The notes under the pieces: generated by a model
What the model saw: the letters and a program-made list of their open reading frames with translations, nothing else
Databases searched by the model: none
What the model was told of the DNA's origin: nothing
Part shown: piece by piece, positions 1 to 64,000 of the stretch
How the letters are laid out: the number at the start of each line of letters is the position of its first letter
How positions within the stretch are numbered: the first letter of the stretch is position 1
Program-made: the position numbers and the translations under genes
From: Paraflavitalea soli
Lineage (GTDB): Bacteria; Bacteroidota; Bacteroidia; Chitinophagales; Chitinophagaceae
Length of the DNA: 64,000 nucleotides
Assembly (NCBI RefSeq): GCF_003555545.1
Contig: NZ_CP032157.1
Location: 5,832,546 to 5,896,545 of the forward strand
Reading direction: 5' to 3'

Positions 1-336
1 ATGGATGGGCCATCTGTGTTTAAAAAAGCAGTTGTGAAATTTCCTGAAGTGATCATGGAAGCATTGACGGCCAATGGCTATCAGCCAGCGGACCTGCGGA
101 TGCTGATACCCCACCAGGCGAACCTGCGTATTGCGCAATTTGTGCAACAGAAGCTGGGACTCAAAGACGACCAGGTATACAATAATATACAGAAATACGG
201 CAATACCACCGCAGCATCGGTACCGCTGGCCTTGTGTGAAGCTTGGCAGGAAGGAAAGATCAAAGAAGGTGACCTGGTATGCCTGGCTGCCTTTGGCAGT
301 GGCTTTACCTGGGCCAGCGCCTTGCTAAAATGGTAG
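1..336 (+). CDS. fabH: 3-oxoacyl-ACP synthase III (FabH), C-terminal part
   Basis: Condenses an acyl-CoA with malonyl-ACP to start fatty acid synthesis in the cytoplasm. Only the last 111 codons are inside the window. The in-frame ATG at base 1 is internal to the protein, because the text before the catalytic His is normally about 240 residues. Two members of the Cys-His-Asn triad are visible: His38 in HQAN and Asn68 in YGNTTAAS. The C-terminus GSGFTWASALLKW is the usual FabH ending. The catalytic Cys lies off the left edge. No partner genes are seen on its right; the next gene runs the other way. Confidence 0.95.
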   Translation: MDGPSVFKKAVVKFPEVIMEALTANGYQPADLRMLIPHQANLRIAQFVQQKLGLKDDQVYNNIQKYGNTTAASVPLALCEAWQEGKIKEGDLVCLAAFGSGFTWASALLKW

Positions 337-365
337 TGGTAGTAAAGGAGACTACTAATGCTATG

Positions 366-791
366 CTATCCGGCCATGGATGTAATTTCCTGATCAGGGA
401 CAATAGCTACTTTTCGTATTTCCATTCGCTTTATCAAGCCCTGTAATACCAGGTAGGCGTGGTTTACGGTCTCTTCCAACAGCAGGTTCCCTTCCAGATC
501 GCGCACGACCTGGTGTACTTCGACCATGATATTCCCATCTTCACAATTGCTAAAATGCACGGGCTCTACATGTGGATCGATCATGATCCATTGCCGCACC
601 CAGTAATCGTGTACAGCTTTATGCCCGTACAGGTAGCCGCTTTCCATGGCATTGGGCCATTCCACATCTGGATCCATGCAGGCGAGAGCAGCCTCTATAT
701 CACGCGCATTAAAAGCCTCGTAAGCCTGTTGCAATACTTCCTGGCAACTCCTGTCTACATCATTGGTGGTGGGGTGGGTAAAAGCTGACAT
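366..791 (-). CDS. NTF2-like / SnoaL-type protein
   Basis: A 141-residue cytoplasmic protein with no signal peptide. The N-terminal half (VLQQAYEAFNARDIEAALAC, then DPDVEWPNAMESG) is the usual opening of the SnoaL/NTF2-like cone fold: a helix with 'F..RD' followed by the first strand. The region around GHKAVHDYWVRQW fits the second helix pair. Members of the fold range from isomerases to stress proteins without catalysis, so the substrate cannot be told. It converges with fabH and lies 108 bases downstream of the DoxX-like gene in the same direction. Start is the ATG at 791. Confidence 0.75.
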   Translation of the reverse strand: MSAFTHPTTNDVDRSCQEVLQQAYEAFNARDIEAALACMDPDVEWPNAMESGYLYGHKAVHDYWVRQWIMIDPHVEPVHFSNCEDGNIMVEVHQVVRDLEGNLLLEETVNHAYLVLQGLIKRMEIRKVAIVPDQEITSMAG

Positions 792-837
792 ACATTCCTT
801 TTAGAGTGTAATTGAAAATCTCATGCCAGAATCAGGC

Positions 838-869
838 ACCCGGCATTCTGCCCCCATTAAATGCCGGGT
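838..869. other. Perfect 10-bp stem-loop between two minus-strand genes
   Basis: ACCCGGCATT at 838-847 pairs exactly with AATGCCGGGT at 860-869 around a 12-base loop. A smaller hairpin (TGCC/GGCA) lies beside it at about 823-837. Neither strand has a U-run after the stem, so it is not a classic intrinsic terminator. It could be a transcript-stabilising or weak termination element after the DoxX-like gene. Confidence 0.5.
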
Positions 870-899
870 CAGTGGCTCATCCTTATCCAATTACACATT

Positions 900-2183
900 T
901 TACCGGTTGTATGGATACTCATTGATCCAGTTATAACCGCGGCTCACCAGCTTGAATTTATTGAGGTCAAATTGCTGCATCCGGATGACCAGGCTATCGC
1001 TCTTCCAGCGGCCTTTCATTTCCAGCAGATCTTTTTCGGGCCAGGTATAAGTGAATGCCGCCTTATGTGCGGTATCCTCATACACAATGATCTTTTTTGC
1101 CACGGTATCAGGCTCAAAAGCTATCCACTCGGTACTATCGGTGATCATTTTGAGCATGGCATTGCCCTGGTAATTAACAACCAGTCTATTCCAACGGGTA
1201 GCATCTGTTTTTAAAGGGGGAATAGTATCGTTGTTCCTGATAAAGGTCTTCACATCATAGATACCATACAAAGGTGGTTTGGGCGCCGCATCGCCATACT
1301 GGCCCAGTGCCGAGTAGCTGCCATAAACAACCATGACCAGGGTATAACCCACCAGCAATACCTTGAAGGATAAAAGGGATATACGCAGCCATTTTTTACG
1401 GATGAACGGCGCAGCTGTCTTACCTGCTTCAGCAGGCTTGTTTAGAATAAAGAAGTTGATCAGGCGCACCATATCTTTTCCCAGCAGGAAGAGGCACATG
1501 ACCACTACTGTAGTTGATAGCAGCTTTACCGGTATATCGAAGCTATAATTCATGGCCATCACATTGCCCATCACCAGCACAGTAACAATGGCCCCTGCGG
1601 TAGCAGTACGCCGGAATAAAAGCAATAAGCCACCCAACACTTCAGCAAAACCCGTGAAATAATTGTATCCTTTGGAATAACCCATAAAGGTCCAGGCGAG
1701 GCCCATGGGTGAAGAATCGCCGTAAGGCTGTATCAACCTGTTGAGTGAAGGTGAAGGGAATTGCAATTTGAACACTTTTACAAATCCATAGGTGAGCATG
1801 GTAAAGGCGGCATAGTAGCGGACCATAACAGTAAGCCAGTAATACAACTGGTTGTAGCTGGCCCTCTGGCGGTCAAGCACAGACCAGATCAAACATCCCA
1901 CCAGGGACAGCAAGAAAATAAAGAAGATGACCACATAATCATAGGTGGTATCGCCACTGCCATTGGTAAAGACAGTGATATCATATGACAAGTGGAGGAT
2001 ATGCTTACCTATCCAGGGTATGAGCTTATGAAAAGGTTCGATGTAAATCCCAAACAAGGTATCAATACCGGGAAACACGCCATTAGGATTAAAGAAGATA
2101 TACAACACAAAAAAGAGGAAGAAGAAACGGATAGCGACCTTTTGACCAAGGCTCCATTTGAAATAATTGACTGATTGAGTCAT
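900..2183 (-). CDS. DoxX-like integral membrane protein with soluble C-terminal domain
   Basis: A 427-residue protein with about eight hydrophobic segments in residues 15-300, followed by a hydrophilic tail of about 125 residues. The middle part (YYAAFTMLTYGFVKVFKLQF, then GYNYFTGFAEVLGGLLLLFR) resembles DoxX/MauE-type membrane proteins: a paired helix set with G..E..G..LL. The C-terminal tail (RWNRLVVNYQGNAMLKMITD) looks like a small beta-rich domain facing the periplasm. DoxX-type proteins often accompany redox or thiol chemistry, but no substrate can be named here. Start is the ATG at 2183. Confidence 0.7.
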   Translation of the reverse strand: MTQSVNYFKWSLGQKVAIRFFFLFFVLYIFFNPNGVFPGIDTLFGIYIEPFHKLIPWIGKHILHLSYDITVFTNGSGDTTYDYVVIFFIFLLSLVGCLIWSVLDRQRASYNQLYYWLTVMVRYYAAFTMLTYGFVKVFKLQFPSPSLNRLIQPYGDSSPMGLAWTFMGYSKGYNYFTGFAEVLGGLLLLFRRTATAGAIVTVLVMGNVMAMNYSFDIPVKLLSTTVVVMCLFLLGKDMVRLINFFILNKPAEAGKTAAPFIRKKWLRISLLSFKVLLVGYTLVMVVYGSYSALGQYGDAAPKPPLYGIYDVKTFIRNNDTIPPLKTDATRWNRLVVNYQGNAMLKMITDSTEWIAFEPDTVAKKIIVYEDTAHKAAFTYTWPEKDLLEMKGRWKSDSLVIRMQQFDLNKFKLVSRGYNWINEYPYNR

Positions 2184-2316
2184 AGAGGATGAGGGGTTTA
2201 ATAATGAAAATAATTTTTTTTATGCATACGCCGCTTAAAACCTGTAACTGTTTTTCCTCACCATGGCTGGCATATGATTGTTAAGGATAAATGGGTACCA
2301 ACAGCCAGGGGAACAG

Positions 2317-3297
2317 ATGAAAGGAAATTTATATTCTATACTCTTACTAGTAGGAGGCTGCGGTTTCTTCACGCCTTTGCATGCGCAACAGGACAGGGAA
2401 TATCTTTTCAGGATATATGTTGACAATGACTTTATCAACTTCCGCGGAAAGGGAACAGATCAATTCTATACCAATGGCTTGCGCTTTGACCTGTTTTACA
2501 GCAACCATAAGGGACCAAGGTGGCTACCTACAGCAGGTGATAGCAGCATCAATGTTACTGGCTGGAGTATCATGCAAATGGCCATTACCCCACGGGATAT
2601 CAAGACCACAGCATACCAGCCGGACGATTACCCGTATTCAGGCTCTTTGTTTGCCACCTATTCTCTGCGCTCCTACAACCCCCAACAACGATACAGTTTC
2701 CAAACGGAGTTATTGCTGGGGGTAATGGGGCCTGCCGCCATGGGGGAACAGGGACAAAAATTAATACACCAACTGATCAGTTACCAGTTGCCCATGGGCT
2801 GGGAACATCAACTGGGCAATGCTTTGCTGGCGAATGTTCAATTCACGGCAGAAAAACAGCTGGCCAGTATTGGAAATTTCATAGAAGTTATCGGCGGCGG
2901 CAAAATAGCGGCGGGCACTATGACGAATAGTGCTAGCATATATCCAATGATCCGGATTGGCCTCATGCATCCCTATTTTGCCGGCACCATTAGCCAGTTG
3001 TCCAGTCCGCGTTCCATAAAAGGGCAAAAGAAATGGCAGGCTTACCTGGTAGGCCGGCCAGGGGGCTCATTTACCCTTACGAATGCTTTGCTTACAGGTG
3101 GCATCAGCAACTCCTCTAATGGAAAGATCATCCGTACCAACCATCCGCTTCAAAAATTCACGTTCAATATGGAATACGGCGTGGTGGTATCGAAGGGCCG
3201 TATTGCCTTATCGGTCATGCAAAGGTATACTACGCCTATGTTGAAAGGACTATACAGCCACGAGGTAGGCAATGTGAGCTTGTCTTTTAACTGGTAA
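2317..3297 (+). CDS. LpxR-like lipid A deacylase family outer-membrane protein
   Basis: A 326-residue protein starting at the ATG at 2317; the open frame extends upstream to a TTG at 2278, but only the ATG leads straight into a signal peptide (MKGNLYSILLLVGGCGFF, cleavage after HAQ). Shortly after it, NDFINFRGKGTDQFYTNG matches the conserved N-terminal block of the LpxR/DUF2219 family, whose E. coli-type members remove the 3'-acyloxyacyl group of lipid A with Ca2+ and sit in the outer membrane as a 12-strand barrel. The rest alternates polar and hydrophobic residues and ends in LSFNW, a barrel-type final strand with C-terminal aromatic residue. Deacylase activity is inferred from the family only. 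Confidence 0.8.
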   Translation: MKGNLYSILLLVGGCGFFTPLHAQQDREYLFRIYVDNDFINFRGKGTDQFYTNGLRFDLFYSNHKGPRWLPTAGDSSINVTGWSIMQMAITPRDIKTTAYQPDDYPYSGSLFATYSLRSYNPQQRYSFQTELLLGVMGPAAMGEQGQKLIHQLISYQLPMGWEHQLGNALLANVQFTAEKQLASIGNFIEVIGGGKIAAGTMTNSASIYPMIRIGLMHPYFAGTISQLSSPRSIKGQKKWQAYLVGRPGGSFTLTNALLTGGISNSSNGKIIRTNHPLQKFTFNMEYGVVVSKGRIALSVMQRYTTPMLKGLYSHEVGNVSLSFNW

Positions 3298-3381
3298 ACA
3301 GGGCCTGATTATGAAAACCAACAAACTATTTTGCTTCCTTTCCCCGTTCTTTCCCATATTTTATTGGAATTTTGCACCCGC

Positions 3382-4278
3382 ATGACAAGAAAGATCATTT
3401 ATCTTATCAACCCTATATCCGGTACGAGGGGCAAAGGCACGCTCAGGGAAATGGTTGCCCGGCGCACCAAAGCGGCAGGCATCCCTTTTGAGATCCTGGA
3501 TACGGATATAGCTGCAAAGTATGAAACTGTTCGGCATAAAATAATGACCGAAAGTGTGACGGATGTCATCGTTTGCGGGGGTGATGGTTCTGTAAACCAG
3601 GTAGTATATGCCCTGGCAGATACAGGTGTTCGGTTTGGTATTGTGCCCATGGGTTCGGGCAATGGGCTGGCATTTGCCGCGGGTATTCCAAAATCGAGCG
3701 AGAAAGCATTGGACATTGTCTTTACCGGGCAGGCCCGGCTGACAGATGCTTTTATGGTGAATAACCAATTTGCCTGTATGCTTTGTGGATTGGGCTTTGA
3801 TGCGCAGGTAGCGCACCAGTTTGCCAAACAACCCAAACGCGGACTGGCTACCTATGCTTCTCTTACTACGCGTAATTTCTTCTCTGCGGGATCCTACCTT
3901 TTCAAAATTGAAGCAAATAAACTGGTCTTTACTACGGAAGCCTTCTTTGTAAGTATTGCCAACAGCAACCAGTTTGGCAACAATTTTACGATTGCGCCCA
4001 AGGCCGTATTGTCGGATGGACTGCTGGATGTGGTGATCGTAAAGAAAGTAGCCAAGCCATTGCTGCTGCTCACTGTAATGAGGCAGGTGCTGGCCGGCAA
4101 ACTACGGCATATTGAAAATTCACTCCGTTCACCGGTGATCTATTTCCAAACCACGGAGCTCAGCATATCGAATGTAGGCAATGCACCGATGCACATTGAC
4201 GGAGAACCACGGGATACGCCTACCAAACTCCACATTAAAGTGATGCCGGAATATTTTAAGCTGATCCATGCATTCTGA
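3382..4278 (+). CDS. Diacylglycerol kinase-type lipid kinase (YegS/BmrU family)
   Basis: A 298-residue soluble enzyme of the DAGK catalytic family that phosphorylates a lipid such as diacylglycerol with ATP. It shows the glycine-rich nucleotide loop NPISGTRGKG (residues 10-19), the catalytic GGDGS (66-70), PMGSGNGLA (89-97) and the late HIDGEP motif. I use the ATG at 3382; the frame is open back to a TTG at 3331 but that part is not family-like. A TTTTG element ends 7 bases before this ATG, so the message may be nearly leaderless. It converges with the patatin gene across a repeat at 4281-4315. Confidence 0.88.
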   Translation: MTRKIIYLINPISGTRGKGTLREMVARRTKAAGIPFEILDTDIAAKYETVRHKIMTESVTDVIVCGGDGSVNQVVYALADTGVRFGIVPMGSGNGLAFAAGIPKSSEKALDIVFTGQARLTDAFMVNNQFACMLCGLGFDAQVAHQFAKQPKRGLATYASLTTRNFFSAGSYLFKIEANKLVFTTEAFFVSIANSNQFGNNFTIAPKAVLSDGLLDVVIVKKVAKPLLLLTVMRQVLAGKLRHIENSLRSPVIYFQTTELSISNVGNAPMHIDGEPRDTPTKLHIKVMPEYFKLIHAF

Positions 4279-4280
4279 GA

Positions 4281-4315
4281 AAGGCAACGAGGCATAGAGG
4301 CAACAAGGCAACGAG
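4281..4315. repeat. Low-complexity word repeat, GGCAAC(A/G)AGG type
   Basis: Short copies of a GAGGCAAC/AAGGCAAC word follow one another between two convergent genes. The same family occurs at 15433-15461, also between convergent genes. Confidence 0.7.
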
Positions 4316-4347
4316 CTTAATACAGGCCAGGCAGGAAGTAGCGGATG

Positions 4348-6591
4348 CTACTTAGCGGGCGGGTTATTGCGTGGTTTGAGTAATTCCTTGAAGAACTGGA
4401 ATGACTGCTGGTTGTTGGCGCTGAACAGGGCTTCATTGATATCCAGCTTTTCGCTTTTGGTGAGGTGAAAGTTGAGGGCTGCCCGTGCATCTTCTTTTTT
4501 GGGCAGGTATTGAAAGGATAGTTTATAAAAATGCTTACCCAGTATCTGTTGTGACAGGCAAAGGAGGTCATTCTGGGAATACTCCTGCATTTTATACCAG
4601 TTATGCTGTAACAGCAATACTGGTTTTGTAGCTATTTCGGTAATATTACTAGCCTCAAAAGGCTCCCATCCTGCAATCTTCCTGTCACGAATCTGTATAA
4701 GCACTACTCCACTGGTGTTCTCCCGTATCCATGTCTGAAACACCTGTAAATAACGGATAGTAGTTTCAAGTCCATAGTTATCACGAAGGCCTGCATCCAT
4801 TACATCAATGACGGGGTTGGTAGGCAACCATACATTGGGCAGCACATAAGGGAATGTAGCATTCATACGCAAGGCGGTAAGCAGGCGCAGGTTCATGGGA
4901 TCTTGTCCGGCAAACATGGATTGGTAATCCACTGCATCGGGTTCTATTTCAGCCAGCTTATTGGTATCATACACAGGCTTCATCAAATAGCTCATGGGTT
5001 GTGTGCTGATGAGCATTTTGCGGCTATCTTGTGTAATGACGGAGCTGAACAGCATGAGCGGGGTACGGGCATTTACCTCGTCCTCATTGAGATCTTTTAG
5101 TTGTTTATTGAGAAATCCATGTGTATTCTGATTCAGCTTTTGTTCGAAAGCATAGCCCCTGTCTTTCACATACTGGTAGCCATCTACATTGAATTTCTGT
5201 GCCGGCGATGCCAGGTCCCTGGCTACAAAAGAGGTGAACAATGCATTCAAGAGGTCGCCGGAAATGTCATCTACATATTTATCATCCTGCAGGCGTATAG
5301 CTGCACCGGCTGCCTTTGCCCGGCTAAGCTCGCGGAAATAAGCGGCTCCTAACATGCCACCGGATGCACCGGTAATAAAAGCTGTTTTCCGCATTAACTC
5401 ACCATTACTAAGGCTATCCAGGCATTGCATCACATTCATGGTAAAGGTAGCGCTGCGGTTGCCGCCACCACTGGTATTTATGATGAACATAACGGGCTTT
5501 TTACTATCCTGCCTGGCTTTCCAGCGATCGAGGATGCGGATCATATGTTCTTTATCCTGCGCTGTTCTTTCGGGTGAGGAGAGCTCAAATAAACGTTCCC
5601 GGGTATAAGCAGGGCGCTGCTCTTTATTGTCATAATTAAGCCCATAGGCTTTATTGGTGGGATCAATAATATTATGCCGGTACAGCAGGTTGAGTACAAA
5701 GAAGATCAGTACCAGCACAGGGATGCTCCAGCTTTGCATAAAATAGGTAAATGCCCCGGATACTGCGATGAGGATTGAAAAAAACAGGGTGATGCCACAA
5801 GCTGCGGGCAACTGGAATAAAGGATCATCGAGCCAGAACCCCATTACTATGAGGAAAATAAATGCTACAAAGATGGACAATACAGCGGCAAAGTGGTGCC
5901 TGTTGAAGATGGTTTCTACAAACTCACGGCTATAATGGGATACATCGCGCACTTTTTTTAAGGTGAAGAGGGAATTGAGGTACCACTCCACTTTTACCAG
6001 GCGGCTTTGGGTTAATTTATCTTCTCCTCTCCTGAACTGAGCTTTGAATAATTGGGGATTACTGATCACTGGTGTAAGGCGGCGGATGATGGTCTTATCG
6101 GCCCGGAAGAAATAGAAGAAAGAAATGGCGATGATCAGGATCAGGCCACCCAAAAAGCCTCCCACCAGCAAAGTAATTTCACTGGTAGTCATCAGTTCCT
6201 TGATGCCGGCAAACTTTACTGCCCTATTGAAATAGAAACCCAGGAACAGCAGTGGAATAATGCCATTGTTGATACAATATTTTAAAAAAGGATTGGAAGT
6301 AGTAGCGAGGAAGCGAAAATGACGGCTGAAAAGAATAAAGGTGGTAATATTCCAACTCATGATAAAGATGCCGATGGCCACGCCCACAAAAGCAGCACTC
6401 AATGCATTGACCTCTCCCAGGTATTCGGGCGCCAGGTACAATGAATCGGCCCCGAAGCTTTTCATAAAGGTACCATTGACGGTACTGAACAGCACGAACC
6501 AGAAGATCAGCAGCACCTGGAATTTCTTGAAGTGCAGCAGAAAAAGCTGGATGGGGAAAGACCTAAATAATCCGCGTAGAAAGATTTTCAT
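4348..6591 (-). CDS. Membrane-anchored patatin-like phospholipase
   Basis: A 747-residue protein in two parts. Residues 1-305 hold about eight transmembrane segments. Residues 365-620 are a patatin domain: an oxyanion loop INTSGGGNRS (371-380), the nucleophile elbow GASGG with Ser410, and the catalytic Asp in DAGLRDNYG (599-607). Patatins are Ser-Asp dyad lipid acyl hydrolases. With the N-terminal segments in the inner membrane, the catalytic domain would work at the membrane surface, probably on the cytoplasmic side. It starts 60 bases downstream of heme A synthase in the same direction, so it may be co-transcribed, but no functional link is evident. Substrate unknown. Confidence 0.85.
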   Translation of the reverse strand: MKIFLRGLFRSFPIQLFLLHFKKFQVLLIFWFVLFSTVNGTFMKSFGADSLYLAPEYLGEVNALSAAFVGVAIGIFIMSWNITTFILFSRHFRFLATTSNPFLKYCINNGIIPLLFLGFYFNRAVKFAGIKELMTTSEITLLVGGFLGGLILIIAISFFYFFRADKTIIRRLTPVISNPQLFKAQFRRGEDKLTQSRLVKVEWYLNSLFTLKKVRDVSHYSREFVETIFNRHHFAAVLSIFVAFIFLIVMGFWLDDPLFQLPAACGITLFFSILIAVSGAFTYFMQSWSIPVLVLIFFVLNLLYRHNIIDPTNKAYGLNYDNKEQRPAYTRERLFELSSPERTAQDKEHMIRILDRWKARQDSKKPVMFIINTSGGGNRSATFTMNVMQCLDSLSNGELMRKTAFITGASGGMLGAAYFRELSRAKAAGAAIRLQDDKYVDDISGDLLNALFTSFVARDLASPAQKFNVDGYQYVKDRGYAFEQKLNQNTHGFLNKQLKDLNEDEVNARTPLMLFSSVITQDSRKMLISTQPMSYLMKPVYDTNKLAEIEPDAVDYQSMFAGQDPMNLRLLTALRMNATFPYVLPNVWLPTNPVIDVMDAGLRDNYGLETTIRYLQVFQTWIRENTSGVVLIQIRDRKIAGWEPFEASNITEIATKPVLLLQHNWYKMQEYSQNDLLCLSQQILGKHFYKLSFQYLPKKEDARAALNFHLTKSEKLDINEALFSANNQQSFQFFKELLKPRNNPPAK

Positions 6592-6650
6592 GCTGCCTGA
6601 ATTCTATTCGTGCTCAATTTACTATCAAAAACGAAAAGATATCAGTTTGA

Positions 6651-7745
6651 TTATGCGGCAGGGGCCAAACGTTTGGGAAGCAGGTACAACATAGCTACAA
6701 AGCTCAGCAGCAATAGCATACCCACTATCTGATGCAACTGGGCCATCCATTCAAATACACCCCACTTTTGAGGCACGATACCGGGGCTGGTCAACACAGA
6801 TACTATTCCCAATATTACCTGTGCAGATACCAGGAAAACGGGCAGCAGGCGGGCTTTGCGGAAGGTTTTGCCTACAGGAGCTACGCGGTTTACCTTGATG
6901 GTATAAATAATGACGAGTATCAATAACAAATAGGCCAGCCCACGGTGCACAAAATGGATGGTAATCTTATTTTCAAAGAAGTTGAGTAATAGGGGGTTTT
7001 CCCGGAGCAGGCCGGGGGGTATTAAATCTCCATTAATAGTTGGCCAGGTAGCTGCAGCCAGGGCTGCTTTATGGCCTGCCATCAAGGCACCGAAGATCAA
7101 TTGGAGAAACAGGAGGCCGATGATCCACCATGTCCATTTGCGTAAGGAGGGTGCTACCCTGCGTTCCTGTGGGGGTACCCGCAATTGCAGGGCAAACCAG
7201 AACGCATAACAAATAAGGGCCATGGCGAATATAAAATGGAGGGCAAGGCGGGTAGGTTTCACATACACGGCATCGCCGGTGAGGCCACTGGCTACCATGA
7301 TCCAGCCAATAGCACCCTGAAAAGCACCAAAGAAGAAAAGGAACAACAAAGGTTGTTGCATTTCACGCTTCAGGTATCGTTTGGACATGAGGTATACAAA
7401 GCCAACAATGAATACTACGCCAATGAGCCTGGCCCAAAAGCGGTGAAACCACTCCCAGAAGAAGATAAACTTGAAATCATCAATGGTAAACTCCGAATTC
7501 AGCAGCAGGTATTGGGGTGTTTGCCGGTATTTATCAAACTCCTGCGCCCATTGCTGACTATTGAGCGGGGGCAAGGTACCGGTCACGACGTTCCATTCTG
7601 TAATGGACAGGCCGGACCCCGTTAAGCGGGTAATACCGCCCAGTATTACCTGTACCAACAACATAAAAACACCGATCAGTATCCAGGCAGACACATAACG
7701 ACGTGGTTTCGAATCGGGCGCCGGGTATTGGGAGTTTGTATCCAT
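6651..7745 (-). CDS. ctaA: Heme A synthase (COX15/CtaA)
   Basis: Oxidises the C8 methyl of heme O to the formyl group of heme A for the aa3-type oxidase encoded at 41-47 kb. The 364-residue protein has eight predicted membrane helices. The family signature ITRLTGSGLSITEW follows the first helix (residues about 40-53), with later heme-binding His residues in FFWEWFHRFWARLIG, LALHFIFAMA, IHFVHRGLAYLL and QLHQIVGM. This is the usual four-His arrangement of the two half-repeats. Start is the ATG at 7745. It is separated from the cox operon by about 33 kb. Confidence 0.95.
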   Translation of the reverse strand: MDTNSQYPAPDSKPRRYVSAWILIGVFMLLVQVILGGITRLTGSGLSITEWNVVTGTLPPLNSQQWAQEFDKYRQTPQYLLLNSEFTIDDFKFIFFWEWFHRFWARLIGVVFIVGFVYLMSKRYLKREMQQPLLFLFFFGAFQGAIGWIMVASGLTGDAVYVKPTRLALHFIFAMALICYAFWFALQLRVPPQERRVAPSLRKWTWWIIGLLFLQLIFGALMAGHKAALAAATWPTINGDLIPPGLLRENPLLLNFFENKITIHFVHRGLAYLLLILVIIYTIKVNRVAPVGKTFRKARLLPVFLVSAQVILGIVSVLTSPGIVPQKWGVFEWMAQLHQIVGMLLLLSFVAMLYLLPKRLAPAA

Positions 7746-7775
7746 AGCGCCCGCAAAGGTAAAGGATACTCCAGA

Positions 7776-8186
7776 TTACGGGCTCACTTTAATATATCCC
7801 CATCCCTGTTTTTGGCGGGTGATGATCTCATAAATGCCATCAGGCACGGTTTCCACTCCTGGTATCAGCCGGGATTTATCGAGGTTGTTGCGTTGCATGG
7901 TAACGGCACATACTTTAAAAGCGGCTTTGGGGGCGAGTTCCTGTACGGCAGGGGCTACTATGGATTTATCCTTTGTTACCAGGTCGAGGGCCCCGCCATA
8001 AATGACTATTTCCACTTTCGCATCGGGGTTTGCCTTCAGGATGGAACTTGCCTGGCGCACCACGGTATGATAGGTATTGGTATCCTTACTTGTTACGTCA
8101 AAAACAACCTTGTAATCTGGTGATTGAGCGCACACCAGGGAAGCTACAAGGACAAAAATCAGGATCAATAAACTATGCTTTTTCAT
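7776..8186 (-). CDS. Exported DsrE-like protein
   Basis: A 136-residue protein starting at the ATG at 8186, which gives a clean signal peptide (MKKHSLLILIFVLVASLVCA, cut before QSPDY). The longer open frame to 8294 overlaps the preceding cytochrome gene and is not used. The mature part (DYKVVFDVTSKD, then ANPDAKVEIVIYGGALDLVT, then FKVCAVTMQRN) has the alternating beta-alpha pattern of the DsrE/DsrF fold, with one Cys at the position where sulfur-carrier relatives have it. DsrE-type proteins act in sulfur transfer, but many periplasmic ones are uncharacterised. It begins 14 bases after the TsdA-like cytochrome, so the two are probably co-transcribed. Confidence 0.8.
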   Translation of the reverse strand: MKKHSLLILIFVLVASLVCAQSPDYKVVFDVTSKDTNTYHTVVRQASSILKANPDAKVEIVIYGGALDLVTKDKSIVAPAVQELAPKAAFKVCAVTMQRNNLDKSRLIPGVETVPDGIYEIITRQKQGWGYIKVSP

Positions 8187-8199
8187 GTGTAGGAAGTTT

Positions 8200-9191
8200 T
8201 TATTTTTGTTTCTCCTTTTCTTTGAATGCAGCAATAGGGCTGAATGGGCCATACTTGTGCTGCCACTCCGGGAAGCTATCACTGAAGGGGCCAAAGGGAT
8301 GGTCCACCGGCTTGGTGGCGATGGCCGGCCAATCGGCCGGAAAGCGCTTTAAGGGGCGCCGCTGTGTATTAATAAAGGCGGCTACATCCCAGGCCTCTTC
8401 ATCACTCAGCACGGGTCTATAGTGATACGCCTCCCCATAGGGCATATTGTCTCTTACATAGCCAGCCAACCGGGAGAGCCGGTAAATGCCGGCGCCGGTA
8501 TTGTAACTGTTTGCACCCCATAAGGGGGATATCGATAACCAATGCCGATGGTTGTATCGGCTTCTCCCTGACCATGATCTCCATGGCAACGTTGGCAATA
8601 TTGTACATACACCATTTTACCGCTGGTGCTGTCTGCCGCCCGGTCGAGGTAAGGCAGGCTGCTGATCCCTACGCCGACGGGTTTGGTTTTGGCCGGCACA
8701 TTACTGCCTACCCATTTTATATAAGCAACCATGGCTTTTAGCTCACGGCTGTTGCTATCCAACGGGATTCCATTCAGGCTTCGCTGCAGGCAATCATTCA
8801 CTCTTTTTTCTACTGATTCAATGCTACCGCTGCGATCGCGGTAGCGCGGGTAGGTGGATGCCACAGCGCTGTAGTTGTTGCCCCAGGGCCGGGTGCCTGC
8901 ATCGAGGTGACAGTTTTGGCAATTCATACCATTGGAAACTGCATGTACGATTCCCCGGGGGCCCAGGTACCGGGCGGTGTTGGCTATCAATGACCGGCCG
9001 TACCGGATCATTGATCCTTCTGCTGTAAAAGGAATAGCGGCTGTATCGGGGGCTTCCCAAGGCCATTCGGGTGCAAGGGCTATTGCCGGTTTGTCTTTAG
9101 TATGGCCTGGGGTGCAGGATTTGATCACTATTGCCAATACAATCACGCCCACGCCTGCCAGCAGGAATCCTTTCTGCATCTTACGTGGCAT
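8200..9191 (-). pseudogene. TsdA-like diheme cytochrome c, interrupted by a frameshift
   Basis: Resembles thiosulfate dehydrogenase/tetrathionate reductase TsdA. The first frame starts at 9191 with an N-terminal membrane anchor. It holds heme site 1 (CQNCH), a possible Cys heme ligand in RVNDCLQRSLNG, and heme site 2 (CQRCH). It reads YRYPPYGVQ and stops at 8454. The expected family text YPPLWGANSYNTGAG continues in the next frame, to the stop at 8200, including RDNMPYG with the likely Met ligand. Adding one base in the C5 run (bases 8524-8528) restores a single protein of about 330 residues. This is either a sequencing error at a homopolymer or a real recent mutation. The intact length and conserved parts on both sides favour very recent damage or an error. 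Confidence 0.82.
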
Positions 9192-9216
9192 AAAAAAAGA
9201 TTAAGGCGGGTGGAGG

Positions 9217-9915
9217 TTATCCTGCAAAGCAATAGGAACAACCATGTTCCTGTGCCCTGTTCACAGCCCATACACCGGAAGGCACTGGCTGGATATTGGG
9301 CAACAGGCCGGATACCCATTCTTTTTTTACTGTGGCTGCATCTGCATTCATTTTGCCAGCTACTGCCGCACTGTATACGGTCATAGCAGCATCACATACG
9401 CAAAACATAACACCGCTGTCCTGTAATTCATTGATGCCAATGGCTATGGGACCAAAGCCCGGCACTTTAAAATCACCTGGTTTGGGTTTCCAGAATGGAT
9501 TGCGGGTGGCAGGTTGTTTGGTAGCAGGATCATCTGCCTTGAATAATTCGCCGAAATTGTATTTGGCCCACAGACCGTCTTCCATGGCATAAGGAATAGC
9601 ATCATGCCTCAGAATAACAACAACGCCGCATTCTTTTTCGGGTGTGCCGGTAGCTGCATTGGTAAGCATAAAAACACGTGGCCATGCAAAGGGAAATATC
9701 TCATGGGGCCTTGTAGCGTCGAATACAATACGGTGCTTGCCTTTAATTTTATTGAACCAGGCATCTGCATCAGCTATCTCATTGGGGGTTAATCCCGGAG
9801 AAGCCATCAGTCCAAAAGGTGTAGCCAATGTTGTAACGCCCAGAGCAGCGGCGCCGGTAGCCAAGGTTCCCAAAAAACCACGGCGGGATGACATGTTCAG
9901 ATCATTGTTTTGCAT
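9217..9915 (-). CDS. Tat-exported DsrE-like protein
   Basis: A 232-residue protein with a twin-arginine signal: SSRRGFLGT (residues 9-17) then a hydrophobic stretch ending near residue 34. The mature part (HRIVFDATRP, CGVVVILRHDAIPYAMED, SGVMFCVCDAAMTVYS) follows a DsrE-like strand-helix order and carries several Cys, including CVC near the middle and CSYC at the very end, which could bind a metal or form disulfides. Tat export suggests it folds, perhaps with a cofactor, before transport. It starts upstream of the TsdA-like gene (25-base gap to 9191) and is probably the first gene of that operon. Its exact role is not known. Confidence 0.7.
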   Translation of the reverse strand: MQNNDLNMSSRRGFLGTLATGAAALGVTTLATPFGLMASPGLTPNEIADADAWFNKIKGKHRIVFDATRPHEIFPFAWPRVFMLTNAATGTPEKECGVVVILRHDAIPYAMEDGLWAKYNFGELFKADDPATKQPATRNPFWKPKPGDFKVPGFGPIAIGINELQDSGVMFCVCDAAMTVYSAAVAGKMNADAATVKKEWVSGLLPNIQPVPSGVWAVNRAQEHGCSYCFAG

Positions 9916-10303
9916 AACAGAATTTTTTTAATGAACAACACAAAATTCCTTACACCCCCGGGCTTTTTCAATGCCCGAAAGTACAACAGGACATCCCCGA
10001 AACCGGGGAGCTTAGTTAATGGTTAATGATCAGACAAGGACCGGCCGTTGCAGGGAAAGAATGATCCACTGAAAAGGATACAGAAAATACTTAGCGAGTG
10101 ATAGCGGATTTTTGTAATGCTGGTGACGTAAGGTTATTCGTCAGCTCATTACTACGAGGAGAGAAAGATATCCAGGCGTAACAGACCACTGTATAAAGTC
10201 GAATAAATCCTATCCTAAATTTACCTAAATAATATGGGGTATAGACGTGCTTTTTATGCAGCACCATGGCATATTAGGTTGTGAGTAAAACTTCTTGCTG
10301 GAA
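9916..10303. other. Gene-free stretch of 388 bases
   Basis: No convincing coding frame. For the minus-strand Tat/DsrE gene there is a weak promoter-like GAATTTTG at about 9942-9949 with a TTG about 20 bases upstream. A short stem (CCCCG/CGGGG, 9995-10008) follows. It also contains the 3' end region of the TauE gene transcript. Nothing else recognised. Confidence 0.5.
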
Positions 10304-11113
10304 TTAGGAAAAGAATAGCTCGCGGCTGAGTACTACAAGAGCGATGATCAATACAAACCATCCAAATCCCTTCCGGAGCGAGTTGGCCGATATCCTGTCG
10401 GACAGGGCCGTTCCGATAAAAATGCCTCCGATGGCGATAGTGGTAAAGCTTAATAACTGTGTCCAGTTAATGGTATACTGAGCCATGGTGCTGAAGAAGC
10501 CAAACAGGGAACTAAACGTCATGATGGTAAGGGAGGATCCTACAGCAGTTTTCATGGGCAGCTTACCAAACAATACCAGTGCAGGAATGATGAGGAATCC
10601 ACCGCCAGCGCCAAGCAATCCAGTCACAATGCCTACTCCTACGCCCTGTAGAAAAAGGGGCAACATTTTGCGGGGCTGGTCTTGTGCAGGCACGGCAGCC
10701 AGTTGATTTCTGGTGGAAGAGCGGATCATAGAAACTGAGGTCAGCAACATGAGCAGCCCAAACAACAGCATAAGGAAAACGGCCTTGGTAACTACCAACG
10801 GGCCGATGGTGAAGAAATGGTCTGGCAGTAAGGGCACCAGGTGATGACGGGCAATAAATACGGACAGCATGGAAGCACTGCCAAATACAAATACAACGGG
10901 AATGTCAACCAATCCCTTCTTAAAAGCTTTTACAGAACCTACCAGGCTACAGCTACCCACCACAAACAAAGAGTACATGGTGGCCAAAACGGGCTCTACA
11001 TGCAGCAGGTACACCAATACGGGTACGGTAATGATGGAGCCTCCGCCTCCCACCAAACCCAGTGAAAGGCCAATCAATACAGCTATAATGTAGCCTGCTA
11101 TTTCCATAGGCAT
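10304..11113 (-). CDS. TauE/SafE-family anion exporter
   Basis: A 269-residue protein with about seven to eight membrane helices. It opens with the family's glycine-rich block SLGLVGGGGSIITVPVLVYL and repeats it midway as IVTGLLGAGGGFLIIPALVL, the internal duplication typical of TauE/SafE. Members export sulfite, sulfonates or other organic anions across the inner membrane. It lies 388 bases upstream of the TsdA/DsrE genes in the same orientation, so a role in removing sulfur oxyanions is plausible but inferred from context. Start is the ATG at 11113; a second ATG lies two codons in. Confidence 0.88.
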   Translation of the reverse strand: MPMEIAGYIIAVLIGLSLGLVGGGGSIITVPVLVYLLHVEPVLATMYSLFVVGSCSLVGSVKAFKKGLVDIPVVFVFGSASMLSVFIARHHLVPLLPDHFFTIGPLVVTKAVFLMLLFGLLMLLTSVSMIRSSTRNQLAAVPAQDQPRKMLPLFLQGVGVGIVTGLLGAGGGFLIIPALVLFGKLPMKTAVGSSLTIMTFSSLFGFFSTMAQYTINWTQLLSFTTIAIGGIFIGTALSDRISANSLRKGFGWFVLIIALVVLSRELFFS

Positions 11114-11127
11114 AACTTCTTTAGATC

Positions 11128-11160
11128 AGGGTGAGCCGCCTTTGAAAGGCGATCCACCCT
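11128..11160. other. Two-part stem-loop in the leader of the TauE gene
   Basis: AGGGTG/CACCCT (11128-11133 with 11155-11160) encloses CGCCTT-TGA-AAGGCG (11137-11151) across a 3x3 internal loop. It lies 15 bases before the TauE start on the minus strand, in the gap between divergent genes. No known riboswitch class is recognised. Confidence 0.5.
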
Positions 11161-11276
11161 TCGATAGAGTGGCATCGGCTCAAGTTGTGTTCAAAAAAGT
11201 GCGGAAAGGTAAGGTTAGTTTGCGAGGTGGCGCATCCCCTTTTGTGTGAAGATGTGAGTAAAATGAGGTTTTCCGG

Positions 11277-11308
11277 TTGCCAGGAGTTCTTCGGTTCCCG
11301 TATTTTTG
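11277..11308 (+). promoter_or_regulatory. Bacteroidota-type promoter for rnhB
   Basis: TTG at 11277-11279, 21 bases, then TATTTTTG at 11301-11308: an exact TAnnTTTG element. It overlaps the TTG at 11306, which rules that codon out as the translation start. Confidence 0.65.
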
Positions 11309-11323
11309 GCCAAAGTTTATCCG

Positions 11324-11923
11324 TTGCTCAAACCTTTTCACCAGGAAATATTGATAGAAGCGGGCTGTGATGAAGCCGGCCGGGGCTGTCTGGCAGGTCC
11401 TGTATTTGCCGCCGCGGTTATATTGCCCAAGGATTTTCACCACCCCCTGCTCAATGATTCCAAACAGGTAACGGAAGAACACCGGTATGAACTAAGGCCC
11501 ATCATAGAAAAACATGCAGTAAGTTATGCAGTAGGCATTGTAGACCATGAGGAAATTGACGCCATCAACATACTAAAAGCATCCTTCAAGGCCATGCACC
11601 TGGCGATTGATAAGCTCACCACTGCGCCGCAGTTACTGCTCATCGATGGCAATCGCTTCACCACCTACCCTACCATACCGCATGAATGCATCATCAAAGG
11701 TGATGGCATTTACGCTTCGATAGCAGCCGCCAGCATACTGGCCAAAACTTACCGCGACGATTACATGATGCAGTTGCACGATCAGTTTCCCCAATACAAC
11801 TGGAACTCCAACAAGGGATATGCTACGCTTAAACACCGCAATGCTATTGAAGCGCATGGCATGAGCCCCTATCACCGCAAATCCTTCCAATGCCTGCCCT
11901 CGCAGCTGGAGTTGGATTTATAA
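11324..11923 (+). CDS. rnhB: Ribonuclease HII
   Basis: Cuts the RNA strand of RNA-DNA hybrids, including single misinserted ribonucleotides. The catalytic Asp-Glu pair is in CDEAGRG (residues 15-21), with a further acidic residue in LLLIDGN and the SILAKTYRD motif later. The frame opens at a TTG at 11306, but that codon is part of the -7 promoter box, so the TTG at 11324 (giving MLKPFHQE, as in relatives) is preferred. That gives 199 residues, the normal size. No ATG is available in this part of the frame. Confidence 0.93.
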
Positions 11924-12019
11924 ATTTTATAACATTTACGGGTACTCCCTCCTTTAAACTACGGCTTTCACTGGCAGTCTTACTACTGTGGATTTATTTG
12001 TTGCACTAAAAACTACAGT

Positions 12020-12331
12020 ATGAAAACGAAATTGATCCTGGGAATAATGCTCTTATTAGGGCTCTCGATAGGCGCCAATGCACAGTCATTGCGTGGTAAG
12101 GACCGTGCCCAACATCAACGTATTGAACAAGGCAGGCGGAGTGGTGAACTGACCAGAGGAGAAGCGTACCGCTTATCAAAACAACAACGTCATATGCACA
12201 GGCAATACCAGCGGTACAGGAGAGACGGGCATATCAGCAGGGGTGAAAGAAGGCACCTGGCATATGAACAACGCAGGGTCAATCACCATATTTACCGGTA
12301 TAAACACAATGGTAACAAACGCTTCTACTAA
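12020..12331 (+). CDS. Small, very basic exported protein
   Basis: 103 residues with a clear signal peptide (MKTKLILGIMLLLGLSIGAN, cut after NAQ). The mature 80 residues are rich in Arg, His, Gln and Tyr and contain two similar segments: RIEQGRRSGELTRGEAYRL and YRRDGHISRGERRHLAYEQ. Each has the form 'G-x-(I/L)-(T/S)-R-G-E-x-x-x-L', so it is an internal duplication of a helix-turn-helix-like hairpin. Similar short exported proteins are common in Bacteroidota and Proteobacteria without known function. A strong terminator follows at 12367-12396, so it is a single-gene unit. Confidence 0.75.
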   Translation: MKTKLILGIMLLLGLSIGANAQSLRGKDRAQHQRIEQGRRSGELTRGEAYRLSKQQRHMHRQYQRYRRDGHISRGERRHLAYEQRRVNHHIYRYKHNGNKRFY

Positions 12332-12366
12332 ATTTTTTTGTTAACGATGAATGGTTGCTCAAAGAG

Positions 12367-12396
12367 TCCCTGCATTAATTGCGGGGATCCTTTTTT
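12367..12396 (+). terminator. Intrinsic terminator after the small basic protein
   Basis: Stem TCCCTGCA / TGCGGGGA (one G-U pair) around TTAAT, then TCC and a T6 run. Confidence 0.8.
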
Positions 12397-12397
12397 G

Positions 12398-12427
12398 CGG
12401 CAATCGTGAATCGGCAGTCGGCAATGC
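12398..12427. repeat. Low-complexity word repeat, CGGCAATC/CGGCAGTC type
   Basis: The words CGGCAATCG, ATCGGCAG and TCGGCAATG follow each other directly downstream of a terminator. Confidence 0.5.
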
Positions 12428-12459
12428 GTTTGCTTCGATAGGCGATGCACGTTTCACGG

Positions 12460-13071
12460 CTACAGCATCTCCGGGAAAAAACTTGCTCTTCTTTCTTCCC
12501 ACTCCCCTTTTAGTATACTATAGTAAATAGAATCGCGGCGACGGTTGGAATGCATTTGCATATGACTGCGCAATACGCCTTCGGGTATCATCCCCACTTT
12601 CAGGAGAGCGGCTTTGGCGCGCTCATTGAGGTTATCGGTTTTGATCTCCACTCTTTCCATTTTCATAACACCAAAGGCATAACTCAGCAGGGCAAACTTT
12701 GCCTGCTTGTTGACGCCCATGCCAATGAAGTCAGGTCCCAGCCAGCTGGAACCGATCTCCAGGCGCTTGTCGAAAAAGGAAATATTCAGGTAGCTGGTAC
12801 TGCCACACACTTCTTTGGTATCCTTGTCGATGATGACAAAAGGCATTCTTTTTTCCTGTGCCCGCTCCTGCAATAAGGAGGCTATCCAGGTACGTAGTGT
12901 CTGGGGGTCATTCAATTCCTGAACAAAATACTTCCAGGTTTCTTTTGATTGCGCCAGGGGATAGAGTGCATCAAAATCATCCGGTTGTAATAAGCGAAGT
13001 AAAACACGGGGTGTTTCCAGTTCAAAAGAATCAGGGAAGAAACGCTGGTATTCATTTAATGGAGCAGACAT
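12460..13071 (-). CDS. GNAT acetyltransferase, RimJ/RimL type
   Basis: A 203-residue acetyl-CoA dependent N-acetyltransferase. It opens with FELETPRVLLRLLQPDDFDA, the standard start of the RimJ/RimL group (Acetyltransf_3). The core continues with FVIIDKDTKEVCGSTSYLNI and the acetyl-CoA region GMGVNKQAKFALLSYAFGVM, then VEIKTDNLNERAKAALLKVG, a classic GNAT ending. The substrate (protein N-terminus, peptide or small molecule) cannot be told. It is 36 bases downstream of the Sua5/YciO-type gene in the same direction. Confidence 0.88.
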   Translation of the reverse strand: MSAPLNEYQRFFPDSFELETPRVLLRLLQPDDFDALYPLAQSKETWKYFVQELNDPQTLRTWIASLLQERAQEKRMPFVIIDKDTKEVCGSTSYLNISFFDKRLEIGSSWLGPDFIGMGVNKQAKFALLSYAFGVMKMERVEIKTDNLNERAKAALLKVGMIPEGVLRSHMQMHSNRRRDSIYYSILKGEWEERRASFFPEML

Positions 13072-13107
13072 ATGTAATGGCTATTAGGCCGACGAATATA
13101 CAGCCAA

Positions 13108-13719
13108 TTATTCAGCCACCCATTCCCCGGCACCCTGCCTGATGATGACCGGCTCTTCACCTGTACAATCGATCACGGTAGAAGGCACCATGCCGCCAAT
13201 GCCGCCATCCACTACAATATCTACCAGCTTTTCAAAATTGGCGTACATGAGTTCGGGATCAGTATATTCTTCCACCATCTCACCGGGGAGGGTTGTACTC
13301 AATATGGGATGGCCCAATTCTTTTACAATAGCCCGGGCTATATTGTTATCCGGAACCCGTATACCGATGGTGTCCTTTTTACTTTTGAGGATCTTGGGTA
13401 CTTCCTTGCTGGCCGGCAAAATGAAAGTATAAGGACCGGGCAGGTAACTTTTAAGCATCCGGTACAGGGGAGTAGAAATGCTTTTGGTGTACTGGCTGAG
13501 GTCGCTCAGATCATGACAAATAAAGGATAGCTGTGCTTTCTGAGGGTTTACCTGTTTAATACGGCAAATGCGTTCGATGGCCTTTTGCTGATAGATATCA
13601 CAACCAAGTCCGTAAATTGTGTCGGTAGGATAAATGATCACTTCTCCTTTAGACAAACCGTTTACAATTGTATGAATATTACGGGGCTGTGGATTATCAG
13701 GATGAAGATGTAGCAGCAT
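13108..13719 (-). CDS. Sua5/YciO/YrdC-family protein (threonylcarbamoyl-AMP synthase type)
   Basis: 203 residues of the YrdC fold. The ATP/threonine binding text is EVIIYPTDTIYGLGCD (residues about 26-41), with KSKKDTIGIRVPDN and PILSTTLPG further on and PSTVIDCTGEEPVIIRQGAG at the end. In the TsaC/Sua5 branch this enzyme makes threonylcarbamoyl-AMP for the t6A37 modification of ANN-decoding tRNAs. The start MLLHLHPDNPQPRN and overall length resemble the YciO branch, whose activity is less certain, so the assignment is to the family. Confidence 0.88.
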   Translation of the reverse strand: MLLHLHPDNPQPRNIHTIVNGLSKGEVIIYPTDTIYGLGCDIYQQKAIERICRIKQVNPQKAQLSFICHDLSDLSQYTKSISTPLYRMLKSYLPGPYTFILPASKEVPKILKSKKDTIGIRVPDNNIARAIVKELGHPILSTTLPGEMVEEYTDPELMYANFEKLVDIVVDGGIGGMVPSTVIDCTGEEPVIIRQGAGEWVAE

Positions 13720-13879
13720 GCCATAAAATTATAGGTAAAAGTCAATAAATAGCAAAAACTGATCCCGGGGGCAAGAAAACGCAACAAAAATGGCCTCACA
13801 GTTGTCACATTATCAAGATATTCGGGGAGCTGTGGCAGTATAAATAGATTTAATATTAAATTAGCGCTAAATTTTGTCC

Positions 13880-14770
13880 ATGCGTTTACAACCTGTTGAC
13901 AGAGTAGATACTATAAGCGGAGAAGACTTTCAGCAGCACTATTATAAACCCATGAAGCCAGTAGTGATCAACAACCTGGCAAAAGATTGGCCTGCCTATA
14001 CGAAATGGAACTGGAATTACTTCAAACAAATGGTGGGCGATAAACGGGTGGGGCTGTACAACAATGTTAAAAGCGACGCCTATACCCCAATCAATACGGC
14101 TGATGATTACAAGACCTTTGGTGAGTATATTGATATGATCAGTGAAGGTCCTGCTGCCTGGCGCATCTTCCTTTTCAACATTTTTGACCATGCACCACAG
14201 CTCACGCAGGACTTTACCTGGCCTGAACATATGATGAAAGGTTTTGTCAAGAAATTCCCCATGCTGTTTACAGGTGGCGCTACGAGTATTACCCACATGC
14301 ACTTCGATATTGATATGTCGCACATCCTGCATACCCAATTTGCGGGCCGGAAGAAAGTGCTGTTATTCCCTTTTGAAGAGCAACACAAGCTGTACCGCAA
14401 ACCTTTTGAAGTGCTTAGCCTGGCCGATTTTTCCCATTACCATCAAAATGGCCATCCGGATTATCAGCAATTCCCGGCCTTAAAGCTGGCGGAAGGCTAT
14501 GAAGTGATACTGGGCCATGGTGACACTTTATTTATGCCAGCCGGTTATTGGCATCATATGGAGTATTTAGACAGTGGCTTTGCCATGAGTCTAAGGGCAT
14601 TACAATCTTCTTTTACGGGCAAGTTGCAGGGCGCCTGGAATCTCTTTGGCATGCGAAGCATTGACACGGTCATGAAAAAGACAATGCCCAAATGGTGGTA
14701 TGACTATAAAAAAGAGAAAGTATTCAAGGCGGCAGAAAAAGAATTGAGCCTTCAAACGATGCCCCAATAG
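13880..14770 (+). CDS. Cupin-like (JmjC-type) Fe(II) oxygenase family protein
   Basis: A 296-residue protein of the cupin_8 group. The likely metal triad is His141-x-Asp143 in HMHFDIDMSH and His225 or His226 in GYWHHMEYL, as in JmjC-type 2-oxoglutarate oxygenases. The N-terminus PVVINNLAKDWPAYTKW is the usual family opening ('P-V-V-I-x-x-x-x-x-x-W-P-A'). It may hydroxylate a protein or small molecule; the target is unknown. The ATG at 13880 is used; an upstream TTG at 13874 lies inside an ATTTTG promoter-like element that ends only 3 bases before the ATG, which hints at a leaderless message. Confidence 0.82.
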   Translation: MRLQPVDRVDTISGEDFQQHYYKPMKPVVINNLAKDWPAYTKWNWNYFKQMVGDKRVGLYNNVKSDAYTPINTADDYKTFGEYIDMISEGPAAWRIFLFNIFDHAPQLTQDFTWPEHMMKGFVKKFPMLFTGGATSITHMHFDIDMSHILHTQFAGRKKVLLFPFEEQHKLYRKPFEVLSLADFSHYHQNGHPDYQQFPALKLAEGYEVILGHGDTLFMPAGYWHHMEYLDSGFAMSLRALQSSFTGKLQGAWNLFGMRSIDTVMKKTMPKWWYDYKKEKVFKAAEKELSLQTMPQ

Positions 14771-15396
14771 ACCTTTTTAATGGTTCTTTTTATGGCCTGA
14801 AATGGAAATTCAGATCACTAAAAGATTTTCAAAGCATAATTGATCTTTCTTAATAAATGGGTTCAAATGCCCCGCTCATTAAAAATTCTTGAAGAAAATA
14901 TTGATTTTTAAGAAAACAGTCTTTACTTTTACCCTGCTTATGTGCTGAAACACTATTCACACCCGCAAAGCATCCTGAAATCTCCAATCTCCTCATTCCA
15001 ACCATCCAATTTCCGGTACTATCGAAAAGAAAGCACGAATTCAATTCGTACAAATACTTTGTTCGCTACCCTTGTAAATGTTTTTACCTCTGTTACGTTG
15101 TTTACGACCCTGTGCGTTTTGGCAACTGAAAATATCGTTGTCAGTACCAAAACCAACTGCTTATGCTCCAAAGTTGCGGCAGTAAAAATGTAAGTGGATC
15201 AACTGAAAGTGCTCATCTGAACAATAAGAAACCAGTTTCTGGCCTACTATCCGCCATGCTGAGCCGCTTTTATGTTTCTTTCACTTGAACGACGGATAAT
15301 CCAATTCAAGACCAATTTGGGATCCTTTAAACTGAATTTATATAGTCAAATATATAGTTACCTTCTTTCTTTTTGTGGTTTCAGAGGTAAGCACAG
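14771..15396 (+). other. Gene-poor stretch of 626 bases ending in a plus-strand terminator
   Basis: There is an 83-codon frame at 14942-15193 (GTG start) but its product has no recognisable features, so it is not called. An odd-symmetry palindrome ACGAATT-C-AATTCGT lies at 15035-15049. The strong terminator at 15397-15424 means something is transcribed rightward here: a long 3' tail of the cupin message, a small RNA or a small gene. Confidence 0.4.
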
Positions 15397-15424
15397 GCCG
15401 GCGATTTCCATCGCTGGCTTTCTT
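15397..15424 (+). terminator. Intrinsic terminator
   Basis: GCCGGCGAT / ATCGCTGGC (one G-U pair) around TTCC, followed by TTTCTT. Only the plus strand has the T-tract. Confidence 0.75.
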
Positions 15425-15432
15425 CATTTTTA

Positions 15433-15461
15433 GAAGGCAACAAGGCAGTGAGGCAACGAGG
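15433..15461. repeat. Low-complexity word repeat, GGCAACAAGGC type
   Basis: AAGGCAACAAGGCAGTGAGG followed by another CAACGAG copy. Same family and same orientation as 4281-4315. Confidence 0.7.
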
Positions 15462-15462
15462 T

Positions 15463-16494
15463 TTAGGAGATGGTCCAGGTTTCGTGACCACGCAACAGCT
15501 TGTCCAGATCGCCCTTGCCTTTTGAATGGATGATTTCCTGTATTTGCAGTTCCATCATTTCCTCGTAACAGGGCCGGTCAGTTTCGTAGAAAACCCCAAA
15601 TGGACGGGGCAGGTGCCCTTCAATCCGGGGATCATCAAACATACGAACCAGTATCTGGGCTTTATAAAAATCGTGGTCATCGTGTATCCACAGGTCATCG
15701 GCACTGGCACCCTCACCCAATTCCACAATGACGGGCTTAAATCCATCCAATTTGATCCCTTTGTTCTTTTGGGCGCCAAAAATGAGTGGTTTACCCTGCT
15801 CCAGGAACAAGGTATTATCGGGCTTGGTGGCCTTCTCCGTAAACGGTTCAAAAGCACCATCATTAAAAATATTGCAGTTCTGGTAGATCTCGAGGAAGGA
15901 AGAACCCTTGTGCTTATGACTGCGGATCAGCGATTCCTGCAGATGTTTGGGGTCACGATCCATGGTCCGGGCAATAAAGGTGGCATCTGCTCCCATTGCC
16001 AGCGCCAAAGGATTGAAAGGATGGTCTATACTGCCATAAGGAGTTGATTTGGTCACCTTTTGTTCTTCCGAAGTGGGGGAATACTGCCCTTTGGTGAGCC
16101 CATAGATCTGGTTATTGAACAACATGATGTTCACATCGAAATTACGGCGTAGTAAATGGATGGTATGGTTACCACCAATACTGAGCCCGTCACCATCGCC
16201 GGTCACGATCCACACACTCAGTTCAGGCCTCGCGGCCTTTAAACCGCTGGCAACAGCCGTAGCCCTTCCATGAATGGAGTGCATCCCATAGGTGTTCATA
16301 TAATAAGGAAAGCGGCTGCTACAGCCGATACCAGATATGATCACAATATTTTCCTTGGGAATACCCAGTCCCGGCATGATCTTTTGCACCTGTGCCAGGA
16401 TGGAATAATCTCCACAGCCGGGACACCAGCGAACTTCCTGATCGGTGGCAAAGTCCTTGGCTGTTAATACGGGGGCTGTTACTGCTTCGCTCAT
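15463..16494 (-). CDS. korB: 2-oxoacid:ferredoxin oxidoreductase, beta subunit
   Basis: A 343-residue thiamine diphosphate-binding subunit that decarboxylates a 2-oxoacid, probably 2-oxoglutarate, and reduces ferredoxin. It shows VRWCPGCGDYSILA near residue 21, GIGCSSRFPYYMNTYGMHSI, the TPP motif GDGDGLSIGGNH and NNQIYGLTKGQYSPTS. The Cys residues in CPGCG and GIGCSSR belong to the 4Fe-4S site of this class. The alpha/gamma subunit is normally adjacent but is not beside it here: the upstream neighbour is an AhpD-like gene. Start is the ATG at 16494. Confidence 0.93.
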   Translation of the reverse strand: MSEAVTAPVLTAKDFATDQEVRWCPGCGDYSILAQVQKIMPGLGIPKENIVIISGIGCSSRFPYYMNTYGMHSIHGRATAVASGLKAARPELSVWIVTGDGDGLSIGGNHTIHLLRRNFDVNIMLFNNQIYGLTKGQYSPTSEEQKVTKSTPYGSIDHPFNPLALAMGADATFIARTMDRDPKHLQESLIRSHKHKGSSFLEIYQNCNIFNDGAFEPFTEKATKPDNTLFLEQGKPLIFGAQKNKGIKLDGFKPVIVELGEGASADDLWIHDDHDFYKAQILVRMFDDPRIEGHLPRPFGVFYETDRPCYEEMMELQIQEIIHSKGKGDLDKLLRGHETWTIS

Positions 16495-16514
16495 GTAATA
16501 AAGTTACTGAAAAA

Positions 16515-16544
16515 GCTGCGAGCTTTTAGCTACGAGCTGCGAGC
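16515..16544. repeat. Low-complexity word repeat, GAGCTGCGAGC type
   Basis: GCTGCGAGC at 16515-16523 returns as GAGCTGCGAGC at 16534-16544, joined by a TTTTAGCTAC word also found in the TTTTAGCTA family at 51112 and 58388. Confidence 0.55.
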
Positions 16545-16580
16545 CAAAACCCTTAGCTTCGTTTTTACAGAAAAATGCGC

Positions 16581-16928
16581 TTAGTTTGTAGCAATCAGCT
16601 CTTCCCAATACTCTGCAGCCCGGCGGGTGTGGGGGATAACGATGGTGCCGCCTACAATATTAGCTACGGCAAATACCTCATACATTTCTTCTGTATTGAC
16701 ACCCAATTCATGGCATTTGCCCAGGTGGTATTTGATACAATCATCGCAACGCAATACCATACTGGCTACCAGTCCCAGCAATTCCTTGGTCCTTTTGTCC
16801 AGGGCGCCATCTTCATAAGTATTGGTATCCAGGTTCCATAAGCGTTTCATCACCAGGTTGTTTTTACCCAGTATCACTTCATTCATTTTAGTGCGATAAT
16901 CATTGAATTCATTGATCAGCTGGCTCAT
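16581..16928 (-). CDS. AhpD-like carboxymuconolactone decarboxylase-family protein
   Basis: 115 residues, all-helical fold of the CMD/AhpD family. The redox motif is RCDDCIKYHLGKCHELG: Cys-x-x-Cys with the His three residues after, as in AhpD where the pair reduces peroxiredoxin. Later VANIVGGTIVIPHTRRA is the second family block. The frame is open to a TTG at 16949, but that TTG lies in a TAATTTTG promoter box, so the ATG at 16928 is used. Role inferred as thiol-based peroxide defence. Confidence 0.87.
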   Translation of the reverse strand: MSQLINEFNDYRTKMNEVILGKNNLVMKRLWNLDTNTYEDGALDKRTKELLGLVASMVLRCDDCIKYHLGKCHELGVNTEEMYEVFAVANIVGGTIVIPHTRRAAEYWEELIATN

Positions 16929-16946
16929 AACTTGTTTATTATTCCC

Positions 16947-16954
16947 CAAAATTA
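16947..16954 (-). promoter_or_regulatory. -7 promoter box of the AhpD-like gene
   Basis: TAATTTTG on the minus strand, an exact TAnnTTTG match, 18 bases upstream of the chosen ATG. Confidence 0.55.
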
Positions 16955-17032
16955 GGGAAGCTGTTCATTCATCATTTTACCGATCGGGTAAACGATGATG
17001 AATTCGTACATTCATTGCTACAAAACCCTGAC

Positions 17033-19186
17033 ATGAGTAAAATACGTTATACCAGTATCTTTTTCCTCTTCCTTACCCTGACAACCCTGGCTCAACAAGG
17101 CAAAGAACCGGTGAAAGTGACGGATCTGCTGAAAATAAAGTCACTGGGCGGCGTTACATTAAGCCGTGATGGCAGTAAAGCAGCGTTCAGTGTGACCAGC
17201 ATTGAGCCGGATGGTGATAGCAAGACCGATTACAAATACACGAATCAGCTTTGGATGGTTGCCACTGACGGCAGCAGCGCGCCCAGGCCATTAACGGCCA
17301 AAGAAAATGCTTCTCAGGCCACCTGGAGCCCCGATGGAAAGCAACTGGCTTTTGTACGGACAGCAGATGGCAAAGCACAAATATTCCTGTTGTCGCTGGA
17401 TGGCGGAGAAGCTATTCAGCTCACGAAATTCAAATATGGCGCATCCTCTCCCAGCTGGAGCCCTGATGGCAAACAGCTGTTGTTTGCGGCCAGTATTCCG
17501 TTGAAAGACCTGTTGAAAGATACGGACCTCAATCCCGGTAAACTAAGCCCCCAATGGCCTGCTGAAAAACCAGGCTTTGACAAAAATCAACAACTGCAGG
17601 CTTCTACGGCAAAAGCAGACCCCGATGGCTCCCTGGAAGAAGTGAGGGCCTATCTCGATAACAATGCCACGGACCGCAAGGCGCGGGTATTCAACAAACT
17701 GAATTTCCTGGATGAGACGAATGTATCATCCGAGATGAGCTTTAACCATTATTTCGTAGTGAATGCGGTACCTGGCGCAACCCCTGTGGCCATTACCAAA
17801 GGATTTTACCGTTTTAATAGCGCGGACTTCACACCTGATGGCAAACAGGTGATACTGGCTGGGGATGTAGATTCCCTACAACACCCTGACCGCTCGCTGG
17901 AAAGCCAGCTCTTTTTGGTCAATACCAATGGGTCTGGCTTACGTATGCTGCTGGGTGAAGAAGGAAAGATTTATTCCGGCCCCCGCCTCTCCCCTTCCGG
18001 CAAATGGCTGGCATTCCAATATGGCACTACGTCTTTTGTAAGTGTTCCCACCCTGGCCATCATGCCCATTAATGGGACTGTAAAAGATATCATCAATATT
18101 CCTTTTGACCGCAGCAAAGGGGCCGTGACCTGGAGCGCTGATGAGAAATACCTGTACTTCACTGCTCAAAGCAATGGCGGCGCACCGCTGTACCGGGTGG
18201 AAGTAAAGACGAAAAAGGTAGATCAGTTGACAGACTATAACAGCGGCATCAGCAGCTTTGATATAGAAAACAATAAACTGGTATTTGTAAAAACGGAAGT
18301 AGCTAACCCTTTTGAATTGTTCCTTGCAGATGCCTCCGTTCAAAATGCCAGACAGATCAGTCATTTTAATGACTGGGTGCAAAACAAAAAGCTGTCTTTT
18401 CCCGAAAAGAAAACCTTTACCAACAGTAAGGGCATGACGGTGGAATACTGGGTGATGAAGCCCATCAACTATGAAGCGGGCAAAAAGTTCCCGGTGGTAT
18501 TGGAAATACATGGCGGGCCTTCTGCCATGTGGGGGCCGGGTGAAAGCAGCATGTGGCATGAATTCCAGTATTTCGCCAGCAAAGGATATGGAGTAGTGTA
18601 TTGCAATCCCCGTGGCAGCGGCGGCTATGGCCTTGACTTTCTGCGTGGCAATATCAATGATTGGGGTGCAGGCCCTACGAGTGATGTATTGACAGCCCTG
18701 GATAAGGCAATAGCAGAGGGATGGGCAGATACTTCAAAACTCACCGTAACCGGTGGATCCTATGCGGGCTACCTGGTAGCCTGGATCGTTGCGCACGATA
18801 AGCGATTCAAAGCAGCCTGCTCTCAACGCGGTGTATATGATCTGGCCACCTTCTTTGGCGAGGGCAATGCCTGGCGGCTGGTGCCTAATTATTTTGGTGG
18901 TTATCCCTGGCAACCTGAAACCAAGACTATCCTGGAAAGAGAATCGCCTATTACTTATGTAGCAAACATTACTACGCCCTATATCATCTTCCATGGAGAC
19001 AATGACCGGCGCACGGGTTTTGTACAAAGTGAAATGCTGTACCACAGCCTGAAGGCGCTGGGCAGACCTGTGGAGTATGTACGCCATCCGAATGCCACGC
19101 ATGAAATTACCCGTAGTGGTGATAACCGTCAACGCATAGATCAGCTATTGCGTACCTGGGAGTTTTTTGAGCGGTGGATCAAATAG
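17033..19186 (+). CDS. S9-family prolyl oligopeptidase-type peptidase, exported
   Basis: A 717-residue serine peptidase. It starts at the ATG at 17033, giving a signal peptide (MSKIRYTSIFFLFLTLTTLA, cut before QQG). Residues about 25-450 form a beta-propeller with repeated PDGKQ and SPDGK blades (TolB/DPP-like). The catalytic alpha/beta-hydrolase domain follows, with Ser576 in GGSYAG, the acid in HGDNDRR and His in HPNATHEI. The family removes peptides from proline- or acyl-blocked ends, and the propeller limits entry to short peptides. The enzyme is probably periplasmic. It is a single-gene unit facing a convergent M23 peptidase. Confidence 0.93.
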   Translation: MSKIRYTSIFFLFLTLTTLAQQGKEPVKVTDLLKIKSLGGVTLSRDGSKAAFSVTSIEPDGDSKTDYKYTNQLWMVATDGSSAPRPLTAKENASQATWSPDGKQLAFVRTADGKAQIFLLSLDGGEAIQLTKFKYGASSPSWSPDGKQLLFAASIPLKDLLKDTDLNPGKLSPQWPAEKPGFDKNQQLQASTAKADPDGSLEEVRAYLDNNATDRKARVFNKLNFLDETNVSSEMSFNHYFVVNAVPGATPVAITKGFYRFNSADFTPDGKQVILAGDVDSLQHPDRSLESQLFLVNTNGSGLRMLLGEEGKIYSGPRLSPSGKWLAFQYGTTSFVSVPTLAIMPINGTVKDIINIPFDRSKGAVTWSADEKYLYFTAQSNGGAPLYRVEVKTKKVDQLTDYNSGISSFDIENNKLVFVKTEVANPFELFLADASVQNARQISHFNDWVQNKKLSFPEKKTFTNSKGMTVEYWVMKPINYEAGKKFPVVLEIHGGPSAMWGPGESSMWHEFQYFASKGYGVVYCNPRGSGGYGLDFLRGNINDWGAGPTSDVLTALDKAIAEGWADTSKLTVTGGSYAGYLVAWIVAHDKRFKAACSQRGVYDLATFFGEGNAWRLVPNYFGGYPWQPETKTILERESPITYVANITTPYIIFHGDNDRRTGFVQSEMLYHSLKALGRPVEYVRHPNATHEITRSGDNRQRIDQLLRTWEFFERWIK

Positions 19187-19208
19187 ATTGCCATTGTGCT
19201 ATCAAGCG

Positions 19209-20477
19209 TTATTGAATGGCCTCTATTTTGATGGTCTCCAGCTGTTGACGCTGCTCTTGTTTGTATTGGTCAAATACAGGCAAGGAAGACTGAGAGATAG
19301 GTTCTGCTGAAGGGAATTTCTGTCGCAGGGGATCAACCTGCTTATTGTTTTTCCAGAAACGATAGCATACATGGGGTCCGGTGGCCAGGCCTGTGCTACC
19401 CACATAACCTATTACCTGTCCCTGCCGCACATGCTGGCCTTTTTTGGAGGCCCGCCTGCTCATATGCAGGTATTGGGTAGTATAGGTATTGTTGTGCCTG
19501 ATCTTCACATAATTACCATTGAAACGGGAAAACGCAGATTCTACCACCACCCCACCACCGGTAGCGATGATAGGAGTACCGGTATGAGCAGCATAATCAG
19601 TGCCCAAGTGGGCCTTCCAGCGCTTTTGTACCGGATGGAACCGGCGCATGGTAAACCGGGAAGTAATATGGCTGAACTTCAGGGGAGCTTTCAGAAAAAA
19701 GCGACGCAGGGTCTTACCCTGTTCATCATAATACTCACCAGGCTGGGTGCTATCTGATTGAAAATAAAAGGCGTAAAAGGGTTCATTGTCATGTGAAAAA
19801 ACAGCTGAGCGGATGGTTCCCAACTCTACTGGTTCTTCTTTAATGTATTGCTGCTCGTATACTACTTTGAACCAATCACCCTCATGGATAGAATAAAAGT
19901 CAATAGACCAGGCGTAAATGTCGGCCAGTTTCATCGCAAGCCCCGGATCCGCACCTGCCTTTTTGAACGTTTCATACAGGGAGCCTTCGATCTTGCCTGA
20001 AGCAGTGAGGGTACGGGTAGTGACGGTTCTTTTGCCGGTATAGATGCTGATAGAGTCGCGCAGGTCATATACTACATAATCGATGGCATTGGGCTGATAG
20101 ACAAAATAAAGGGCTTTTTGCAGGCTGTCTTTGGTACAGAATACGGTGTACTGATTGCCTGCCCGGATATTGCGTATATCAAAAACACCTTTTGATTTGA
20201 TGGCCAGCAGTGCAATGGTGGGATCATCTACCTGATACAGTTCCAGTATATTAGCCAGGAATTCATTGCGTTCGATGGTCTTTTCTATAACAGTAAAAGA
20301 GTCTACTGGCAGCCCGAACTTCCTTTGCGATACAGGAGGAGGGGTATTGGCCACTTTTGCCAGAGGATCTAATGTATTGCTTTTTGCGGGTGCTTGTGAA
20401 TCCGTACAACTGGCCAGAGCAACCACGAGGGTGATCAATAAATAAAAACAAGTGGTGGAAAGGTGAGGTCTTTGCAT
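19209..20477 (-). CDS. M23 metallopeptidase, predicted lipoprotein
   Basis: A 422-residue peptidoglycan endopeptidase-type protein. The N-terminus has a lipobox (VVALASC, Cys near residue 24). Residues about 60-290 form the N-terminal LysM-like/OapA-like region seen in this group. The M23 core is residues about 290-395: HLGTDYAAHTGTPI gives the first His and Asp ligands, YLHMSRRASKKGQHVRQGQ is typical, and the last metal site reads GPHVCYRFW. In most M23 enzymes this last site is H-x-H, but here it is H-V-C, so a Cys replaces the second His. Cys can bind zinc, so activity is possible but not certain. Confidence 0.88.
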   Translation of the reverse strand: MQRPHLSTTCFYLLITLVVALASCTDSQAPAKSNTLDPLAKVANTPPPVSQRKFGLPVDSFTVIEKTIERNEFLANILELYQVDDPTIALLAIKSKGVFDIRNIRAGNQYTVFCTKDSLQKALYFVYQPNAIDYVVYDLRDSISIYTGKRTVTTRTLTASGKIEGSLYETFKKAGADPGLAMKLADIYAWSIDFYSIHEGDWFKVVYEQQYIKEEPVELGTIRSAVFSHDNEPFYAFYFQSDSTQPGEYYDEQGKTLRRFFLKAPLKFSHITSRFTMRRFHPVQKRWKAHLGTDYAAHTGTPIIATGGGVVVESAFSRFNGNYVKIRHNNTYTTQYLHMSRRASKKGQHVRQGQVIGYVGSTGLATGPHVCYRFWKNNKQVDPLRQKFPSAEPISQSSLPVFDQYKQEQRQQLETIKIEAIQ

Positions 20478-20681
20478 CTTTTGGTTGATTGTACGCGGTT
20501 AAATAATGGCTGATTACTACTTTATCAGTCGCCCTGCCGCGTCCTTATGCTTAACTTCCTGAACAATCAACGATGACAATAGCGAGGCTCAAAACGATAA
20601 TCAATGGGAATAACGCAAGGATAGGGCATTTCTTATGTTCTGCGAAAACCTGCGGGATTAAAATTCTGTGAAAAGGATGGC

Positions 20682-21053
20682 TTACCCTATCACGTCCTTA
20701 CTGAATGGCATAAAAGAAAGCTCCATAAGTTTGAGGTGCTGACGGGCAAATGGAATACCGATAATGGTGATCAGCAGCAGGAAAGCAAATACCAGGTGAA
20801 TGAATGCGGTGTACAATCCGCCGCAAAGCAGCCAGATGATATTGCAGAACAGGGAAAGACAGCCGCTGCCACCCGGTTTAGAAACGATCTGCTTGCCAAA
20901 GGGCCATAGCACTACACCAGCCAGTTTAAAACATTGCAGGCCCCAGGGAATACCCACGATGGTAACGCAAAGCACCAGACCGCCAACAATATAGCCCAGG
21001 GCAGACCATAAGCCGCCAAAGAGGAGCCAGATAACATTTCCTATCAGATTCAT
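20682..21053 (-). CDS. YccF-domain inner-membrane protein
   Basis: A 123-residue protein built from two similar halves. Each starts with N-(V/I)-I-W-L-L-(F/C)-G-G-L and ends with a (V/I)-(T)-I-(V/I)-G-I-P-(W/F) motif: IVGIPWGLQCFKL and IIGIPFARQHLKL. This duplicated pattern is diagnostic for the YccF family of small membrane proteins of unknown function. Four hydrophobic stretches are expected. It is a single-gene unit downstream of the RRM gene, which has its own terminator in between. Confidence 0.88.
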   Translation of the reverse strand: MNLIGNVIWLLFGGLWSALGYIVGGLVLCVTIVGIPWGLQCFKLAGVVLWPFGKQIVSKPGGSGCLSLFCNIIWLLCGGLYTAFIHLVFAFLLLITIIGIPFARQHLKLMELSFMPFSKDVIG

Positions 21054-21213
21054 GTGCAGGGATGTTTAGTGATCAAAAACTGGTGCAAAATATACTCTAA
21101 TTGCCGGGAGGCAATATAAAACAGGCGGTTGGCCGGTGAAATTACGGTAAAACCAGTCCTTATGCCGGTAAAAGGGTATTACGCCGAGCCTGTTGGTCAT
21201 TAAACGGGGAGCA

Positions 21214-21245
21214 ATAAAAAAAGCCCTCCATTTGACGGGAGGGCT
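21214..21245 (-). terminator. Intrinsic terminator of the RRM gene
   Basis: On the minus strand AGCCCTCC and GGAGGGCT (21222-21229 and 21238-21245) form a perfect 8-bp stem followed by a T7 run. Confidence 0.85.
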
Positions 21246-21273
21246 CCAATGTATTGTAACAGTAAACCGATTA

Positions 21274-21579
21274 TTAATAACGGTTGCTGTTGCTGCGAGG
21301 AGAGAAAGAACGGCGATCATTTCCACCACTGCGCTCTTCACGGGGACGAGCTTCAGTTACTTTGATAGCACGGCCTTCTACGATACCACCATCCAGTTCA
21401 GCAATAGCTTTACGGGCAGCTTCATCATCAGACATTTCTACAAATCCGAATCCACGGCTTTTGTTGGTGAATTTGTCAGTGATTACTTTGGCAGAAGAAA
21501 CTTCGCCATAGTCAGCAAAAAAATCTTGCAGGTCTTCATCGGTAACATTGAAACTCAAATTTGAAACATAAATGTTCAT
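21274..21579 (-). CDS. RNA-binding protein with one RRM
   Basis: 101 residues. A single RNA recognition motif fills residues 1-80: RNP-2 is IYVSNL (3-8) and RNP-1 is KSRGFGFVEM (about 40-49), both with the aromatic residues that stack on RNA. The tail is Arg/Ser/Gly-rich (EERSGGNDRRSFSPRSNSNR), as in bacterial and plant cold-induced glycine-rich RNA-binding proteins. It probably acts as an RNA chaperone. The leader is long: the -7 box at 21714-21721 puts transcription start about 130 bases upstream of the ATG, which would suit temperature- or autoregulated expression. Confidence 0.93.
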   Translation of the reverse strand: MNIYVSNLSFNVTDEDLQDFFADYGEVSSAKVITDKFTNKSRGFGFVEMSDDEAARKAIAELDGGIVEGRAIKVTEARPREERSGGNDRRSFSPRSNSNRY

Positions 21580-21713
21580 AACAAAAAACTAATTAAATTT
21601 TTATAATGATCTGAGAAAAAAGCAGCGTAAAGAAAGACTAACTAACTAATAGCAGAAATGCGTAGCAGACTACATCGTTCACTTACTAAATGCTAAACCT
21701 CAAATTGACGGCG

Positions 21714-21721
21714 CAAATATA
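21714..21721 (-). promoter_or_regulatory. -7 promoter box of the RRM gene
   Basis: TATATTTG on the minus strand, an exact TAnnTTTG match. It implies a leader of about 130 bases. Confidence 0.6.
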
Positions 21722-21873
21722 CAACGTTTTCATTTCAAAATCCCCGCTTCATAATAATCATTTGTTAAGACAAGCAATCGATAAACCTGTCGTCAAATGT
21801 CAGAGAATTGTAATTTTTTTAAGCCATTAATAACTGACTTTACCTATATTCATCCACTAAAAGCTTCATTACT

Positions 21874-22284
21874 ATGCTGTTCAACAAGAAGGTGACTGTA
21901 TTATTTATGTTAGTGATCCTGGTACTGGCAGGTATTGCAGCCAGCAAACCGCCCAAGGGTACGCACAAAAACCTCAAGGTGTTGCCGAAAAACATCAGCC
22001 ATGATGACCTGGACAAGATAATGGATGAATGGAAGGCGGCGCTGGGGGTTAAATGCAATTTTTGTCATGCTCCCCGTAAGGATGACCCCAAGAAGCTGGA
22101 CTTCGCCAGCGATGAGAAACACGAGAAAGAAGAGGCCCGGGAAATGTTCCGTATGACGGCCAAGATCAACAAAAAGTATTTCCATTACAAGCAAGGTGAT
22201 ACCACTTCTGTGGCGCCTATCGGCTGTATGACCTGCCACCATGGCCAGGAGCATCCGGAGAACAAAGCACCTGCCAAAAAGTAG
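21874..22284 (+). CDS. Small exported diheme c-type cytochrome
   Basis: 136 residues with an N-terminal hydrophobic segment (VTVLFMLVILVLAGIAA) that is a signal peptide or anchor. Two heme c sites are visible: CNFCH near residue 64 and CMTCH near residue 122, with HDDLDKIMDEWKAALG just before the first. That spacing and helix resemble the repeated units of photosynthetic reaction-centre-type multiheme cytochromes, here with only two hemes. It is probably an electron carrier in the periplasm; partner unknown. It ends at a terminator (22306-22344), so it stands apart from the pentose phosphate operon that follows. Confidence 0.85.
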   Translation: MLFNKKVTVLFMLVILVLAGIAASKPPKGTHKNLKVLPKNISHDDLDKIMDEWKAALGVKCNFCHAPRKDDPKKLDFASDEKHEKEEAREMFRMTAKINKKYFHYKQGDTTSVAPIGCMTCHHGQEHPENKAPAKK

Positions 22285-22305
22285 CAATTGATATAGCATT
22301 AACGG

Positions 22306-22344
22306 AAGCCTGTTTGCCCGGTGCAGACAGGCTTTTGTATTTTC
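22306..22344 (+). terminator. Intrinsic terminator after the diheme cytochrome
   Basis: AAGCCTGT / ACAGGCTT perfect 8-bp stem followed by TTGTATTTT. Confidence 0.75.
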
Positions 22345-22394
22345 TACCTGTTTCCTGCCCATATAACATATAAAATAGCCAACAGTTCTTTTTT

Positions 22395-22422
22395 TTGTTA
22401 CCGCCCCCACTACCTAATTTTG
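22395..22422 (+). promoter_or_regulatory. Promoter of the gnd-zwf-pgl operon
   Basis: TTG at 22395-22397, 17 bases, then TAATTTTG at 22415-22422 (exact TAnnTTTG), 23 bases before the gnd ATG. Confidence 0.65.
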
Positions 22423-22445
22423 TCCCTCATATTTATAATAATCAC

Positions 22446-23861
22446 ATGGCTGCACAACAATTCGACTTTGGTATGATCGGCCTCGGCGTAATGGGCAGGA
22501 ACCTGTTGCTCAATATGGCAGATCACGGGTTTAAAGTCATCGGATTTGATAAAGACAATCAGAAAACAACCGCTTTTGAGGCGGCTGCTACCCCGGGTAC
22601 TACGGTAAAAGGTGTAGGCACACTGGAGGAAATGGTCACTCAACTGTCGGCTCCCCGCAGAATTATGATGCTGGTACCAGCAGGTAAACCGGTAGATGAT
22701 GTTATCGAAAGCCTGTTGCCCCTGGTACAGCAAGGCGATATTATCATTGATGGCGGTAACTCGCACTACACAGATACTTTACGCCGGGTTACTTACCTTA
22801 AAGGGAAAGGCATCCATTTTATGGGTGTAGGTGTTTCCGGTGGTGAGCAGGGCGCCCGCACAGGCCCCAGCATTATGCCCGGTGGCGACCAGGAAGCTTA
22901 TCCGCATGTACAACCCATGCTGGAAGCAATTGCCGCTAAAGTAAACGGAGAGCCCTGCGTAGCGCATTTGGGTAAAGGAGCTGCCGGCCACTATGTAAAA
23001 ATGGTGCACAATGGTATTGAATATGCCATTATGCAGCTGATCAGTGAATGTTATGACCTCCTCCACCGTGGAGCGGGCCTGAACAATGATGAGCTGCACC
23101 AGGTATTTGACAGCTGGAATAAAAGTGATCTGCAATCATTCCTCGTTGAAATCACTGCGGATATCTTCCTGCAACAGGATGATAAAACACCGCAACGCCT
23201 CATTGATGTTATCCTTGATAAGGCAGGCGCCAAAGGAACCGGCAAATGGACTTCCCAGGATGCCATGGAAATTGGAGTACCCATCCCTACTATCGATATG
23301 TCGGTTACGATGCGCAACATTTCCTCCCTTAAAGAAGAAAGAGTAAAAGCTGCCGCGCTCTATAATACACAGGCCGGAAAGATCAGTACGCCGAAAGAGG
23401 CCTTTATTCAACAGGTACACGACGCCTTGTACTTTGGGATTTTGATCAGCTATACCCAGGGGCTTGCTTTGTTGCACAGGGCCTCCACCGACCTGGATAT
23501 GCAGATCCCCATGCAGAAAGTAGTAAGTGTATGGCGTGGCGGATGTATTATCCGCTCTTCCCTGCTGGACCTGTTTACCAAGATCTATACTCAGAACCCA
23601 CAGCTCGAAAATTTGTTGTTAAATGAGCAGATCGCCCAACTGCTGCAAGGCAAAGAACAAAACCTGCGCACTGTAGCTGCTATTGCCACCCAAAATAAGT
23701 TTGCAGCCGGCTGCCTCCTATCTGCCTTAAGCTATTTTGATGCTTACTGCAGCAGTCAGTTGCCGATCAACCTTGTACAAGCGCAACGCGACTATTTTGG
23801 GGCGCACACTTATCAACGTATTGATCAGCCAGGAACATTTCACACGATCTGGAACAAATAG
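22446..23861 (+). CDS. gnd: 6-phosphogluconate dehydrogenase (decarboxylating)
   Basis: Oxidises 6-phosphogluconate to ribulose 5-phosphate with NADP+, the third step of the oxidative pentose phosphate path. 471 residues, the normal long-form length. The Rossmann loop is MIGLGVMGRNLLLNMADHG at the N-terminus; GVSGGEQGARTGPSIMPGG and the catalytic Lys/Asn in HYVKMVHNGIEYAIMQ follow. The ATG at 22446 is used, and the open frame upstream covers the promoter. It is the first gene of an operon with zwf (21-base gap) and pgl. Confidence 0.97.
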   Translation: MAAQQFDFGMIGLGVMGRNLLLNMADHGFKVIGFDKDNQKTTAFEAAATPGTTVKGVGTLEEMVTQLSAPRRIMMLVPAGKPVDDVIESLLPLVQQGDIIIDGGNSHYTDTLRRVTYLKGKGIHFMGVGVSGGEQGARTGPSIMPGGDQEAYPHVQPMLEAIAAKVNGEPCVAHLGKGAAGHYVKMVHNGIEYAIMQLISECYDLLHRGAGLNNDELHQVFDSWNKSDLQSFLVEITADIFLQQDDKTPQRLIDVILDKAGAKGTGKWTSQDAMEIGVPIPTIDMSVTMRNISSLKEERVKAAALYNTQAGKISTPKEAFIQQVHDALYFGILISYTQGLALLHRASTDLDMQIPMQKVVSVWRGGCIIRSSLLDLFTKIYTQNPQLENLLLNEQIAQLLQGKEQNLRTVAAIATQNKFAAGCLLSALSYFDAYCSSQLPINLVQAQRDYFGAHTYQRIDQPGTFHTIWNK

Positions 23862-23882
23862 TCCGGCTCAAACTAATATAAT

Positions 23883-25424
23883 ATGCAAAATCATAAACGT
23901 CCACCAGCTTCCCTGTTGTTCATTTTTGGTGGCAGCGGCGATCTGAATCACCGTAAACTCTCTCCCGCCTTATACAACCTGTTCATAGATAATTGGATGC
24001 CCGATAAGTTCAGCATTGTGGGTATCGGCAGAAGGCCTTTCGCCAATGATGATTACCGCAAACACCTGCTGGATGGGATTCAACAGTTTTCCCGCCGTAA
24101 AGGTGAGCAAAACGGCAAGTGGGCTACGTTTTCACAAAATGTGTCTTATCTGCAAATGGATGCTTCAAATGAAGCAGACTATCAGAAGATCGCCGACATC
24201 GTAAAAGAGAAAGAGCAGGAGTTTGGCGAGCACCCTAATGTGATCTTCTACATGGCAGTGGCGCCACAACTGGTGCCTGATATCGCCAGCAAGCTGGGGC
24301 CTCTTAATATCTGTCATGATACGAAGTGCACCCGTATTGTGGTGGAAAAGCCTTTTGGCCATGACCTGAAAAGCGCTCATGAGCTGAATGAGCTGTTGTC
24401 CAGCATGTTTGATGAAAAGCAGATCTACCGAATAGACCATTACCTTGGCAAAGAAACGGTTCAAAACATCCTGGCGCTGCGTTTTGCCAACGCCTTGTTT
24501 GAGCCCATCTGGAACCGGAATTATATTGAGCACGTACAGATCACGGCAGCAGAAACGGTGGGTGTGGAAGGCCGTGGAGATTATTATGAAAGCTCCGGCG
24601 CTTTGCGCGATATGGTACAAAACCATATCCTGCAACTGATGTGTATGATTGCCATGGAAGCGCCTGTTTCATTTGAAGCAGACGAGATCCGTAACAAGAA
24701 GGTAGATGTGCTCAATGCCATTCGCCGCATCACGAATGAGGATGTACACGCGCATGCTGTACGTGGCCAGTATTCCGAAGGCTGGATGAAAGGCAAGAAT
24801 GTGCCGGGTTATCGCCAGGAAAAGAATGTAGCGCCCAATTCGCCTGTAGATACGTTTGCAGCTGTTAAGTTCTACATTGACAACTGGCGCTGGCAGGATG
24901 TACCGTTCTATGTACGTACGGGTAAACGCATGCACCAGAAATCGACCATCATTACTGTGCAATTCCGCCCGGCGCCTAATTATGCATTCCCTCCGGAGGC
25001 AGCTGAGACCTGGCGCCCCAACAGGCTCACGATCAGCATACAGCCGGAAATGGATATCCGCCTGCGATTCCAGTCCAAACGCCCCGGTCAGTCTATGACA
25101 TTGAACCCGGTGGATATGATCTTCAGCTATAATGATGCCTACGATGAAGAAGAACCGGAAGCATATGAAACACTGCTGCTGGATGTAATGGAAGGTAATG
25201 CCACTTTATTCATGCGTTCAGACCAGGTAGAAGCAGCCTGGAAGATCATTATGCCGATCCTGGAAACCTGGGAAGCCAGGCCACCGGTGGATTTCCCCAA
25301 TTACGCACCCGACAACTGGGGCCCAGAAGATGCAGAAGCATTGATAGCCCGGGACGGACGTAACTGGGTGAACCTGCCTATTCAAAAACAGACTACCAGC
25401 AAATCAGAAATAGGTACAAAATAA
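23883..25424 (+). CDS. zwf: Glucose-6-phosphate 1-dehydrogenase
   Basis: Oxidises glucose 6-phosphate to 6-phosphogluconolactone, making NADPH. 513 residues. The nucleotide loop is [13 protein letters not shown] near residue 14 (the usual GASGDL form with GGSGDL here). The substrate-binding signature [13 protein letters not shown] is near residue 183, with catalytic His in it. [12 protein letters not shown] and [20 protein letters not shown] are further conserved blocks. It stands between gnd and pgl with only 7 bases to the next start, so all three steps are made from one message. Confidence 0.97.
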
Positions 25425-25431
25425 GATACGC

Positions 25432-26154
25432 ATGCAGCTTCATATTCAAAAGGATGCCACCGCTGTGAGCCATGATCTGGCAGAATGGATTACGCAGGCT
25501 ATTGAGACCACCTTACAAACAAATGAGCGTTTTACCTGGGTGGTTACGGGAGGCAACTCTCCCAAGCTATTATATGAGTTGTTGTCAGCTGCGCCGTACA
25601 AGGATAGGGTTGACTGGAAGAAAATGCATATTTTCTGGGGAGATGAACGGGCAGTTCCTTTTTCGGATAGCCGCAATAATGCCCGCATGACCTTTGAGCA
25701 ACTGCTGAATCGTGTTCCTGTAATAAAGGAACAGGTACATGTGATGAAAACGGATATAGCGCCTGATGCATCAGCAGCTAATTACGAGCAGATACTACAC
25801 CAATATTTCCCTGAAGAAGGCGCTACATTCGACCTGGTATTAAATGGAATGGGTGATGATGGGCATACCTTGTCCCTTTTCCCGCATACAGCGGTCATTC
25901 ATGAAACAAAGGCCTGGGTAACTTCTTTTTACCTGGCGCCGCAGGAAATGTACCGCATTACGCTTACGGCTCCTATTGTGAACCGTGCCCATAAAGTGGC
26001 CTTCCTTACTTTCGGAAGCAATAAAGCACATGCATTACAAGAGGTACTGAAAGGGGCGCGCAATGTAGATCAGTATCCTTCTCAGATCATACAACCAGCA
26101 TCAGGTGAGCTGCACTGGTTTGTAGATGAGGCGGCAGCCGCTGGATTACAATAA
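25432..26154 (+). CDS. pgl: 6-phosphogluconolactonase
   Basis: Hydrolyses 6-phosphogluconolactone between the zwf and gnd steps. 240 residues of the NagB/PGL fold: WVVTGGNSPKLLYELL near residue 36, the signature WGDERAVPFSDSRNNARM, GMGDDGHTLSLFPHT and the C-terminal block. All three oxidative-branch genes are thus present and ordered gnd-zwf-pgl. A strong two-way terminator follows at 26174-26213. Confidence 0.96.
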   Translation: MQLHIQKDATAVSHDLAEWITQAIETTLQTNERFTWVVTGGNSPKLLYELLSAAPYKDRVDWKKMHIFWGDERAVPFSDSRNNARMTFEQLLNRVPVIKEQVHVMKTDIAPDASAANYEQILHQYFPEEGATFDLVLNGMGDDGHTLSLFPHTAVIHETKAWVTSFYLAPQEMYRITLTAPIVNRAHKVAFLTFGSNKAHALQEVLKGARNVDQYPSQIIQPASGELHWFVDEAAAAGLQ

Positions 26155-26173
26155 AGGAATAATTAAACCGATA

Positions 26174-26213
26174 AAAAAGACCGATAAGCTCATCAGAACT
26201 TATCGGTCTTTTT
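26174..26213. terminator. Two-way intrinsic terminator
   Basis: A perfect 15-bp stem (AAAAAGACCGATAAG with CTTATCGGTCTTTTT) around a 10-base loop. It has a T-run on both strands and so can end pgl from the left and the DUF2251-like gene from the right. Confidence 0.92.
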
Positions 26214-26227
26214 GCATTATTATCGAG

Positions 26228-26638
26228 TTATTTGAAGATGCCGTTGATCAGTGCATTGGTCAATTTCCTTTCTCCCTTTGTCCAGATGGTATTCGGTGGT
26301 GGAAACTCATTGAGGTTATGGCCTCCCTGGTTCTCAAAATCAAAGATGGCGTGACAATGAGCATTGAGCACCAAAGCACATTTGAGCCAATCCCGTGACC
26401 AGATTATTTTCAGCCCCCAAGGCTTCTCATTCTCTGTAACCTCTTCTACATTGTAAATATGCAGGGCATCCAGTATCCGCTGCTCACCTGTATCCGGGGC
26501 TATTTCCAGCGCATAGAAGTATCCTGTATCAGTATCATCCTCAAAAACAACCGCATAGTTATTCTCATTGGATTTACTTTCTACAAAGATCTCTTCACCA
26601 GGTGTGAAGGGCTTTTCAACTAATAGGTATCCTCTCAT
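26228..26638 (-). CDS. Conserved cytoplasmic protein, probably DUF2251
   Basis: 136 residues without signal or membrane segment. The text ESKSNENNYAVVFEDDTDTG and YFYALEIAPDTGEQRILDAL resembles the DUF2251 family, in which an acidic 'FEDD.DTGYFYA' stretch is the hallmark. A second part, PWGLKIIWSRDWLKCALVLN, is followed by a histidine-containing CHAIFDFENQGGHN. Function unknown. Its ATG overlaps the stop of the Dabb gene by 4 bases (ATGA type), so translation is probably coupled. Confidence 0.65.
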   Translation of the reverse strand: MRGYLLVEKPFTPGEEIFVESKSNENNYAVVFEDDTDTGYFYALEIAPDTGEQRILDALHIYNVEEVTENEKPWGLKIIWSRDWLKCALVLNAHCHAIFDFENQGGHNLNEFPPPNTIWTKGERKLTNALINGIFK

Positions 26639-27045
26639 TTTGCATCTACTGAATCATACACGATCACTTTCGTCCAGAGTGATGAACACTCTTCCACAAA
26701 CTTCAGGTGGATAGGATCAACCTGGTAACTAGCCTGGTCGGCATCATTATCGAAAAAGGTACACCAGGAAATAGCGTAACTGGTGTCAATCACGCCGCGG
26801 TTGGTATCAGCAGGCTGGCCGATATGGAACCATTTGATGGTCTTAACAGCCGACAATTTCTTTAATCCGGCAATTAGCTTTGCTTTGTCTTCTTTGCTAT
26901 CGGGGTTCTTTAACCAGAAATATACGTGGTGCACAAACTTATTTTCAGCCATGTCGGTAGTGTTATTTTCCGCTAAAGTAATCAATCCGCCAGCAATAGC
27001 AGCTTTACCGGTACTGGCAATAAATTCACGACGGGTAGTGCTCAT
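26635..27045 (-). CDS. Dabb (stress-responsive alpha/beta barrel) protein with Tat-like signal
   Basis: 136 residues. The first 30 (STTRREFIASTGKAAIAGG) look like a twin-arginine signal. After residue 35, KFVHHVYFWLKNPDSKEDKA opens a Dabb domain, a dimeric ferredoxin-like fold with conserved His in 'HHVYFWLK' and VKTIKWFHIGQPA, and the ending WTKVIVYDSVDA. Dabb proteins include plant stress proteins and ring-forming cyclases, so the activity here is open. It is the first gene of a pair with the DUF2251-like gene, and overlaps it. Confidence 0.8.
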   Translation of the reverse strand: MSTTRREFIASTGKAAIAGGLITLAENNTTDMAENKFVHHVYFWLKNPDSKEDKAKLIAGLKKLSAVKTIKWFHIGQPADTNRGVIDTSYAISWCTFFDNDADQASYQVDPIHLKFVEECSSLWTKVIVYDSVDAK

Positions 27046-27063
27046 ATTACAACAATTTGTTTT

Positions 27064-28242
27064 TTACTTCCTGCTCGCCTTCAACCAATCCTTTATTCCT
27101 TTATAGATCTTTTTAGCCACTGCCCGGTGAAATTTGGGATCCATGATCCTGCGCTCATCTTCTTCATTGCTCAGAAAAGCTATTTCCACCAGGCAGTTGG
27201 GGTATTCGGTTGGGCCGCTTAAAGCGAAATTGAAGTTGCCGATATTTCCGTAATTATCCAAACCCAGTTCCAGCATCCGGTCCAGGATGGTTTGGGTAAG
27301 CGGACGGAAACCGATATAGCGGTAGTAGGTACTGGTACCTTTGGCGGCAGGGTTTCCGGCAGAATTAAGGTGCAGGCTGATAAGAAGGTTAGGATCCTGC
27401 TGGCGCAAGGCCAGGGTACGATCTGTCATGCTGAGGTCTACATCCAAAGTGCGGGTCATGTAAACATGTGCCCCTTTACGGCCAAGGTATTTTTGTAAAG
27501 CTTCTGCAAACTGCAGGGTATACATTTTTTCAAATCCTTTAGAAATTACCCCGGAAGCGCCGGTATTGCTGCCGCCATGACCGGCATCCACGGCAATCAC
27601 CAGGTTCTTCATGCATAGCTTTTCCGGCTGCCGTTTAATACGGATCATCAGGCGTTTACCGCTGCTGTCATAGGCGATATAATGACCCCAGTGTTGCTGG
27701 TGCTTTAATTCAATAAAGACCCTTAGTACATCATCTTCCACCTGCTCATACCAGGCGTTCCTGATTTCCTTAACCGACTTTAATTGGGTGATCCAGTTGG
27801 TATTGGAGGTGACCCCAAAAATATCCACCACCAGGCGTGAAGGATTGATCTGCTGTATACTGCGGTAAGGCAGGCGTTCTTCCATACCTACGGCAACAAT
27901 ATCATGGGTTGCATTGCCATATACCCGCCAGCTTGCGGTGAGGTAATAAGGTTTATTATGTTGTGCTGTATCGGGCTTAACATTGGCTTTGGCTATATAG
28001 CCAGTATGATAGCGTGAAAGCTGAACCTTATAATCTGTTCCAACCGAATCTATCACTTTAAGTACAACATTGGTATCGAGGAAGGTCATCTTGGCGCCAC
28101 CAAGACGGTCATCACCCAGGCCATATTCCAGGAAGGGAAGCTGACCGGTAGTCTTCACATAAAAGTAACTGGCGGTAGTATCCTGCGCCCGGGCATTCAT
28201 CAATACCAGGAACAGGAATGGGATGGATACTATTCGTTTCAT
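27064..28242 (-). CDS. N-acetylmuramoyl-L-alanine amidase, exported
   Basis: Cleaves the bond between muramic acid and the stem peptide, for daughter-cell separation. 392 residues from the ATG at 28242, which starts a signal peptide (MKRIVSIPFLFLVLMNARA, cut before QDTT). Residues about 60-120 look SH3-like (YKVQLSRYHTGYIAKANV), followed by an AMIN-like beta domain. The Amidase_3 zinc domain is residues about 205-390: VIAVDAGHGG (His 1), GFEKMYTLQ (Glu), SLHLNSAGN (His 2), and CLVEIAFLSNEED (catalytic Glu). The frame is open to 28389, but that region lacks any signal. A TTTTG element ends 4 bases before the ATG. Confidence 0.92.
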   Translation of the reverse strand: MKRIVSIPFLFLVLMNARAQDTTASYFYVKTTGQLPFLEYGLGDDRLGGAKMTFLDTNVVLKVIDSVGTDYKVQLSRYHTGYIAKANVKPDTAQHNKPYYLTASWRVYGNATHDIVAVGMEERLPYRSIQQINPSRLVVDIFGVTSNTNWITQLKSVKEIRNAWYEQVEDDVLRVFIELKHQQHWGHYIAYDSSGKRLMIRIKRQPEKLCMKNLVIAVDAGHGGSNTGASGVISKGFEKMYTLQFAEALQKYLGRKGAHVYMTRTLDVDLSMTDRTLALRQQDPNLLISLHLNSAGNPAAKGTSTYYRYIGFRPLTQTILDRMLELGLDNYGNIGNFNFALSGPTEYPNCLVEIAFLSNEEDERRIMDPKFHRAVAKKIYKGIKDWLKASRK

Positions 28243-28352
28243 ATGGCAAAATACACAGCAAACCAATATCAAATTCATTTGCAACAAATTGCTGGCAATA
28301 CATAACCATTTGAAATATCTATGCGATTTTCTCCCTGCAAAACAGGCAGGCA

Positions 28353-28381
28353 TAAAAAAGGTGGCAGTATCAACTGCCACC
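28353..28381 (-). terminator. Intrinsic terminator of the acyl-CoA dehydrogenase gene
   Basis: On the minus strand GGTGGCAGT / ACTGCCACC (9 bp, 4-base loop) followed by a T6 run. Confidence 0.88.
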
Positions 28382-28415
28382 CATATCAATGAATGAGATC
28401 ATTAACTAATTGTTC

Positions 28416-30209
28416 TTACAAAGGATACTTATTGTCCTTGATAAGCTTGTCGGCAATTCTGCGACGGGCATCTTTGCTGTTAAATACTTCTACTTTAGTA
28501 AAGCGTTTTATTCCCAGCAACATCATCCTTTGTTCATCGCCTTCCGCAAATGCATTGATGGCATCCTTACCATATTTGTTGATCTTATCGGCAGCATCAT
28601 ACAGATAAGTACGCATGATGTCGAGTTCAAACTGGCAGGCAGCTTCTCCTTTGCGGTCAGCCAGTTTGATAGCCCTCAATAAAGCGCTTTCTGCATTAAA
28701 GGTCTCAATAGCCATATCGGCAATGTGCATCAATACTTCCTGCTCGCTTTCAATCTTCATCATCAGTTTTTGCACAGCAGCGCCGGCTGTCATCAGGATG
28801 GCTTTCTTGAAGTTGGCAATGGCCTTCTTTTCTTTAGCAAAAGCTTCTTCTTCGCCGCTGCCAAAATCAGGAATACTCATCAGTTCCTTCTGCACAGCCA
28901 TGGCAGGTCCCATAAGATCCAGGCGACCCTTCATGGCACGCTTGAGCACCATATCCACTGTCAGCAGCCGGTTTATTTCATTGGTGCCTTCATAGATGCG
29001 GTTGATGCGGCTATCGCGATAGGCTTTTGAAATTATATATTCATCGCTGTATCCATTACCACCATGCACCTGTACGCCTTCATCTACTACAAAATCCAGC
29101 ATCTCACTACCAAATACTTTCAGCATTGCACACTCAATGGCATATTCTTCTGCAGCACCCAATAAAGCTTCATTAAAGGGCTTACCGGAAGTAAGCAACT
29201 CCTGTTCTTTGTCGTCAATCCATTTAGACGTACGGTATAGGGCACTTTCTGCTACCCACATTTTGATGGCCATTTCGGCCAGTTTGTGTTTAATAGCCCC
29301 AAAGTTGGCAATGGCAGTCTTAAATTGTTCGCGTGTAGTAGCGTACTGAATCGAAGTATTGGCAGCTCTTTTAGCCCCGCCTAATGCAGCAGCACAGAGC
29401 TTCAAACGCCCTATGTTGAGGATATTGAAAGCAATGATGTGCCCCTTACCTATTTCGCCCAATACATTCTCCGCAGGTACTTTACAATCCTGGAAGTACA
29501 ATTGAACGGTAGAAGAACCTTTAATGCCCATTTTGTGCTCTTCCTGCCCCTGGGTGAATCCTTCAAACCCACGCTCCACTATAAAACCTGTGAACTTATC
29601 TCCATCTACTTTGGCAAATACGGTATACACATCGGCAAAGCCGCCATTGGTGATCCAGCATTTCTGTCCGTTCAACAGGTAATGCTTACCATCAGCACTC
29701 AATTTAGCGGTTGTCTTAGCTCCCAATGCATCACTGCCGCTATCAGGCTCGGTAAGGCCATAAGCACCTTTCCATTCGCCGGTAGCCAGCTTGGTAATAT
29801 ATTTTTCCTTTTGGGCATCGGTACCAAAATATAAGATCGGTAAGGTTCCGATACCAGTATGAGCAGCTACAGCCACGGAGAAAGAAAAGCCTCCACCCAA
29901 TCCCTCATTGACGAGGGTAGAGGTGATAAAATCTTTACCGAGACCTCCATAGGCTTCAGGGATGGAAGACCCCAGCAAACCCTGCTCACCAGCCTTGGCT
30001 ACCAAGGAAGGCATGAGTCCCGGCTCCAGTTTGTCAATACGATCAATCACCGGCAGTATTTCTGCATCGAGGAAGGACGTACACATATCTTTCACCATCT
30101 GCTGTTCTTCGTTAAAATCTTCCGGGATAAATGTATCAAAAGCAGAACCTTCTTTGATCAGCCATTCGCCGCCTTTCAAACTTGTGTTTTGTTGTGTTGC
30201 GCTGCTCAT
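28416..30209 (-). CDS. Acyl-CoA dehydrogenase, long Bacteroidota form
   Basis: FAD enzyme of fatty acid beta-oxidation. At 597 residues it is longer than the usual 380-residue ACAD because of a C-terminal helical extension of about 200 residues, typical of the Bacteroidota form. The core shows YGLTEPDSGSDALGAKTTA (residues about 150-170), KCWITNGGFADVY and the catalytic-base region VDEGVQVHGGNGYSDEYIIS, then YRDSRINRIYEGTNEINRLL. The chain length preference cannot be told. The MarR gene lies 49 bases upstream in the same direction, so the pair may be one transcription unit with the regulator first. Confidence 0.93.
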   Translation of the reverse strand: MSSATQQNTSLKGGEWLIKEGSAFDTFIPEDFNEEQQMVKDMCTSFLDAEILPVIDRIDKLEPGLMPSLVAKAGEQGLLGSSIPEAYGGLGKDFITSTLVNEGLGGGFSFSVAVAAHTGIGTLPILYFGTDAQKEKYITKLATGEWKGAYGLTEPDSGSDALGAKTTAKLSADGKHYLLNGQKCWITNGGFADVYTVFAKVDGDKFTGFIVERGFEGFTQGQEEHKMGIKGSSTVQLYFQDCKVPAENVLGEIGKGHIIAFNILNIGRLKLCAAALGGAKRAANTSIQYATTREQFKTAIANFGAIKHKLAEMAIKMWVAESALYRTSKWIDDKEQELLTSGKPFNEALLGAAEEYAIECAMLKVFGSEMLDFVVDEGVQVHGGNGYSDEYIISKAYRDSRINRIYEGTNEINRLLTVDMVLKRAMKGRLDLMGPAMAVQKELMSIPDFGSGEEEAFAKEKKAIANFKKAILMTAGAAVQKLMMKIESEQEVLMHIADMAIETFNAESALLRAIKLADRKGEAACQFELDIMRTYLYDAADKINKYGKDAINAFAEGDEQRMMLLGIKRFTKVEVFNSKDARRRIADKLIKDNKYPL

Positions 30210-30258
30210 AAAAAATGTTTTATATTGATTTAATTCATATGGTAAATAGCAGACTCTT

Positions 30259-30699
30259 CTATTTCAGGTTGTCATACACTATTTGCAATACTTCTTTACA
30301 GATCTCAATGCGTTCGGGTGGTACTCCCTGCAGGGCTTCATTCAATGTTTCCTCGGCCAATCCCATACTTTGTTCCTGCAGCTTTTGTGCCTGTTTGGTG
30401 AGAAAGATCAGGTTCATGCGACGGTCGGCATCTGACGAGACCCTTTTCACCAGTTGCAATTTCTCGAGGTTATCTACGAGCCTTGTAATACTGGGCTTGT
30501 CACGGAAAGTGGCATTGCACAGTTCCTGCTGGCTAATACCATCCTGCTTCCACAAATGATATAATACACTCCACTGCTCGATGGTTACATTGAGTTCGGC
30601 GGTATTGAATTTCTTCTGCAGCCGACGTGCAATAGCAGTTGATGCTTTACCGGTAATAAAGCTGTAGAGCTCTCCTTTTCTAAATTGGTTGTTTGACAT
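30259..30699 (-). CDS. MarR-family transcriptional regulator
   Basis: 146 residues. The winged helix is residues about 45-110: LYHLWKQDGISQQELCNATF (helix-turn-helix start), DKPSITRLVDNLEKLQLVKR (recognition helix), then the wing SSDADRRMNLIFLT with the family's D-x-R-x. The ATG at 30699 is used instead of a TTG at 30723, because a perfect 20-base operator-like palindrome (30700-30719) lies between. It is first in a probable two-gene unit with the acyl-CoA dehydrogenase, so it may sense an acyl compound and repress both. Confidence 0.9.
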   Translation of the reverse strand: MSNNQFRKGELYSFITGKASTAIARRLQKKFNTAELNVTIEQWSVLYHLWKQDGISQQELCNATFRDKPSITRLVDNLEKLQLVKRVSSDADRRMNLIFLTKQAQKLQEQSMGLAEETLNEALQGVPPERIEICKEVLQIVYDNLK

Positions 30700-30719
30700 A
30701 TAGTTGTTTATACAACTAT
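30700..30719. promoter_or_regulatory. Perfect inverted repeat, likely MarR operator
   Basis: ATAGTTGT-TTAT-ACAACTAT: an 8-bp inverted repeat with a 4-base centre, lying immediately upstream of the marR start codon. The size and position fit autoregulation by a MarR dimer. Confidence 0.75.
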
Positions 30720-30991
30720 TCAAACTTACGGAATTTCCTGCTCCCGGGCAAGTTTTTTGCGGCTAATAAATTATTAAGGGTAAACCTGTATAACCCTTGT
30801 TAGTCATATGCGCAAAAAAGATTGCCTATTGGACATAGATCAAATTCGTGGCAAATAATGTCATTTTATCGATCCGACTCAGCGAAGGGGACACAAAATC
30901 GTTAGATTCGTCTTCCCACCCCGTTTATTGATCGTACCCACTTCTGGTACCACTATCCTGTTTCTTTGCCCCATGACCTAAACCTGCAAAC

Positions 30992-32239
30992 ATGAAATAT
31001 TTTTACCTGGCCCTTTTGTGTGCCTCCTGCTGTACTGTAAGTTTTGCACAGAATATGAGGATGGTTGCTATCGGATCTTCCACTACAGGCGGTACTGGCG
31101 CCAACCCAGCAGACAGCGCCTGGGTGAACCGCTTTACCTACTATTATAAAAACCAACTGGGCATAGTGGATATTGTTTATAACCTTGGCTGGGGCGGCTC
31201 CAGCTGTTACAGAGGAATGCCATCCAGTTATTCGCCGCCGGCCGGCCGGGAAGGACCAGATCCTTTCAATAATGTTAGCAGGGCTGTAACACTGCTCTCG
31301 GGCATGGCTATTCCCGCCAATGGGGTGGTGATCGTCAACTACCCTACCAATGGCTATATTACTTACAGCATTGCCGAGATCATGAATTGCCTGCAGGTTA
31401 TCTATGATTCAGCCACCAGGCTTGGCAACAAGTGCTATATCACCACTACACAGCCACGCAATGATGCTGGCTTCAATAATCCTGTTATCAAACGCAAACT
31501 GGCGGATATCAAAGACTCCATTATCAATCGTTTTTCTGTAGGCAATACCATCAATTTCTGGGATGGCATGTTCAATCCGTCAGATACATCAATCCTGCCA
31601 ATCTATGCAGCAGGTGACAATATTCACTTTAATAATGCCGGTCACCGGGTATTATTTGAAAGGGTGAAAGCTAAAAACGTATTCAGTGCGATCCTGCCCA
31701 TCAAGCTGCAGCAATTCACAGGCACTATACAGGATAAAAAAGTTATTCTGAAGTGGACGGTCGATCAGGATGATCCGGCTGGCTCATTTACCATCCAACG
31801 TAGTGCTAACGGACAGGACTTCGAGTCACTGCATCAGCAACCCGTGACCAACCAGGCAGGCACTCATACTTACACATTCACCGATCAAACACTCTTACCG
31901 GGAACCAGTTACTACCGCCTGGCTATCCGGGAAAGGGATCATACTGATTACTCAAAAACAGTTACGATCAAAGCTGCATTGCCGGCTTTGACGATAAAAC
32001 GCCTGTACCCCATCCCAGTCACTAAAAGACTACTGCTGGAACTTGTTGCAGAAAAAGCGCAGCCGATCACCATTGACATTATCACCAGTGGCGGTATGCT
32101 CATACAGCGTACTGCACGCCAAATAACCAATGGCATCAACTATTTGAATGTGCCAGTGGCGCAACTAGCCACCGGCATGTATTATGTGCGGATCAATTGT
32201 GCGGGCAACGAACCGCTTATCCGGGCATTTAACAAATAA
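30992..32239 (+). CDS. Exported SGNH/GDSL hydrolase with type IX sorting domain
   Basis: A 415-residue extracellular esterase-type protein. Signal peptide MKYFYLALLCASCCTVSFA, cut before QNM. The SGNH domain spans residues about 20-240: AIGSSTTGGTGA holds the nucleophile Ser, GWGGSS the Gly, and GDNIHFNNAGHRVL the Asp/His pair. A fibronectin III-like domain (ILKWTVDQDD, YYRLAIRERDHTD) fills about 250-335. The last 80 residues (LTIKRLYPIPVTKRL and ATGMYYVRINCAGN) are a type A T9SS C-terminal domain. That predicts secretion through the outer membrane. The substrate may be a carbohydrate acyl ester. Confidence 0.88.
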   Translation: MKYFYLALLCASCCTVSFAQNMRMVAIGSSTTGGTGANPADSAWVNRFTYYYKNQLGIVDIVYNLGWGGSSCYRGMPSSYSPPAGREGPDPFNNVSRAVTLLSGMAIPANGVVIVNYPTNGYITYSIAEIMNCLQVIYDSATRLGNKCYITTTQPRNDAGFNNPVIKRKLADIKDSIINRFSVGNTINFWDGMFNPSDTSILPIYAAGDNIHFNNAGHRVLFERVKAKNVFSAILPIKLQQFTGTIQDKKVILKWTVDQDDPAGSFTIQRSANGQDFESLHQQPVTNQAGTHTYTFTDQTLLPGTSYYRLAIRERDHTDYSKTVTIKAALPALTIKRLYPIPVTKRLLLELVAEKAQPITIDIITSGGMLIQRTARQITNGINYLNVPVAQLATGMYYVRINCAGNEPLIRAFNK

Positions 32240-32293
32240 AGCATCGTGATCAGATACTTACTGATAATGTTGTAGTTTTATTGCAGTCTGTAT

Positions 32294-33109
32294 ATGCAAA
32301 CTGCTTCAATTAACTATAAGTCGTCACAAATCAATTACTCCTATGGTGGCAGTGGGGAAAAACTGCTGCTATGCCTGCATGGTTATGGGGAATCGGAAAA
32401 AAGCTTTCGGTTCCTGGAAACCTACCTGCCTGCAGGTTACCGCATCCTCGCTATTGATCTGCCCTTCCACGGAGAAACACAATGGCATGAAGGGCTTCAT
32501 TTCACTACCGACGACCTTCTTGCTATCATCGACAGCATTTGCCGGCAACATACTGGCTACACTGGCCGATTGACCATTGCCGGTTTTAGCATGGGTGGAA
32601 GAGTTGCGCTAAGCCTGTTGGAAAAAATACCGGCACAAACCGACAAGGTACTACTGATGGCATCCGACGGTTTAAAGGTTAATATCTGGTACCGCCTGGC
32701 CACCCGTACTATAATAGGTAATCGCTTTTTCCGGTATACTATGCACCGGCCACAATGGTTTTTCTTATTACTAAAAATAGGCGATGCCATAGGGCTTATC
32801 AATCAAAGTGTTTATAAGTTCACCCGCTATTATATTCATGATAAACAGGTACGGGAAGATCTGTATAAGCGCTGGACCTGTATGCGGTACATCAGGCCTC
32901 ATCTTCCCGGAATCAAAAGGTCTGTAGTGCAATATGCTATTCCTGTTCGTTTGTTGTATGGGCAATATGACCGTATAATACGGTATGAAAGGGGAGAAAA
33001 ATTCCGTTCTGGTATTGAATCTTTCTGTACGTTGCGGATAATTCCAACCGGTCACCAGGTGTTACAGGAAAAAAATGTGCAGGTGATCCTTGAATTATTA
33101 CAATTTTAA
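32294..33109 (+). CDS. Alpha/beta hydrolase
   Basis: 271 residues, cytoplasmic. The nucleophile elbow is GFSMGGR (Ser in G-x-S-x-G, near residue 97), with the oxyanion HGYGES near residue 33, the acid in LLYGQYDRIIRYE and the final His in GHQVLQEKN. The substrate is unknown. It is separated by 54 bases from the SGNH gene and 24 from the glycosyltransferase, so it may belong to a run of co-directional genes 30.9-35.4 kb. Confidence 0.85.
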   Translation: MQTASINYKSSQINYSYGGSGEKLLLCLHGYGESEKSFRFLETYLPAGYRILAIDLPFHGETQWHEGLHFTTDDLLAIIDSICRQHTGYTGRLTIAGFSMGGRVALSLLEKIPAQTDKVLLMASDGLKVNIWYRLATRTIIGNRFFRYTMHRPQWFFLLLKIGDAIGLINQSVYKFTRYYIHDKQVREDLYKRWTCMRYIRPHLPGIKRSVVQYAIPVRLLYGQYDRIIRYERGEKFRSGIESFCTLRIIPTGHQVLQEKNVQVILELLQF

Positions 33110-33133
33110 ATCCGTTCAATCAATTTCCTGTAC

Positions 33134-34291
33134 ATGCCAATATTCCTCTTCATATTTTTCTTATTGATGGTGGGATATGCCATCCTTATCAATTTTTACC
33201 ACCGGTCGTGGAACCGGCTGCAATCCTTCAAGTTGCCTCCCGATACAAAACCTTCCACCTTCATCTCCGTTATTGTGGCGGCCCGAAATGAAGAAAAAAA
33301 TTTACCGGCCTTATTGGATTCACTGAACAATCAACGCTATCCTCAGTCATTGTATGAAGTGATCATTGTAAACGACCACTCAACGGACAATACCTGGTCC
33401 ATATTGCAGCAAGCCGCTTATCCTGAATTAAGACTAAGGCCGCTTAACCTGTCGGCCTATATTAACAAAGATGAAACCAGCCGGTCGTTTAAAAAAAAGG
33501 CTATTGAAACAGGTATACAACAATCGAATGGCAGCCTGATCGTTACAACCGATGCAGATTGCCGTTTTGGTGAACACTGGCTGGAGAGCATTGCTGCTTT
33601 TTATGAATCCACGCAGGCAAAGTTCATTGCAGCGCCCGTAAAAATAATAGCCCGGCCCACCCTGCTGGGTATTTTTCAATCGCTGGACTTTATCACCTTA
33701 CAAGGCATAACCGGGGCTTCGGTATCACAGCGTTTCCACTCTATGTGCAATGGTGCTAACCTTGCCTATGAGAAAAAAGCATTTGAGGAGGTCAATGGAT
33801 TTGAGGGGATTGATAATATTCCTTCGGGGGATGATATGCTACTCATGCATAAGATCTATAAAAAATATCCCGAGCAGGTATTTTACCTGAAAGCCAAAGA
33901 AGCCATCGTGTCTACTGATCCGGCATCCAGCTGGAAGGCGTTCTTTCACCAGCGCATTCGCTGGGCCAGCAAGGCAGACAGTTACGACGATAAGCGCATT
34001 TTCTGGACGCTCCTGCTGGTATACTTAATCAATGTTTGTTTTTTAGTAGCTGCCGTAGCTGCTTTTTGGCATAACATCTGGCTATTCTTTTGCCTGATCC
34101 TGTTATTGGCGAAAGTGCTGATCGAATTTCCTTTCGTACATTCAGCAGCCATCTTCTTCGACCAGGGCTCGCTGATGAAGTATTTTCCTTTTTTACAACC
34201 CATACATATTCTATATACTATTATTGCAGGATGGCTGGGCAAGTTTGGAAAATATGAATGGAAGGGGAGGGTAATCAGGAAGCAGGCTTAA
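33134..34291 (+). CDS. Membrane glycosyltransferase family 2
   Basis: 385 residues. One N-terminal membrane helix (LFIFFLLMVGYAILI), a GT2 catalytic domain and two or three C-terminal helices (about residues 290-345). The catalytic domain carries FISVIVAARNEEKNLPALLD, VIIVNDHSTDNTW, the metal-binding acidic triplet in TTDADCRFG and the QRIRW motif in FFHQRIRWASK. This layout is the processive or polyprenyl-type GT2. Donor and acceptor cannot be told. It is 24 bases upstream of the ABC permease. Confidence 0.88.
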   Translation: MPIFLFIFFLLMVGYAILINFYHRSWNRLQSFKLPPDTKPSTFISVIVAARNEEKNLPALLDSLNNQRYPQSLYEVIIVNDHSTDNTWSILQQAAYPELRLRPLNLSAYINKDETSRSFKKKAIETGIQQSNGSLIVTTDADCRFGEHWLESIAAFYESTQAKFIAAPVKIIARPTLLGIFQSLDFITLQGITGASVSQRFHSMCNGANLAYEKKAFEEVNGFEGIDNIPSGDDMLLMHKIYKKYPEQVFYLKAKEAIVSTDPASSWKAFFHQRIRWASKADSYDDKRIFWTLLLVYLINVCFLVAAVAAFWHNIWLFFCLILLLAKVLIEFPFVHSAAIFFDQGSLMKYFPFLQPIHILYTIIAGWLGKFGKYEWKGRVIRKQA

Positions 34292-34315
34292 GTTTACAAA
34301 ACACTATTTTCACCC

Positions 34316-35413
34316 ATGGCTACTGCCACTACACGTTCTACCTGGCGACGACTGAAGCGTAACAAAGGCGCCCTATTTGGCATTGTGATCATCATATTGG
34401 CCTTATTCGTGGCATTACTGGCCTATGTACTAGCTCCTGATGGTACACCCAATGCCAACAGGATGATCGTAGAGATTGGCGGACAAAAGCCTGGTCATAA
34501 ACAACAATTCCTCCTGCTCCCCAAAGAACGCTCTTTTGAAAAAGTATCTTTTTTTACACGCCTTATGAGTGGCCGGGAAGACCGGTATCAATACATCCCC
34601 ATCAGCAGCTATACCAAGACAAAGGACAGCCTCATTATTCAGCAATTTATAGATGAAGGAATTACGGAGCGGATAGCCTATCCCTATTCTGCCACCAGTT
34701 TTCATGATGGCTATTCAAACGGGATGGTTAATATCATCACCCAAACATTTTACCTGGGTACGGATAAATACGGCCGCGATATCCTTAGCAGGCTATTGGT
34801 AGGGGTACGTGTAAGCCTGAGTGTAGGATTGGTGACGGTATTGATATCCCTGAGCATTGGGGTATTGCTGGGCTCGCTGGCTGGGTATTTCAGGGGATGG
34901 GTAGATGATGCCATTATGTGGTTTATCAATGTTATCTGGAGTATTCCTACTTTATTACTGGTATTCGCCATTACCCTTATGTTGGGAAAAGGCTTCTGGC
35001 AGGTATTCATAGCTATTGGTCTTACCATGTGGGTCAATGTAGCGCGCATCATACGGGGTCAGGTATTGAGTGTACGTGAAATGGAATATGTGGAAGCTGC
35101 GCGTGCATTGGGATTTTCTCATCCACGGATCATTGTACGTCATGTGCTGCCTAATGTAATGGGTCCTGTAATGGTGGTGGCCGCCTCCAACTTTGCATCG
35201 GCTATTGTGATTGAAGCGGGCCTCAGCTTCCTGGGTGTGGGTGTGCAGCCTCCGCAACCGAGCTGGGGCTTAATGATCAAGGAGAACTATAATTTCATTA
35301 TTACCCATAATCCTATGCTGGCCCTGGCCCCGGGTTTTGCTATTATGCTGCTGGTACTAGCATTCAATATGCTAGGCAACGGACTAAGAGATGCCTTGCA
35401 GGTAAAAGCTTAA
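34316..35413 (+). CDS. ABC transporter permease, OppC/DppC type
   Basis: 365 residues, inner membrane. One N-terminal helix (residues about 22-42) then a periplasmic region of about 120 residues, then five helices. The cytoplasmic EAA loop is EAARALGFSHPRIIVRHVLP, with the standard G-x(8)-P spacing; FLGVGVQPPQPSWGLMI is the family ending. The periplasmic insert is longer than in most OppC proteins. The partner permease, ATPases and binding protein are not beside it, so it is an orphan in this window. A substrate such as a peptide can only be guessed. Confidence 0.9.
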   Translation: MATATTRSTWRRLKRNKGALFGIVIIILALFVALLAYVLAPDGTPNANRMIVEIGGQKPGHKQQFLLLPKERSFEKVSFFTRLMSGREDRYQYIPISSYTKTKDSLIIQQFIDEGITERIAYPYSATSFHDGYSNGMVNIITQTFYLGTDKYGRDILSRLLVGVRVSLSVGLVTVLISLSIGVLLGSLAGYFRGWVDDAIMWFINVIWSIPTLLLVFAITLMLGKGFWQVFIAIGLTMWVNVARIIRGQVLSVREMEYVEAARALGFSHPRIIVRHVLPNVMGPVMVVAASNFASAIVIEAGLSFLGVGVQPPQPSWGLMIKENYNFIITHNPMLALAPGFAIMLLVLAFNMLGNGLRDALQVKA

Positions 35414-35417
35414 AATG

Positions 35418-35458
35418 AAAAAGTCCGGGATAACCGACTTTTGTCAGCAAGCCCGGAC
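35418..35458 (-). terminator. Intrinsic terminator of the small lipoprotein gene
   Basis: On the minus strand GTCCGGG and CCCGGAC (35423-35429 and 35452-35458) enclose a second hairpin, CTGAC-AAAA-GTCGG, and are followed by a T5 run. Confidence 0.75.
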
Positions 35459-35478
35459 ATGTATGAATTTGTTTCTAT

Positions 35479-35895
35479 TTATTTTCTGGAATAACGGTAG
35501 CTGCCAGTCCACTTATTGGATGCACAGCTTTTAGAGGTAATCGTAATCTTTACAATACTGGGAGTTGCAGATGGGGTATTGGTAATACTGAAATTACTGA
35601 TCGCCGTTTTTACATCTGGCAGCGTTTGAGTAAAGAAGGCAGTTCCTCCTGCTTCAGGCGCGGCAGAGACCTCAATGGTAACACCTGCTGTAGGCAGGCT
35701 GGCAGAGATATTTACCTGTAAAGCGAAGTTGGGACCAGGCCCCGCAGGTTCAGTGCTGCCATTGGCCGGGGTAGTACTCACTGTCATGGCAGTCTCACTG
35801 CAATTGTTATTGCCGCCACCTCCGCCCTTTTTGCAGGAAGAAATAGTGGCCAGGAAAAACAGGGTTGTAAGGCTTAATAATACGATCTTTTTCAT
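35479..35895 (-). CDS. Small predicted lipoprotein
   Basis: 138 residues. Lipobox near residue 21 (LATISSCKKGGGGG), so it is lipid-anchored. The rest is Thr/Ser/Pro-rich and mostly beta, resembling an Ig-like or FN3-like domain: ALQVNISASLPTAGVTIEVS and SIVKITITSKSCASNKWTGS. Three Cys after the lipid Cys. No family recognised. It is a single-gene unit with its own terminator. Confidence 0.7.
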   Translation of the reverse strand: MKKIVLLSLTTLFFLATISSCKKGGGGGNNNCSETAMTVSTTPANGSTEPAGPGPNFALQVNISASLPTAGVTIEVSAAPEAGGTAFFTQTLPDVKTAISNFSITNTPSATPSIVKITITSKSCASNKWTGSYRYSRK

Positions 35896-35987
35896 GTTGC
35901 AATAGGTATTGTAATGGAACTCCCTTTAAAGCTAATATTTAATTGGCTTATTCAGCACATCAATTTTATTGTATAATGCCCGTGAGT

Positions 35988-36458
35988 TTATCCCGCCATT
36001 ACCTGCACATTACGGTTAAAGCTTTCTTCCAGGGATATAAAAGTTTCGGTACGTTCTATGCCTTTGATCTTCTGTAATTCATCGTGTAATACAAACCTCA
36101 ATTGATTAATATCACGGCAAATGATCTCCGCAAACATGCTGTAATTGCCAGTGGTATAGTTGAGGCGGGTAATTTCAGGTATTTTTTGCAACTCCTTGGC
36201 TACGGAGTCATAGAGTGAGCTTTTTTCAAGATATATTCCAATAAAAGCTATTACATCATAGCCCATTTGCTTCAGGTCCACGTTTAATTTAGTACCTTTC
36301 ACTACCCCTGCTTCCTGTAGTTTTTTGATCCGCACATGGATGGTGCCTCCCGAAACGAATAACTTCTTACCAAGGTCTGCATAAGAAATCTCGGCATTGT
36401 CCATCATCTCGTGAATGATCTGTAAATCGAGTTTATCAAGATTCAATTTAGATCCCAT
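35988..36458 (-). CDS. Lrp/AsnC-family transcriptional regulator
   Basis: 156 residues. N-terminal helix-turn-helix (LDLQIIHEMMDNAEISYADL then VSGGTIHVRIKKLQEAGVVK), followed by a RAM/ligand-binding domain (GYDVIAFIGIYLEKSSLYD, ITRLNYTTGNYSMFAEIICR). Lrp-type proteins sense amino acids and form octamers on DNA. A perfect palindrome 36-50 bases upstream (36495-36508) is a probable autoregulatory site, and it also lies between this gene and the tRNA-like RNA gene at 36613. Confidence 0.93.
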   Translation of the reverse strand: MGSKLNLDKLDLQIIHEMMDNAEISYADLGKKLFVSGGTIHVRIKKLQEAGVVKGTKLNVDLKQMGYDVIAFIGIYLEKSSLYDSVAKELQKIPEITRLNYTTGNYSMFAEIICRDINQLRFVLHDELQKIKGIERTETFISLEESFNRNVQVMAG

Positions 36459-36494
36459 TTAGCAATCGTTTTTTTGTAAAACATCAAACAATTG

Positions 36495-36508
36495 TACAAA
36501 TATTTGTA
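36495..36508. promoter_or_regulatory. Palindromic site between lrp and the tRNA-like gene
   Basis: TACAAATATTTGTA is a perfect 14-base palindrome; a second, TTGTACAA, overlaps its left end. It fits an Lrp-type box. Confidence 0.6.
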
Positions 36509-36612
36509 TAATCTCGAAACTTTCAAAATTTTTATTGAATATTTCTCAACGAATAGGCATATTTCTTTAATATTGCATTGTGATCGTTCTTTAAAACAAG
36601 GTACATAGATAC

Positions 36613-36775
36613 TGTGGAGTGATGGAACTTGGCAGACATGCCCCCTTGTCTCGGGGGCGGGGATCACAGGATAAACGTAGTGTAATGCCGTCCTTCGGGA
36701 TGACTGGGGTTGACCACCACAGATTGCGCTACAGCTAACTGCCCCGTGGAGGTTCGAATCCTCCCTCTACAGCCA
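36613..36775 (+). tRNA. Outsize tRNA-like RNA with a large structured variable arm
   Basis: The 163-base region folds as a tRNA with an insertion. Acceptor: TGTGGAG (36613-36619) pairs with CTCTACA (36765-36771, one G-U), then G73 and encoded CCA. D arm: ATG/CAT stem with a loop holding the conserved A and GG residues, in a class II (Leu-like) layout. Anticodon arm: CCCCC-TTGTCTC-GGGGG (36641-36657), anticodon GTC (Asp). T arm: GGAGG-TTCGAAT-CCTCC (36748-36764), with the invariant TTC and A. Between anticodon and T arm lies 90 bases instead of the usual 5-20. A CGGGG/CCCCG stem (36658-36662, 36742-36746) leads into a 10-bp stem (36677-36686 with 36723-36732), which forks into two hairpins, one a C(TTCG)G tetraloop. 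A strong terminator follows at 36791. Base 37 is T, which is unusual for a decoding tRNA. Function is unproven; it could be an odd tRNA-Asp, a tRNA-derived regulatory RNA or an inactive relic. Confidence 0.62.
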
Positions 36776-36790
36776 GAGCAAGCAACACAT

Positions 36791-36830
36791 AAACCCTTTC
36801 GGATTCTTCCGGGAGGGTTTCACTTTTTTT
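36791..36830 (+). terminator. Intrinsic terminator of the tRNA-like RNA
   Basis: AAACCCT / AGGGTTT (36791-36797 and 36814-36820) with inner CGGA-TTCT-TCCG, then CAC and a T7 run, 15 bases after the encoded CCA. Confidence 0.88.
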
Positions 36831-37126
36831 AATCCTCTCCCCACTCTTTTTAATCTTTCCCATTTGGGTAAAATACCTTCTCTTTTTTATCTTTATTACC
36901 TCTACTATTTAATTGCTCCTTCTACTTTGCCAACGGATTCTCCGGTATCCTCCTACTCCAATTCCTGATCTTTCTTCTTTATTTCCTCCTGATCCCCAGG
37001 CTGGCATTCGTGTGCCTTGGTTTACACATATTGCTCATAATTAAATAGCTTATGAAGGTTTGCTAATTTAAAATAATAGTTAACTTAGAACATCCTATTA
37101 TTATCAATACCTTAAACCTTTCATTC
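36831..37126. other. Pyrimidine-rich non-coding stretch
   Basis: From about 36825 to 36990 the plus strand is strongly C/T-rich with few G residues. No gene seen. The last 60 bases are A/T-rich and precede the lipoprotein gene. Confidence 0.4.
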
Positions 37127-37645
37127 ATGAAATCATTAAACCTTCTTCGTTTGGCAGCTTTATCCGCTGTCCTGTTTTCGCTGTCCTGTAAAAAAAGGGG
37201 GCAATTTGAAGTATACTGCAAGATCGAACAAATCATTAGTAAGTATCAGTATAATCCATCCTACCCTGTGGAAACCAATGTATCAACTTTCACACACAAT
37301 GCATGGGGCGACCCGGTAAGCATTATCCAAAGTAACCCCCAGATGGGTATTCCTCAATCCGTAATGGAGAAGGGCTATAGCTACGATGCCAATGACAACC
37401 TCATCAGGTCGAACGTAACCTATGACAACAAGATCAACTTCCTCCGCACCAGCCTGGTACTGGCTTTCATGATGCGCGATTACAGCAAGAATAATTATCT
37501 GACAGCGCTCAGTTATAACAGCAAAAACCTGCCCACTACTTATCCTGTATCAACGATGACCTCTGGTGGCGGACCCGTATTTTTCTATAACTCAGCTGAG
37601 GAGATCAAATACACCTGCGACAACAATAGCAACGATTTAGATTAA
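37127..37645 (+). CDS. Predicted lipoprotein of unknown function
   Basis: 172 residues, lipobox near residue 21 (VLFSLSCKK). The body reads like the start of proteins built from YD/RHS-like or DUF4595-like sheets: GYSYDANDNLIRSNVTYDN and LTALSYNSKNLPTTYPV. Each has the Y-(D/N)-x-(N/K)-(D/N)-N-L-I/P pattern of short beta hairpins. At 172 residues it is shorter than relatives, and it ends in DNNSNDLD without a closing domain, so it could be a truncated member. Its terminator is at 37682-37722. Confidence 0.6.
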   Translation: MKSLNLLRLAALSAVLFSLSCKKRGQFEVYCKIEQIISKYQYNPSYPVETNVSTFTHNAWGDPVSIIQSNPQMGIPQSVMEKGYSYDANDNLIRSNVTYDNKINFLRTSLVLAFMMRDYSKNNYLTALSYNSKNLPTTYPVSTMTSGGGPVFFYNSAEEIKYTCDNNSNDLD

Positions 37646-37681
37646 GAATCCGTAGCCCCTTGGGCACCTCTGCGGCCGGCA

Positions 37682-37722
37682 AAGCCCGTTGTAAAAGAGT
37701 TTCTCTTTTCAGCGGGTTTTTT
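37682..37722 (+). terminator. Intrinsic terminator before trmB
   Basis: AAGCCCGTTG / CAGCGGGTTT (two G-U pairs) with inner AAAAGAG-TTT-CTCTTTT, ending in a T6 run. Confidence 0.85.
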
Positions 37723-37730
37723 GATTTCGC

Positions 37731-37738
37731 TACTTTTG
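37731..37738 (+). promoter_or_regulatory. -7 promoter box of trmB
   Basis: TACTTTTG, an exact TAnnTTTG match, ending 5 bases before the trmB ATG at 37744. Confidence 0.6.
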
Positions 37739-37743
37739 CGCCC

Positions 37744-38457
37744 ATGGGCCATAAGAAGTTAATACGCTTTGCAGAAATGACCACCTTCCCCAATGTGCTG
37801 CAATACCCGGAAAATATGCCCGGGAAGTGGAAGGATTTTTTCCATAATGATAACCCACTGGTGCTGGAACTCGCCTGTGGTAAAGGGGAGTATGCGGTAG
37901 GATTGGGCAGATTATTCCCGGATAAAAATTTTCTGGGGATCGATCTCAAAGGCAATCGCATCTGGGTGGGGGCTAAAAAAGCACTACAGGAAAATCTCAC
38001 GAATGTGGCATTTCTGCGGACACAGATCGACAAGATCGCCAGCTATTTTGCACCCGGCGAAGTGTCGGAGATCTGGATCACCTTCCCCGATCCCCAATTG
38101 CGTACAGGCAAAGCTAAGAAGCGGCTTACACATCCCAAATTCCTGCGGATGTACCAACAAATACTGGCCCCGGGAGGTTATATTAACCTGAAAACAGATT
38201 CGCCGAGTTTATACAGGTTCACCAAATGGGTCATCGACCTGCATGAGTTGCCGTTGGTACAGGATATGGACGATGTATACGCCAATAAGGATATCAGTGA
38301 AACGCTGAAGATCAAAACGCATTACGAAAGCCTGGACATAGCACAGAGTAACCGGATACATTATTTACAGTTCAGCCTGCCGACTACACCCTTGCCCGAT
38401 AAAAATGAAGCCTTAAAAGAATTGCTACTTGAAGAAGGAACTGATAGAAGGAGTTGA
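37744..38457 (+). CDS. trmB: tRNA (guanine-N7-)-methyltransferase
   Basis: Methylates G46 in the variable loop of tRNAs using SAM. 237 residues from the ATG at 37744; the open frame to 37660 crosses a terminator and promoter and is not used. The SAM loop is VLELACGKGEYAVGLGRL near residue 40; GIDLKGNRIWVGAKKAL and the signature ITFPDPQLRTGKAKKRL (the family's FPDPWPK region) follow. Given its target, it is notable that an outsize variable-arm tRNA-like RNA lies about 1 kb upstream. The DUF5522 gene overlaps its end. Confidence 0.94.
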   Translation: MGHKKLIRFAEMTTFPNVLQYPENMPGKWKDFFHNDNPLVLELACGKGEYAVGLGRLFPDKNFLGIDLKGNRIWVGAKKALQENLTNVAFLRTQIDKIASYFAPGEVSEIWITFPDPQLRTGKAKKRLTHPKFLRMYQQILAPGGYINLKTDSPSLYRFTKWVIDLHELPLVQDMDDVYANKDISETLKIKTHYESLDIAQSNRIHYLQFSLPTTPLPDKNEALKELLLEEGTDRRS

Positions 38458-38638
38458 TTATTATTATAATGAACAGGGATACGTGGTGCTAACGGCCCGG
38501 TATCACCTGGAGCGGGGGCATTGTTGCGGAAATGGTTGCCTGCATTGCCCCTTTGATTACATCCAGGTACCTGAGCCTCGCCGTAGCACTTTGCTGAACA
38601 AAAGACAACAAGATGGCTACACGCAAAACACCCGGTAA
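38429..38638 (+). CDS. DUF5522 small Cys-rich protein
   Basis: 69 residues with a TTG start inside the end of trmB (29-base overlap). The hallmark is YHLERGHCCGNGCLHCPFDY: a Cys-Cys then Cys-x-x-Cys cluster that could bind zinc or iron-sulfur. DUF5522 proteins are widespread in Bacteroidota and of unknown function, often near tRNA or nucleic-acid genes. It overlaps the start of the ATL gene by 26 bases, so the three are coupled. Confidence 0.78.
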   Translation: MKKELIEGVDYYYNEQGYVVLTARYHLERGHCCGNGCLHCPFDYIQVPEPRRSTLLNKRQQDGYTQNTR

Positions 38639-39008
38639 ACCAGCCTCTGAAAAGCTGGCTAATCTTACGCCTGCAGGTCGCAAAGAAACTTTCTTTGAAT
38701 TGGTATTTGAAGTTGCCCGGCAGATACCGAAGGGGAGAGTCACTTCTTATGGGGCAATAGCAGCCTGCCTGGGCGCCAAATCATCCTCCCGGATGGTAGG
38801 TTGGGCCATGCATGGGGCCGACAGGGTAAAGCCCAAAATACCAGCTCACCGCGTGGTAAACCGCAATGGAATGCTTAGCGGAAAGCACCATTTTGCCACG
38901 CCTACCCGCATGAAAGAGCTGTTGGAAAAAGAAGGTATCAAAGTGAAGAAAGATACGGTTGTCAACTTTAAAGAATTATTCTGGGACCCTGCCAGTGAAC
39001 TTATTTGA
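38613..39008 (+). CDS. Alkyltransferase-like (ATL) DNA-binding protein
   Basis: 131 residues of the MGMT/Ogt C-terminal domain: ETFFELVFEVARQIPKGRVT and SYGAIAACLGAKSSSRMVGW, then PAHRVVNRNGMLSGK. In true methyltransferases the active site is P-C-H-R; here the Cys is Ala, as in ATL proteins. These bind alkylguanine without repairing it and flag the lesion for nucleotide excision repair. The N-terminus is Lys-rich. It starts inside the DUF5522 gene. Confidence 0.88.
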   Translation: MATRKTPGKPASEKLANLTPAGRKETFFELVFEVARQIPKGRVTSYGAIAACLGAKSSSRMVGWAMHGADRVKPKIPAHRVVNRNGMLSGKHHFATPTRMKELLEKEGIKVKKDTVVNFKELFWDPASELI

Positions 39009-39060
39009 GTCAGGAGTTTAGAGTCGAGAGTTCGGAGTTGAAAACCAGGTGTCAGGAGCT
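39007..39060. repeat. Low-complexity word repeat, GTCAGGAGTT/GAGTCGAGAGTT type
   Basis: Words GTCAGGAGT, GAGTCGAGAGTT, CGGAGTT and GTCAGGAGC follow each other. A perfect CTGTCTT-GGG-AAGACAG hairpin lies next to it at 39061-39077. Confidence 0.65.
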
Positions 39061-39086
39061 CTGTCTTGGGAAGACAGGGCGGCAGG

Positions 39087-39557
39087 CTAGTTCTTTCCTT
39101 CCAATTGCTCCACTTCTTTAGCATTGAGGTTCAACAAAACGATAATGTTCTCCTTACGGGGCATGAACAACAGCAGCACCAACACATGAAATACTGCTAA
39201 AGCCAGAAAGGCATAATTGCCGGTAATAAAAAAGCAAACCACAGCCAGCAGCCCCGGTGCCTCTATCATGGCCCACCAGATGATACAGGCAGTACGATAA
39301 AGCCCCATCCTCGTTTCACCGGATCCGGTGCTATTACGAGCTTCCATCATTTTTCGTTTGAAGAGATTAAAGCCGATCAGGAGCAACGCAACAGAGCACA
39401 ATACTGCCACCACCTGCAAGGTCCTTTCCATGGTTGGATCAATTGGCTTCAATTTACCCATTTGGAAAAGAAACAGCATAGCGGCTGTAAAGATGAGCAA
39501 GCCACCAGTTATTCCCAGGTGCAGTATTTTCAATGCTTTGAAGGAATCCTGTTGCAT
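39087..39557 (-). CDS. Small four-helix membrane protein
   Basis: 156 residues from the ATG at 39557; the frame is open to 39623, overlapping the DUF420 gene, but the ATG starts next to the first helix. Four hydrophobic segments: LGITGGLLIFTAAMLFLF, VVAVLCSVALLLIGFNLF, WAMIEAPGLLAVVCFFITG and YAFLALAVFHVLVLLLFM. No family recognised. It lies 25 bases after the DUF420 protein in the same direction at the end of the respiratory block, so a link with oxidase assembly is possible. Confidence 0.65.
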   Translation of the reverse strand: MQQDSFKALKILHLGITGGLLIFTAAMLFLFQMGKLKPIDPTMERTLQVVAVLCSVALLLIGFNLFKRKMMEARNSTGSGETRMGLYRTACIIWWAMIEAPGLLAVVCFFITGNYAFLALAVFHVLVLLLFMPRKENIIVLLNLNAKEVEQLEGKN

Positions 39558-39582
39558 ATAGCAGCTTTTAAACCCAATATAC

Positions 39583-40167
39583 TTAATTATAATAAGGGCT
39601 AATAAGGAGGTATACGAGCACACCGGTAAAAGCTACATAGAACCATATGGGCCAGGTAATACGCGCCAGTTTCCGGTGTTTGGGGTATTCACCTATCAGG
39701 GCACGATAGGCTGTAAAAAGAATGAATGGCAATATGATCCCGGCGAGGGGAATATGGGTGATAAGAATGATATAATAGAACATGCGCAGCCCACCAGCCT
39801 GTGCTTTCTCAGCCTCGGTGACGATCCCATTATGGTCAAGGTCTCCAAACTTTGTATCGCCTGCAAAAAGGTGATGGCAGATATAGGATACGAGGAAAAG
39901 CACAGAGAGGATCATGGCGGTGATCATGATCTTTTTGTGCGCCCCGAGGGTTCTGCGTTTGGCAGTGATGAGTCCCGCTACGAGCAATACGGTCACTATA
40001 GAGTTGACAATGGCATTGAATGTAGCAAATGCATGTACATTGAAACCAAGGTCAACTTCCAGTTTAATACGGCTCAGCAACACAACAGCAGCAAATACCA
40101 CGAAGGATACAATGCCTATAAGCCACCAGGCTTTTTTATCATTTTTCTGCAAAACGGGCGCTAACAT
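39583..40167 (-). CDS. DUF420 (CtaM-like) membrane protein
   Basis: 194 residues with five to six membrane helices. The family text is FNVHAFATFNAIVNSIVTVL, HKKIMITAMILSVLFLVSYI with conserved H, and LITHIPLAGIILPFILFTAY; the conserved His residues could bind heme or metal. An internal hydrophilic insert (GDLDHNGIVTEAEKAQAGG) resembles a single EF-hand and is not usual in the family. CtaM is needed for assembly of heme-copper oxidases in Bacillus-like species, so the position next to SCO and the cox genes makes sense. It starts 7 bases after SCO. Confidence 0.9.
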   Translation of the reverse strand: MLAPVLQKNDKKAWWLIGIVSFVVFAAVVLLSRIKLEVDLGFNVHAFATFNAIVNSIVTVLLVAGLITAKRRTLGAHKKIMITAMILSVLFLVSYICHHLFAGDTKFGDLDHNGIVTEAEKAQAGGLRMFYYIILITHIPLAGIILPFILFTAYRALIGEYPKHRKLARITWPIWFYVAFTGVLVYLLISPYYN

Positions 40168-40173
40168 AAAATA

Positions 40174-40986
40174 TTATTGTTTGGTGTTTGTGCGTGGCCG
40201 GCGTACTACCCAAAGAAATATGGCTACCCCTGCAATGACCATCAGGAAGATGGGCCAAAGAGAAAGCAACTCAGCCAGTACGGGTGAAGACTCTCTTTTA
40301 TCTTTTTCCAGCATCAGCAGGGTAAGGTCCTCTGCTAATTTGGCCAAAGCCACGGTATCGAGTCCGTTGTAATAGCCACGAATGATACCTTTCTTATCAA
40401 TGAGCACAAATTTCTCGGTATGGATGAACATGGAATCCACTGTACCACCATCCTGGGCAGGCAGTTTGATCTCGTTCAGCATGTAATCATAGATCTCTTT
40501 CTTAGGTCCGGTGAGCATCCACCACACATCATGATTAACGCCGTACCTGTCTGCATACTTTTTGAGCACTGGAACAGAGTCTCTTTCAGGGTCAACACTA
40601 AAGGAAAGAAATTGAACAAAAGTGGTATCAATACGCTTGGTAATGTCTTTCATTTTCAAACTTACCTGCAAGCTTTTCATATTACGCGTAAGGGTAGGGC
40701 AGATGGAGGGACAGCGTGTAAAGAAGAAATCGGCAATAATAACGCGGCCCCGTAGTTCATCGAGTTCTACTTTTTTGCCCAGCTGGTTGGTGAAGGTGGC
40801 ATTGGCCAACTGGTACCACACGGTATCGGTCACTTTTTTGCCATTGATCACAGTATCAATAGTCGTTTCGGGATAGTATTTACGGGGCATAGCAATGGCA
40901 TCCCGGCTGGCCGTTTTTACAATAAAATAACTGGCTACCGGCAGCAGGATGGCTATACACAAGGCTAACAAAGCTTTCTGGCTCAC
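40174..40986 (-). CDS. SCO1/SenC-family copper chaperone
   Basis: 270 residues, membrane-anchored thioredoxin fold. It carries DFFFTRCPSICPTLTRNMKS, where the Cys-x-x-x-Cys pair binds copper for the CuA site of subunit II, with the third ligand His in FIHTEKFVLIDKKG. The frame is open to a GTG at 41016, but that lies in the promoter at 41005-41012. The GTG at 40986 (MSQKALLALCIAILL) is used instead, which also puts the anchor right at the start. A second helix near the end (LSLWPIFLMVIAGVAIFLWV) is an addition to the usual fold. Confidence 0.9.
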   Translation of the reverse strand: MSQKALLALCIAILLPVASYFIVKTASRDAIAMPRKYYPETTIDTVINGKKVTDTVWYQLANATFTNQLGKKVELDELRGRVIIADFFFTRCPSICPTLTRNMKSLQVSLKMKDITKRIDTTFVQFLSFSVDPERDSVPVLKKYADRYGVNHDVWWMLTGPKKEIYDYMLNEIKLPAQDGGTVDSMFIHTEKFVLIDKKGIIRGYYNGLDTVALAKLAEDLTLLMLEKDKRESSPVLAELLSLWPIFLMVIAGVAIFLWVVRRPRTNTKQ

Positions 40987-41004
40987 GTTATTTATTTTGC
41001 TGCG

Positions 41005-41012
41005 CAAAGTTA
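41005..41012 (-). promoter_or_regulatory. -7 promoter box of the SCO-DUF420 genes
   Basis: TAACTTTG on the minus strand, an exact TAnnTTTG match. With the terminator at 41060-41085 this separates SCO from the oxidase operon. Confidence 0.6.
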
Positions 41013-41059
41013 CCACAGGAAACGATGCAATGCTGGTTTTGGCTGGAAAAGGCCAATAA

Positions 41060-41085
41060 ATAAAAATCCCGCCACTTGGCGGGAT
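41060..41085 (-). terminator. Intrinsic terminator at the end of the oxidase operon
   Basis: On the minus strand ATCCCGCC / GGCGGGAT (8 bp, 4-base loop) followed by a T5 run. Confidence 0.85.
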
Positions 41086-41117
41086 CCTTGAACTATATGA
41101 GTACCCTTTACAGGTGT

Positions 41118-41570
41118 TTAATGCACAGATTCAGGCTTGTGTGCTTCTTCTGCATGCTCACCATGAGCTGCTTTGGGCGCTACTATGGTAGTCCCCTGCT
41201 CTTTGTGATGCGGATCATAGTTATTGCGGAGATTCTTGTAGGAATTACCATCCCACAGAAAAGCGGCAATAAACCAGATGAACAACAAGGCAGGTACAGC
41301 AATGGTCATGATCATATTCTTGATCTCATGACGCAAGTGCATGAATTCGGCAATGATATAGAAGGCTTTGGCAGCGGTGAAAATGATATACAGTATGTTG
41401 AACATCAATTTCAAGGAGTGATAATGGGGTGCAATGAACATACCTACTACCAGCTCTACACAAGTGATACCTAACAGGATCCAGAAGGTTCTCCAGATGG
41501 CCTTGGTATCAAAATCATGCTTCGCTCCGTGTCCGTGTTCTTCAGTATGTGTTGTTTCAAACTTTTCCAT
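41118..41570 (-). CDS. Cytochrome c oxidase subunit IV family protein
   Basis: 150 residues with three membrane helices: WILLGITCVELVVGMFIA, LKLMFNILYIIFTAAKAFYI and MIMTIAVPALLFIWFIAAFL. The pattern, with KAFYIIAEFMHLRHE between helices two and three, is that of the small subunit IV (CtaF/CyoD-like) that stabilises subunit I. The N-terminus is His-rich and charged (THTEEHGHGAKHD). It is the last gene before the terminator of the act-cox run. Confidence 0.85.
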   Translation of the reverse strand: MEKFETTHTEEHGHGAKHDFDTKAIWRTFWILLGITCVELVVGMFIAPHYHSLKLMFNILYIIFTAAKAFYIIAEFMHLRHEIKNMIMTIAVPALLFIWFIAAFLWDGNSYKNLRNNYDPHHKEQGTTIVAPKAAHGEHAEEAHKPESVH

Positions 41571-41606
41571 ATAAATATTTTGCGGTTGGCGTTGATCAAA
41601 TCAAAA

Positions 41607-42281
41607 TTAGAACAAATAGAAACAGGTGAATACAAATACCCAAACCAGGTCCACAAAGTGCCAGTACAGACCAGCTTTCTCGATCATCAGGTAATGCCCT
41701 CTGCGGTCAAATACACCCCTGTAGGTCATGATGAACATAACAATATTGATAATGACACCAGAGAATACGTGGAAACCATGGAATCCGGTAATGGTGAAGA
41801 AGAAGTTGCTAAAGTTGGTAGATGATTCTGTACCACCAAAGTTGGGGAATGGATTCTTACCCCACCAAGCGCCCTGATCGTGCAAGTGATGCCACTCCCA
41901 AGCCTGACAACCGAGGAAAGCAAGACCGCCTATGATGGTCCAGAATAACCATTTCAATACTTCTTTGCGGTTATTTTGATGACCGGCGCCTACTGCCAAC
42001 ACCATGGTCACAGAACTCATGATCAAAATGAAAGTCATTACGCTCACAAATACCAGGGGCAAGTGTGTATGACCTGCAAAAGGAAAGGAAGAGAACACCT
42101 GGTTAGGATCAGGCCAGCCATTGCTGGAGAATCGTACGGTGCCATAAGAAATCAGGAACGCGCCAAAAGTAAAGGCATCGCTCATCAGGAAATACCACAT
42201 CATCAGCTTGCCATATTCCACATTGAAGGGACTTCTTCCGCCACCCCACCATTTTTGATTCGCTGGTACTGCTTGTGCCAT
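41607..42281 (-). CDS. ctaE: Cytochrome c oxidase subunit III
   Basis: 224 residues, about five to seven membrane helices. It includes GKLMMWYFLMSDAFTFGAFL, WEWHHLHDQGAWWG, FFTITGFHGFHVFSGVIINI and WHFVDLVWVFVFTCFYLF. The helix with G-F-H-x-x-H-V and the closing W-H-F-V-D-x-V-W are hallmarks of subunit III. It is the fuller of two tandem subunit III genes, 54 bases after the shorter one. Confidence 0.93.
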   Translation of the reverse strand: MAQAVPANQKWWGGGRSPFNVEYGKLMMWYFLMSDAFTFGAFLISYGTVRFSSNGWPDPNQVFSSFPFAGHTHLPLVFVSVMTFILIMSSVTMVLAVGAGHQNNRKEVLKWLFWTIIGGLAFLGCQAWEWHHLHDQGAWWGKNPFPNFGGTESSTNFSNFFFTITGFHGFHVFSGVIINIVMFIMTYRGVFDRRGHYLMIEKAGLYWHFVDLVWVFVFTCFYLF

Positions 42282-42335
42282 GTGTTGCTATTAATTTATA
42301 CTCAAAAAATGTTTTCTATAATTGACGGCTCAGGA

Positions 42336-42902
42336 CTACCCTTTCCACAAAAAGAATACGAACAGGTATATCCACAACAGGTCTACAAAATGCCAGTAGG
42401 TACTTACTACTTCTACGGGTACCGAATTATAACTCCTGATCTTCGCACTGAATGCTTTAAAGAACATGATCAGTAAGGCAATGGCTCCGCCCAATACGTG
42501 CAGGGCATGCAAGCCAAAAATGATATACAGGAATTGCCCTGCTCCTGATCCCCCTTCCAGTTTCACACCAGATTGGAACAGATCTTTAAAACCAATGATC
42601 TGCATGCCAATGAACGCCACACCCAATACAGCGGTTACGGTAAGCAGGCTGCGGTATTGTTTCATATTCCGCTCCTTAAATGATTTAAGGGCTACCTGCA
42701 TGGTCAGGCTGCTGATGAGCATAACGGCCGTTGAATAATAAAAGATCTTCGGCACCACTACGGTAGTCCATCCAGGCTGTTCCCCTTTTACGATGTAGGC
42801 GCTGGTAAGCCCGGCAAACATCATAATGATGCTGCCGATGGCAATCCACAAGGTAAACTTGTGGGGATGTATTTTTTGTTGATGCGTACTCACAATATTC
42901 AT
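42336..42902 (-). CDS. Second subunit III-like protein of the oxidase
   Basis: 188 residues, five helices, homologous to the gene after it: LWIAIGSIIMMFAGLTSAYI, YIIFGLHALHVLGGAIALLI and YWHFVDLLWIYLFVFFLWKG. The closing Y-W-H-F-V-D-L-L-W motif repeats. The two genes may together form a split or duplicated subunit III; this tandem arrangement is often seen in Bacteroidota oxidase operons. It starts 73 bases after the heme o synthase gene. Confidence 0.9.
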   Translation of the reverse strand: MNIVSTHQQKIHPHKFTLWIAIGSIIMMFAGLTSAYIVKGEQPGWTTVVVPKIFYYSTAVMLISSLTMQVALKSFKERNMKQYRSLLTVTAVLGVAFIGMQIIGFKDLFQSGVKLEGGSGAGQFLYIIFGLHALHVLGGAIALLIMFFKAFSAKIRSYNSVPVEVVSTYWHFVDLLWIYLFVFFLWKG

Positions 42903-42975
42903 TCTAAATCAGTTCAATATTAAAATCTGTTACACAAGTTCATTTCTTCTTTTATGTCAATCGCTGACTTATACG

Positions 42976-43875
42976 CTATAATTTATCAGCCAACAATGCC
43001 AACAGCACGATCGGCAAATAGATATAACTGCTGAACATCACCCTCCTGGCGGCTTTTACTTCCATCTCACGATACAACCGTACGCTTTGCCAGGTCATGA
43101 AAATATTGGCAGCTACAATGATCCAGAAGCTTACCATCCCACTCATTCCCGTCAGGTATGGCAAGATGCCAACCGGTATCAATACCAGGGAGTAAATGAT
43201 AGACTGTATGGCCGAATACTTACCTGGCCCTTCCACAGAAGGCATCAGTTTAAACCCCGCCTTGCTGTAGTCTGTATGCGCAATCCAGGCGATGGCCCAG
43301 AAATGCGGGAATTGCCAGAAAAACTGAATGGCGAACAGTACCCATCCGCCGGCACTCAGTTCATCCTGTCCGGCTGCCCAGCCAATCAGGCAAGGCAATG
43401 CACCCGGTACGGCTCCCAGTAATACGGCAACTGCACTTACCTTTTTCAATGGTGTATACATGAAAGCATAGATGAACCAGCTTACAGCAGCGACGATGGC
43501 GGACAACAGGTTAAAAAAATAACCCAGGATCAACAATCCGGCAACCACTGTTATAATTGCAAAGGCCCAGCCTTCTGTTATACTCATTCTACCAGACGCT
43601 ACGGGCCTTTTGGCCGTACGCTTCATCATGGCATCGGTATCCTTTTCCACTACCTGGTTCACTGCGTTGGCGCTACCTGTTACCAGCATACCGCCTACAA
43701 AGAGCCAGATGATCATGGCCCAATCATACACCACCACTTTCGGAGCCAGCAGGTAACTAATTACAGCAGAAAACACCACCATGAAGCTGAGGCTGAACTT
43801 AATCAGCAACATATAGTCCCGTACCTTACCGGCTATTGTTAAAGAGCTATTGTGCTTCACGGTTTCCTCCTGCAT
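42976..43875 (-). CDS. ctaB: Heme O synthase (protoheme IX farnesyltransferase)
   Basis: Adds a farnesyl group to heme B, making heme O, the substrate of CtaA at 6.7 kb. 299 residues, UbiA fold with eight to nine helices. The first Asp-rich site reads GSANAVNQVVEKDTDAMMKR (family N-x-x-x-D-x-x-x-D) and the second WIAHTDYSKAGFKLMP. The ATG at 43875 is preferred to the GTG at 43899. It lies 42 bases after subunit I. Confidence 0.94.
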   Translation of the reverse strand: MQEETVKHNSSLTIAGKVRDYMLLIKFSLSFMVVFSAVISYLLAPKVVVYDWAMIIWLFVGGMLVTGSANAVNQVVEKDTDAMMKRTAKRPVASGRMSITEGWAFAIITVVAGLLILGYFFNLLSAIVAAVSWFIYAFMYTPLKKVSAVAVLLGAVPGALPCLIGWAAGQDELSAGGWVLFAIQFFWQFPHFWAIAWIAHTDYSKAGFKLMPSVEGPGKYSAIQSIIYSLVLIPVGILPYLTGMSGMVSFWIIVAANIFMTWQSVRLYREMEVKAARRVMFSSYIYLPIVLLALLADKL

Positions 43876-43917
43876 CGATATTAGGTTTTGTGAGTTCACC
43901 TTTCGGCGAATGCAGAC

Positions 43918-45738
43918 TTAGTGCTTACTCTCGTTAGGGCCAATAGGCTCCGTTTGAGGAATAAAATCACGTCCATCTTTACTATAATCATATGCCCAGC
44001 GGTGTACTTCCGGAATTTCTCCAGGCCAGTTACCGTGTCCGGGTCTGATAGGTGTAGTCCATTCCAGGGTAGTTGCACCCCATGGGTTCTGTGTGGTCAC
44101 TTTTCTGCCCTTGAAAATAGAGTAGAAGAAGTTAAACAGGAACATCAATTGTACTGCGAAAACGATCATCGCTACAGTGGATATGAACTTATTGAGCTCA
44201 GCAAAATGTTTGAATGATTCCCAGCCTGAGTAATCCAGGTAGCGGCGGGGCATACCGGCCAAACCTTCATAGTGCATAGGCCAGAAGATGAGGTAGGCGC
44301 CTGCCAGGGTTACCCAGAAGTGGATATAGGCCATGGTATTGTTCAGGAAGCGACCATACATTTTGGGGAACCAGTGGTATACACCGGCAAACATGCCAAA
44401 GAAGGCAGAAACACCCATTACAATATGGAAGTGCGCAATTACAAAATAAGTATCGTGCAGGTGAATATCCAGTGTAGAGTTACCCAGGAAGATACCTGTA
44501 AGACCACCAGAGATGAACAGGCTAACAAAGCCGAGGGCGAACATCATACCAGGGGTAAACCTGATATTGGCTTTCCAGATAGTGGTGAGCCAGTTGAACA
44601 CTTTGATGGCTGAAGGCACGGCAATCAGCAGGGTGAGGAGTACGAATACTGATCCCAGGAACGGATTGAGACCAGTCACAAACATGTGGTGCGCCCATAC
44701 CAGGAAGGCCAGGATGGTGATGGCGAAAATAGAACCCACCATCGCCATATACCCAAAGATTGGTTTACGTGCGTTGATAGAGATGATCTCTGAAGCCATA
44801 CCCATGGCAGGCAACAAGATGATGTATACCTCGGGGTGACCCAGGAACCAGAACAAGTGTTGATACAGAATAGCGCTACCACCTTCATTAGGCAATGCTT
44901 GTTTGGTAGCAGTTATATAAATATCAGACAGATAGAAGCTGGTGCCTCCGTGACGATCAAATAACAACAGAATGAAACCTGAAAGCAATACAGGGAAGGA
45001 CAATACACCCAGTACAGCGGTAAAGAACAGGGCCCACATAGTCAGCGGCATCCTTGTCATAGCCATACCCTTTGTACGCATATTCAATACGGTAGAAATA
45101 TAGTTCAAACCACCCAACAGGGAGGATACCACAAACATGGCCATCGCTACGATCCAGAGGTCCATACCCGTTTTGGAACCGGGGGAAGCATCACCCAGCG
45201 CACTCAACGGAGGATAGGCGGTCCAACCACCACTGAATGGACCGGTTTGGATAAAGAGTGAGGAAACCATCACCACGCTGGCGCCAAAGAAAAACCAGTA
45301 AGACAACATGTTCATGAATGGGGAGGCCATATCACGGGCGCCGATCTGCAGGGGGATGAGGAAGTTGGCAAAAGTACCGCTCAAGCCACCTGTCAACACG
45401 AAGAACACCAGTACGGTACCGTGCATGGTAACCAGTGCATAATAGTTTTCGGCAGATATCTTTCCACCTTTGGCCCAACGGCCAAGGATGTCTTCCAGCC
45501 AGGGAAAAGTTTGGTCGGGATAACCTAATTGCAAACGGAATAGCACAGACATCAGACCACCCAGGATACCCCATACCATGCCCGTAATCAGGAACTGTTT
45601 AGCGATCATTTTATGATCCTGGCTGAATACGTATTTGGTAATAAAGGTTTCTTTATGGTGATGCACATGATGCTCATCGTGGTGCACATCATGCGTGGTG
45701 ACTACCTCAGGATGCCCGTGCAATGCTTCGTTGCTCAT
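43918..45738 (-). CDS. ctaD: Cytochrome c oxidase subunit I
   Basis: The catalytic subunit with heme a, heme a3 and CuB. 606 residues and 12 or more helices. Seen are MHGTVLVFFVLTGGLSGTFA (His ligand of heme a), LFWFLGHPEVYIILLPAMGM with the His-Tyr cross-link site, WAHHMFVTGL (two CuB His) and HDTYFVIAHFHIVMG (heme ligands). The N-terminus is His-rich (HDVHHDEHHVHHHKE), which may hold copper. It accepts electrons from cytochrome c by way of subunit II. Confidence 0.96.
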   Translation of the reverse strand: MSNEALHGHPEVVTTHDVHHDEHHVHHHKETFITKYVFSQDHKMIAKQFLITGMVWGILGGLMSVLFRLQLGYPDQTFPWLEDILGRWAKGGKISAENYYALVTMHGTVLVFFVLTGGLSGTFANFLIPLQIGARDMASPFMNMLSYWFFFGASVVMVSSLFIQTGPFSGGWTAYPPLSALGDASPGSKTGMDLWIVAMAMFVVSSLLGGLNYISTVLNMRTKGMAMTRMPLTMWALFFTAVLGVLSFPVLLSGFILLLFDRHGGTSFYLSDIYITATKQALPNEGGSAILYQHLFWFLGHPEVYIILLPAMGMASEIISINARKPIFGYMAMVGSIFAITILAFLVWAHHMFVTGLNPFLGSVFVLLTLLIAVPSAIKVFNWLTTIWKANIRFTPGMMFALGFVSLFISGGLTGIFLGNSTLDIHLHDTYFVIAHFHIVMGVSAFFGMFAGVYHWFPKMYGRFLNNTMAYIHFWVTLAGAYLIFWPMHYEGLAGMPRRYLDYSGWESFKHFAELNKFISTVAMIVFAVQLMFLFNFFYSIFKGRKVTTQNPWGATTLEWTTPIRPGHGNWPGEIPEVHRWAYDYSKDGRDFIPQTEPIGPNESKH

Positions 45739-45793
45739 GATATATTATTTAATAGACGATGTTAATGCTGTTTCTTTTCTTCACAAAGCCATA

Positions 45794-46936
45794 TTACTTA
45801 TGGCTGCTAGCTACCGTTTTAAGGGTATCTTTTACACCTGCTGCTGCTCCTGTGCTGTCTGCAGCGGGCTTCGCAGCTTCAGGAGCCGGAAACGCTATTG
45901 CATAGGCAGGTTTCATTTTTGCTTTCCAAAGTATAAACTCTTCAGGAGTTACCACTTTAATAACACCCCTCATAGAGTAGTGCCCGTTACCACACATCTG
46001 GTCGCAGGAGATCTCATACTCAAATTTGGGATTGTTGGTGATCTTCTTCATCTCCTCTGTAGTATACTGAGGGGTAAACCACATGGTGGTAGGCGTACCA
46101 GGCACCGCATCCATCTTGAGGCGGAAGTGTGGCAAACCAACGTCGTGAATTACATCACGTGAATTGATGATCAATTTTACAGGTACCCCTTTTACCAGGT
46201 ACATAGCGGTATTGTCTACCAGGTCATCAAAGCCAGCAGGATCGGCTTTCAGTTTAGCTTCACCAACAGGATTATTGTCCCTGTCTTTTTTAATGATGGT
46301 GGTATCAGTCCAGAGCAAGCCCAATTGGTTGCCGGTTGCTTCATCAATATTGCGGTAGTATTTCTTACCGAATGTGTTGTCTTTACCCGGATAGCGGTAG
46401 ATCCAGCCAAACTGCTTACCGGTGATCTCCACCTGCATAGCATTTTCAGGCGCATCACCTGTCATACGGAACCAATAGAACAAACCAAACCCTACGAGTA
46501 CGCAAAGTGCAATGGCAGGAACGGTGGTCCACAAAACTTCCAGCTTATTATTATGGGGATAATAGAAAGCCGTTCTTTTTTCACTGTGCTGGTATTTGAA
46601 AGCAAACCAGAACAACAGTACCTGCGTAATTACAAATACGATACCTGTAATGGCAATGGTAATCATCAACATGGTATCAATATTCTTACCATGCTCGGAG
46701 GCTGCAGGATATGGCATCAGGGTTTTAGGATAGAGCATTTTATTGCACCACCAAACGCCCACCAGTCCCAGCACCAGGAACACTACCATCAAAAACGCAT
46801 TGATCCTGTTGTTTTGCTCGAAAGCCTTCTTCTCTCCTTTCAGCACAGATACATACTCACTGGCCTTGGCAATCTGAAACGTGATCAGAAAGCCCAGGAT
46901 GAGAATCGCTAACAGAAGTATTCCAGTAGTTGTCAT
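45794..46936 (-). CDS. ctaC: Cytochrome c oxidase subunit II
   Basis: 381 residues from the ATG at 46936 (a TTG lies two codons upstream). It has three helices in the first 135 residues, then the CuA domain. The CuA site is EISCDQMCGNGHYSMRG (Cys-x-x-x-Cys-x-x-x-His-x-x-Met) with the other His in DVGLPHFRLKMD. There is no fused heme c domain, so cytochrome c must come from elsewhere (ActE or another carrier). The C-terminus is Ala-rich. It starts 74 bases after actF. Confidence 0.94.
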   Translation of the reverse strand: MTTTGILLLAILILGFLITFQIAKASEYVSVLKGEKKAFEQNNRINAFLMVVFLVLGLVGVWWCNKMLYPKTLMPYPAASEHGKNIDTMLMITIAITGIVFVITQVLLFWFAFKYQHSEKRTAFYYPHNNKLEVLWTTVPAIALCVLVGFGLFYWFRMTGDAPENAMQVEITGKQFGWIYRYPGKDNTFGKKYYRNIDEATGNQLGLLWTDTTIIKKDRDNNPVGEAKLKADPAGFDDLVDNTAMYLVKGVPVKLIINSRDVIHDVGLPHFRLKMDAVPGTPTTMWFTPQYTTEEMKKITNNPKFEYEISCDQMCGNGHYSMRGVIKVVTPEEFILWKAKMKPAYAIAFPAPEAAKPAADSTGAAAGVKDTLKTVASSHK

Positions 46937-47010
46937 GATCAATCAATAAATTTAATTCGACCTATCAAAGTTTAAATGCTATTGAACAACACACACTTGT
47001 TTCGACACAA

Positions 47011-48246
47011 TCAGGTGTGGTGTATGATACTTTCTTTTATGAACGGGTGGTTCCTGGCAATCAGCGGATGTTTGCTCATGGCGTTTCCTGTAGAATTCAG
47101 GATGATACCCACAAAACCAGCTGCGATACCGAAATCGAGCAACAGCATACCCAGGTTCACATGCTCAGGATCAATACTTGCAAACACCATTTGGTAGAAA
47201 TCGAGCCAGTGACCAATAATTATCACTACTGCCATAAATACCATGGTCGTATAATTTCTCTTAGAGCCACGACGCATTAATATCAACAAGGGAGCCAGGA
47301 AGTTAATAATAAAGCTGAACCAGAAGATACCGCTATAAGCTCCGCCCTTATGACCTTGTGCAGAGATACGTGACTTAAAGTACACTGTTTCTTCAGGAAT
47401 GTTGGCATACCAGATCAGCATGTACTGAGAGAACCACAGGTATGTCCAGAAAATAGAGAAGGCAAACATGAACTTGCCCAAATCATGCAAATGTTCATGA
47501 TTAGTGTATTCCAGGTAACCCTGGTTTTTCATGAAGATCACAAAGAGAGCGATCAATGCCATGCCGGAAACAAAGGTGCTGGCAAAAGTGTACCAGCTAT
47601 ACATGGTAGAATACCAGTGTGCATCAATGCTCATGAGCCAGAACCAGGGAATGGTAGACATAACAGTCAAACCAAACCAAGCAATGAACAAAGAAGCCCA
47701 AACGGTGTTCTTAAAAATATACTTACGACCAGCTTCAACATCCGGTAAAGGATTGTTGTCGAGGGAGCGGGAAATCTGACGCATTTTTCTACCCAATGCG
47801 TACCATAATACAATGGTCAACACACTCCATATAGTATAGAAGGGAACATTCAGGAAGCCCTTTTTGCCTTCCAGGATGGCATCACCTTCGGGATGCAGCC
47901 AGTGGTATACATGGGTGCCGGGTACAAATACGAGACAAAGCAATACAACACCAGTAATGATGCCGATAGGTGCAACTGCTGTTGAGATGGCTTCAGTAAC
48001 TCTTCTGAATGACATTTGCCATCCGCCCATAGCAAGAGTAGTAGCACAAATAAAGAACATAGCGGTGTTTACTACCAGCAGGAAGAAAGCGCTGTTCTGC
48101 AACAGGGCGCCCCAAAATAATTGGGGATGTTCGCCTCTTCCATAAGCGATAAATGCAATGATCACTGACAATACGCCTACTCCCATCAAACCTGTTGACC
48201 AGGTTTTATATCGCTTGGGTATTTCAAAAAATTCTCTTGAAGCCAT
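47011..48246 (-). CDS. actF: Alternative complex III subunit ActF
   Basis: 411 residues from the ATG at 48246, with about ten membrane helices. ActF is one of two NrfD-related quinone-site proteins of Act, the menaquinol:cytochrome c oxidoreductase. It shows FWGALLQNSAFFLLVVNTAMF, YHWLHPEGDAILEGKKGFLN and FAFSIFWTYLWFSQYMLIWY with the family's histidine pattern. It ends 75 bases before the oxidase subunit II gene, which joins the Act and cox genes into one run. Confidence 0.92.
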   Translation of the reverse strand: MASREFFEIPKRYKTWSTGLMGVGVLSVIIAFIAYGRGEHPQLFWGALLQNSAFFLLVVNTAMFFICATTLAMGGWQMSFRRVTEAISTAVAPIGIITGVVLLCLVFVPGTHVYHWLHPEGDAILEGKKGFLNVPFYTIWSVLTIVLWYALGRKMRQISRSLDNNPLPDVEAGRKYIFKNTVWASLFIAWFGLTVMSTIPWFWLMSIDAHWYSTMYSWYTFASTFVSGMALIALFVIFMKNQGYLEYTNHEHLHDLGKFMFAFSIFWTYLWFSQYMLIWYANIPEETVYFKSRISAQGHKGGAYSGIFWFSFIINFLAPLLILMRRGSKRNYTTMVFMAVVIIIGHWLDFYQMVFASIDPEHVNLGMLLLDFGIAAGFVGIILNSTGNAMSKHPLIARNHPFIKESIIHHT

Positions 48247-48281
48247 TATCAACTTTTTATATTTTCAGTATCTCGTATCAG

Positions 48282-48929
48282 TTATTTTTTTGCAGTAGTA
48301 TCAGCAGTCGCTGCCGCAGCTGTAGTAGTACCACCTTTTGATTCAGCCTGTTTAGCCTTGATGTACTGGATCACCATCCACCTTTGTGTGGTGCTCAGCT
48401 GTGAAGCGTAACTACCCATTTGTCCTTTACCATAAGTAACAGAGTAGAACATCTGTCCTGCAGGCATGTCTTCATATTTAATGTTGCCTACCAGTTTAGC
48501 GGGTGCAGCGCCATAAGGGCCATCTGTGCCATCGGTTCTTTTGTGCAGCACACCATTTCCATCCAATGCTTTACCATGACAAATACCGCAATTGACCAGG
48601 TATAAGCGTTCTGCTTCCGTAAGCTGTTTGGGGCTCAGGACAGTCAATGGATTAGCTATTTGTTTTGCCAATACGTAATTGGTAGAATCACCTTGTTTAT
48701 CCATGGGCAGCGGGAAAGGAAGTAATTCACCTCTCTTGATCGTGCCGGGTACAGGCAGCGCATAGTAATTAATGCCTTGCGCATGCAAAGTATCCAGGGA
48801 AGAATAGGTTTCCACAGCACGGCTATAAGCCATATCCGGCATATAAACGCGACCGGGACTTCTCCTTACATCGTTGCAACTCCAGGCTACCAGGGCTACT
48901 AAAACAATTATGATTGATAATTTTTTCAT
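48282..48929 (-). CDS. actE: Alternative complex III cytochrome subunit ActE
   Basis: 215 residues, lipoprotein: VALVAWSC is a lipobox near residue 18. A single heme c site reads YLVNCGICHGKALDGNGVLH, with a Met ligand later in MPAGQMFYSVTYGKGQMGSY. It is the mono-heme cytochrome of Act, likely the electron exit to soluble cytochrome c or the oxidase. The C-terminus is Ala/Thr-rich. It starts 20 bases after actD. Confidence 0.93.
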   Translation of the reverse strand: MKKLSIIIVLVALVAWSCNDVRRSPGRVYMPDMAYSRAVETYSSLDTLHAQGINYYALPVPGTIKRGELLPFPLPMDKQGDSTNYVLAKQIANPLTVLSPKQLTEAERLYLVNCGICHGKALDGNGVLHKRTDGTDGPYGAAPAKLVGNIKYEDMPAGQMFYSVTYGKGQMGSYASQLSTTQRWMVIQYIKAKQAESKGGTTTAAAATADTTAKK

Positions 48930-48948
48930 CGTACTGAATATTCAGAGA

Positions 48949-49542
48949 TTATGCTGTTACAGTTTCCGTTTTGTCTGCGTAAAGTTTGCTTTCCTTGTCA
49001 TAACGACCTAACCACCAACCGGTTTCGGCATGTTGTACATTTACTTCTGTAGCTCCGAGACCGGACAAGAAAGTACTTGCTTCTGCATCATTGGTCTTGT
49101 CGGTGCACTCGATCACCATTACAAACTTATCGTCGGTAGCACGTAAATGGAAATGGTGCTTCTTTACAAAAGGAGCCAGCTGACAGAGGTAGCAAAAGGT
49201 CAATACCATGCCTACAGCAGCACATAATACGGTAAACTCAAACGTGATGGGTATCCAGGCTGGCAATGCCAGGTGAGGTTTACCACCAATATTGATTGGC
49301 CAGTCCCTTACAAAGATCCAGGAGATGCTACTCAAAGCTATGGTTGTACCGGTAATACCGTATACAAACCCGGCAGTGTGAAGACTGGTATCGCGCAGGC
49401 CCATAGCTGTATCCAATCCGTGGATAGGCATGGGGGTATATACATCATGCAGTTTATAACCGGCTTTGCGCACATTTTTTACTGCATTAAACAGTACATC
49501 TTCTTCCTCAAAGCAGCCCACTACAAATTTTTTAACCGCCAT
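48949..49542 (-). CDS. actD: Alternative complex III subunit ActD (DUF3341)
   Basis: 197 residues. KFVVGCFEEEDVLFNAVKNV opens the DUF3341 domain; two helices follow in the middle (GITGTTIALSSISWIFV and FEFTVLCAAVGMVLTFCYL). HHFHLRATDDKFVMVIECTD is in the C-terminal ferredoxin-like part. A structural subunit of Act that clamps the membrane subunits. It lies between actC and actE. Confidence 0.93.
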   Translation of the reverse strand: MAVKKFVVGCFEEEDVLFNAVKNVRKAGYKLHDVYTPMPIHGLDTAMGLRDTSLHTAGFVYGITGTTIALSSISWIFVRDWPINIGGKPHLALPAWIPITFEFTVLCAAVGMVLTFCYLCQLAPFVKKHHFHLRATDDKFVMVIECTDKTNDAEASTFLSGLGATEVNVQHAETGWWLGRYDKESKLYADKTETVTA

Positions 49543-49659
49543 ATAAGAATTTTAAAATTTCTGATCTCTTTATACCTGGTTTCTTAATCTGAACAATTTA
49601 GCATCTGATCATTTCCATCTCTTCTATTCTTTCACTCAATGCTTCACTTCCATCATTTA

Positions 49660-51108
49660 TTAATGGTGAGCGTGTTGTGTTTCATGGAAATATTCTTCCA
49701 CATCTTTTGCTTCCACATCCACCATTTTCTTCTTATAGTTTTCTCCTGACCTTTTCAGGATATGCTTGATCTCTGCGATAGCGATAACCGGGAAGAATTT
49801 GGAGAACAGGAAATAACAGGTGAAGAACAACCCGAAAGTACCCATGTAAAAACCAACTTCCCAAATGGTGGGGCGATAGTAGGTAGCCCAGCTACTGGGA
49901 ATATAATCCCGGTAGATAGAAGTTACGATGATCACAAAACGCTCGAACCACATACCGATGTTCACGATCACAGACATGAAGAATGTAACTGCGATATTCC
50001 TTCTCATCTTGCGGAACCAGAAGATCTGTGGAGAGATCACGTTACAGCCCATCATCAACCAGTAGCTCCAGCCGTAGGGGCTGAAGAGGTTCAGCCTGTT
50101 CTGGAAGAAAGCCCAGTTCTCATATTTGTTGATACCGTACCAGGAGATGAATAGCTCTGTTAAGTAAGCGATACCTACTATAGAACCGGTCAACACGATT
50201 ACTTTATTCATCACCTCGATGTGCTCGATGGTAATATAATCTTCCAGTTTCAACACTTTACGTGTTACCAGCAACAGGGTTTGCACCATGGCGAAACCGG
50301 AGAAGATGGCACCCGCAACGAAGTAAGGAGGGAAGATGGTAGTATGCCATCCCGGAATTACGGAAGTGGCGAAGTCAAAAGATACGATGGTGTGTACAGA
50401 CAGTACCAGTGGGGTACTCAAACCGGCCAACACCAGTGATAAACTTTCGTGGCGTTGCCAGTGTTTGGTAGAACCGGTCCAACCAAATGACAGTACGCCA
50501 TACATATGTTTTCTCCACTTCAGTTTAGCCCTGTCACGGATACTAGCCAGGTCAGGCAACAGACCAGAGTACCAGAATAACAGTGATACAGTGAAGTAGG
50601 TAGAGATGGCAAATACGTCCCACAACAACGGAGAGTTGAAGTTCACCCACAGCGGACCTCTGGTGTTGGGGTAAGGCAGTACAAAGAAGGCCATCCACAC
50701 ACGGCCCATGTGCCAGATCGGGAACTGGCCCGCGCACATTACGGCAAAAATGGTCATGGCTTCTGCAGCACGGTTTACACCTGTACGCCATCCCTGGCGG
50801 AAAAGCAACAGGATCGCAGAGATCAGTGTACCGGCGTGACCGATACCTACCCACCACACGAAGTTGGTGATATCCCAACCCCATCCGATGGTTTTATTAA
50901 GGTTCCACTGACCCACCCCATAGGTTACTTCACGGTAGATGGAATACACACCGAATAATAACAGGATGACGGAGATAATGAAGCCAATCCACCACGCACG
51001 GGTAGGAGGCGCTTCAATAGGGCGCACTATATCTTCCGTAACCTGGTGATAATTCTTCGAGCCATCCACCAATGGGGGTCTTACTAACGATTCGTACTTT
51101 GATGCCAT
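49660..51108 (-). CDS. actC: Alternative complex III subunit ActC (NrfD-like)
   Basis: 482 residues with about ten helices, the first quinone-site subunit. It has GWGWDITNFVWWVGIGHAGT (family start of the helix bundle), WYSGLLPDLASIRDRAK and SVHTIVSFDFATSVIPGWHT, and ends in a His-rich tail. The conserved acidic and His residues in the first and third stretches form the menaquinol site and proton path in the known Act structures. It starts 92 bases after actB, across a repeat at 51112-51167. Confidence 0.95.
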   Translation of the reverse strand: MASKYESLVRPPLVDGSKNYHQVTEDIVRPIEAPPTRAWWIGFIISVILLLFGVYSIYREVTYGVGQWNLNKTIGWGWDITNFVWWVGIGHAGTLISAILLLFRQGWRTGVNRAAEAMTIFAVMCAGQFPIWHMGRVWMAFFVLPYPNTRGPLWVNFNSPLLWDVFAISTYFTVSLLFWYSGLLPDLASIRDRAKLKWRKHMYGVLSFGWTGSTKHWQRHESLSLVLAGLSTPLVLSVHTIVSFDFATSVIPGWHTTIFPPYFVAGAIFSGFAMVQTLLLVTRKVLKLEDYITIEHIEVMNKVIVLTGSIVGIAYLTELFISWYGINKYENWAFFQNRLNLFSPYGWSYWLMMGCNVISPQIFWFRKMRRNIAVTFFMSVIVNIGMWFERFVIIVTSIYRDYIPSSWATYYRPTIWEVGFYMGTFGLFFTCYFLFSKFFPVIAIAEIKHILKRSGENYKKKMVDVEAKDVEEYFHETQHAHH

Positions 51109-51111
51109 GTT

Positions 51112-51167
51112 TATTAGCTTTTAGCTATCAGCTTTTAGGCTTTAGCTGAAAATTTTAGTTTTTAGAC
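51112..51167. repeat. Low-complexity word repeat, TTAGCTTTTAGCTAT type
   Basis: TTTTAGC words joined by TATC/GGC spacers between actB and actC. The same family lies at 58388-58423 and partly at 16524-16533. Confidence 0.65.
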
Positions 51168-51200
51168 CTTATCTTATCTACGCTTCAAATACTGTTTGCT

Positions 51201-54200
51201 CTAATGATGGCCGGCAGCCTCTTTCTTCTCCGTTGCATGTGCTTCAGCCAATACAACCTTTTCTCCGCTCAATACACCATGGTTGCTGATCTCATCGGTA
51301 TTACGCACTTTAGCCAGGTAATTGATATTGGGCAGTACGTGAATTTGCTCCAGTGCATGGAACAGGCGCATTTTGTTCTGCTGACGCACCTGGCTCACAG
51401 CACTCTTAGGATTGTTAGCATTACCAAACACGATGGCATCAGCGGCACAAGCTTGTTGACAAGCTGTTTTCACATCCTCATCTTCCAGCGGACGATCGGC
51501 TTTCTTGGCCTTCAGCTTGCCTTCCTGCAAACGCTGTACGCAGAAGGAGCATTTTTCAATTACACCACGGCTACGTACGGTTACGTCAGGATTCAATACC
51601 ATCCTGGTAAGATCGTCGTTCATCATCAGCACCACATCATCCAGTTTGCCTTCTTCTACCAGCGGACGCTGATTATCGGCAAAGCTGTCGGCTCCCATAT
51701 AGTCGGCCCAGTTGAAGCGACGTACTTTGAAAGGACAGTTATTAGCGCAATATCTCGTACCGATACAACGGTTATAGGTCATTTGGTTCAATCCTTCGCT
51801 GCTGTGGTTGGTAGCGGCTACGGGACAAACGTTTTCGCAAGGCGCATTATCGCAATGCTGACAAAGCATGGGTTGGAATACTGTTTGGATGCTTTCAGGA
51901 TCCTCAGGATTGCCGCTGAAATAACGGTCAATACGCAACCAGTGCATATCATGGTAGCGCATTACTTCACGCTTACCTACCACAGGAATATTGTTCTCAG
52001 CGTTACAAGCTACCACGCAGGCGCCGCAACCATAACAGCTGTTGAGGTCAATACTCATTCCCCATTTGATACCGGGACGATCATAAGCAGGATACAATGT
52101 TCCTTCTTTTTCGAAATCGTTGATACCACCCCAGGGCTCGAGCTCCTTGGCCCTTTCGTTATATATTACTTTGGGATCTTCTTTGAATTCTTTCAGGGTT
52201 ACTTCTTTCAGTACTTCCTGGCGGCCTTCGTAGCTGTTGTGTGTTTGCACCATGGCTACTTTGTAAATCTCTTCAGTTTTGGCAACTGTAACATCTGTTG
52301 CCGTCCACTCGATGGTAGAACCATTGTAGCTGGTGAAAGGATAAGCGTTCTTACCGAGGGATGTGTTATCCATGGTAATTACTGATCTGCCGATCTCCTT
52401 AGCCCTTCCGTAACCTACTGCCACAGCAATGGTATTGGATTGCATTCCAGGAATAACAATTACGGGAAGGGAAATCTCTTTGTTACCCACTTTCAGCTTT
52501 ATAACAGGCTTACCGGGGTTGATCTCATATTTATCAGCTTCCCAGCGATCGCTCAGGTTAATGCCATATTCTTTCGCCATTACCGGAGAAATGATAGCAT
52601 AGTTGTCCCAGCTTACGCGGGTAATAGGATCGGGCATTTCCAGCAGCCAGGGGTTGTTACCCTGCTTACCATCGCCCAAGGATACTTTCTGGTAGATCAC
52701 CAGTTCCACAGGGCCTGATTTCTTCAGTGCGGCAGCGGTTGATAGAGCTTGTGCCACAGCGCCACCGTTGAAGGCAGGGGCTGTACCTGCAGGGGCTGCT
52801 TCGATCACACCATCCTGCAGTGCTTTTGTATAGAGATCGTAACCACCCAGACGGTTAACCCAGTAGTTCTTGAAGTAAACATCATAAGCAGTAACAGCAT
52901 TACCAGCCCATTTCAGGAGAGAATCCTGGAATGGTCTTGTCTGGAACAAGGGAGCAATGGTAGGCTGCATCATGCTGAATAAACCTGCTTTAGGTTCAGC
53001 ATCGCCCCAGCTCTCCAGGAAGTGAGGAGCGGGCAGAATATATTTACATTCCTTCGTTGTTTCATCCTGCCTGTCATTGAACGATACAGACACTTTTACA
53101 CGCTGAAGGGCTTTTTTGAATCTTTCGCCATCAAAATATTCGTAAGCGGGGTTTACACCGTATACCAGCAGTGCACCTACACGACCAGCTTCCATATCGG
53201 CTGTGAGGGTAGCGATATCACTGTCGAGGCCCTGGTGAGACAGGATGGTAGAACCAAAGCTGATGGTAGAACCATAAGCGCCGATCGCTTCGTTGATAGC
53301 ATTTACAATGATCTGAATGCTGGGATTATTGCTGTTGCTCACCACTAGTCCTTTGCCTCTGTTGGCAGTCAGGTCTTTGGCGGCTTTCTCAATACCCTCT
53401 TTCAGCTTGCCGGTAACACCTGCAGCACCTTGTCCGTTTACGGCACTCAGTAAGGCAGCAGCTACTACACCAGCTTCAGAAGGACGGTGTGTAAAGCGCT
53501 CATCAGCATTGGCACCGGTCATGCTCATCATGCTTTCAAACTGGTAGTGCTTGCTTAAAGTAGGGTTCTTTTCGTCCACTTTCCTGCCGGCAGTATAACC
53601 ACGTTGAAATTCGATGGGGCTGAGCCAGGTACCGAGGAAGTCGGCGCCGAAGCTTACAATTACATTGGCATTCTCAAACTGGTAAGAAGGGATGGCTTTT
53701 ACACCATGGGTAGCTTCATTGGCCAGCAGGATACCGCTATAAGAAACTGCATCAAACTGAACGTGGCGGCTACCGGGGTATTTGGCCAGGAATTCAGCGA
53801 TGATCTGTTTGGTAGTGGGAGAAGTAACAGTACCGGTAAGTACTACTACAGGAGCGCCACCCAGTACAGCCAGTGCATCACCGATCATTTTGTCGATGGA
53901 CTCATAGCTGGCGGCCGAACCGTTGGCCATGGGATGCTTTAAGCGGGCTGTATCATACAGGTCCAGTACGGAAGCCTGTACGCGGGCAGTTGTAGCGCCT
54001 TTTGTATAGGATGATAAGGTATTACCTTCTATTTTGATGGGGCGTCCGTCACGCACTTTGGCTATTACCGGAATGGCCTCACCACCACTTACGTAAGTGG
54101 TAGCATAATAATCAGCTACACCTGGTATAAGGTCTGCGGGCCTGTTTACATAGGGGATAGCCTTACGTACAGGCGTTTCGCAACTGGCAGCCACCATAGC

Positions 54201-54383
54201 AGCAGCGGTGCTAAAGCCAAGATATTTTAAGAAGTCTCTGCGGGTAGCGGAAGCATCGGCTAATCCGCTGCTTTCAGTTTGCTGAGACTGTAATGGTTCG
54301 GGGAATTCATCTTTGGCCAACTGCTGATGGGCTTCACTGTTATTGAGCTCTGTAAAACTCTGCCAGTACTTTTTTTTAGCCAT
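51201..54383 (-). CDS. actB: Alternative complex III iron-sulfur/molybdopterin-type subunit ActB
   Basis: 1060 residues. The N-terminus has a variant Tat signal (RRDFLKYLGFSTAAAMVAAS). Residues about 90-720 form a molybdopterin oxidoreductase-like domain that in Act carries no molybdenum site. Residues about 770-1000 carry 4Fe-4S clusters: CYGCGACVVAC, CQHCDNAPCENVC, CIGTRYCANNC and CSFCVQR, each with its cluster spacing. Electrons from the quinol pass through these clusters to the hemes of ActA/E. It is the longest gene of the window and starts 162 bases after actA, across an inverted repeat. Confidence 0.96.
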   Translation of the reverse strand: MAKKKYWQSFTELNNSEAHQQLAKDEFPEPLQSQQTESSGLADASATRRDFLKYLGFSTAAAMVAASCETPVRKAIPYVNRPADLIPGVADYYATTYVSGGEAIPVIAKVRDGRPIKIEGNTLSSYTKGATTARVQASVLDLYDTARLKHPMANGSAASYESIDKMIGDALAVLGGAPVVVLTGTVTSPTTKQIIAEFLAKYPGSRHVQFDAVSYSGILLANEATHGVKAIPSYQFENANVIVSFGADFLGTWLSPIEFQRGYTAGRKVDEKNPTLSKHYQFESMMSMTGANADERFTHRPSEAGVVAAALLSAVNGQGAAGVTGKLKEGIEKAAKDLTANRGKGLVVSNSNNPSIQIIVNAINEAIGAYGSTISFGSTILSHQGLDSDIATLTADMEAGRVGALLVYGVNPAYEYFDGERFKKALQRVKVSVSFNDRQDETTKECKYILPAPHFLESWGDAEPKAGLFSMMQPTIAPLFQTRPFQDSLLKWAGNAVTAYDVYFKNYWVNRLGGYDLYTKALQDGVIEAAPAGTAPAFNGGAVAQALSTAAALKKSGPVELVIYQKVSLGDGKQGNNPWLLEMPDPITRVSWDNYAIISPVMAKEYGINLSDRWEADKYEINPGKPVIKLKVGNKEISLPVIVIPGMQSNTIAVAVGYGRAKEIGRSVITMDNTSLGKNAYPFTSYNGSTIEWTATDVTVAKTEEIYKVAMVQTHNSYEGRQEVLKEVTLKEFKEDPKVIYNERAKELEPWGGINDFEKEGTLYPAYDRPGIKWGMSIDLNSCYGCGACVVACNAENNIPVVGKREVMRYHDMHWLRIDRYFSGNPEDPESIQTVFQPMLCQHCDNAPCENVCPVAATNHSSEGLNQMTYNRCIGTRYCANNCPFKVRRFNWADYMGADSFADNQRPLVEEGKLDDVVLMMNDDLTRMVLNPDVTVRSRGVIEKCSFCVQRLQEGKLKAKKADRPLEDEDVKTACQQACAADAIVFGNANNPKSAVSQVRQQNKMRLFHALEQIHVLPNINYLAKVRNTDEISNHGVLSGEKVVLAEAHATEKKEAAGHH

Positions 54384-54390
54384 TTATATT

Positions 54391-54547
54391 AATTTGAGAA
54401 TTAGGCAATTTGATAATTTGAAAATTAGGCCGTAGTTTTTTTAATGAGCGGACTACATCTTCAACGCTTGAACCTTTATTTGTGCTTTTGAAAACCTGGC
54501 GACGCAAGGGCATTTTCAAATTTTCAAATCAACACATTTGCATATTA
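54391..54547. repeat. Inverted pair of AATTTGAAAATT word repeats between actA and actB
   Basis: Left copy 54391-54429; right copy, reversed, 54512-54547. An 18-base arm (54408-54425 with 54512-54529) pairs with one mismatch, so the message could form a long hairpin with an 86-base loop. Confidence 0.6.
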
Positions 54548-55810
54548 GTAGTGACATTTTTGACACTCCAGGCCACCGATATCGGCAACAGTTACACTGT
54601 CTCTTGTACCGGCCTTGATCTCATTGTGGTATTTTTCGTAAATGCTATAGAATTTATTTCCATCGCCTTTATCGTTGTTGAAATCCACTTTAGTAGTACG
54701 GTGACAGTTTACGCACCAGCTCATGCTCAGTTCACTGGCCTGGTACACTTCATGCATGGCGGTGATCTCACCGTGACAGGTTTGGCACTGAACCTTACCA
54801 GCCTTTACGTGCTGAGAGTGGTTGAAGTATACGTGGTCGGGCAGGTTGTGAATCCTGGTCCATTCAACACCTTTACCTTTTCCGGTGTATTGTTTTTTAA
54901 CAGGATCGTATCCCGCAGCGGCATAGATCTTTTGGATCTCGGCAGTACCGTTTACTTCTGTACCATCTTCTCGGTGAATTGGCGCGCCGGTATATTCATT
55001 GATCGTAAGGTGACAGTTCATACACACATTCACAGAAGGAATGGTGGCGCTTTTACCTTCCATCGCGCTGCCGTGGCAATACAGACAGTTGATCTGGTTG
55101 GTGCCGGCGTGTACTTTGTGTGAGTAGAAGATAGGCTGCTCTGGCTGGTAAGATTTTTGACGACCTAAACCAATAGCGCCTTTTACTACATAGAAACCAC
55201 CCACAACAAACAGGAGCAGGGTAAGCAGGGTGATGTATGTTTTATTGCGGTAGAAAGGGATGGGCTCACCGGATGGAATACCATCTTTATCATCGGCCAG
55301 TTTGCGCAGGTTGGCGTTTACCTGCAACATTACGAAAGCGATTACGGCCAGGATGAGAGTCAATACACCGTAGAGGATCGCATTATCGCTATCTCCCATT
55401 TTGCCATCTGGTACTTTACCACCACCTGAATCAGGCCCAGCTACAGGCACTTTATATTCCCTTACATATTTGAGGATCGCTTCAATTTCAGGATCTGTCA
55501 ATGATGGGAATACGCTCATCGCCGTATTGTTCCACTGCTTGAAAAGATTGTTAAAATAGGGATCTCCCGATTTCAATACTTTGGAGTTGTTGCGGATCCA
55601 TTCGTGTAGGAGTTTTTTATCCTTCACACGGTCTTCGACACCTTTTAGGGCAGGGCCAGTCATGTCTTTTACCACACTGTGACACTGGGCGCAATTGTCC
55701 TGGAATAATGTTTTTCCATCCTGCGCTGCCATCTTGTTTCCGAACGACAATACAACGATCAATAATGCACTGAGAAGAGTTCTTTTGACAATTGGTCTAT
55801 GGTCAATCAT
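54545..55810 (-). CDS. actA: Alternative complex III multiheme cytochrome ActA
   Basis: 421 residues with six heme c sites. One site, CAQCH, is in an N-terminal cytochrome c domain (residues about 25-115). Five are in the pentaheme part after a membrane helix near residue 190: CLYCH, CMNCH, CQTCH, CVNCH and CQKCH at the very end. It is the first gene of the act-cox run, with signal MIDHRPIVKRTLLSALLIVV. The extra N-terminal heme c domain makes six rather than five hemes in this subunit. The hemes conduct electrons from the Fe-S clusters of ActB towards cytochrome c. Confidence 0.95.
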   Translation of the reverse strand: MIDHRPIVKRTLLSALLIVVLSFGNKMAAQDGKTLFQDNCAQCHSVVKDMTGPALKGVEDRVKDKKLLHEWIRNNSKVLKSGDPYFNNLFKQWNNTAMSVFPSLTDPEIEAILKYVREYKVPVAGPDSGGGKVPDGKMGDSDNAILYGVLTLILAVIAFVMLQVNANLRKLADDKDGIPSGEPIPFYRNKTYITLLTLLLFVVGGFYVVKGAIGLGRQKSYQPEQPIFYSHKVHAGTNQINCLYCHGSAMEGKSATIPSVNVCMNCHLTINEYTGAPIHREDGTEVNGTAEIQKIYAAAGYDPVKKQYTGKGKGVEWTRIHNLPDHVYFNHSQHVKAGKVQCQTCHGEITAMHEVYQASELSMSWCVNCHRTTKVDFNNDKGDGNKFYSIYEKYHNEIKAGTRDSVTVADIGGLECQKCHY

Positions 55811-55859
55811 ATCAGTTGAATATGATGAGATTATGTGGAAAAATTTCCTGAATTGGCTG

Positions 55860-55867
55860 CAAAAATA
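55860..55867 (-). promoter_or_regulatory. -7 promoter box of the act operon
   Basis: TATTTTTG on the minus strand, an exact TAnnTTTG match, about 50 bases upstream of actA, with a TTG 22 bases before it. Confidence 0.6.
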
Positions 55868-55961
55868 AGTCAGGATTTCAACAAAATATCAACATGTTTA
55901 AATTTTTTTTAACGTAGACTGGGCGCGGGTTTCAGCCAATTTATTGTATCATGTTTCATTC

Positions 55962-55981
55962 TGTCATGACATTTATGTCAT
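55962..55981. promoter_or_regulatory. TGTCATGACA palindrome upstream of the act promoter
   Basis: TGTCATGACA (55962-55971) is a perfect palindrome and overlaps ATGACATT-TATGTCAT (55966-55981), which pairs with one mismatch. It lies about 95-115 bases upstream of the -7 box of the act operon. A binding site for a regulator of CRP/FNR type is possible. Confidence 0.5.
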
Positions 55982-56255
55982 GTTTTTGTCACCCGCTTTT
56001 GGGAATGAGGCAACCTGAATTTTCGGTAGAACAGATGAAGATTTAAAAACATATAGAGGTTTTTAGGGTCACGAATGCTGTTGCAATCCCTGTAAACGTC
56101 AGATGTCCAACCTTTTATTGTAGTTGTGAGAAAATATTCCGGTAATTTTTTTTAGTAGTCAGCTTTAGTTTAACGATACTCCGATCCCGATTGCTTCAGA
56201 GATCGAAGTTACATCTTACGACTTCAACAATATAATAACCCAACCGGATCGTCTA

Positions 56256-56310
56256 AAACAGGGATCAAACCCGGACCAAACAGGGACCAAACTCGGACCA
56301 AAGACGGATA
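56256..56310. repeat. Five tandem 11-base units
   Basis: AAACAGGGATC, AAACCCGGACC, AAACAGGGACC, AAACTCGGACC and AAAGACGGATA, with a partial copy just upstream at 56242-56250. The period of 11 is close to one turn of B-DNA. Confidence 0.85.
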
Positions 56311-56521
56311 AAGTCACTGTTTCAGGTCTGTTTGACCTATGCTTGAATATTCTTTATTTTATATATGTTACACACACTTATATGTGGAAAGTACTACCAG
56401 CCTTTGTCAAAGGCCTAAAGCGCAAGCATCCTTTACCCCGTAATCAACGAAACCGGTGAAGAAGGTGGCATGGTTGAATTAACTGTTTTATCTGTGGTTA
56501 ATTTGCTGCACTTTTGCGTGC

Positions 56522-57556
56522 ATGTTTGAAAGGCTTCAACAGAAATGGAAGGTCAACGGATGGCGCTTACTGCTCATCCTGGTCACTTTTGCACTGGGTG
56601 GCAGCCTTTGTGGATGGCTGGGCCGCAAACTATTGGGTCTATTTGAGATCGAATCGACCATTGTACGCATACCTCTTTATATAATCCTGGTAACGATCCT
56701 CTGGCCTTTTTGCGTGATCATCATCAGCATCCCTTTCGGGCAGTTTATGTTTTTCAGGAGCTATCTGAAGAAGATGGGCAATAGAATGAGGGGAAAGAAT
56801 AAGAATACAGAATTCAGAATACAGAATTCAGAATCCGGAGAGCAGTATACAGAAGCCAAAATTCGGAATACAGAAGCTGGAAAACAGCATTCAGAACCCG
56901 TGAAAACGAATACATTGAAACAAGAAGAGATCAGTCACCAGCCTTTAACTTCATCGGCCACCAGCCAGCAACCAGTTACGCGTGTTGCCCTATTTGCTTC
57001 CGGAGCAGGCTCGAATGCTCAAAAGATCATTGATTATTTCCGGGACAGCAAGACGGTCAGCATCGTCCTGATCGCCTGCAATAAACCCGGGGCAGGGGTA
57101 CTGAACATTGCGGAAAAGGAGCATATTCCGGTACTTATGATCGAAAAGGAAGCCTTTTTCCGGGGAAATGGTTATGTGGATGAGCTCAAAACAGCTGGCA
57201 TTGATTTTATAGTATTAGCAGGATTCCTCTGGAAAGTTCCTGCTACACTTACTGCTGCCTACTCCAACAAAATTGTAAATATCCACCCTGCACTCCTGCC
57301 CCGCTATGGCGGCAAGGGCATGTATGGGATGTTTGTGCATGAGGCCATTATTGCCGCCGGTGAACGGGAAAGCGGTATTACGATCCATTATGTAGATAAT
57401 GTATACGATAACGGAGCTATTATTTTCCAGGCTACCTGTGCCATTGAACCCGGCGATACGCCTGCCATGCTGGCGCAGAAGGTACACGAGCTGGAACATG
57501 CACATTATCCCCGCATTATTGAACAAGTGATCGGACATCTGCAAAAGCAACGTTAA
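56522..57556 (+). CDS. purN: Fusion of DUF6787 membrane domain and phosphoribosylglycinamide formyltransferase (PurN)
   Basis: 344 residues. Residues 1-90: two membrane helices of DUF6787 type (QQKWKVNGWRLLLILVTFAL, then ILLWPFCVIIISIPFGQF). Residues 91-150: a hydrophilic linker, NKNTEFRIQNSESGEQYTE and more, made by an in-frame low-complexity DNA repeat. Residues 152-344: PurN, with RVALFASGAGSNAQKIIDYF, NIHPALLPRYGG (catalytic Asn-x-His), SGITIHYVDNVYDNGAII (His and Asp ligands). PurN transfers a formyl group from 10-formyl-THF to GAR in purine synthesis. In relatives the two parts are usually separate genes. Membrane anchoring of PurN is unusual. The ATG at 56522 has no clear leader. Confidence 0.88.
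   Translation: MFERLQQKWKVNGWRLLLILVTFALGGSLCGWLGRKLLGLFEIESTIVRIPLYIILVTILWPFCVIIISIPFGQFMFFRSYLKKMGNRMRGKNKNTEFRIQNSESGEQYTEAKIRNTEAGKQHSEPVKTNTLKQEEISHQPLTSSATSQQPVTRVALFASGAGSNAQKIIDYFRDSKTVSIVLIACNKPGAGVLNIAEKEHIPVLMIEKEAFFRGNGYVDELKTAGIDFIVLAGFLWKVPATLTAAYSNKIVNIHPALLPRYGGKGMYGMFVHEAIIAAGERESGITIHYVDNVYDNGAIIFQATCAIEPGDTPAMLAQKVHELEHAHYPRIIEQVIGHLQKQR
56805..56914. repeat. Low-complexity word repeat inside the DUF6787-purN gene
   Basis: ATACAGAATTCAGA words repeat in a row, each about 7-14 bases, and decay towards the right. A further CACCAGC/CAACCAG word set continues at about 56935-56975. All are read in frame as the protein linker. Confidence 0.75.
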
Positions 57557-57620
57557 ATTGGCAACCAGTACCCTGAATGTCACAATCTTACCGTAATATC
57601 ACAGCCTTAATTTTACCTTT

Positions 57621-58388
57621 TTGCTCCGAACGGTACTGATCATATTATGCCTGTTGCTGCTGACGGCAGCTACACAGACGGCCATTGGCCAGGTCCGGAT
57701 CAGCGGGCGGGTGTTCGATATGTCTCAATCCAATCCCATGCAGGCGGTGAGTGTATTGAGCAATTCGGGAACAGGTACGATCACTGACTCCCTCGGCAGG
57801 TATACGATTGTGGTTCCCGAAACAGATTCGATCTGGTTTTCCTACCTGGGCAAGCCAACTCCCAAATATGCGGTACAAAATATCCGCAACATCCAGCTTT
57901 TTGAGGTAGCTCTTCATGTGAACGTTACGGAGCTTAAGCAGGTAATGGTAAAGCCCCGCAATTATAAAATGGATTCGATCCAGAACCGGCTGGACTATGC
58001 CAAGGCCTTTAATTTCCAAAAGCCGGGTATCGGCATATCCATGAATCCGCCCAGTTCCGGCACTTCGCCGGCGGGCGTAGGGCTTGACATGGATGAATTC
58101 ATCAATATCTTTCGTTTCCGGCGCAACCGCAATATGATAGCTTTCCGGGAAAGACTGGAGCGGGAAGAGATCGACAAATACATTGATCACCGGTTCAGCC
58201 GCGCCCTCGTGATCAAACTGACCAAGCTGAAAGGTCCGGACCTGGACACCTTTATGGTGCGCTACCGTCCCCCTTTATTCCTGGTGCAAAATGCCACGGA
58301 ATACGAATTCCAGTCCTATATCAAAAAAAGCTTCGAGAAGTTCCACAAACTGCAACTGATCATGGGCGAGTTGAAGAAAGAGGACTAG
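57621..58388 (+). CDS. Exported protein with carboxypeptidase-D regulatory-like domain
   Basis: 255 residues from a TTG at 57621, which begins a signal peptide (LRTVLIILCLLLLTAATQTA, cut before GQV). Residues about 28-105 are a CarboxypepD_reg-like beta-sandwich: ISGRVFDMSQSNPMQAVSVL and GTITDSLGRYTIVVPETDSI, the form seen in TonB-linked proteins. The C-terminal 130 residues are charged and helical (EEIDKYIDHRFSRALVIKLT), of unknown type. It is likely periplasmic or outer-membrane facing. No ATG is available in this frame near the signal. Confidence 0.75.
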   Translation: MLRTVLIILCLLLLTAATQTAIGQVRISGRVFDMSQSNPMQAVSVLSNSGTGTITDSLGRYTIVVPETDSIWFSYLGKPTPKYAVQNIRNIQLFEVALHVNVTELKQVMVKPRNYKMDSIQNRLDYAKAFNFQKPGIGISMNPPSSGTSPAGVGLDMDEFINIFRFRRNRNMIAFRERLEREEIDKYIDHRFSRALVIKLTKLKGPDLDTFMVRYRPPLFLVQNATEYEFQSYIKKSFEKFHKLQLIMGELKKED

Positions 58389-58423
58389 GTATTGGCTTTT
58401 AGGTATTAGCTTTTAGCTAAAAC
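58388..58423. repeat. Low-complexity word repeat, GGCTTTTAGGTATTAGC type
   Basis: TTTTAGGTATTAGC and TTTTAGCTA words directly after the stop codon. A 7-bp AGCCAGC/GCTGGCT hairpin with a weak T-run follows at 58429-58450. Confidence 0.6.
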
Positions 58424-58499
58424 CGAACAGCCAGCTCCTCACTGCTGGCTTCATAAGCTTTAATTCCTATCTTGAAGTTCTATTCAACCTCCCTGTTAT

Positions 58500-59795
58500 A
58501 TGAAAAAAATAACCTGGCTGATTGCCTGTTTGCTAATCGCAGGTATCGCCTTTTCGCAAAACAAACCGACCCCGGTTGTTATTACGCCCGTACCTGCTCC
58601 TGCAGCAGCCGGTTTTTCAGCAGAACGATTGCAGCGCATAGATGGCATTTTAGCTGAATATGTAGACAAAGGACGCATGAATGGCGCGGTGGCGCTCATC
58701 ATACACAATGGCAAGATCGCCTATTATAAGAGTGTGGGTTATGATAAAGATGCGAATACGCCCTTGCAAAAGGATGCCATTTTTCGCATCGCCTCGCAAA
58801 CGAAGGCCATTACCAGTGTAGCGGTGATGATGCTTTATGAGGAAGGCAAGTTTCTGCTGGATGACCCTATCTCCAATTATATCCCGGAGTTCAGAAAGCC
58901 TGTGGTTCTAGACAAATTCAACAAAGCCGATTCTTCCTATACATCTGTTCCCAGCAAAAGAGAGATCACGATCCGTGATCTGCTCACGCATACATCGGGC
59001 ATCGGGTATGCACAGATAGGTTCCCCGGAAGCCAATGCCATTTATGCCAAAGCCGGCGTAGTGGGCGGTATTGGTGTAGGTAAAATACTATTGGCGGACA
59101 AAATGAAGATACTGGGGCGCCTGCCGCTGATGCATCACCCGGGAGAGAAATGGACGTATGGGCTGAATACGGATGTATTGGGGTACCTGGTGGAAGTAAC
59201 ATCGGGCATGAGCCTGGATGCTTTCCTGCGCAAGCGCATCTTTGAACCGCTGGGCATGAAGGATACCTACTTCTACCTGCCCAAGGAAAAATACAAAAGG
59301 TTGGCGATGCTCTACACGGAAGATACTGCCACCGGACGGGTGGTTCCCATGCCGGAAAGGATCGGCATCAACGGAGAGTTTGCCCGTGATTATCCAGCTA
59401 CGGAAGGCACTTATTTTTCGGGTGGCGGTGGATTGTCTTCCACGATCTATGATTATGCCATCTTCCTGCAAATGATGTTGAATGACGGAATCTACAATGG
59501 CAAGCGCATTCTGAGCCGCAACTCGGTGCGGATGATGACGATGAACCAGATAGGCGATATTAGCCGGGGTCCCAATAAATTTGGACTGGGCTTTGGCATC
59601 ACCACGGAAAAAGGAAGTGCGGTACTGCCAACGCAGGAAGGCACTTTCGAATGGGGCGGTATGTTTGCGACCAGCTATTGGGTTGATCCGAAGGAAAAAC
59701 TGGTAGCCCTGCTCTATAGAAATATATACCCCACGCGGTGGGGCAATTTGGGTAATCTGTTCAAGGTACTGGTGTACCAGGCTATTAATAATTAA
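58500..59795 (+). CDS. Exported serine hydrolase (class C beta-lactamase fold)
   Basis: 431 residues with a signal peptide (MKKITWLIACLLIAGIAFS, cut before QNK). The nucleophile is Ser in IASQTKAIT (S-x-x-K, near residue 98), the YGLN motif is the Tyr site near residue 219, and EWGGMFATSYWVDP near the end is the third motif region. The group holds esterases, D-amino peptidases and true beta-lactamases, so the substrate is not known. It is one of two such genes flanking the TMEM175-like gene. Confidence 0.88.
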   Translation: MKKITWLIACLLIAGIAFSQNKPTPVVITPVPAPAAAGFSAERLQRIDGILAEYVDKGRMNGAVALIIHNGKIAYYKSVGYDKDANTPLQKDAIFRIASQTKAITSVAVMMLYEEGKFLLDDPISNYIPEFRKPVVLDKFNKADSSYTSVPSKREITIRDLLTHTSGIGYAQIGSPEANAIYAKAGVVGGIGVGKILLADKMKILGRLPLMHHPGEKWTYGLNTDVLGYLVEVTSGMSLDAFLRKRIFEPLGMKDTYFYLPKEKYKRLAMLYTEDTATGRVVPMPERIGINGEFARDYPATEGTYFSGGGGLSSTIYDYAIFLQMMLNDGIYNGKRILSRNSVRMMTMNQIGDISRGPNKFGLGFGITTEKGSAVLPTQEGTFEWGGMFATSYWVDPKEKLVALLYRNIYPTRWGNLGNLFKVLVYQAINN

Positions 59796-59822
59796 GACCA
59801 TTAAACCTTCAACCTACTGCTT

Positions 59823-60497
59823 ATGGATCCTTTTCACAATGAATTAAAAAAAGAGTTTCAGCTCGAGCGTATGATCCTTTTTAGTGATGCTGTATTTGCC
59901 ATTGCTATTACGCTGCTGGTGATTGAAATTAAAGTACCGGAGCTGGCAGAAGAGCATTTTACAGAAAAAGAATTGCTGAAAAGCCTGGGGCACCTCATGC
60001 CTAAGATAGTGGGATTTTTGATCAGTTTTTTCCTGATCGGTAATTACTGGATGGTACATCATCGCCTGTTTGGGTATGTTGTTAATTACAATAAAAGATT
60101 GCTGTGGATAAACCTGCTTTTTTTATTGTCTATTGTATTGATGCCCTTTAGTACGGGTATCTTTGGTGAGTATTCCACACCACAGGGCCTTTACCTGAAA
60201 ACGCCATTGATCATCTATGTACTGAACATTTGTTTTATTGGTTTTATGTTGTACAGATTATGGAGTTATATCTCCAACCCGGTCAATCAACTGGCAGAGC
60301 ATTTACCGCACCCCGCATTGGTTCGGGTGGCCAAAATACGGGCATTGCTGGTACCAGCTATTTTTTTGCTCAGTATCCCGGTTTCTTTTATTGAGCCGCC
60401 TTTCCTATCCAGGTATGTATTCTTATTGGTATTTCCTATAATGCGGATCATTCAAAAAAGGGCGGATAAAAAACTAAAATTTCAACCTCAATCATAA
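59823..60497 (+). CDS. TMEM175-family potassium channel-like protein (DUF1211)
   Basis: 224 residues with six helices. The first helix has the family signature RMILFSDAVFAIAITLLVIE, the F-S-D motif lining the pore in bacterial TMEM175 channels. GFLISFFLIGNYWMVHHRLF follows in the third. These channels pass K+ as tetramers of one six-helix unit. It lies 27 bases after a serine hydrolase and 8 before another, so all three are probably co-transcribed. Confidence 0.88.
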   Translation: MDPFHNELKKEFQLERMILFSDAVFAIAITLLVIEIKVPELAEEHFTEKELLKSLGHLMPKIVGFLISFFLIGNYWMVHHRLFGYVVNYNKRLLWINLLFLLSIVLMPFSTGIFGEYSTPQGLYLKTPLIIYVLNICFIGFMLYRLWSYISNPVNQLAEHLPHPALVRVAKIRALLVPAIFLLSIPVSFIEPPFLSRYVFLLVFPIMRIIQKRADKKLKFQPQS

Positions 60498-60505
60498 AAT
60501 ATTCT

Positions 60506-62044
60506 ATGCGCAAAACCATTTTCCCGCGTTTGGGCATGTTGGCCATATTGCTAGCCTGCACTATTTACGGCTATACACAAGCCAGTATGGTACCGGCTTT
60601 TATCACGGACAGTCTTGATACCTATGTTGAGCGGGCGCTGAAGGACTGGCAGATACCCGGCGTAGCGGTCTGTGTGGTGAAGGATGGAAAAGTGGTGGTG
60701 ATGAAAGGTTATGGTGTACAGGAGGCTGGTACGAATAATAAAGTAGATACGAATACGCTCTTCATGATCGGCTCCAATTCGAAGGCCTTTACGGCCACGG
60801 CGCTGACCATGCTGGATGCGGATAAGAAGTTATCGCTGGATGACCATGTTCAGAAATGGTTGCCCGATTTTAAGCTCTACGATCCCTGGGTGGCTAAGGA
60901 AGCCAATATCAGGGACCTGCTTTGTCATCGCCTGGGCTTTGAGACGTTTCAGGGGGACTTTATGTACTTCGATTCGGATCTTACTTTACAGGAAGTGCGG
61001 GAGAAGTTTGGCAAGGTAAAACCGGAATATAGTTTTCGCAGCAAATGGGGCTATACGAATGCGGCCTTTATGACAGCGGGAGAGATCATCCCCAAGGCAT
61101 CGGGTAAGACGTGGGCGGAATTTTTGCGGGAGCGGATATTTACGCCGCTGAATATGACGCATACATTGGCCCTTTCAAAAGAAATACTCACTGCTTCGAA
61201 TAAAGCATCGGCGCATACGGTAGACAAAGGGGTGCTGAAAAAGATACCTTATGGCAATATCGACAATATGGCCCCGGCCGGGGCCATCAGCTCTTCTGTA
61301 AGTGATATGAGCCATTGGTTACTGATGTTGCTAAACAATGGTAAGTACCATGACAAGCAGGTAGTGAGTCCCGGCGCTATTGGGCAAACACGGCTTCCCC
61401 ATTCTATTTTGGGTAATGGCGGTCATATGTTCAACAAAGCGCATTTCTCGCTGTATGGCCTGGGCTGGTTCCTGGAAGAGTACAGCGGGCGTAAGTTTGT
61501 AGGACATACAGGTGGGGTGAACGGGTTTGTGACCAGTGTGGCGATGGTACCGGAAGAAAAGCTGGGCATTATTGTATTCACGAATACGGATGCCAACAAT
61601 TTCTATGAGGCGCTGCGATATGAAATTATGGATGCTTACCTGGGATTGCCTTACCGCAATTACAGTAATGTGTACCTTGGTTTCAGTAAGGGGCAGGAAA
61701 AGCAAACTGCGGACTGGCTCAAAAAGAAACAGGATACGATCGCTACGAAACCTGCCACGGGCCTGGCGCTTACGGCCTATGCAGGAGACTATGCGCATGA
61801 GGTGTATGGCAAGATGAGCATTAAGCCGGAGAACGGTAAACTGGTGGCGCGCTTCGAACACCACAAGGGGCGTTACGCTACATTGGAGCCGCTGGGAGGC
61901 AATCGTTTCCTGGCCACCTACAGTGAAGCGTTGTATGGCATCAAGGAATGGCCTTTTACGGTAGACAAGGGCAAGGTAAAGTCTGTCACAGTAACGATGG
62001 CTGACTTTGTAGAGTTCACCCCCTATGAATTTTATAAAAAGTAA
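60506..62044 (+). CDS. Exported serine hydrolase with DUF3471 domain
   Basis: 512 residues, signal peptide in MLAILLACTIYGYTQAS. The beta-lactamase fold covers residues about 30-390: Ser in MIGSNSKAFT (S-x-x-K), YTNAAFMTAGE (Y-x-N) and VGHTGGVNGFVTSV (H-T-G). The last 100 residues form a DUF3471-type beta domain (TAYAGDYAHEVYGKMSIKPE then RFEHHKGRYATLEPLGGNRF). This pairing is common for esterases and D-aminopeptidase-like enzymes. Substrate unknown. It overlaps or nearly abuts the TMEM175-like gene. Confidence 0.88.
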   Translation: MRKTIFPRLGMLAILLACTIYGYTQASMVPAFITDSLDTYVERALKDWQIPGVAVCVVKDGKVVVMKGYGVQEAGTNNKVDTNTLFMIGSNSKAFTATALTMLDADKKLSLDDHVQKWLPDFKLYDPWVAKEANIRDLLCHRLGFETFQGDFMYFDSDLTLQEVREKFGKVKPEYSFRSKWGYTNAAFMTAGEIIPKASGKTWAEFLRERIFTPLNMTHTLALSKEILTASNKASAHTVDKGVLKKIPYGNIDNMAPAGAISSSVSDMSHWLLMLLNNGKYHDKQVVSPGAIGQTRLPHSILGNGGHMFNKAHFSLYGLGWFLEEYSGRKFVGHTGGVNGFVTSVAMVPEEKLGIIVFTNTDANNFYEALRYEIMDAYLGLPYRNYSNVYLGFSKGQEKQTADWLKKKQDTIATKPATGLALTAYAGDYAHEVYGKMSIKPENGKLVARFEHHKGRYATLEPLGGNRFLATYSEALYGIKEWPFTVDKGKVKSVTVTMADFVEFTPYEFYKK

Positions 62045-62049
62045 AGAAT

Positions 62050-62595
62050 ATGGATCAACTTACACTGGGTATTGGTACGAGGCTGCAGCATACGCATTTT
62101 GGACCGGGGGTTATTGTAGGAATACGTTTTGCTACTTACCTGATCTCTTTTATCAACCATGGCGTCAAAGAGGTGGATAAAAATGATACGCATCTCGATG
62201 AGATCATCCCGGAAAATGTAACGGCAGAAATTGAAACGCATTCGGAGGTAGAGAAGTCGCTGCTGAAGATACTAAGGCTTTGGGGCGGGCTCAGTGAGAT
62301 CGTTCCGCTGGGGGACCGCTGGCAGGGTGGCATGCTGCTTTTGCAGCCGGCGGACAAATCACAAAAACCCAAGGAAGTGCCGATCGAGGGCTTCTTCCAT
62401 AAGGTGGTGATGCTGCGGGACAGGCTGCGGGTGCTGGAGCAGCAGATCAATGCACACAAGCAATTAAGTGACGAAGACAAGGTAAACCTGCAACAATACA
62501 TAACGCGCATTTATGGATCGCTCACCACTTTCAATGTGCTGTTTAGAAATAAAGAACAGTGGTTTGTGGGTGAAAAGGGGTCCAAAGAGGACTAA
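62050..62595 (+). CDS. Conserved protein of unknown function
   Basis: 181 residues, no signal or membrane segment. Residues 1-60 look like a small beta-barrel (IGTRLQHTHFGPGVIVGIRF), reminiscent of the 'G-x-V-x-H-x-x-F-G-x-G-x-V' barrels of CarD/UvrD C-terminal and Tudor-like domains. The second half is helical and coiled-coil-like (KVVMLRDRLRVLEQQINAHK). Similar proteins occur in Bacteroidota. It starts 6 bases after the serine hydrolase, so it belongs to that operon, but no role is known. Confidence 0.7.
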   Translation: MDQLTLGIGTRLQHTHFGPGVIVGIRFATYLISFINHGVKEVDKNDTHLDEIIPENVTAEIETHSEVEKSLLKILRLWGGLSEIVPLGDRWQGGMLLLQPADKSQKPKEVPIEGFFHKVVMLRDRLRVLEQQINAHKQLSDEDKVNLQQYITRIYGSLTTFNVLFRNKEQWFVGEKGSKED

Positions 62596-62783
62596 GGTGG
62601 GGTTTTATTCCCGGTGGTACCCGGATTGGCAGGTTTGAGGTAGCAAGTTTTATCTATAAGGGATACATGTTTCCCCTTAGCAGGACAAAACGTAACTCAA
62701 AACATTATACAAGGACCATAAAGCCATCTATCTTTATGCTTTCATAGGATAAGGTTTAATGGTTAATGTATTTGATTAGTGCG
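62596..62783 (+). other. Transcribed, structured tail before a terminator
   Basis: No gene seen. Two small hairpins are present: TAAGGG/CCCTTA at about 62656-62678, and CATAAAG/CTTTATG at about 62717-62738. The stretch could be a 3' tail of the operon or a small RNA. From 62814 to 62977 nothing is recognised. Confidence 0.4.
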
Positions 62784-62813
62784 ACCCCGGCTTTACAGCC
62801 GGGGTTTCTTTTT
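62784..62813 (+). terminator. Intrinsic terminator
   Basis: ACCCCGGC / GCCGGGGT (8 bp, 6-base loop) followed by TTCTTTTT. Confidence 0.88.
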
Positions 62814-62977
62814 ATCGCGGATCAAATGATTATCGTGGATTGCGCCGATTTGTGCACGTTCGCCATTTAAGGACCACCTATTTGCGTCGTCGTCGCGCAG
62901 ATTGCTGCATGTTCTGCCTGCATTTCAAAGTATGGCATTTCGTATCTTGGATGCCAAACCAAGTAAGTACTCATTCC

Positions 62978-64000
62978 ATGAAAAAGTTATTTCTCCTTTT
63001 ATGCTTGCTTCCCCTACAGTTATTGGCGCAATCAACTACTGAACAAGTGGCGGCCTGGCAGCAACAGGCGCAGGATATTACGATCATCCGCGACAATTGG
63101 GGTGTACCCCATATTTATGGGAAGAAGGATGCGGACTGTGCTTTTGGTATTATGTATGCCCAATGTGAAGATAATTACCGTCAGCTGGAAGAATCTTTCA
63201 TTGGCCCACTGGGGCGTGCAGCCGAATTATATGGAGAGGACCGCTTGCAGGGTGATGTGAGTATTGCTTTATTTGAATGTGTGAAGAAGGCGAAGGCGGA
63301 TTATGCCAGCGCCTCATCATTCATAAAAAGTCTTTGCAACGGTGCGGCTGCTGGTATTAATTATTATTTATACAAACACCCTGATACTGTGCGCCGGTTA
63401 TTAGAGCACTATGAACCCTGGTTCTTTTTGCTGCCGGGCATAGATAATCCTTCGGGCCATGGCATTACATCGGCTGAGATAAGAAGCTACAACAATACCA
63501 TGTTGCCCGGCCACACCCCTGAAGGGGAAGAAGACAATTCTATAGAAGAGCGGGAAAACGGGTCCAACGCGATGGCCATTGCACCCTCTCATTCGGCGAG
63601 TGGGCAAGCCATGCTGCTGATCAATCCGCATGTGAACTTCTTTGGCAATGGACAGCGGTATGAATGTCACCTGATCAGTGAACAGGGCCTGAATGTATCG
63701 GGCTTTGCTATCTTTGGCACATTCTATATCTGGAGTGGTTTTAATCCCTACAGCGGATGGACACATACTAATTCAGGCGTAGACTTTACGGATGTGTACC
63801 TGGAGCGCTTTGACAATGCTGCTGATCCCTCTTTGTATCGATATGGCAATGGCTATCGCACGGCAACGATTTGGACTGATACGGTTCGTTACAAGACGGC
63901 TGCCGGCCTGCAAAGCAAAGCGGTCTTGCTGCGTAAAACGCATCACGGGCCTGTAGTAGCCAAGCGGGATTCCTTCCTGGTAAGCATGAAAAATCTAACA
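62978..64000 (+). CDS. Penicillin acylase-family N-terminal nucleophile hydrolase, 5' part
   Basis: The first 341 residues of an exported Ntn hydrolase that hydrolyses amide bonds of acylated compounds such as beta-lactams or homoserine lactones. Signal peptide MKKLFLLLCLLPLQLLA, cut before QST. The A-chain text DITIIRDNWGVPHIYGKKDA and AFGIMYAQCEDNYRQLEESF is typical. Autocatalytic cleavage is expected before Ser196 in ENGSNAMAIAPSHSASG, which then becomes the N-terminal nucleophile of the B chain. The gene runs off the right edge and has no stop inside the window. Confidence 0.92.
   Translation, partial: MKKLFLLLCLLPLQLLAQSTTEQVAAWQQQAQDITIIRDNWGVPHIYGKKDADCAFGIMYAQCEDNYRQLEESFIGPLGRAAELYGEDRLQGDVSIALFECVKKAKADYASASSFIKSLCNGAAAGINYYLYKHPDTVRRLLEHYEPWFFLLPGIDNPSGHGITSAEIRSYNNTMLPGHTPEGEEDNSIEERENGSNAMAIAPSHSASGQAMLLINPHVNFFGNGQRYECHLISEQGLNVSGFAIFGTFYIWSGFNPYSGWTHTNSGVDFTDVYLERFDNAADPSLYRYGNGYRTATIWTDTVRYKTAAGLQSKAVLLRKTHHGPVVAKRDSFLVSMKNLT

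Follow-up and report, generated by a model that had tools for sequence, protein, structure and literature searches.

A family of conserved tRNA-like RNAs in Bacteroidota, encoded beside an AsnC-type regulator and possibly serving as a carrier for asparagine synthesis

In Deinococcus, Thermus and Bdellovibrio, asparagine is made on tRNA-Asn by AspRS and GatCAB, the latter amidating Asp carried on an RNA that begins with a U1-A72 pair. The Bdellovibrio-type system includes both AsnRS and GatCAB, and the passages of PMC4206432 drawn on here describe Bdellovibrio as lacking AsnA and AsnB. In E. coli, asnC lies divergent from asnA, and AsnC activates asnA, less so when asparagine is present (PMC8707732, as excerpted). 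The determinants that such RNAs carry are set out in the excerpts of PMC9976931: G73, G34, U35, C36 and C38 are strong aspartate determinants and G2-C71 is a minor one; U1-A72 confers amidation of Asp-tRNA-Asn by GatCAB, and G1-C72 and U20a prevent amidation in tRNA-Asp. According to the same source, G1-C72 is strictly conserved in bacterial tRNA-Asp and helps AspRS to place the 3′ end.

We analysed a 64,000-nt stretch of DNA (the window), in which a complete tRNA-like cloverleaf lies at 36613-36775 on the plus strand, with an 87-nt domain (36659-36745) separating the anticodon and T arms. All arms, G73, the GUC triplet and an encoded CCA are there as the original prediction had it. ARAGORN called no tRNA within the window, a comparison of 35500-38000 with Rfam (4,227 models) gave no match at E ≤ 1, and the genome itself holds one single match to the RNA. 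The features are as follows, with row counts taken from an alignment of 79 long members (A1) and copy counts from 157 parsed copies.

35988-36458, minus strand: gene for an AsnC-type regulator, oriented divergently to the RNA (PDB 2cg4, Pfam, NCBIfam)
36613-36775, plus strand: tRNA-like RNA, 161 nt up to C74, the CA of CCA being encoded by chance here
36613-36619 pairing with 36765-36771, plus strand: acceptor stem, with U1 of U1-A72 and G2 of G2-C71 on the 5′ strand
36622-36639, plus strand: tRNA-Leu-like D arm, AUG/CAU stem, the stem invariant in the 79 members of A1
36641-36657, plus strand: anticodon arm, loop UUGUCUC at 36646-36652
36648-36650, plus strand: GUC anticodon triplet, AspRS determinants according to the excerpts of PMC9976931
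36659-36662 with 36742-36745, plus strand: basal stem of the variable arm, GGGG/CCCC, 4 bp; two of its pairs show two-sided changes, in 26 and 8 rows
36667-36669 with 36739-36741, plus strand: second variable-arm stem, CAG/CUG, 3 bp; two-sided changes in 13 and 11 rows
36670-36675, plus strand: conserved internal-loop strand GAUAAA, facing GCUAA at 36734-36738; retained, by eye, in many short forms
36677-36686 with 36723-36732, plus strand: 10-bp stem; two-sided changes at 6 of 9 counted pairs
36689-36702, plus strand: fork hairpin 1, with a UUCG loop here; variable in sequence and length in A1 and outside the counted structure
36705-36719, plus strand: fork hairpin 2, with the conserved loop GRUYGACCA; one of its three pairs does not form in 29 of 77 rows
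36748-36764, plus strand: T arm GGAGG-UUCGAAU-CCUCC; one pair shows two-sided changes, in 27 rows
36765-36773, plus strand: acceptor 3′ strand, G73 and C74, the last two each in 157/157 parsed copies
36791-36830, plus strand: intrinsic-terminator-like hairpin (36791-36820) and T run; one found against 0.5 expected from shuffles

The 10-bp stem and the UUCG hairpin are present as predicted. There is a stem where a 5-bp one had been drawn, but it is better read as the 4-bp GGGG/CCCC stem, a 4-nt bulge and the 3-bp CAG/CUG stem. The folding energy is unremarkable (MFE z = -0.94; 37 of 200 shuffles fold equally well), and thermodynamic significance by itself was discarded as proof of the fold. Comparison decides the matter instead. 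Across the 3,079 cells of A1, the counted structure is paired in 98.1%, compared with 45.7-55.1% in slid controls; two-sided changes occupy 265 cells (77.4 ± 13.6 in shuffles) and the covariation score is 0.273 (shuffles 0.130 ± 0.005). The number of pairs with a two-sided change, 14, is less striking, since shuffles give 11.9 ± 1.1 and 37 of 500 reach 14. Compensation was seen in the acceptor (G6-C67 becomes A-U in 21 rows), in the T stem and, within the variable arm, in both basal stems, the 10-bp stem and fork hairpin 2. The D stem is uninformative because it is constant throughout A1; among distant family members its pair 10-25 differs. The fold is thus backed by compensatory changes, and the argument that such ordered pairing implies selection stands on comparison, not on thermodynamics.

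The variable arm differs widely in length across the family. Short members (108-133 nt) have no fork, keep a basal stem and often also the GAUAAA/CUAA internal loop, and the UUCG hairpin belongs to the variable portion of the inserted domain. As many members are without it, the forked domain does not define the family, although it had been read that way. GACCAC is present in 187 of 289 distinct copies, and the GRUYGACCA loop of fork hairpin 2 is nearly invariant wherever a fork exists. Pairing of the anticodon with the GAC of this loop was considered and dropped, as it amounts to just 3 bp and fork-less members keep GUC.

tmRNA also combines tRNA-like ends with a large inserted domain. Unlike tmRNA, the RNA keeps its D and anticodon arms and has no Rfam match, and a tmRNA-like tag frame was rejected: the UAA of GCUAAC lies in an internal loop that short forms retain too, and no conserved frame was recognised by eye.

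Homologues abound. In blastn against 195 genomes of the family, 162 gave a match at E ≤ 1 and 136 had a best E of 1e-9 or less. A regular expression recovered 102 copies in 89 of 90 loci (L001-L090; the L007 copy was bounded wrongly and the L010 copy is cut by a contig end), and the locus that it missed, L079, was found by nhmmer. A covariance model (R1), as the original prediction had proposed, was run with strict filters on 149 order-level and 295 class-level genomes, and found homologues beyond Chitinophagaceae; among the matches listed, 49 of the 295 class genomes carry the RNA. The hits listed show a gap between members (at least 76.8 bits, 108-206 nt) and weaker hits of about 63 bits or less, which were not counted as members. 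These are mostly 72-90 nt and include ordinary tRNAs. Those read were a tRNA-Leu(GAG) of 55.9 bits (L157), a tRNA-Tyr and a tRNA-Thr (L118); L136, L137 and L323 hold altered relatives. A pattern scan of named genomes (at least 120 stretches; organism names are titles as deposited) added Chitinophaga, Terrimonas, Niabella, Dyadobacter, Spirosoma, Cyclobacterium, Algoriphagus, Belliella, Fulvivirga, Marinoscillum and Saprospiraceae, together with a few Flavobacteriales MAGs and one Ignavibacteriales MAG; a match in an actinobacterium (Sporichthyaceae, L206) was taken as a chance one. With a second expression, we collected 318 copies in 261 of 277 loci, some of which repeat one genome; 289 copies are distinct and span 108-200 nt. 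In L118, L147, L148 and L153, three or four similar copies stand in tandem.

These RNAs therefore form a conserved family under selection, present in many environmental Bacteroidota and apparently undescribed; among open-licence PMC papers, no title describing such an RNA was found. A decayed copy of a normal-size tRNA-Asp is rejected by the conserved homologues, by the compensatory changes and by the ordinary tRNA-Asp(GUC) of the same genome, which differs throughout. One locus (L137, 3001-3077, minus strand, genome G382) holds a 77-nt sequence, tRNA-like and of normal size, whose acceptor and D arm are those of the family and whose anticodon is AUC; ARAGORN labels it tRNA-Asp(atc), and G382 has asnA.

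To see which positions are fixed, we counted bases in 159 copies chosen without condition on these positions, of which 2 were unparsable; the low-scoring relatives in L136, L137 and L323, all altered in the anticodon arm, lie outside the 157 that were parsed. U1-A72, G2-C71, U35, C36, G73 and C74 are found in 157/157 and G34 and C38 in 156/157, although these are not independent counts because the copies are related. Set against the determinants in the PMC9976931 excerpts, the invariants indicate that the RNA unites the aspartate-charging set with the amidation determinant. The G1-C72 pair of bacterial tRNA-Asp is absent, U1-A72 standing in its place in every parsed copy, and the D loop of A1 members (GGCAGAC) has no U at the likely place of U20a, in our inferred numbering. 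Position 33, where decoding requires U, is T in 103 copies (the window copy among them), C in 45 and G in 9; position 37 is T in 147, C in 6 and G in 4, so the U noted there in place of a purine is typical. The RNA thus shares G73, G34, U35, C36, C38 and G2-C71 with bacterial tRNA-Asp but differs from it in U1-A72, a long variable arm, the unkept U33, a mostly U37 and a D arm like that of tRNA-Leu. With tRNA-Leu it shares this D arm and the class II layout, whereas G73, the anticodon, the acceptor stem and the variable-arm domain differ. The predicted mix of Leu-like and Asp-like parts is therefore real.

The 3′ end resembles that of ordinary tRNAs. An encoded GCCA occurs in just 8 of 100 readable copies, so the CCA noted in the window copy is not a family trait. 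All 16 ordinary Bacteroidota tRNAs read (19 called, less the L137 family relic and two of the actinobacterial L206) likewise encode only N73-C74, and three tRNA-Asn genes do encode CCA. Hence the CCA of the RNA can be completed as for ordinary tRNAs. Directly before U1 stands a conserved A-Y-A-Y, with A at -4 in 216 and at -2 in 224 of 240 upstream loci. This leader had prompted an 8-bp acceptor model (Y-1 pairing with G73, and C74 as discriminator), which was dropped because ordinary tRNAs encode only N73-C74.

Of the marks of a decoding tRNA, then, the N73-C74 end is kept, U33 is not kept family-wide and a purine at 37 is mostly absent. A genuine but odd decoding tRNA-Asp, for which GUC, G73 and the T still found at position 33 in 103 copies could be cited, seems to us highly improbable: position 33 is C or G in 54/157 copies and 37 a pyrimidine in 153/157, no ARAGORN call overlaps any family copy, and an ordinary tRNA-Asp(GUC) was found in 17 of 19 genomes, including that of the window. 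We give as little credence to a substrate of SerRS, an enzyme that does not read the anticodon. G73 and the long class II variable arm are serine-like, but positions 34, 35, 36 and 38 are nearly fixed and the length of the variable arm varies widely. The RNA is probably aminoacylated, yet not a routine decoding tRNA, much as the original prediction had suggested; the prediction did not foresee U1-A72, the link with AsnC and asparagine synthetases, or a spread outside Chitinophagaceae.

The regulator gene beside the RNA belongs to the AsnC type. In the PDB, its product comes closest to E. coli AsnC (2cg4; E = 4.6e-35, 124 bits), with the next match at 74, 50 bits lower. Pfam finds an HTH and an Lrp/AsnC ligand domain, both over cut-off, and the best NCBIfam model is AsnC, at 162.6 bits under a cut-off of 227. 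A homologue lies divergently upstream of the RNA in 185 of 249 loci (first ORF in 167, second in 18), some of the other 64 being without upstream sequence; the next commonest neighbour occurs in 44 of 249. In the class sample, an orthologue (E ≤ 1e-42) is found in 49/49 genomes with the RNA and 20/246 without; in the former it lies beside the RNA in 32, across a contig edge in 1 and on another contig in 16. In genome G481 (L136/L294), an AsnC-type gene with five in-frame stops adjoins a diverged family RNA of 63 bits, and the two seem to decay together.

Next, we examined the divergent side of the regulator in the 20 genomes that have it without the RNA. In 5 of them an asparagine synthetase gene takes the RNA's place: asnB in L322, L331 and L335, and an archaeal-type synthetase in L327 and L328 (all by NCBIfam over cut-off, L328 also by PDB 3p8t/1nnh). 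A 24-bit relative without the D arm and GUC anticodon arm is found in L323 (G451) and an odd tRNA-like sequence in L326 (G487); in the remaining 13, neither a synthetase nor a tRNA-like sequence was recognised there. The L326 sequence has the acceptor GTTTGA/TCAAAC and the T arm CGGGTTCGAGTCCGG, and gives no R1 match. In L319, L324 and L332 (family f61), a short stretch beside the AsnC-type gene, at the position expected for the RNA, has a shared word, TTATAATTGGTTRG, followed by a terminator-like hairpin, as seen by eye, and is possibly a remnant.

Synthetase content was then profiled in 80 genomes: 43 with the RNA and at least 90% complete, the 20 with the regulator alone, and 17 with neither, chosen from those at hand. 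Six less complete genomes with the RNA and G555 were left out, and G481, with its broken regulator, was put in. In these three groups respectively, asnB (one query, from L331, E ≤ 1e-60) was detected in 0/43, 9/20 and 0/17, asnA in 1/43, 3/20 and 0/17, an archaeal-type synthetase in 0/43, 2/20 and 0/17, and any synthetase in 1/43, 12/20 and 0/17; eight first-look asnB candidates in the window's genome fell short of the E threshold. GatCAB, read from gatB alone, is present in 43/43, 13/20 and 13/17 (26/37 of those lacking the RNA). The one genome with both the RNA and a synthetase, G509 (asnA), has C at position 34 (L133). With this RNA counted as not intact, an intact RNA and a detected synthetase never co-occur in this sample (0/42 with a synthetase, compared with 13/38 of the others; Fisher P = 1.7e-5), and P = 3.8e-4 if it is counted as present; these P values ignore shared ancestry, yet family f61 contains both states. 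Other synthetase genomes with altered-looking traces are G382 (asnA; same family as G509), with the 77-nt AUC form elsewhere in its genome, and G451 (asnB), whose trace is the 24-bit relative above. Neither an intact RNA nor a detected synthetase was found in 25/80 genomes (8/20 with the regulator and 17/17 without, gatB being present in 13 of those 17), so an asparagine gap is not unique to genomes with the RNA. AsnRS was confirmed in 10/10 RNA-bearing genomes scanned, three from partial frames (19 such stretches were fetched).

An RNA that stands in a synthetase's place and bears marks for both Asp loading and amidation may be a tool for making an amino acid and not for decoding. We favour, with some confidence, a non-decoding carrier for RNA-dependent asparagine synthesis by AspRS and GatCAB under AsnC control. 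AspRS would charge the RNA with Asp through G73, G34, U35, C36, C38 and G2-C71, and GatCAB would recognise U1-A72 and amidate the Asp to Asn. Asn would then be released by hydrolysis for use by AsnRS and metabolism, with the AsnC-type regulator controlling the RNA gene. Were Asn on an RNA with a GUC anticodon to enter the ribosome, it would be placed at Asp codons; such misreading may be prevented by the relaxation at position 33, by U37 and by the bulk of the variable arm. As in the Bdellovibrio-type system, AsnRS and GatCAB (here by gatB) are present and Asp on a U1-A72 RNA would be amidated; in contrast to that system, the carrier would not be tRNA-Asn (GUU) but an RNA with GUC (156/157), a relaxed U33, a long variable arm and its own AsnC-linked gene. 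The arrangement recalls asnC-asnA of E. coli, where an AsnC-type regulator is likewise divergent from an asparagine-making unit (PMC8707732, as excerpted), except that the unit here would be an RNA gene and not a synthetase gene.

Some points weigh against such a carrier. It lacks G1-C72, which in the PMC9976931 excerpts helps AspRS to place the 3′ end, its long variable arm might stand in the way of AspRS or GatCAB, and it lies on a different contig from the regulator in 16 of the 49 class genomes. It nevertheless fits the facts better than any rival considered. A charged RNA from which Asp or Asn passes to some acceptor outside the ribosome (for instance a lipid, the cell wall or a peptide), AsnC then serving amino-acid economy, would account for charging marks retained while U33 is relaxed. 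We regard it as distinctly improbable: no transferase is prominent when the sequences of the common neighbour clusters are inspected, a minority of which were also compared with a library, and the mutual exclusion with asparagine synthetases would go unexplained.

A regulatory RNA has somewhat more in its favour, though we still consider it unlikely. An AsnC-controlled mimic of tRNA-Asp would titrate or report on AspRS, and the Bdellovibrio route, in which a non-discriminating AspRS and GatCAB act on tRNA-Asn, would supply the asparagine. The AsnC linkage suits this explanation, and PMC4206432, as excerpted, lists Bacteroidetes among 18 genera that have AsnRS, GlnRS and GatCAB without an asparagine synthetase and suggests synthesis on tRNA-Asn; PMC7311316, as excerpted, makes no mention of an asparagine gap in Echinicola or Pedobacter. 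We read tRNA-Asn from 40 of 43 loci. Its first base is U1 in 25 of 29 genomes with the RNA and 10 of 11 without, and in those 25 it could serve GatCAB if AspRS were non-discriminating. It begins with G1 in G211, G224, G500 and G509; in the first three, none of which has a detected synthetase, it thus lacks U1, one half of the pair that GatCAB recognises. As a way to exclude synthesis on tRNA-Asn, the first base pair therefore works in these three genomes but fails in 25 of 29, and was abandoned as a general argument. A mimic would also leave unexplained the invariant U1-A72 in an RNA of Asp identity and the synthetase genes beside AsnC in some RNA-less relatives.

If the RNA is indeed a carrier, it could account for the asparagine supply of Bacteroidota that have AsnRS and gatB but in which no synthetase is recognised, and would be an RNA whose only use is as a metabolic carrier. 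The fuller claim, that a relative of tRNA has left translation to serve solely as coenzyme for a free amino acid, replacing the synthetase gene beside AsnC and providing an RNA-based asparagine route across a large part of Bacteroidota, we put only slightly above an even chance. The family would also offer a natural experiment on charging and amidation features versus decoding features, because the former look frozen and the latter drift. The residue at H31 of the AspRS N-terminal motif, which we take to be a site bearing on tRNA discrimination, was considered and set aside as an argument; the six AspRS read have F there in four genomes with the RNA and L in two without it.
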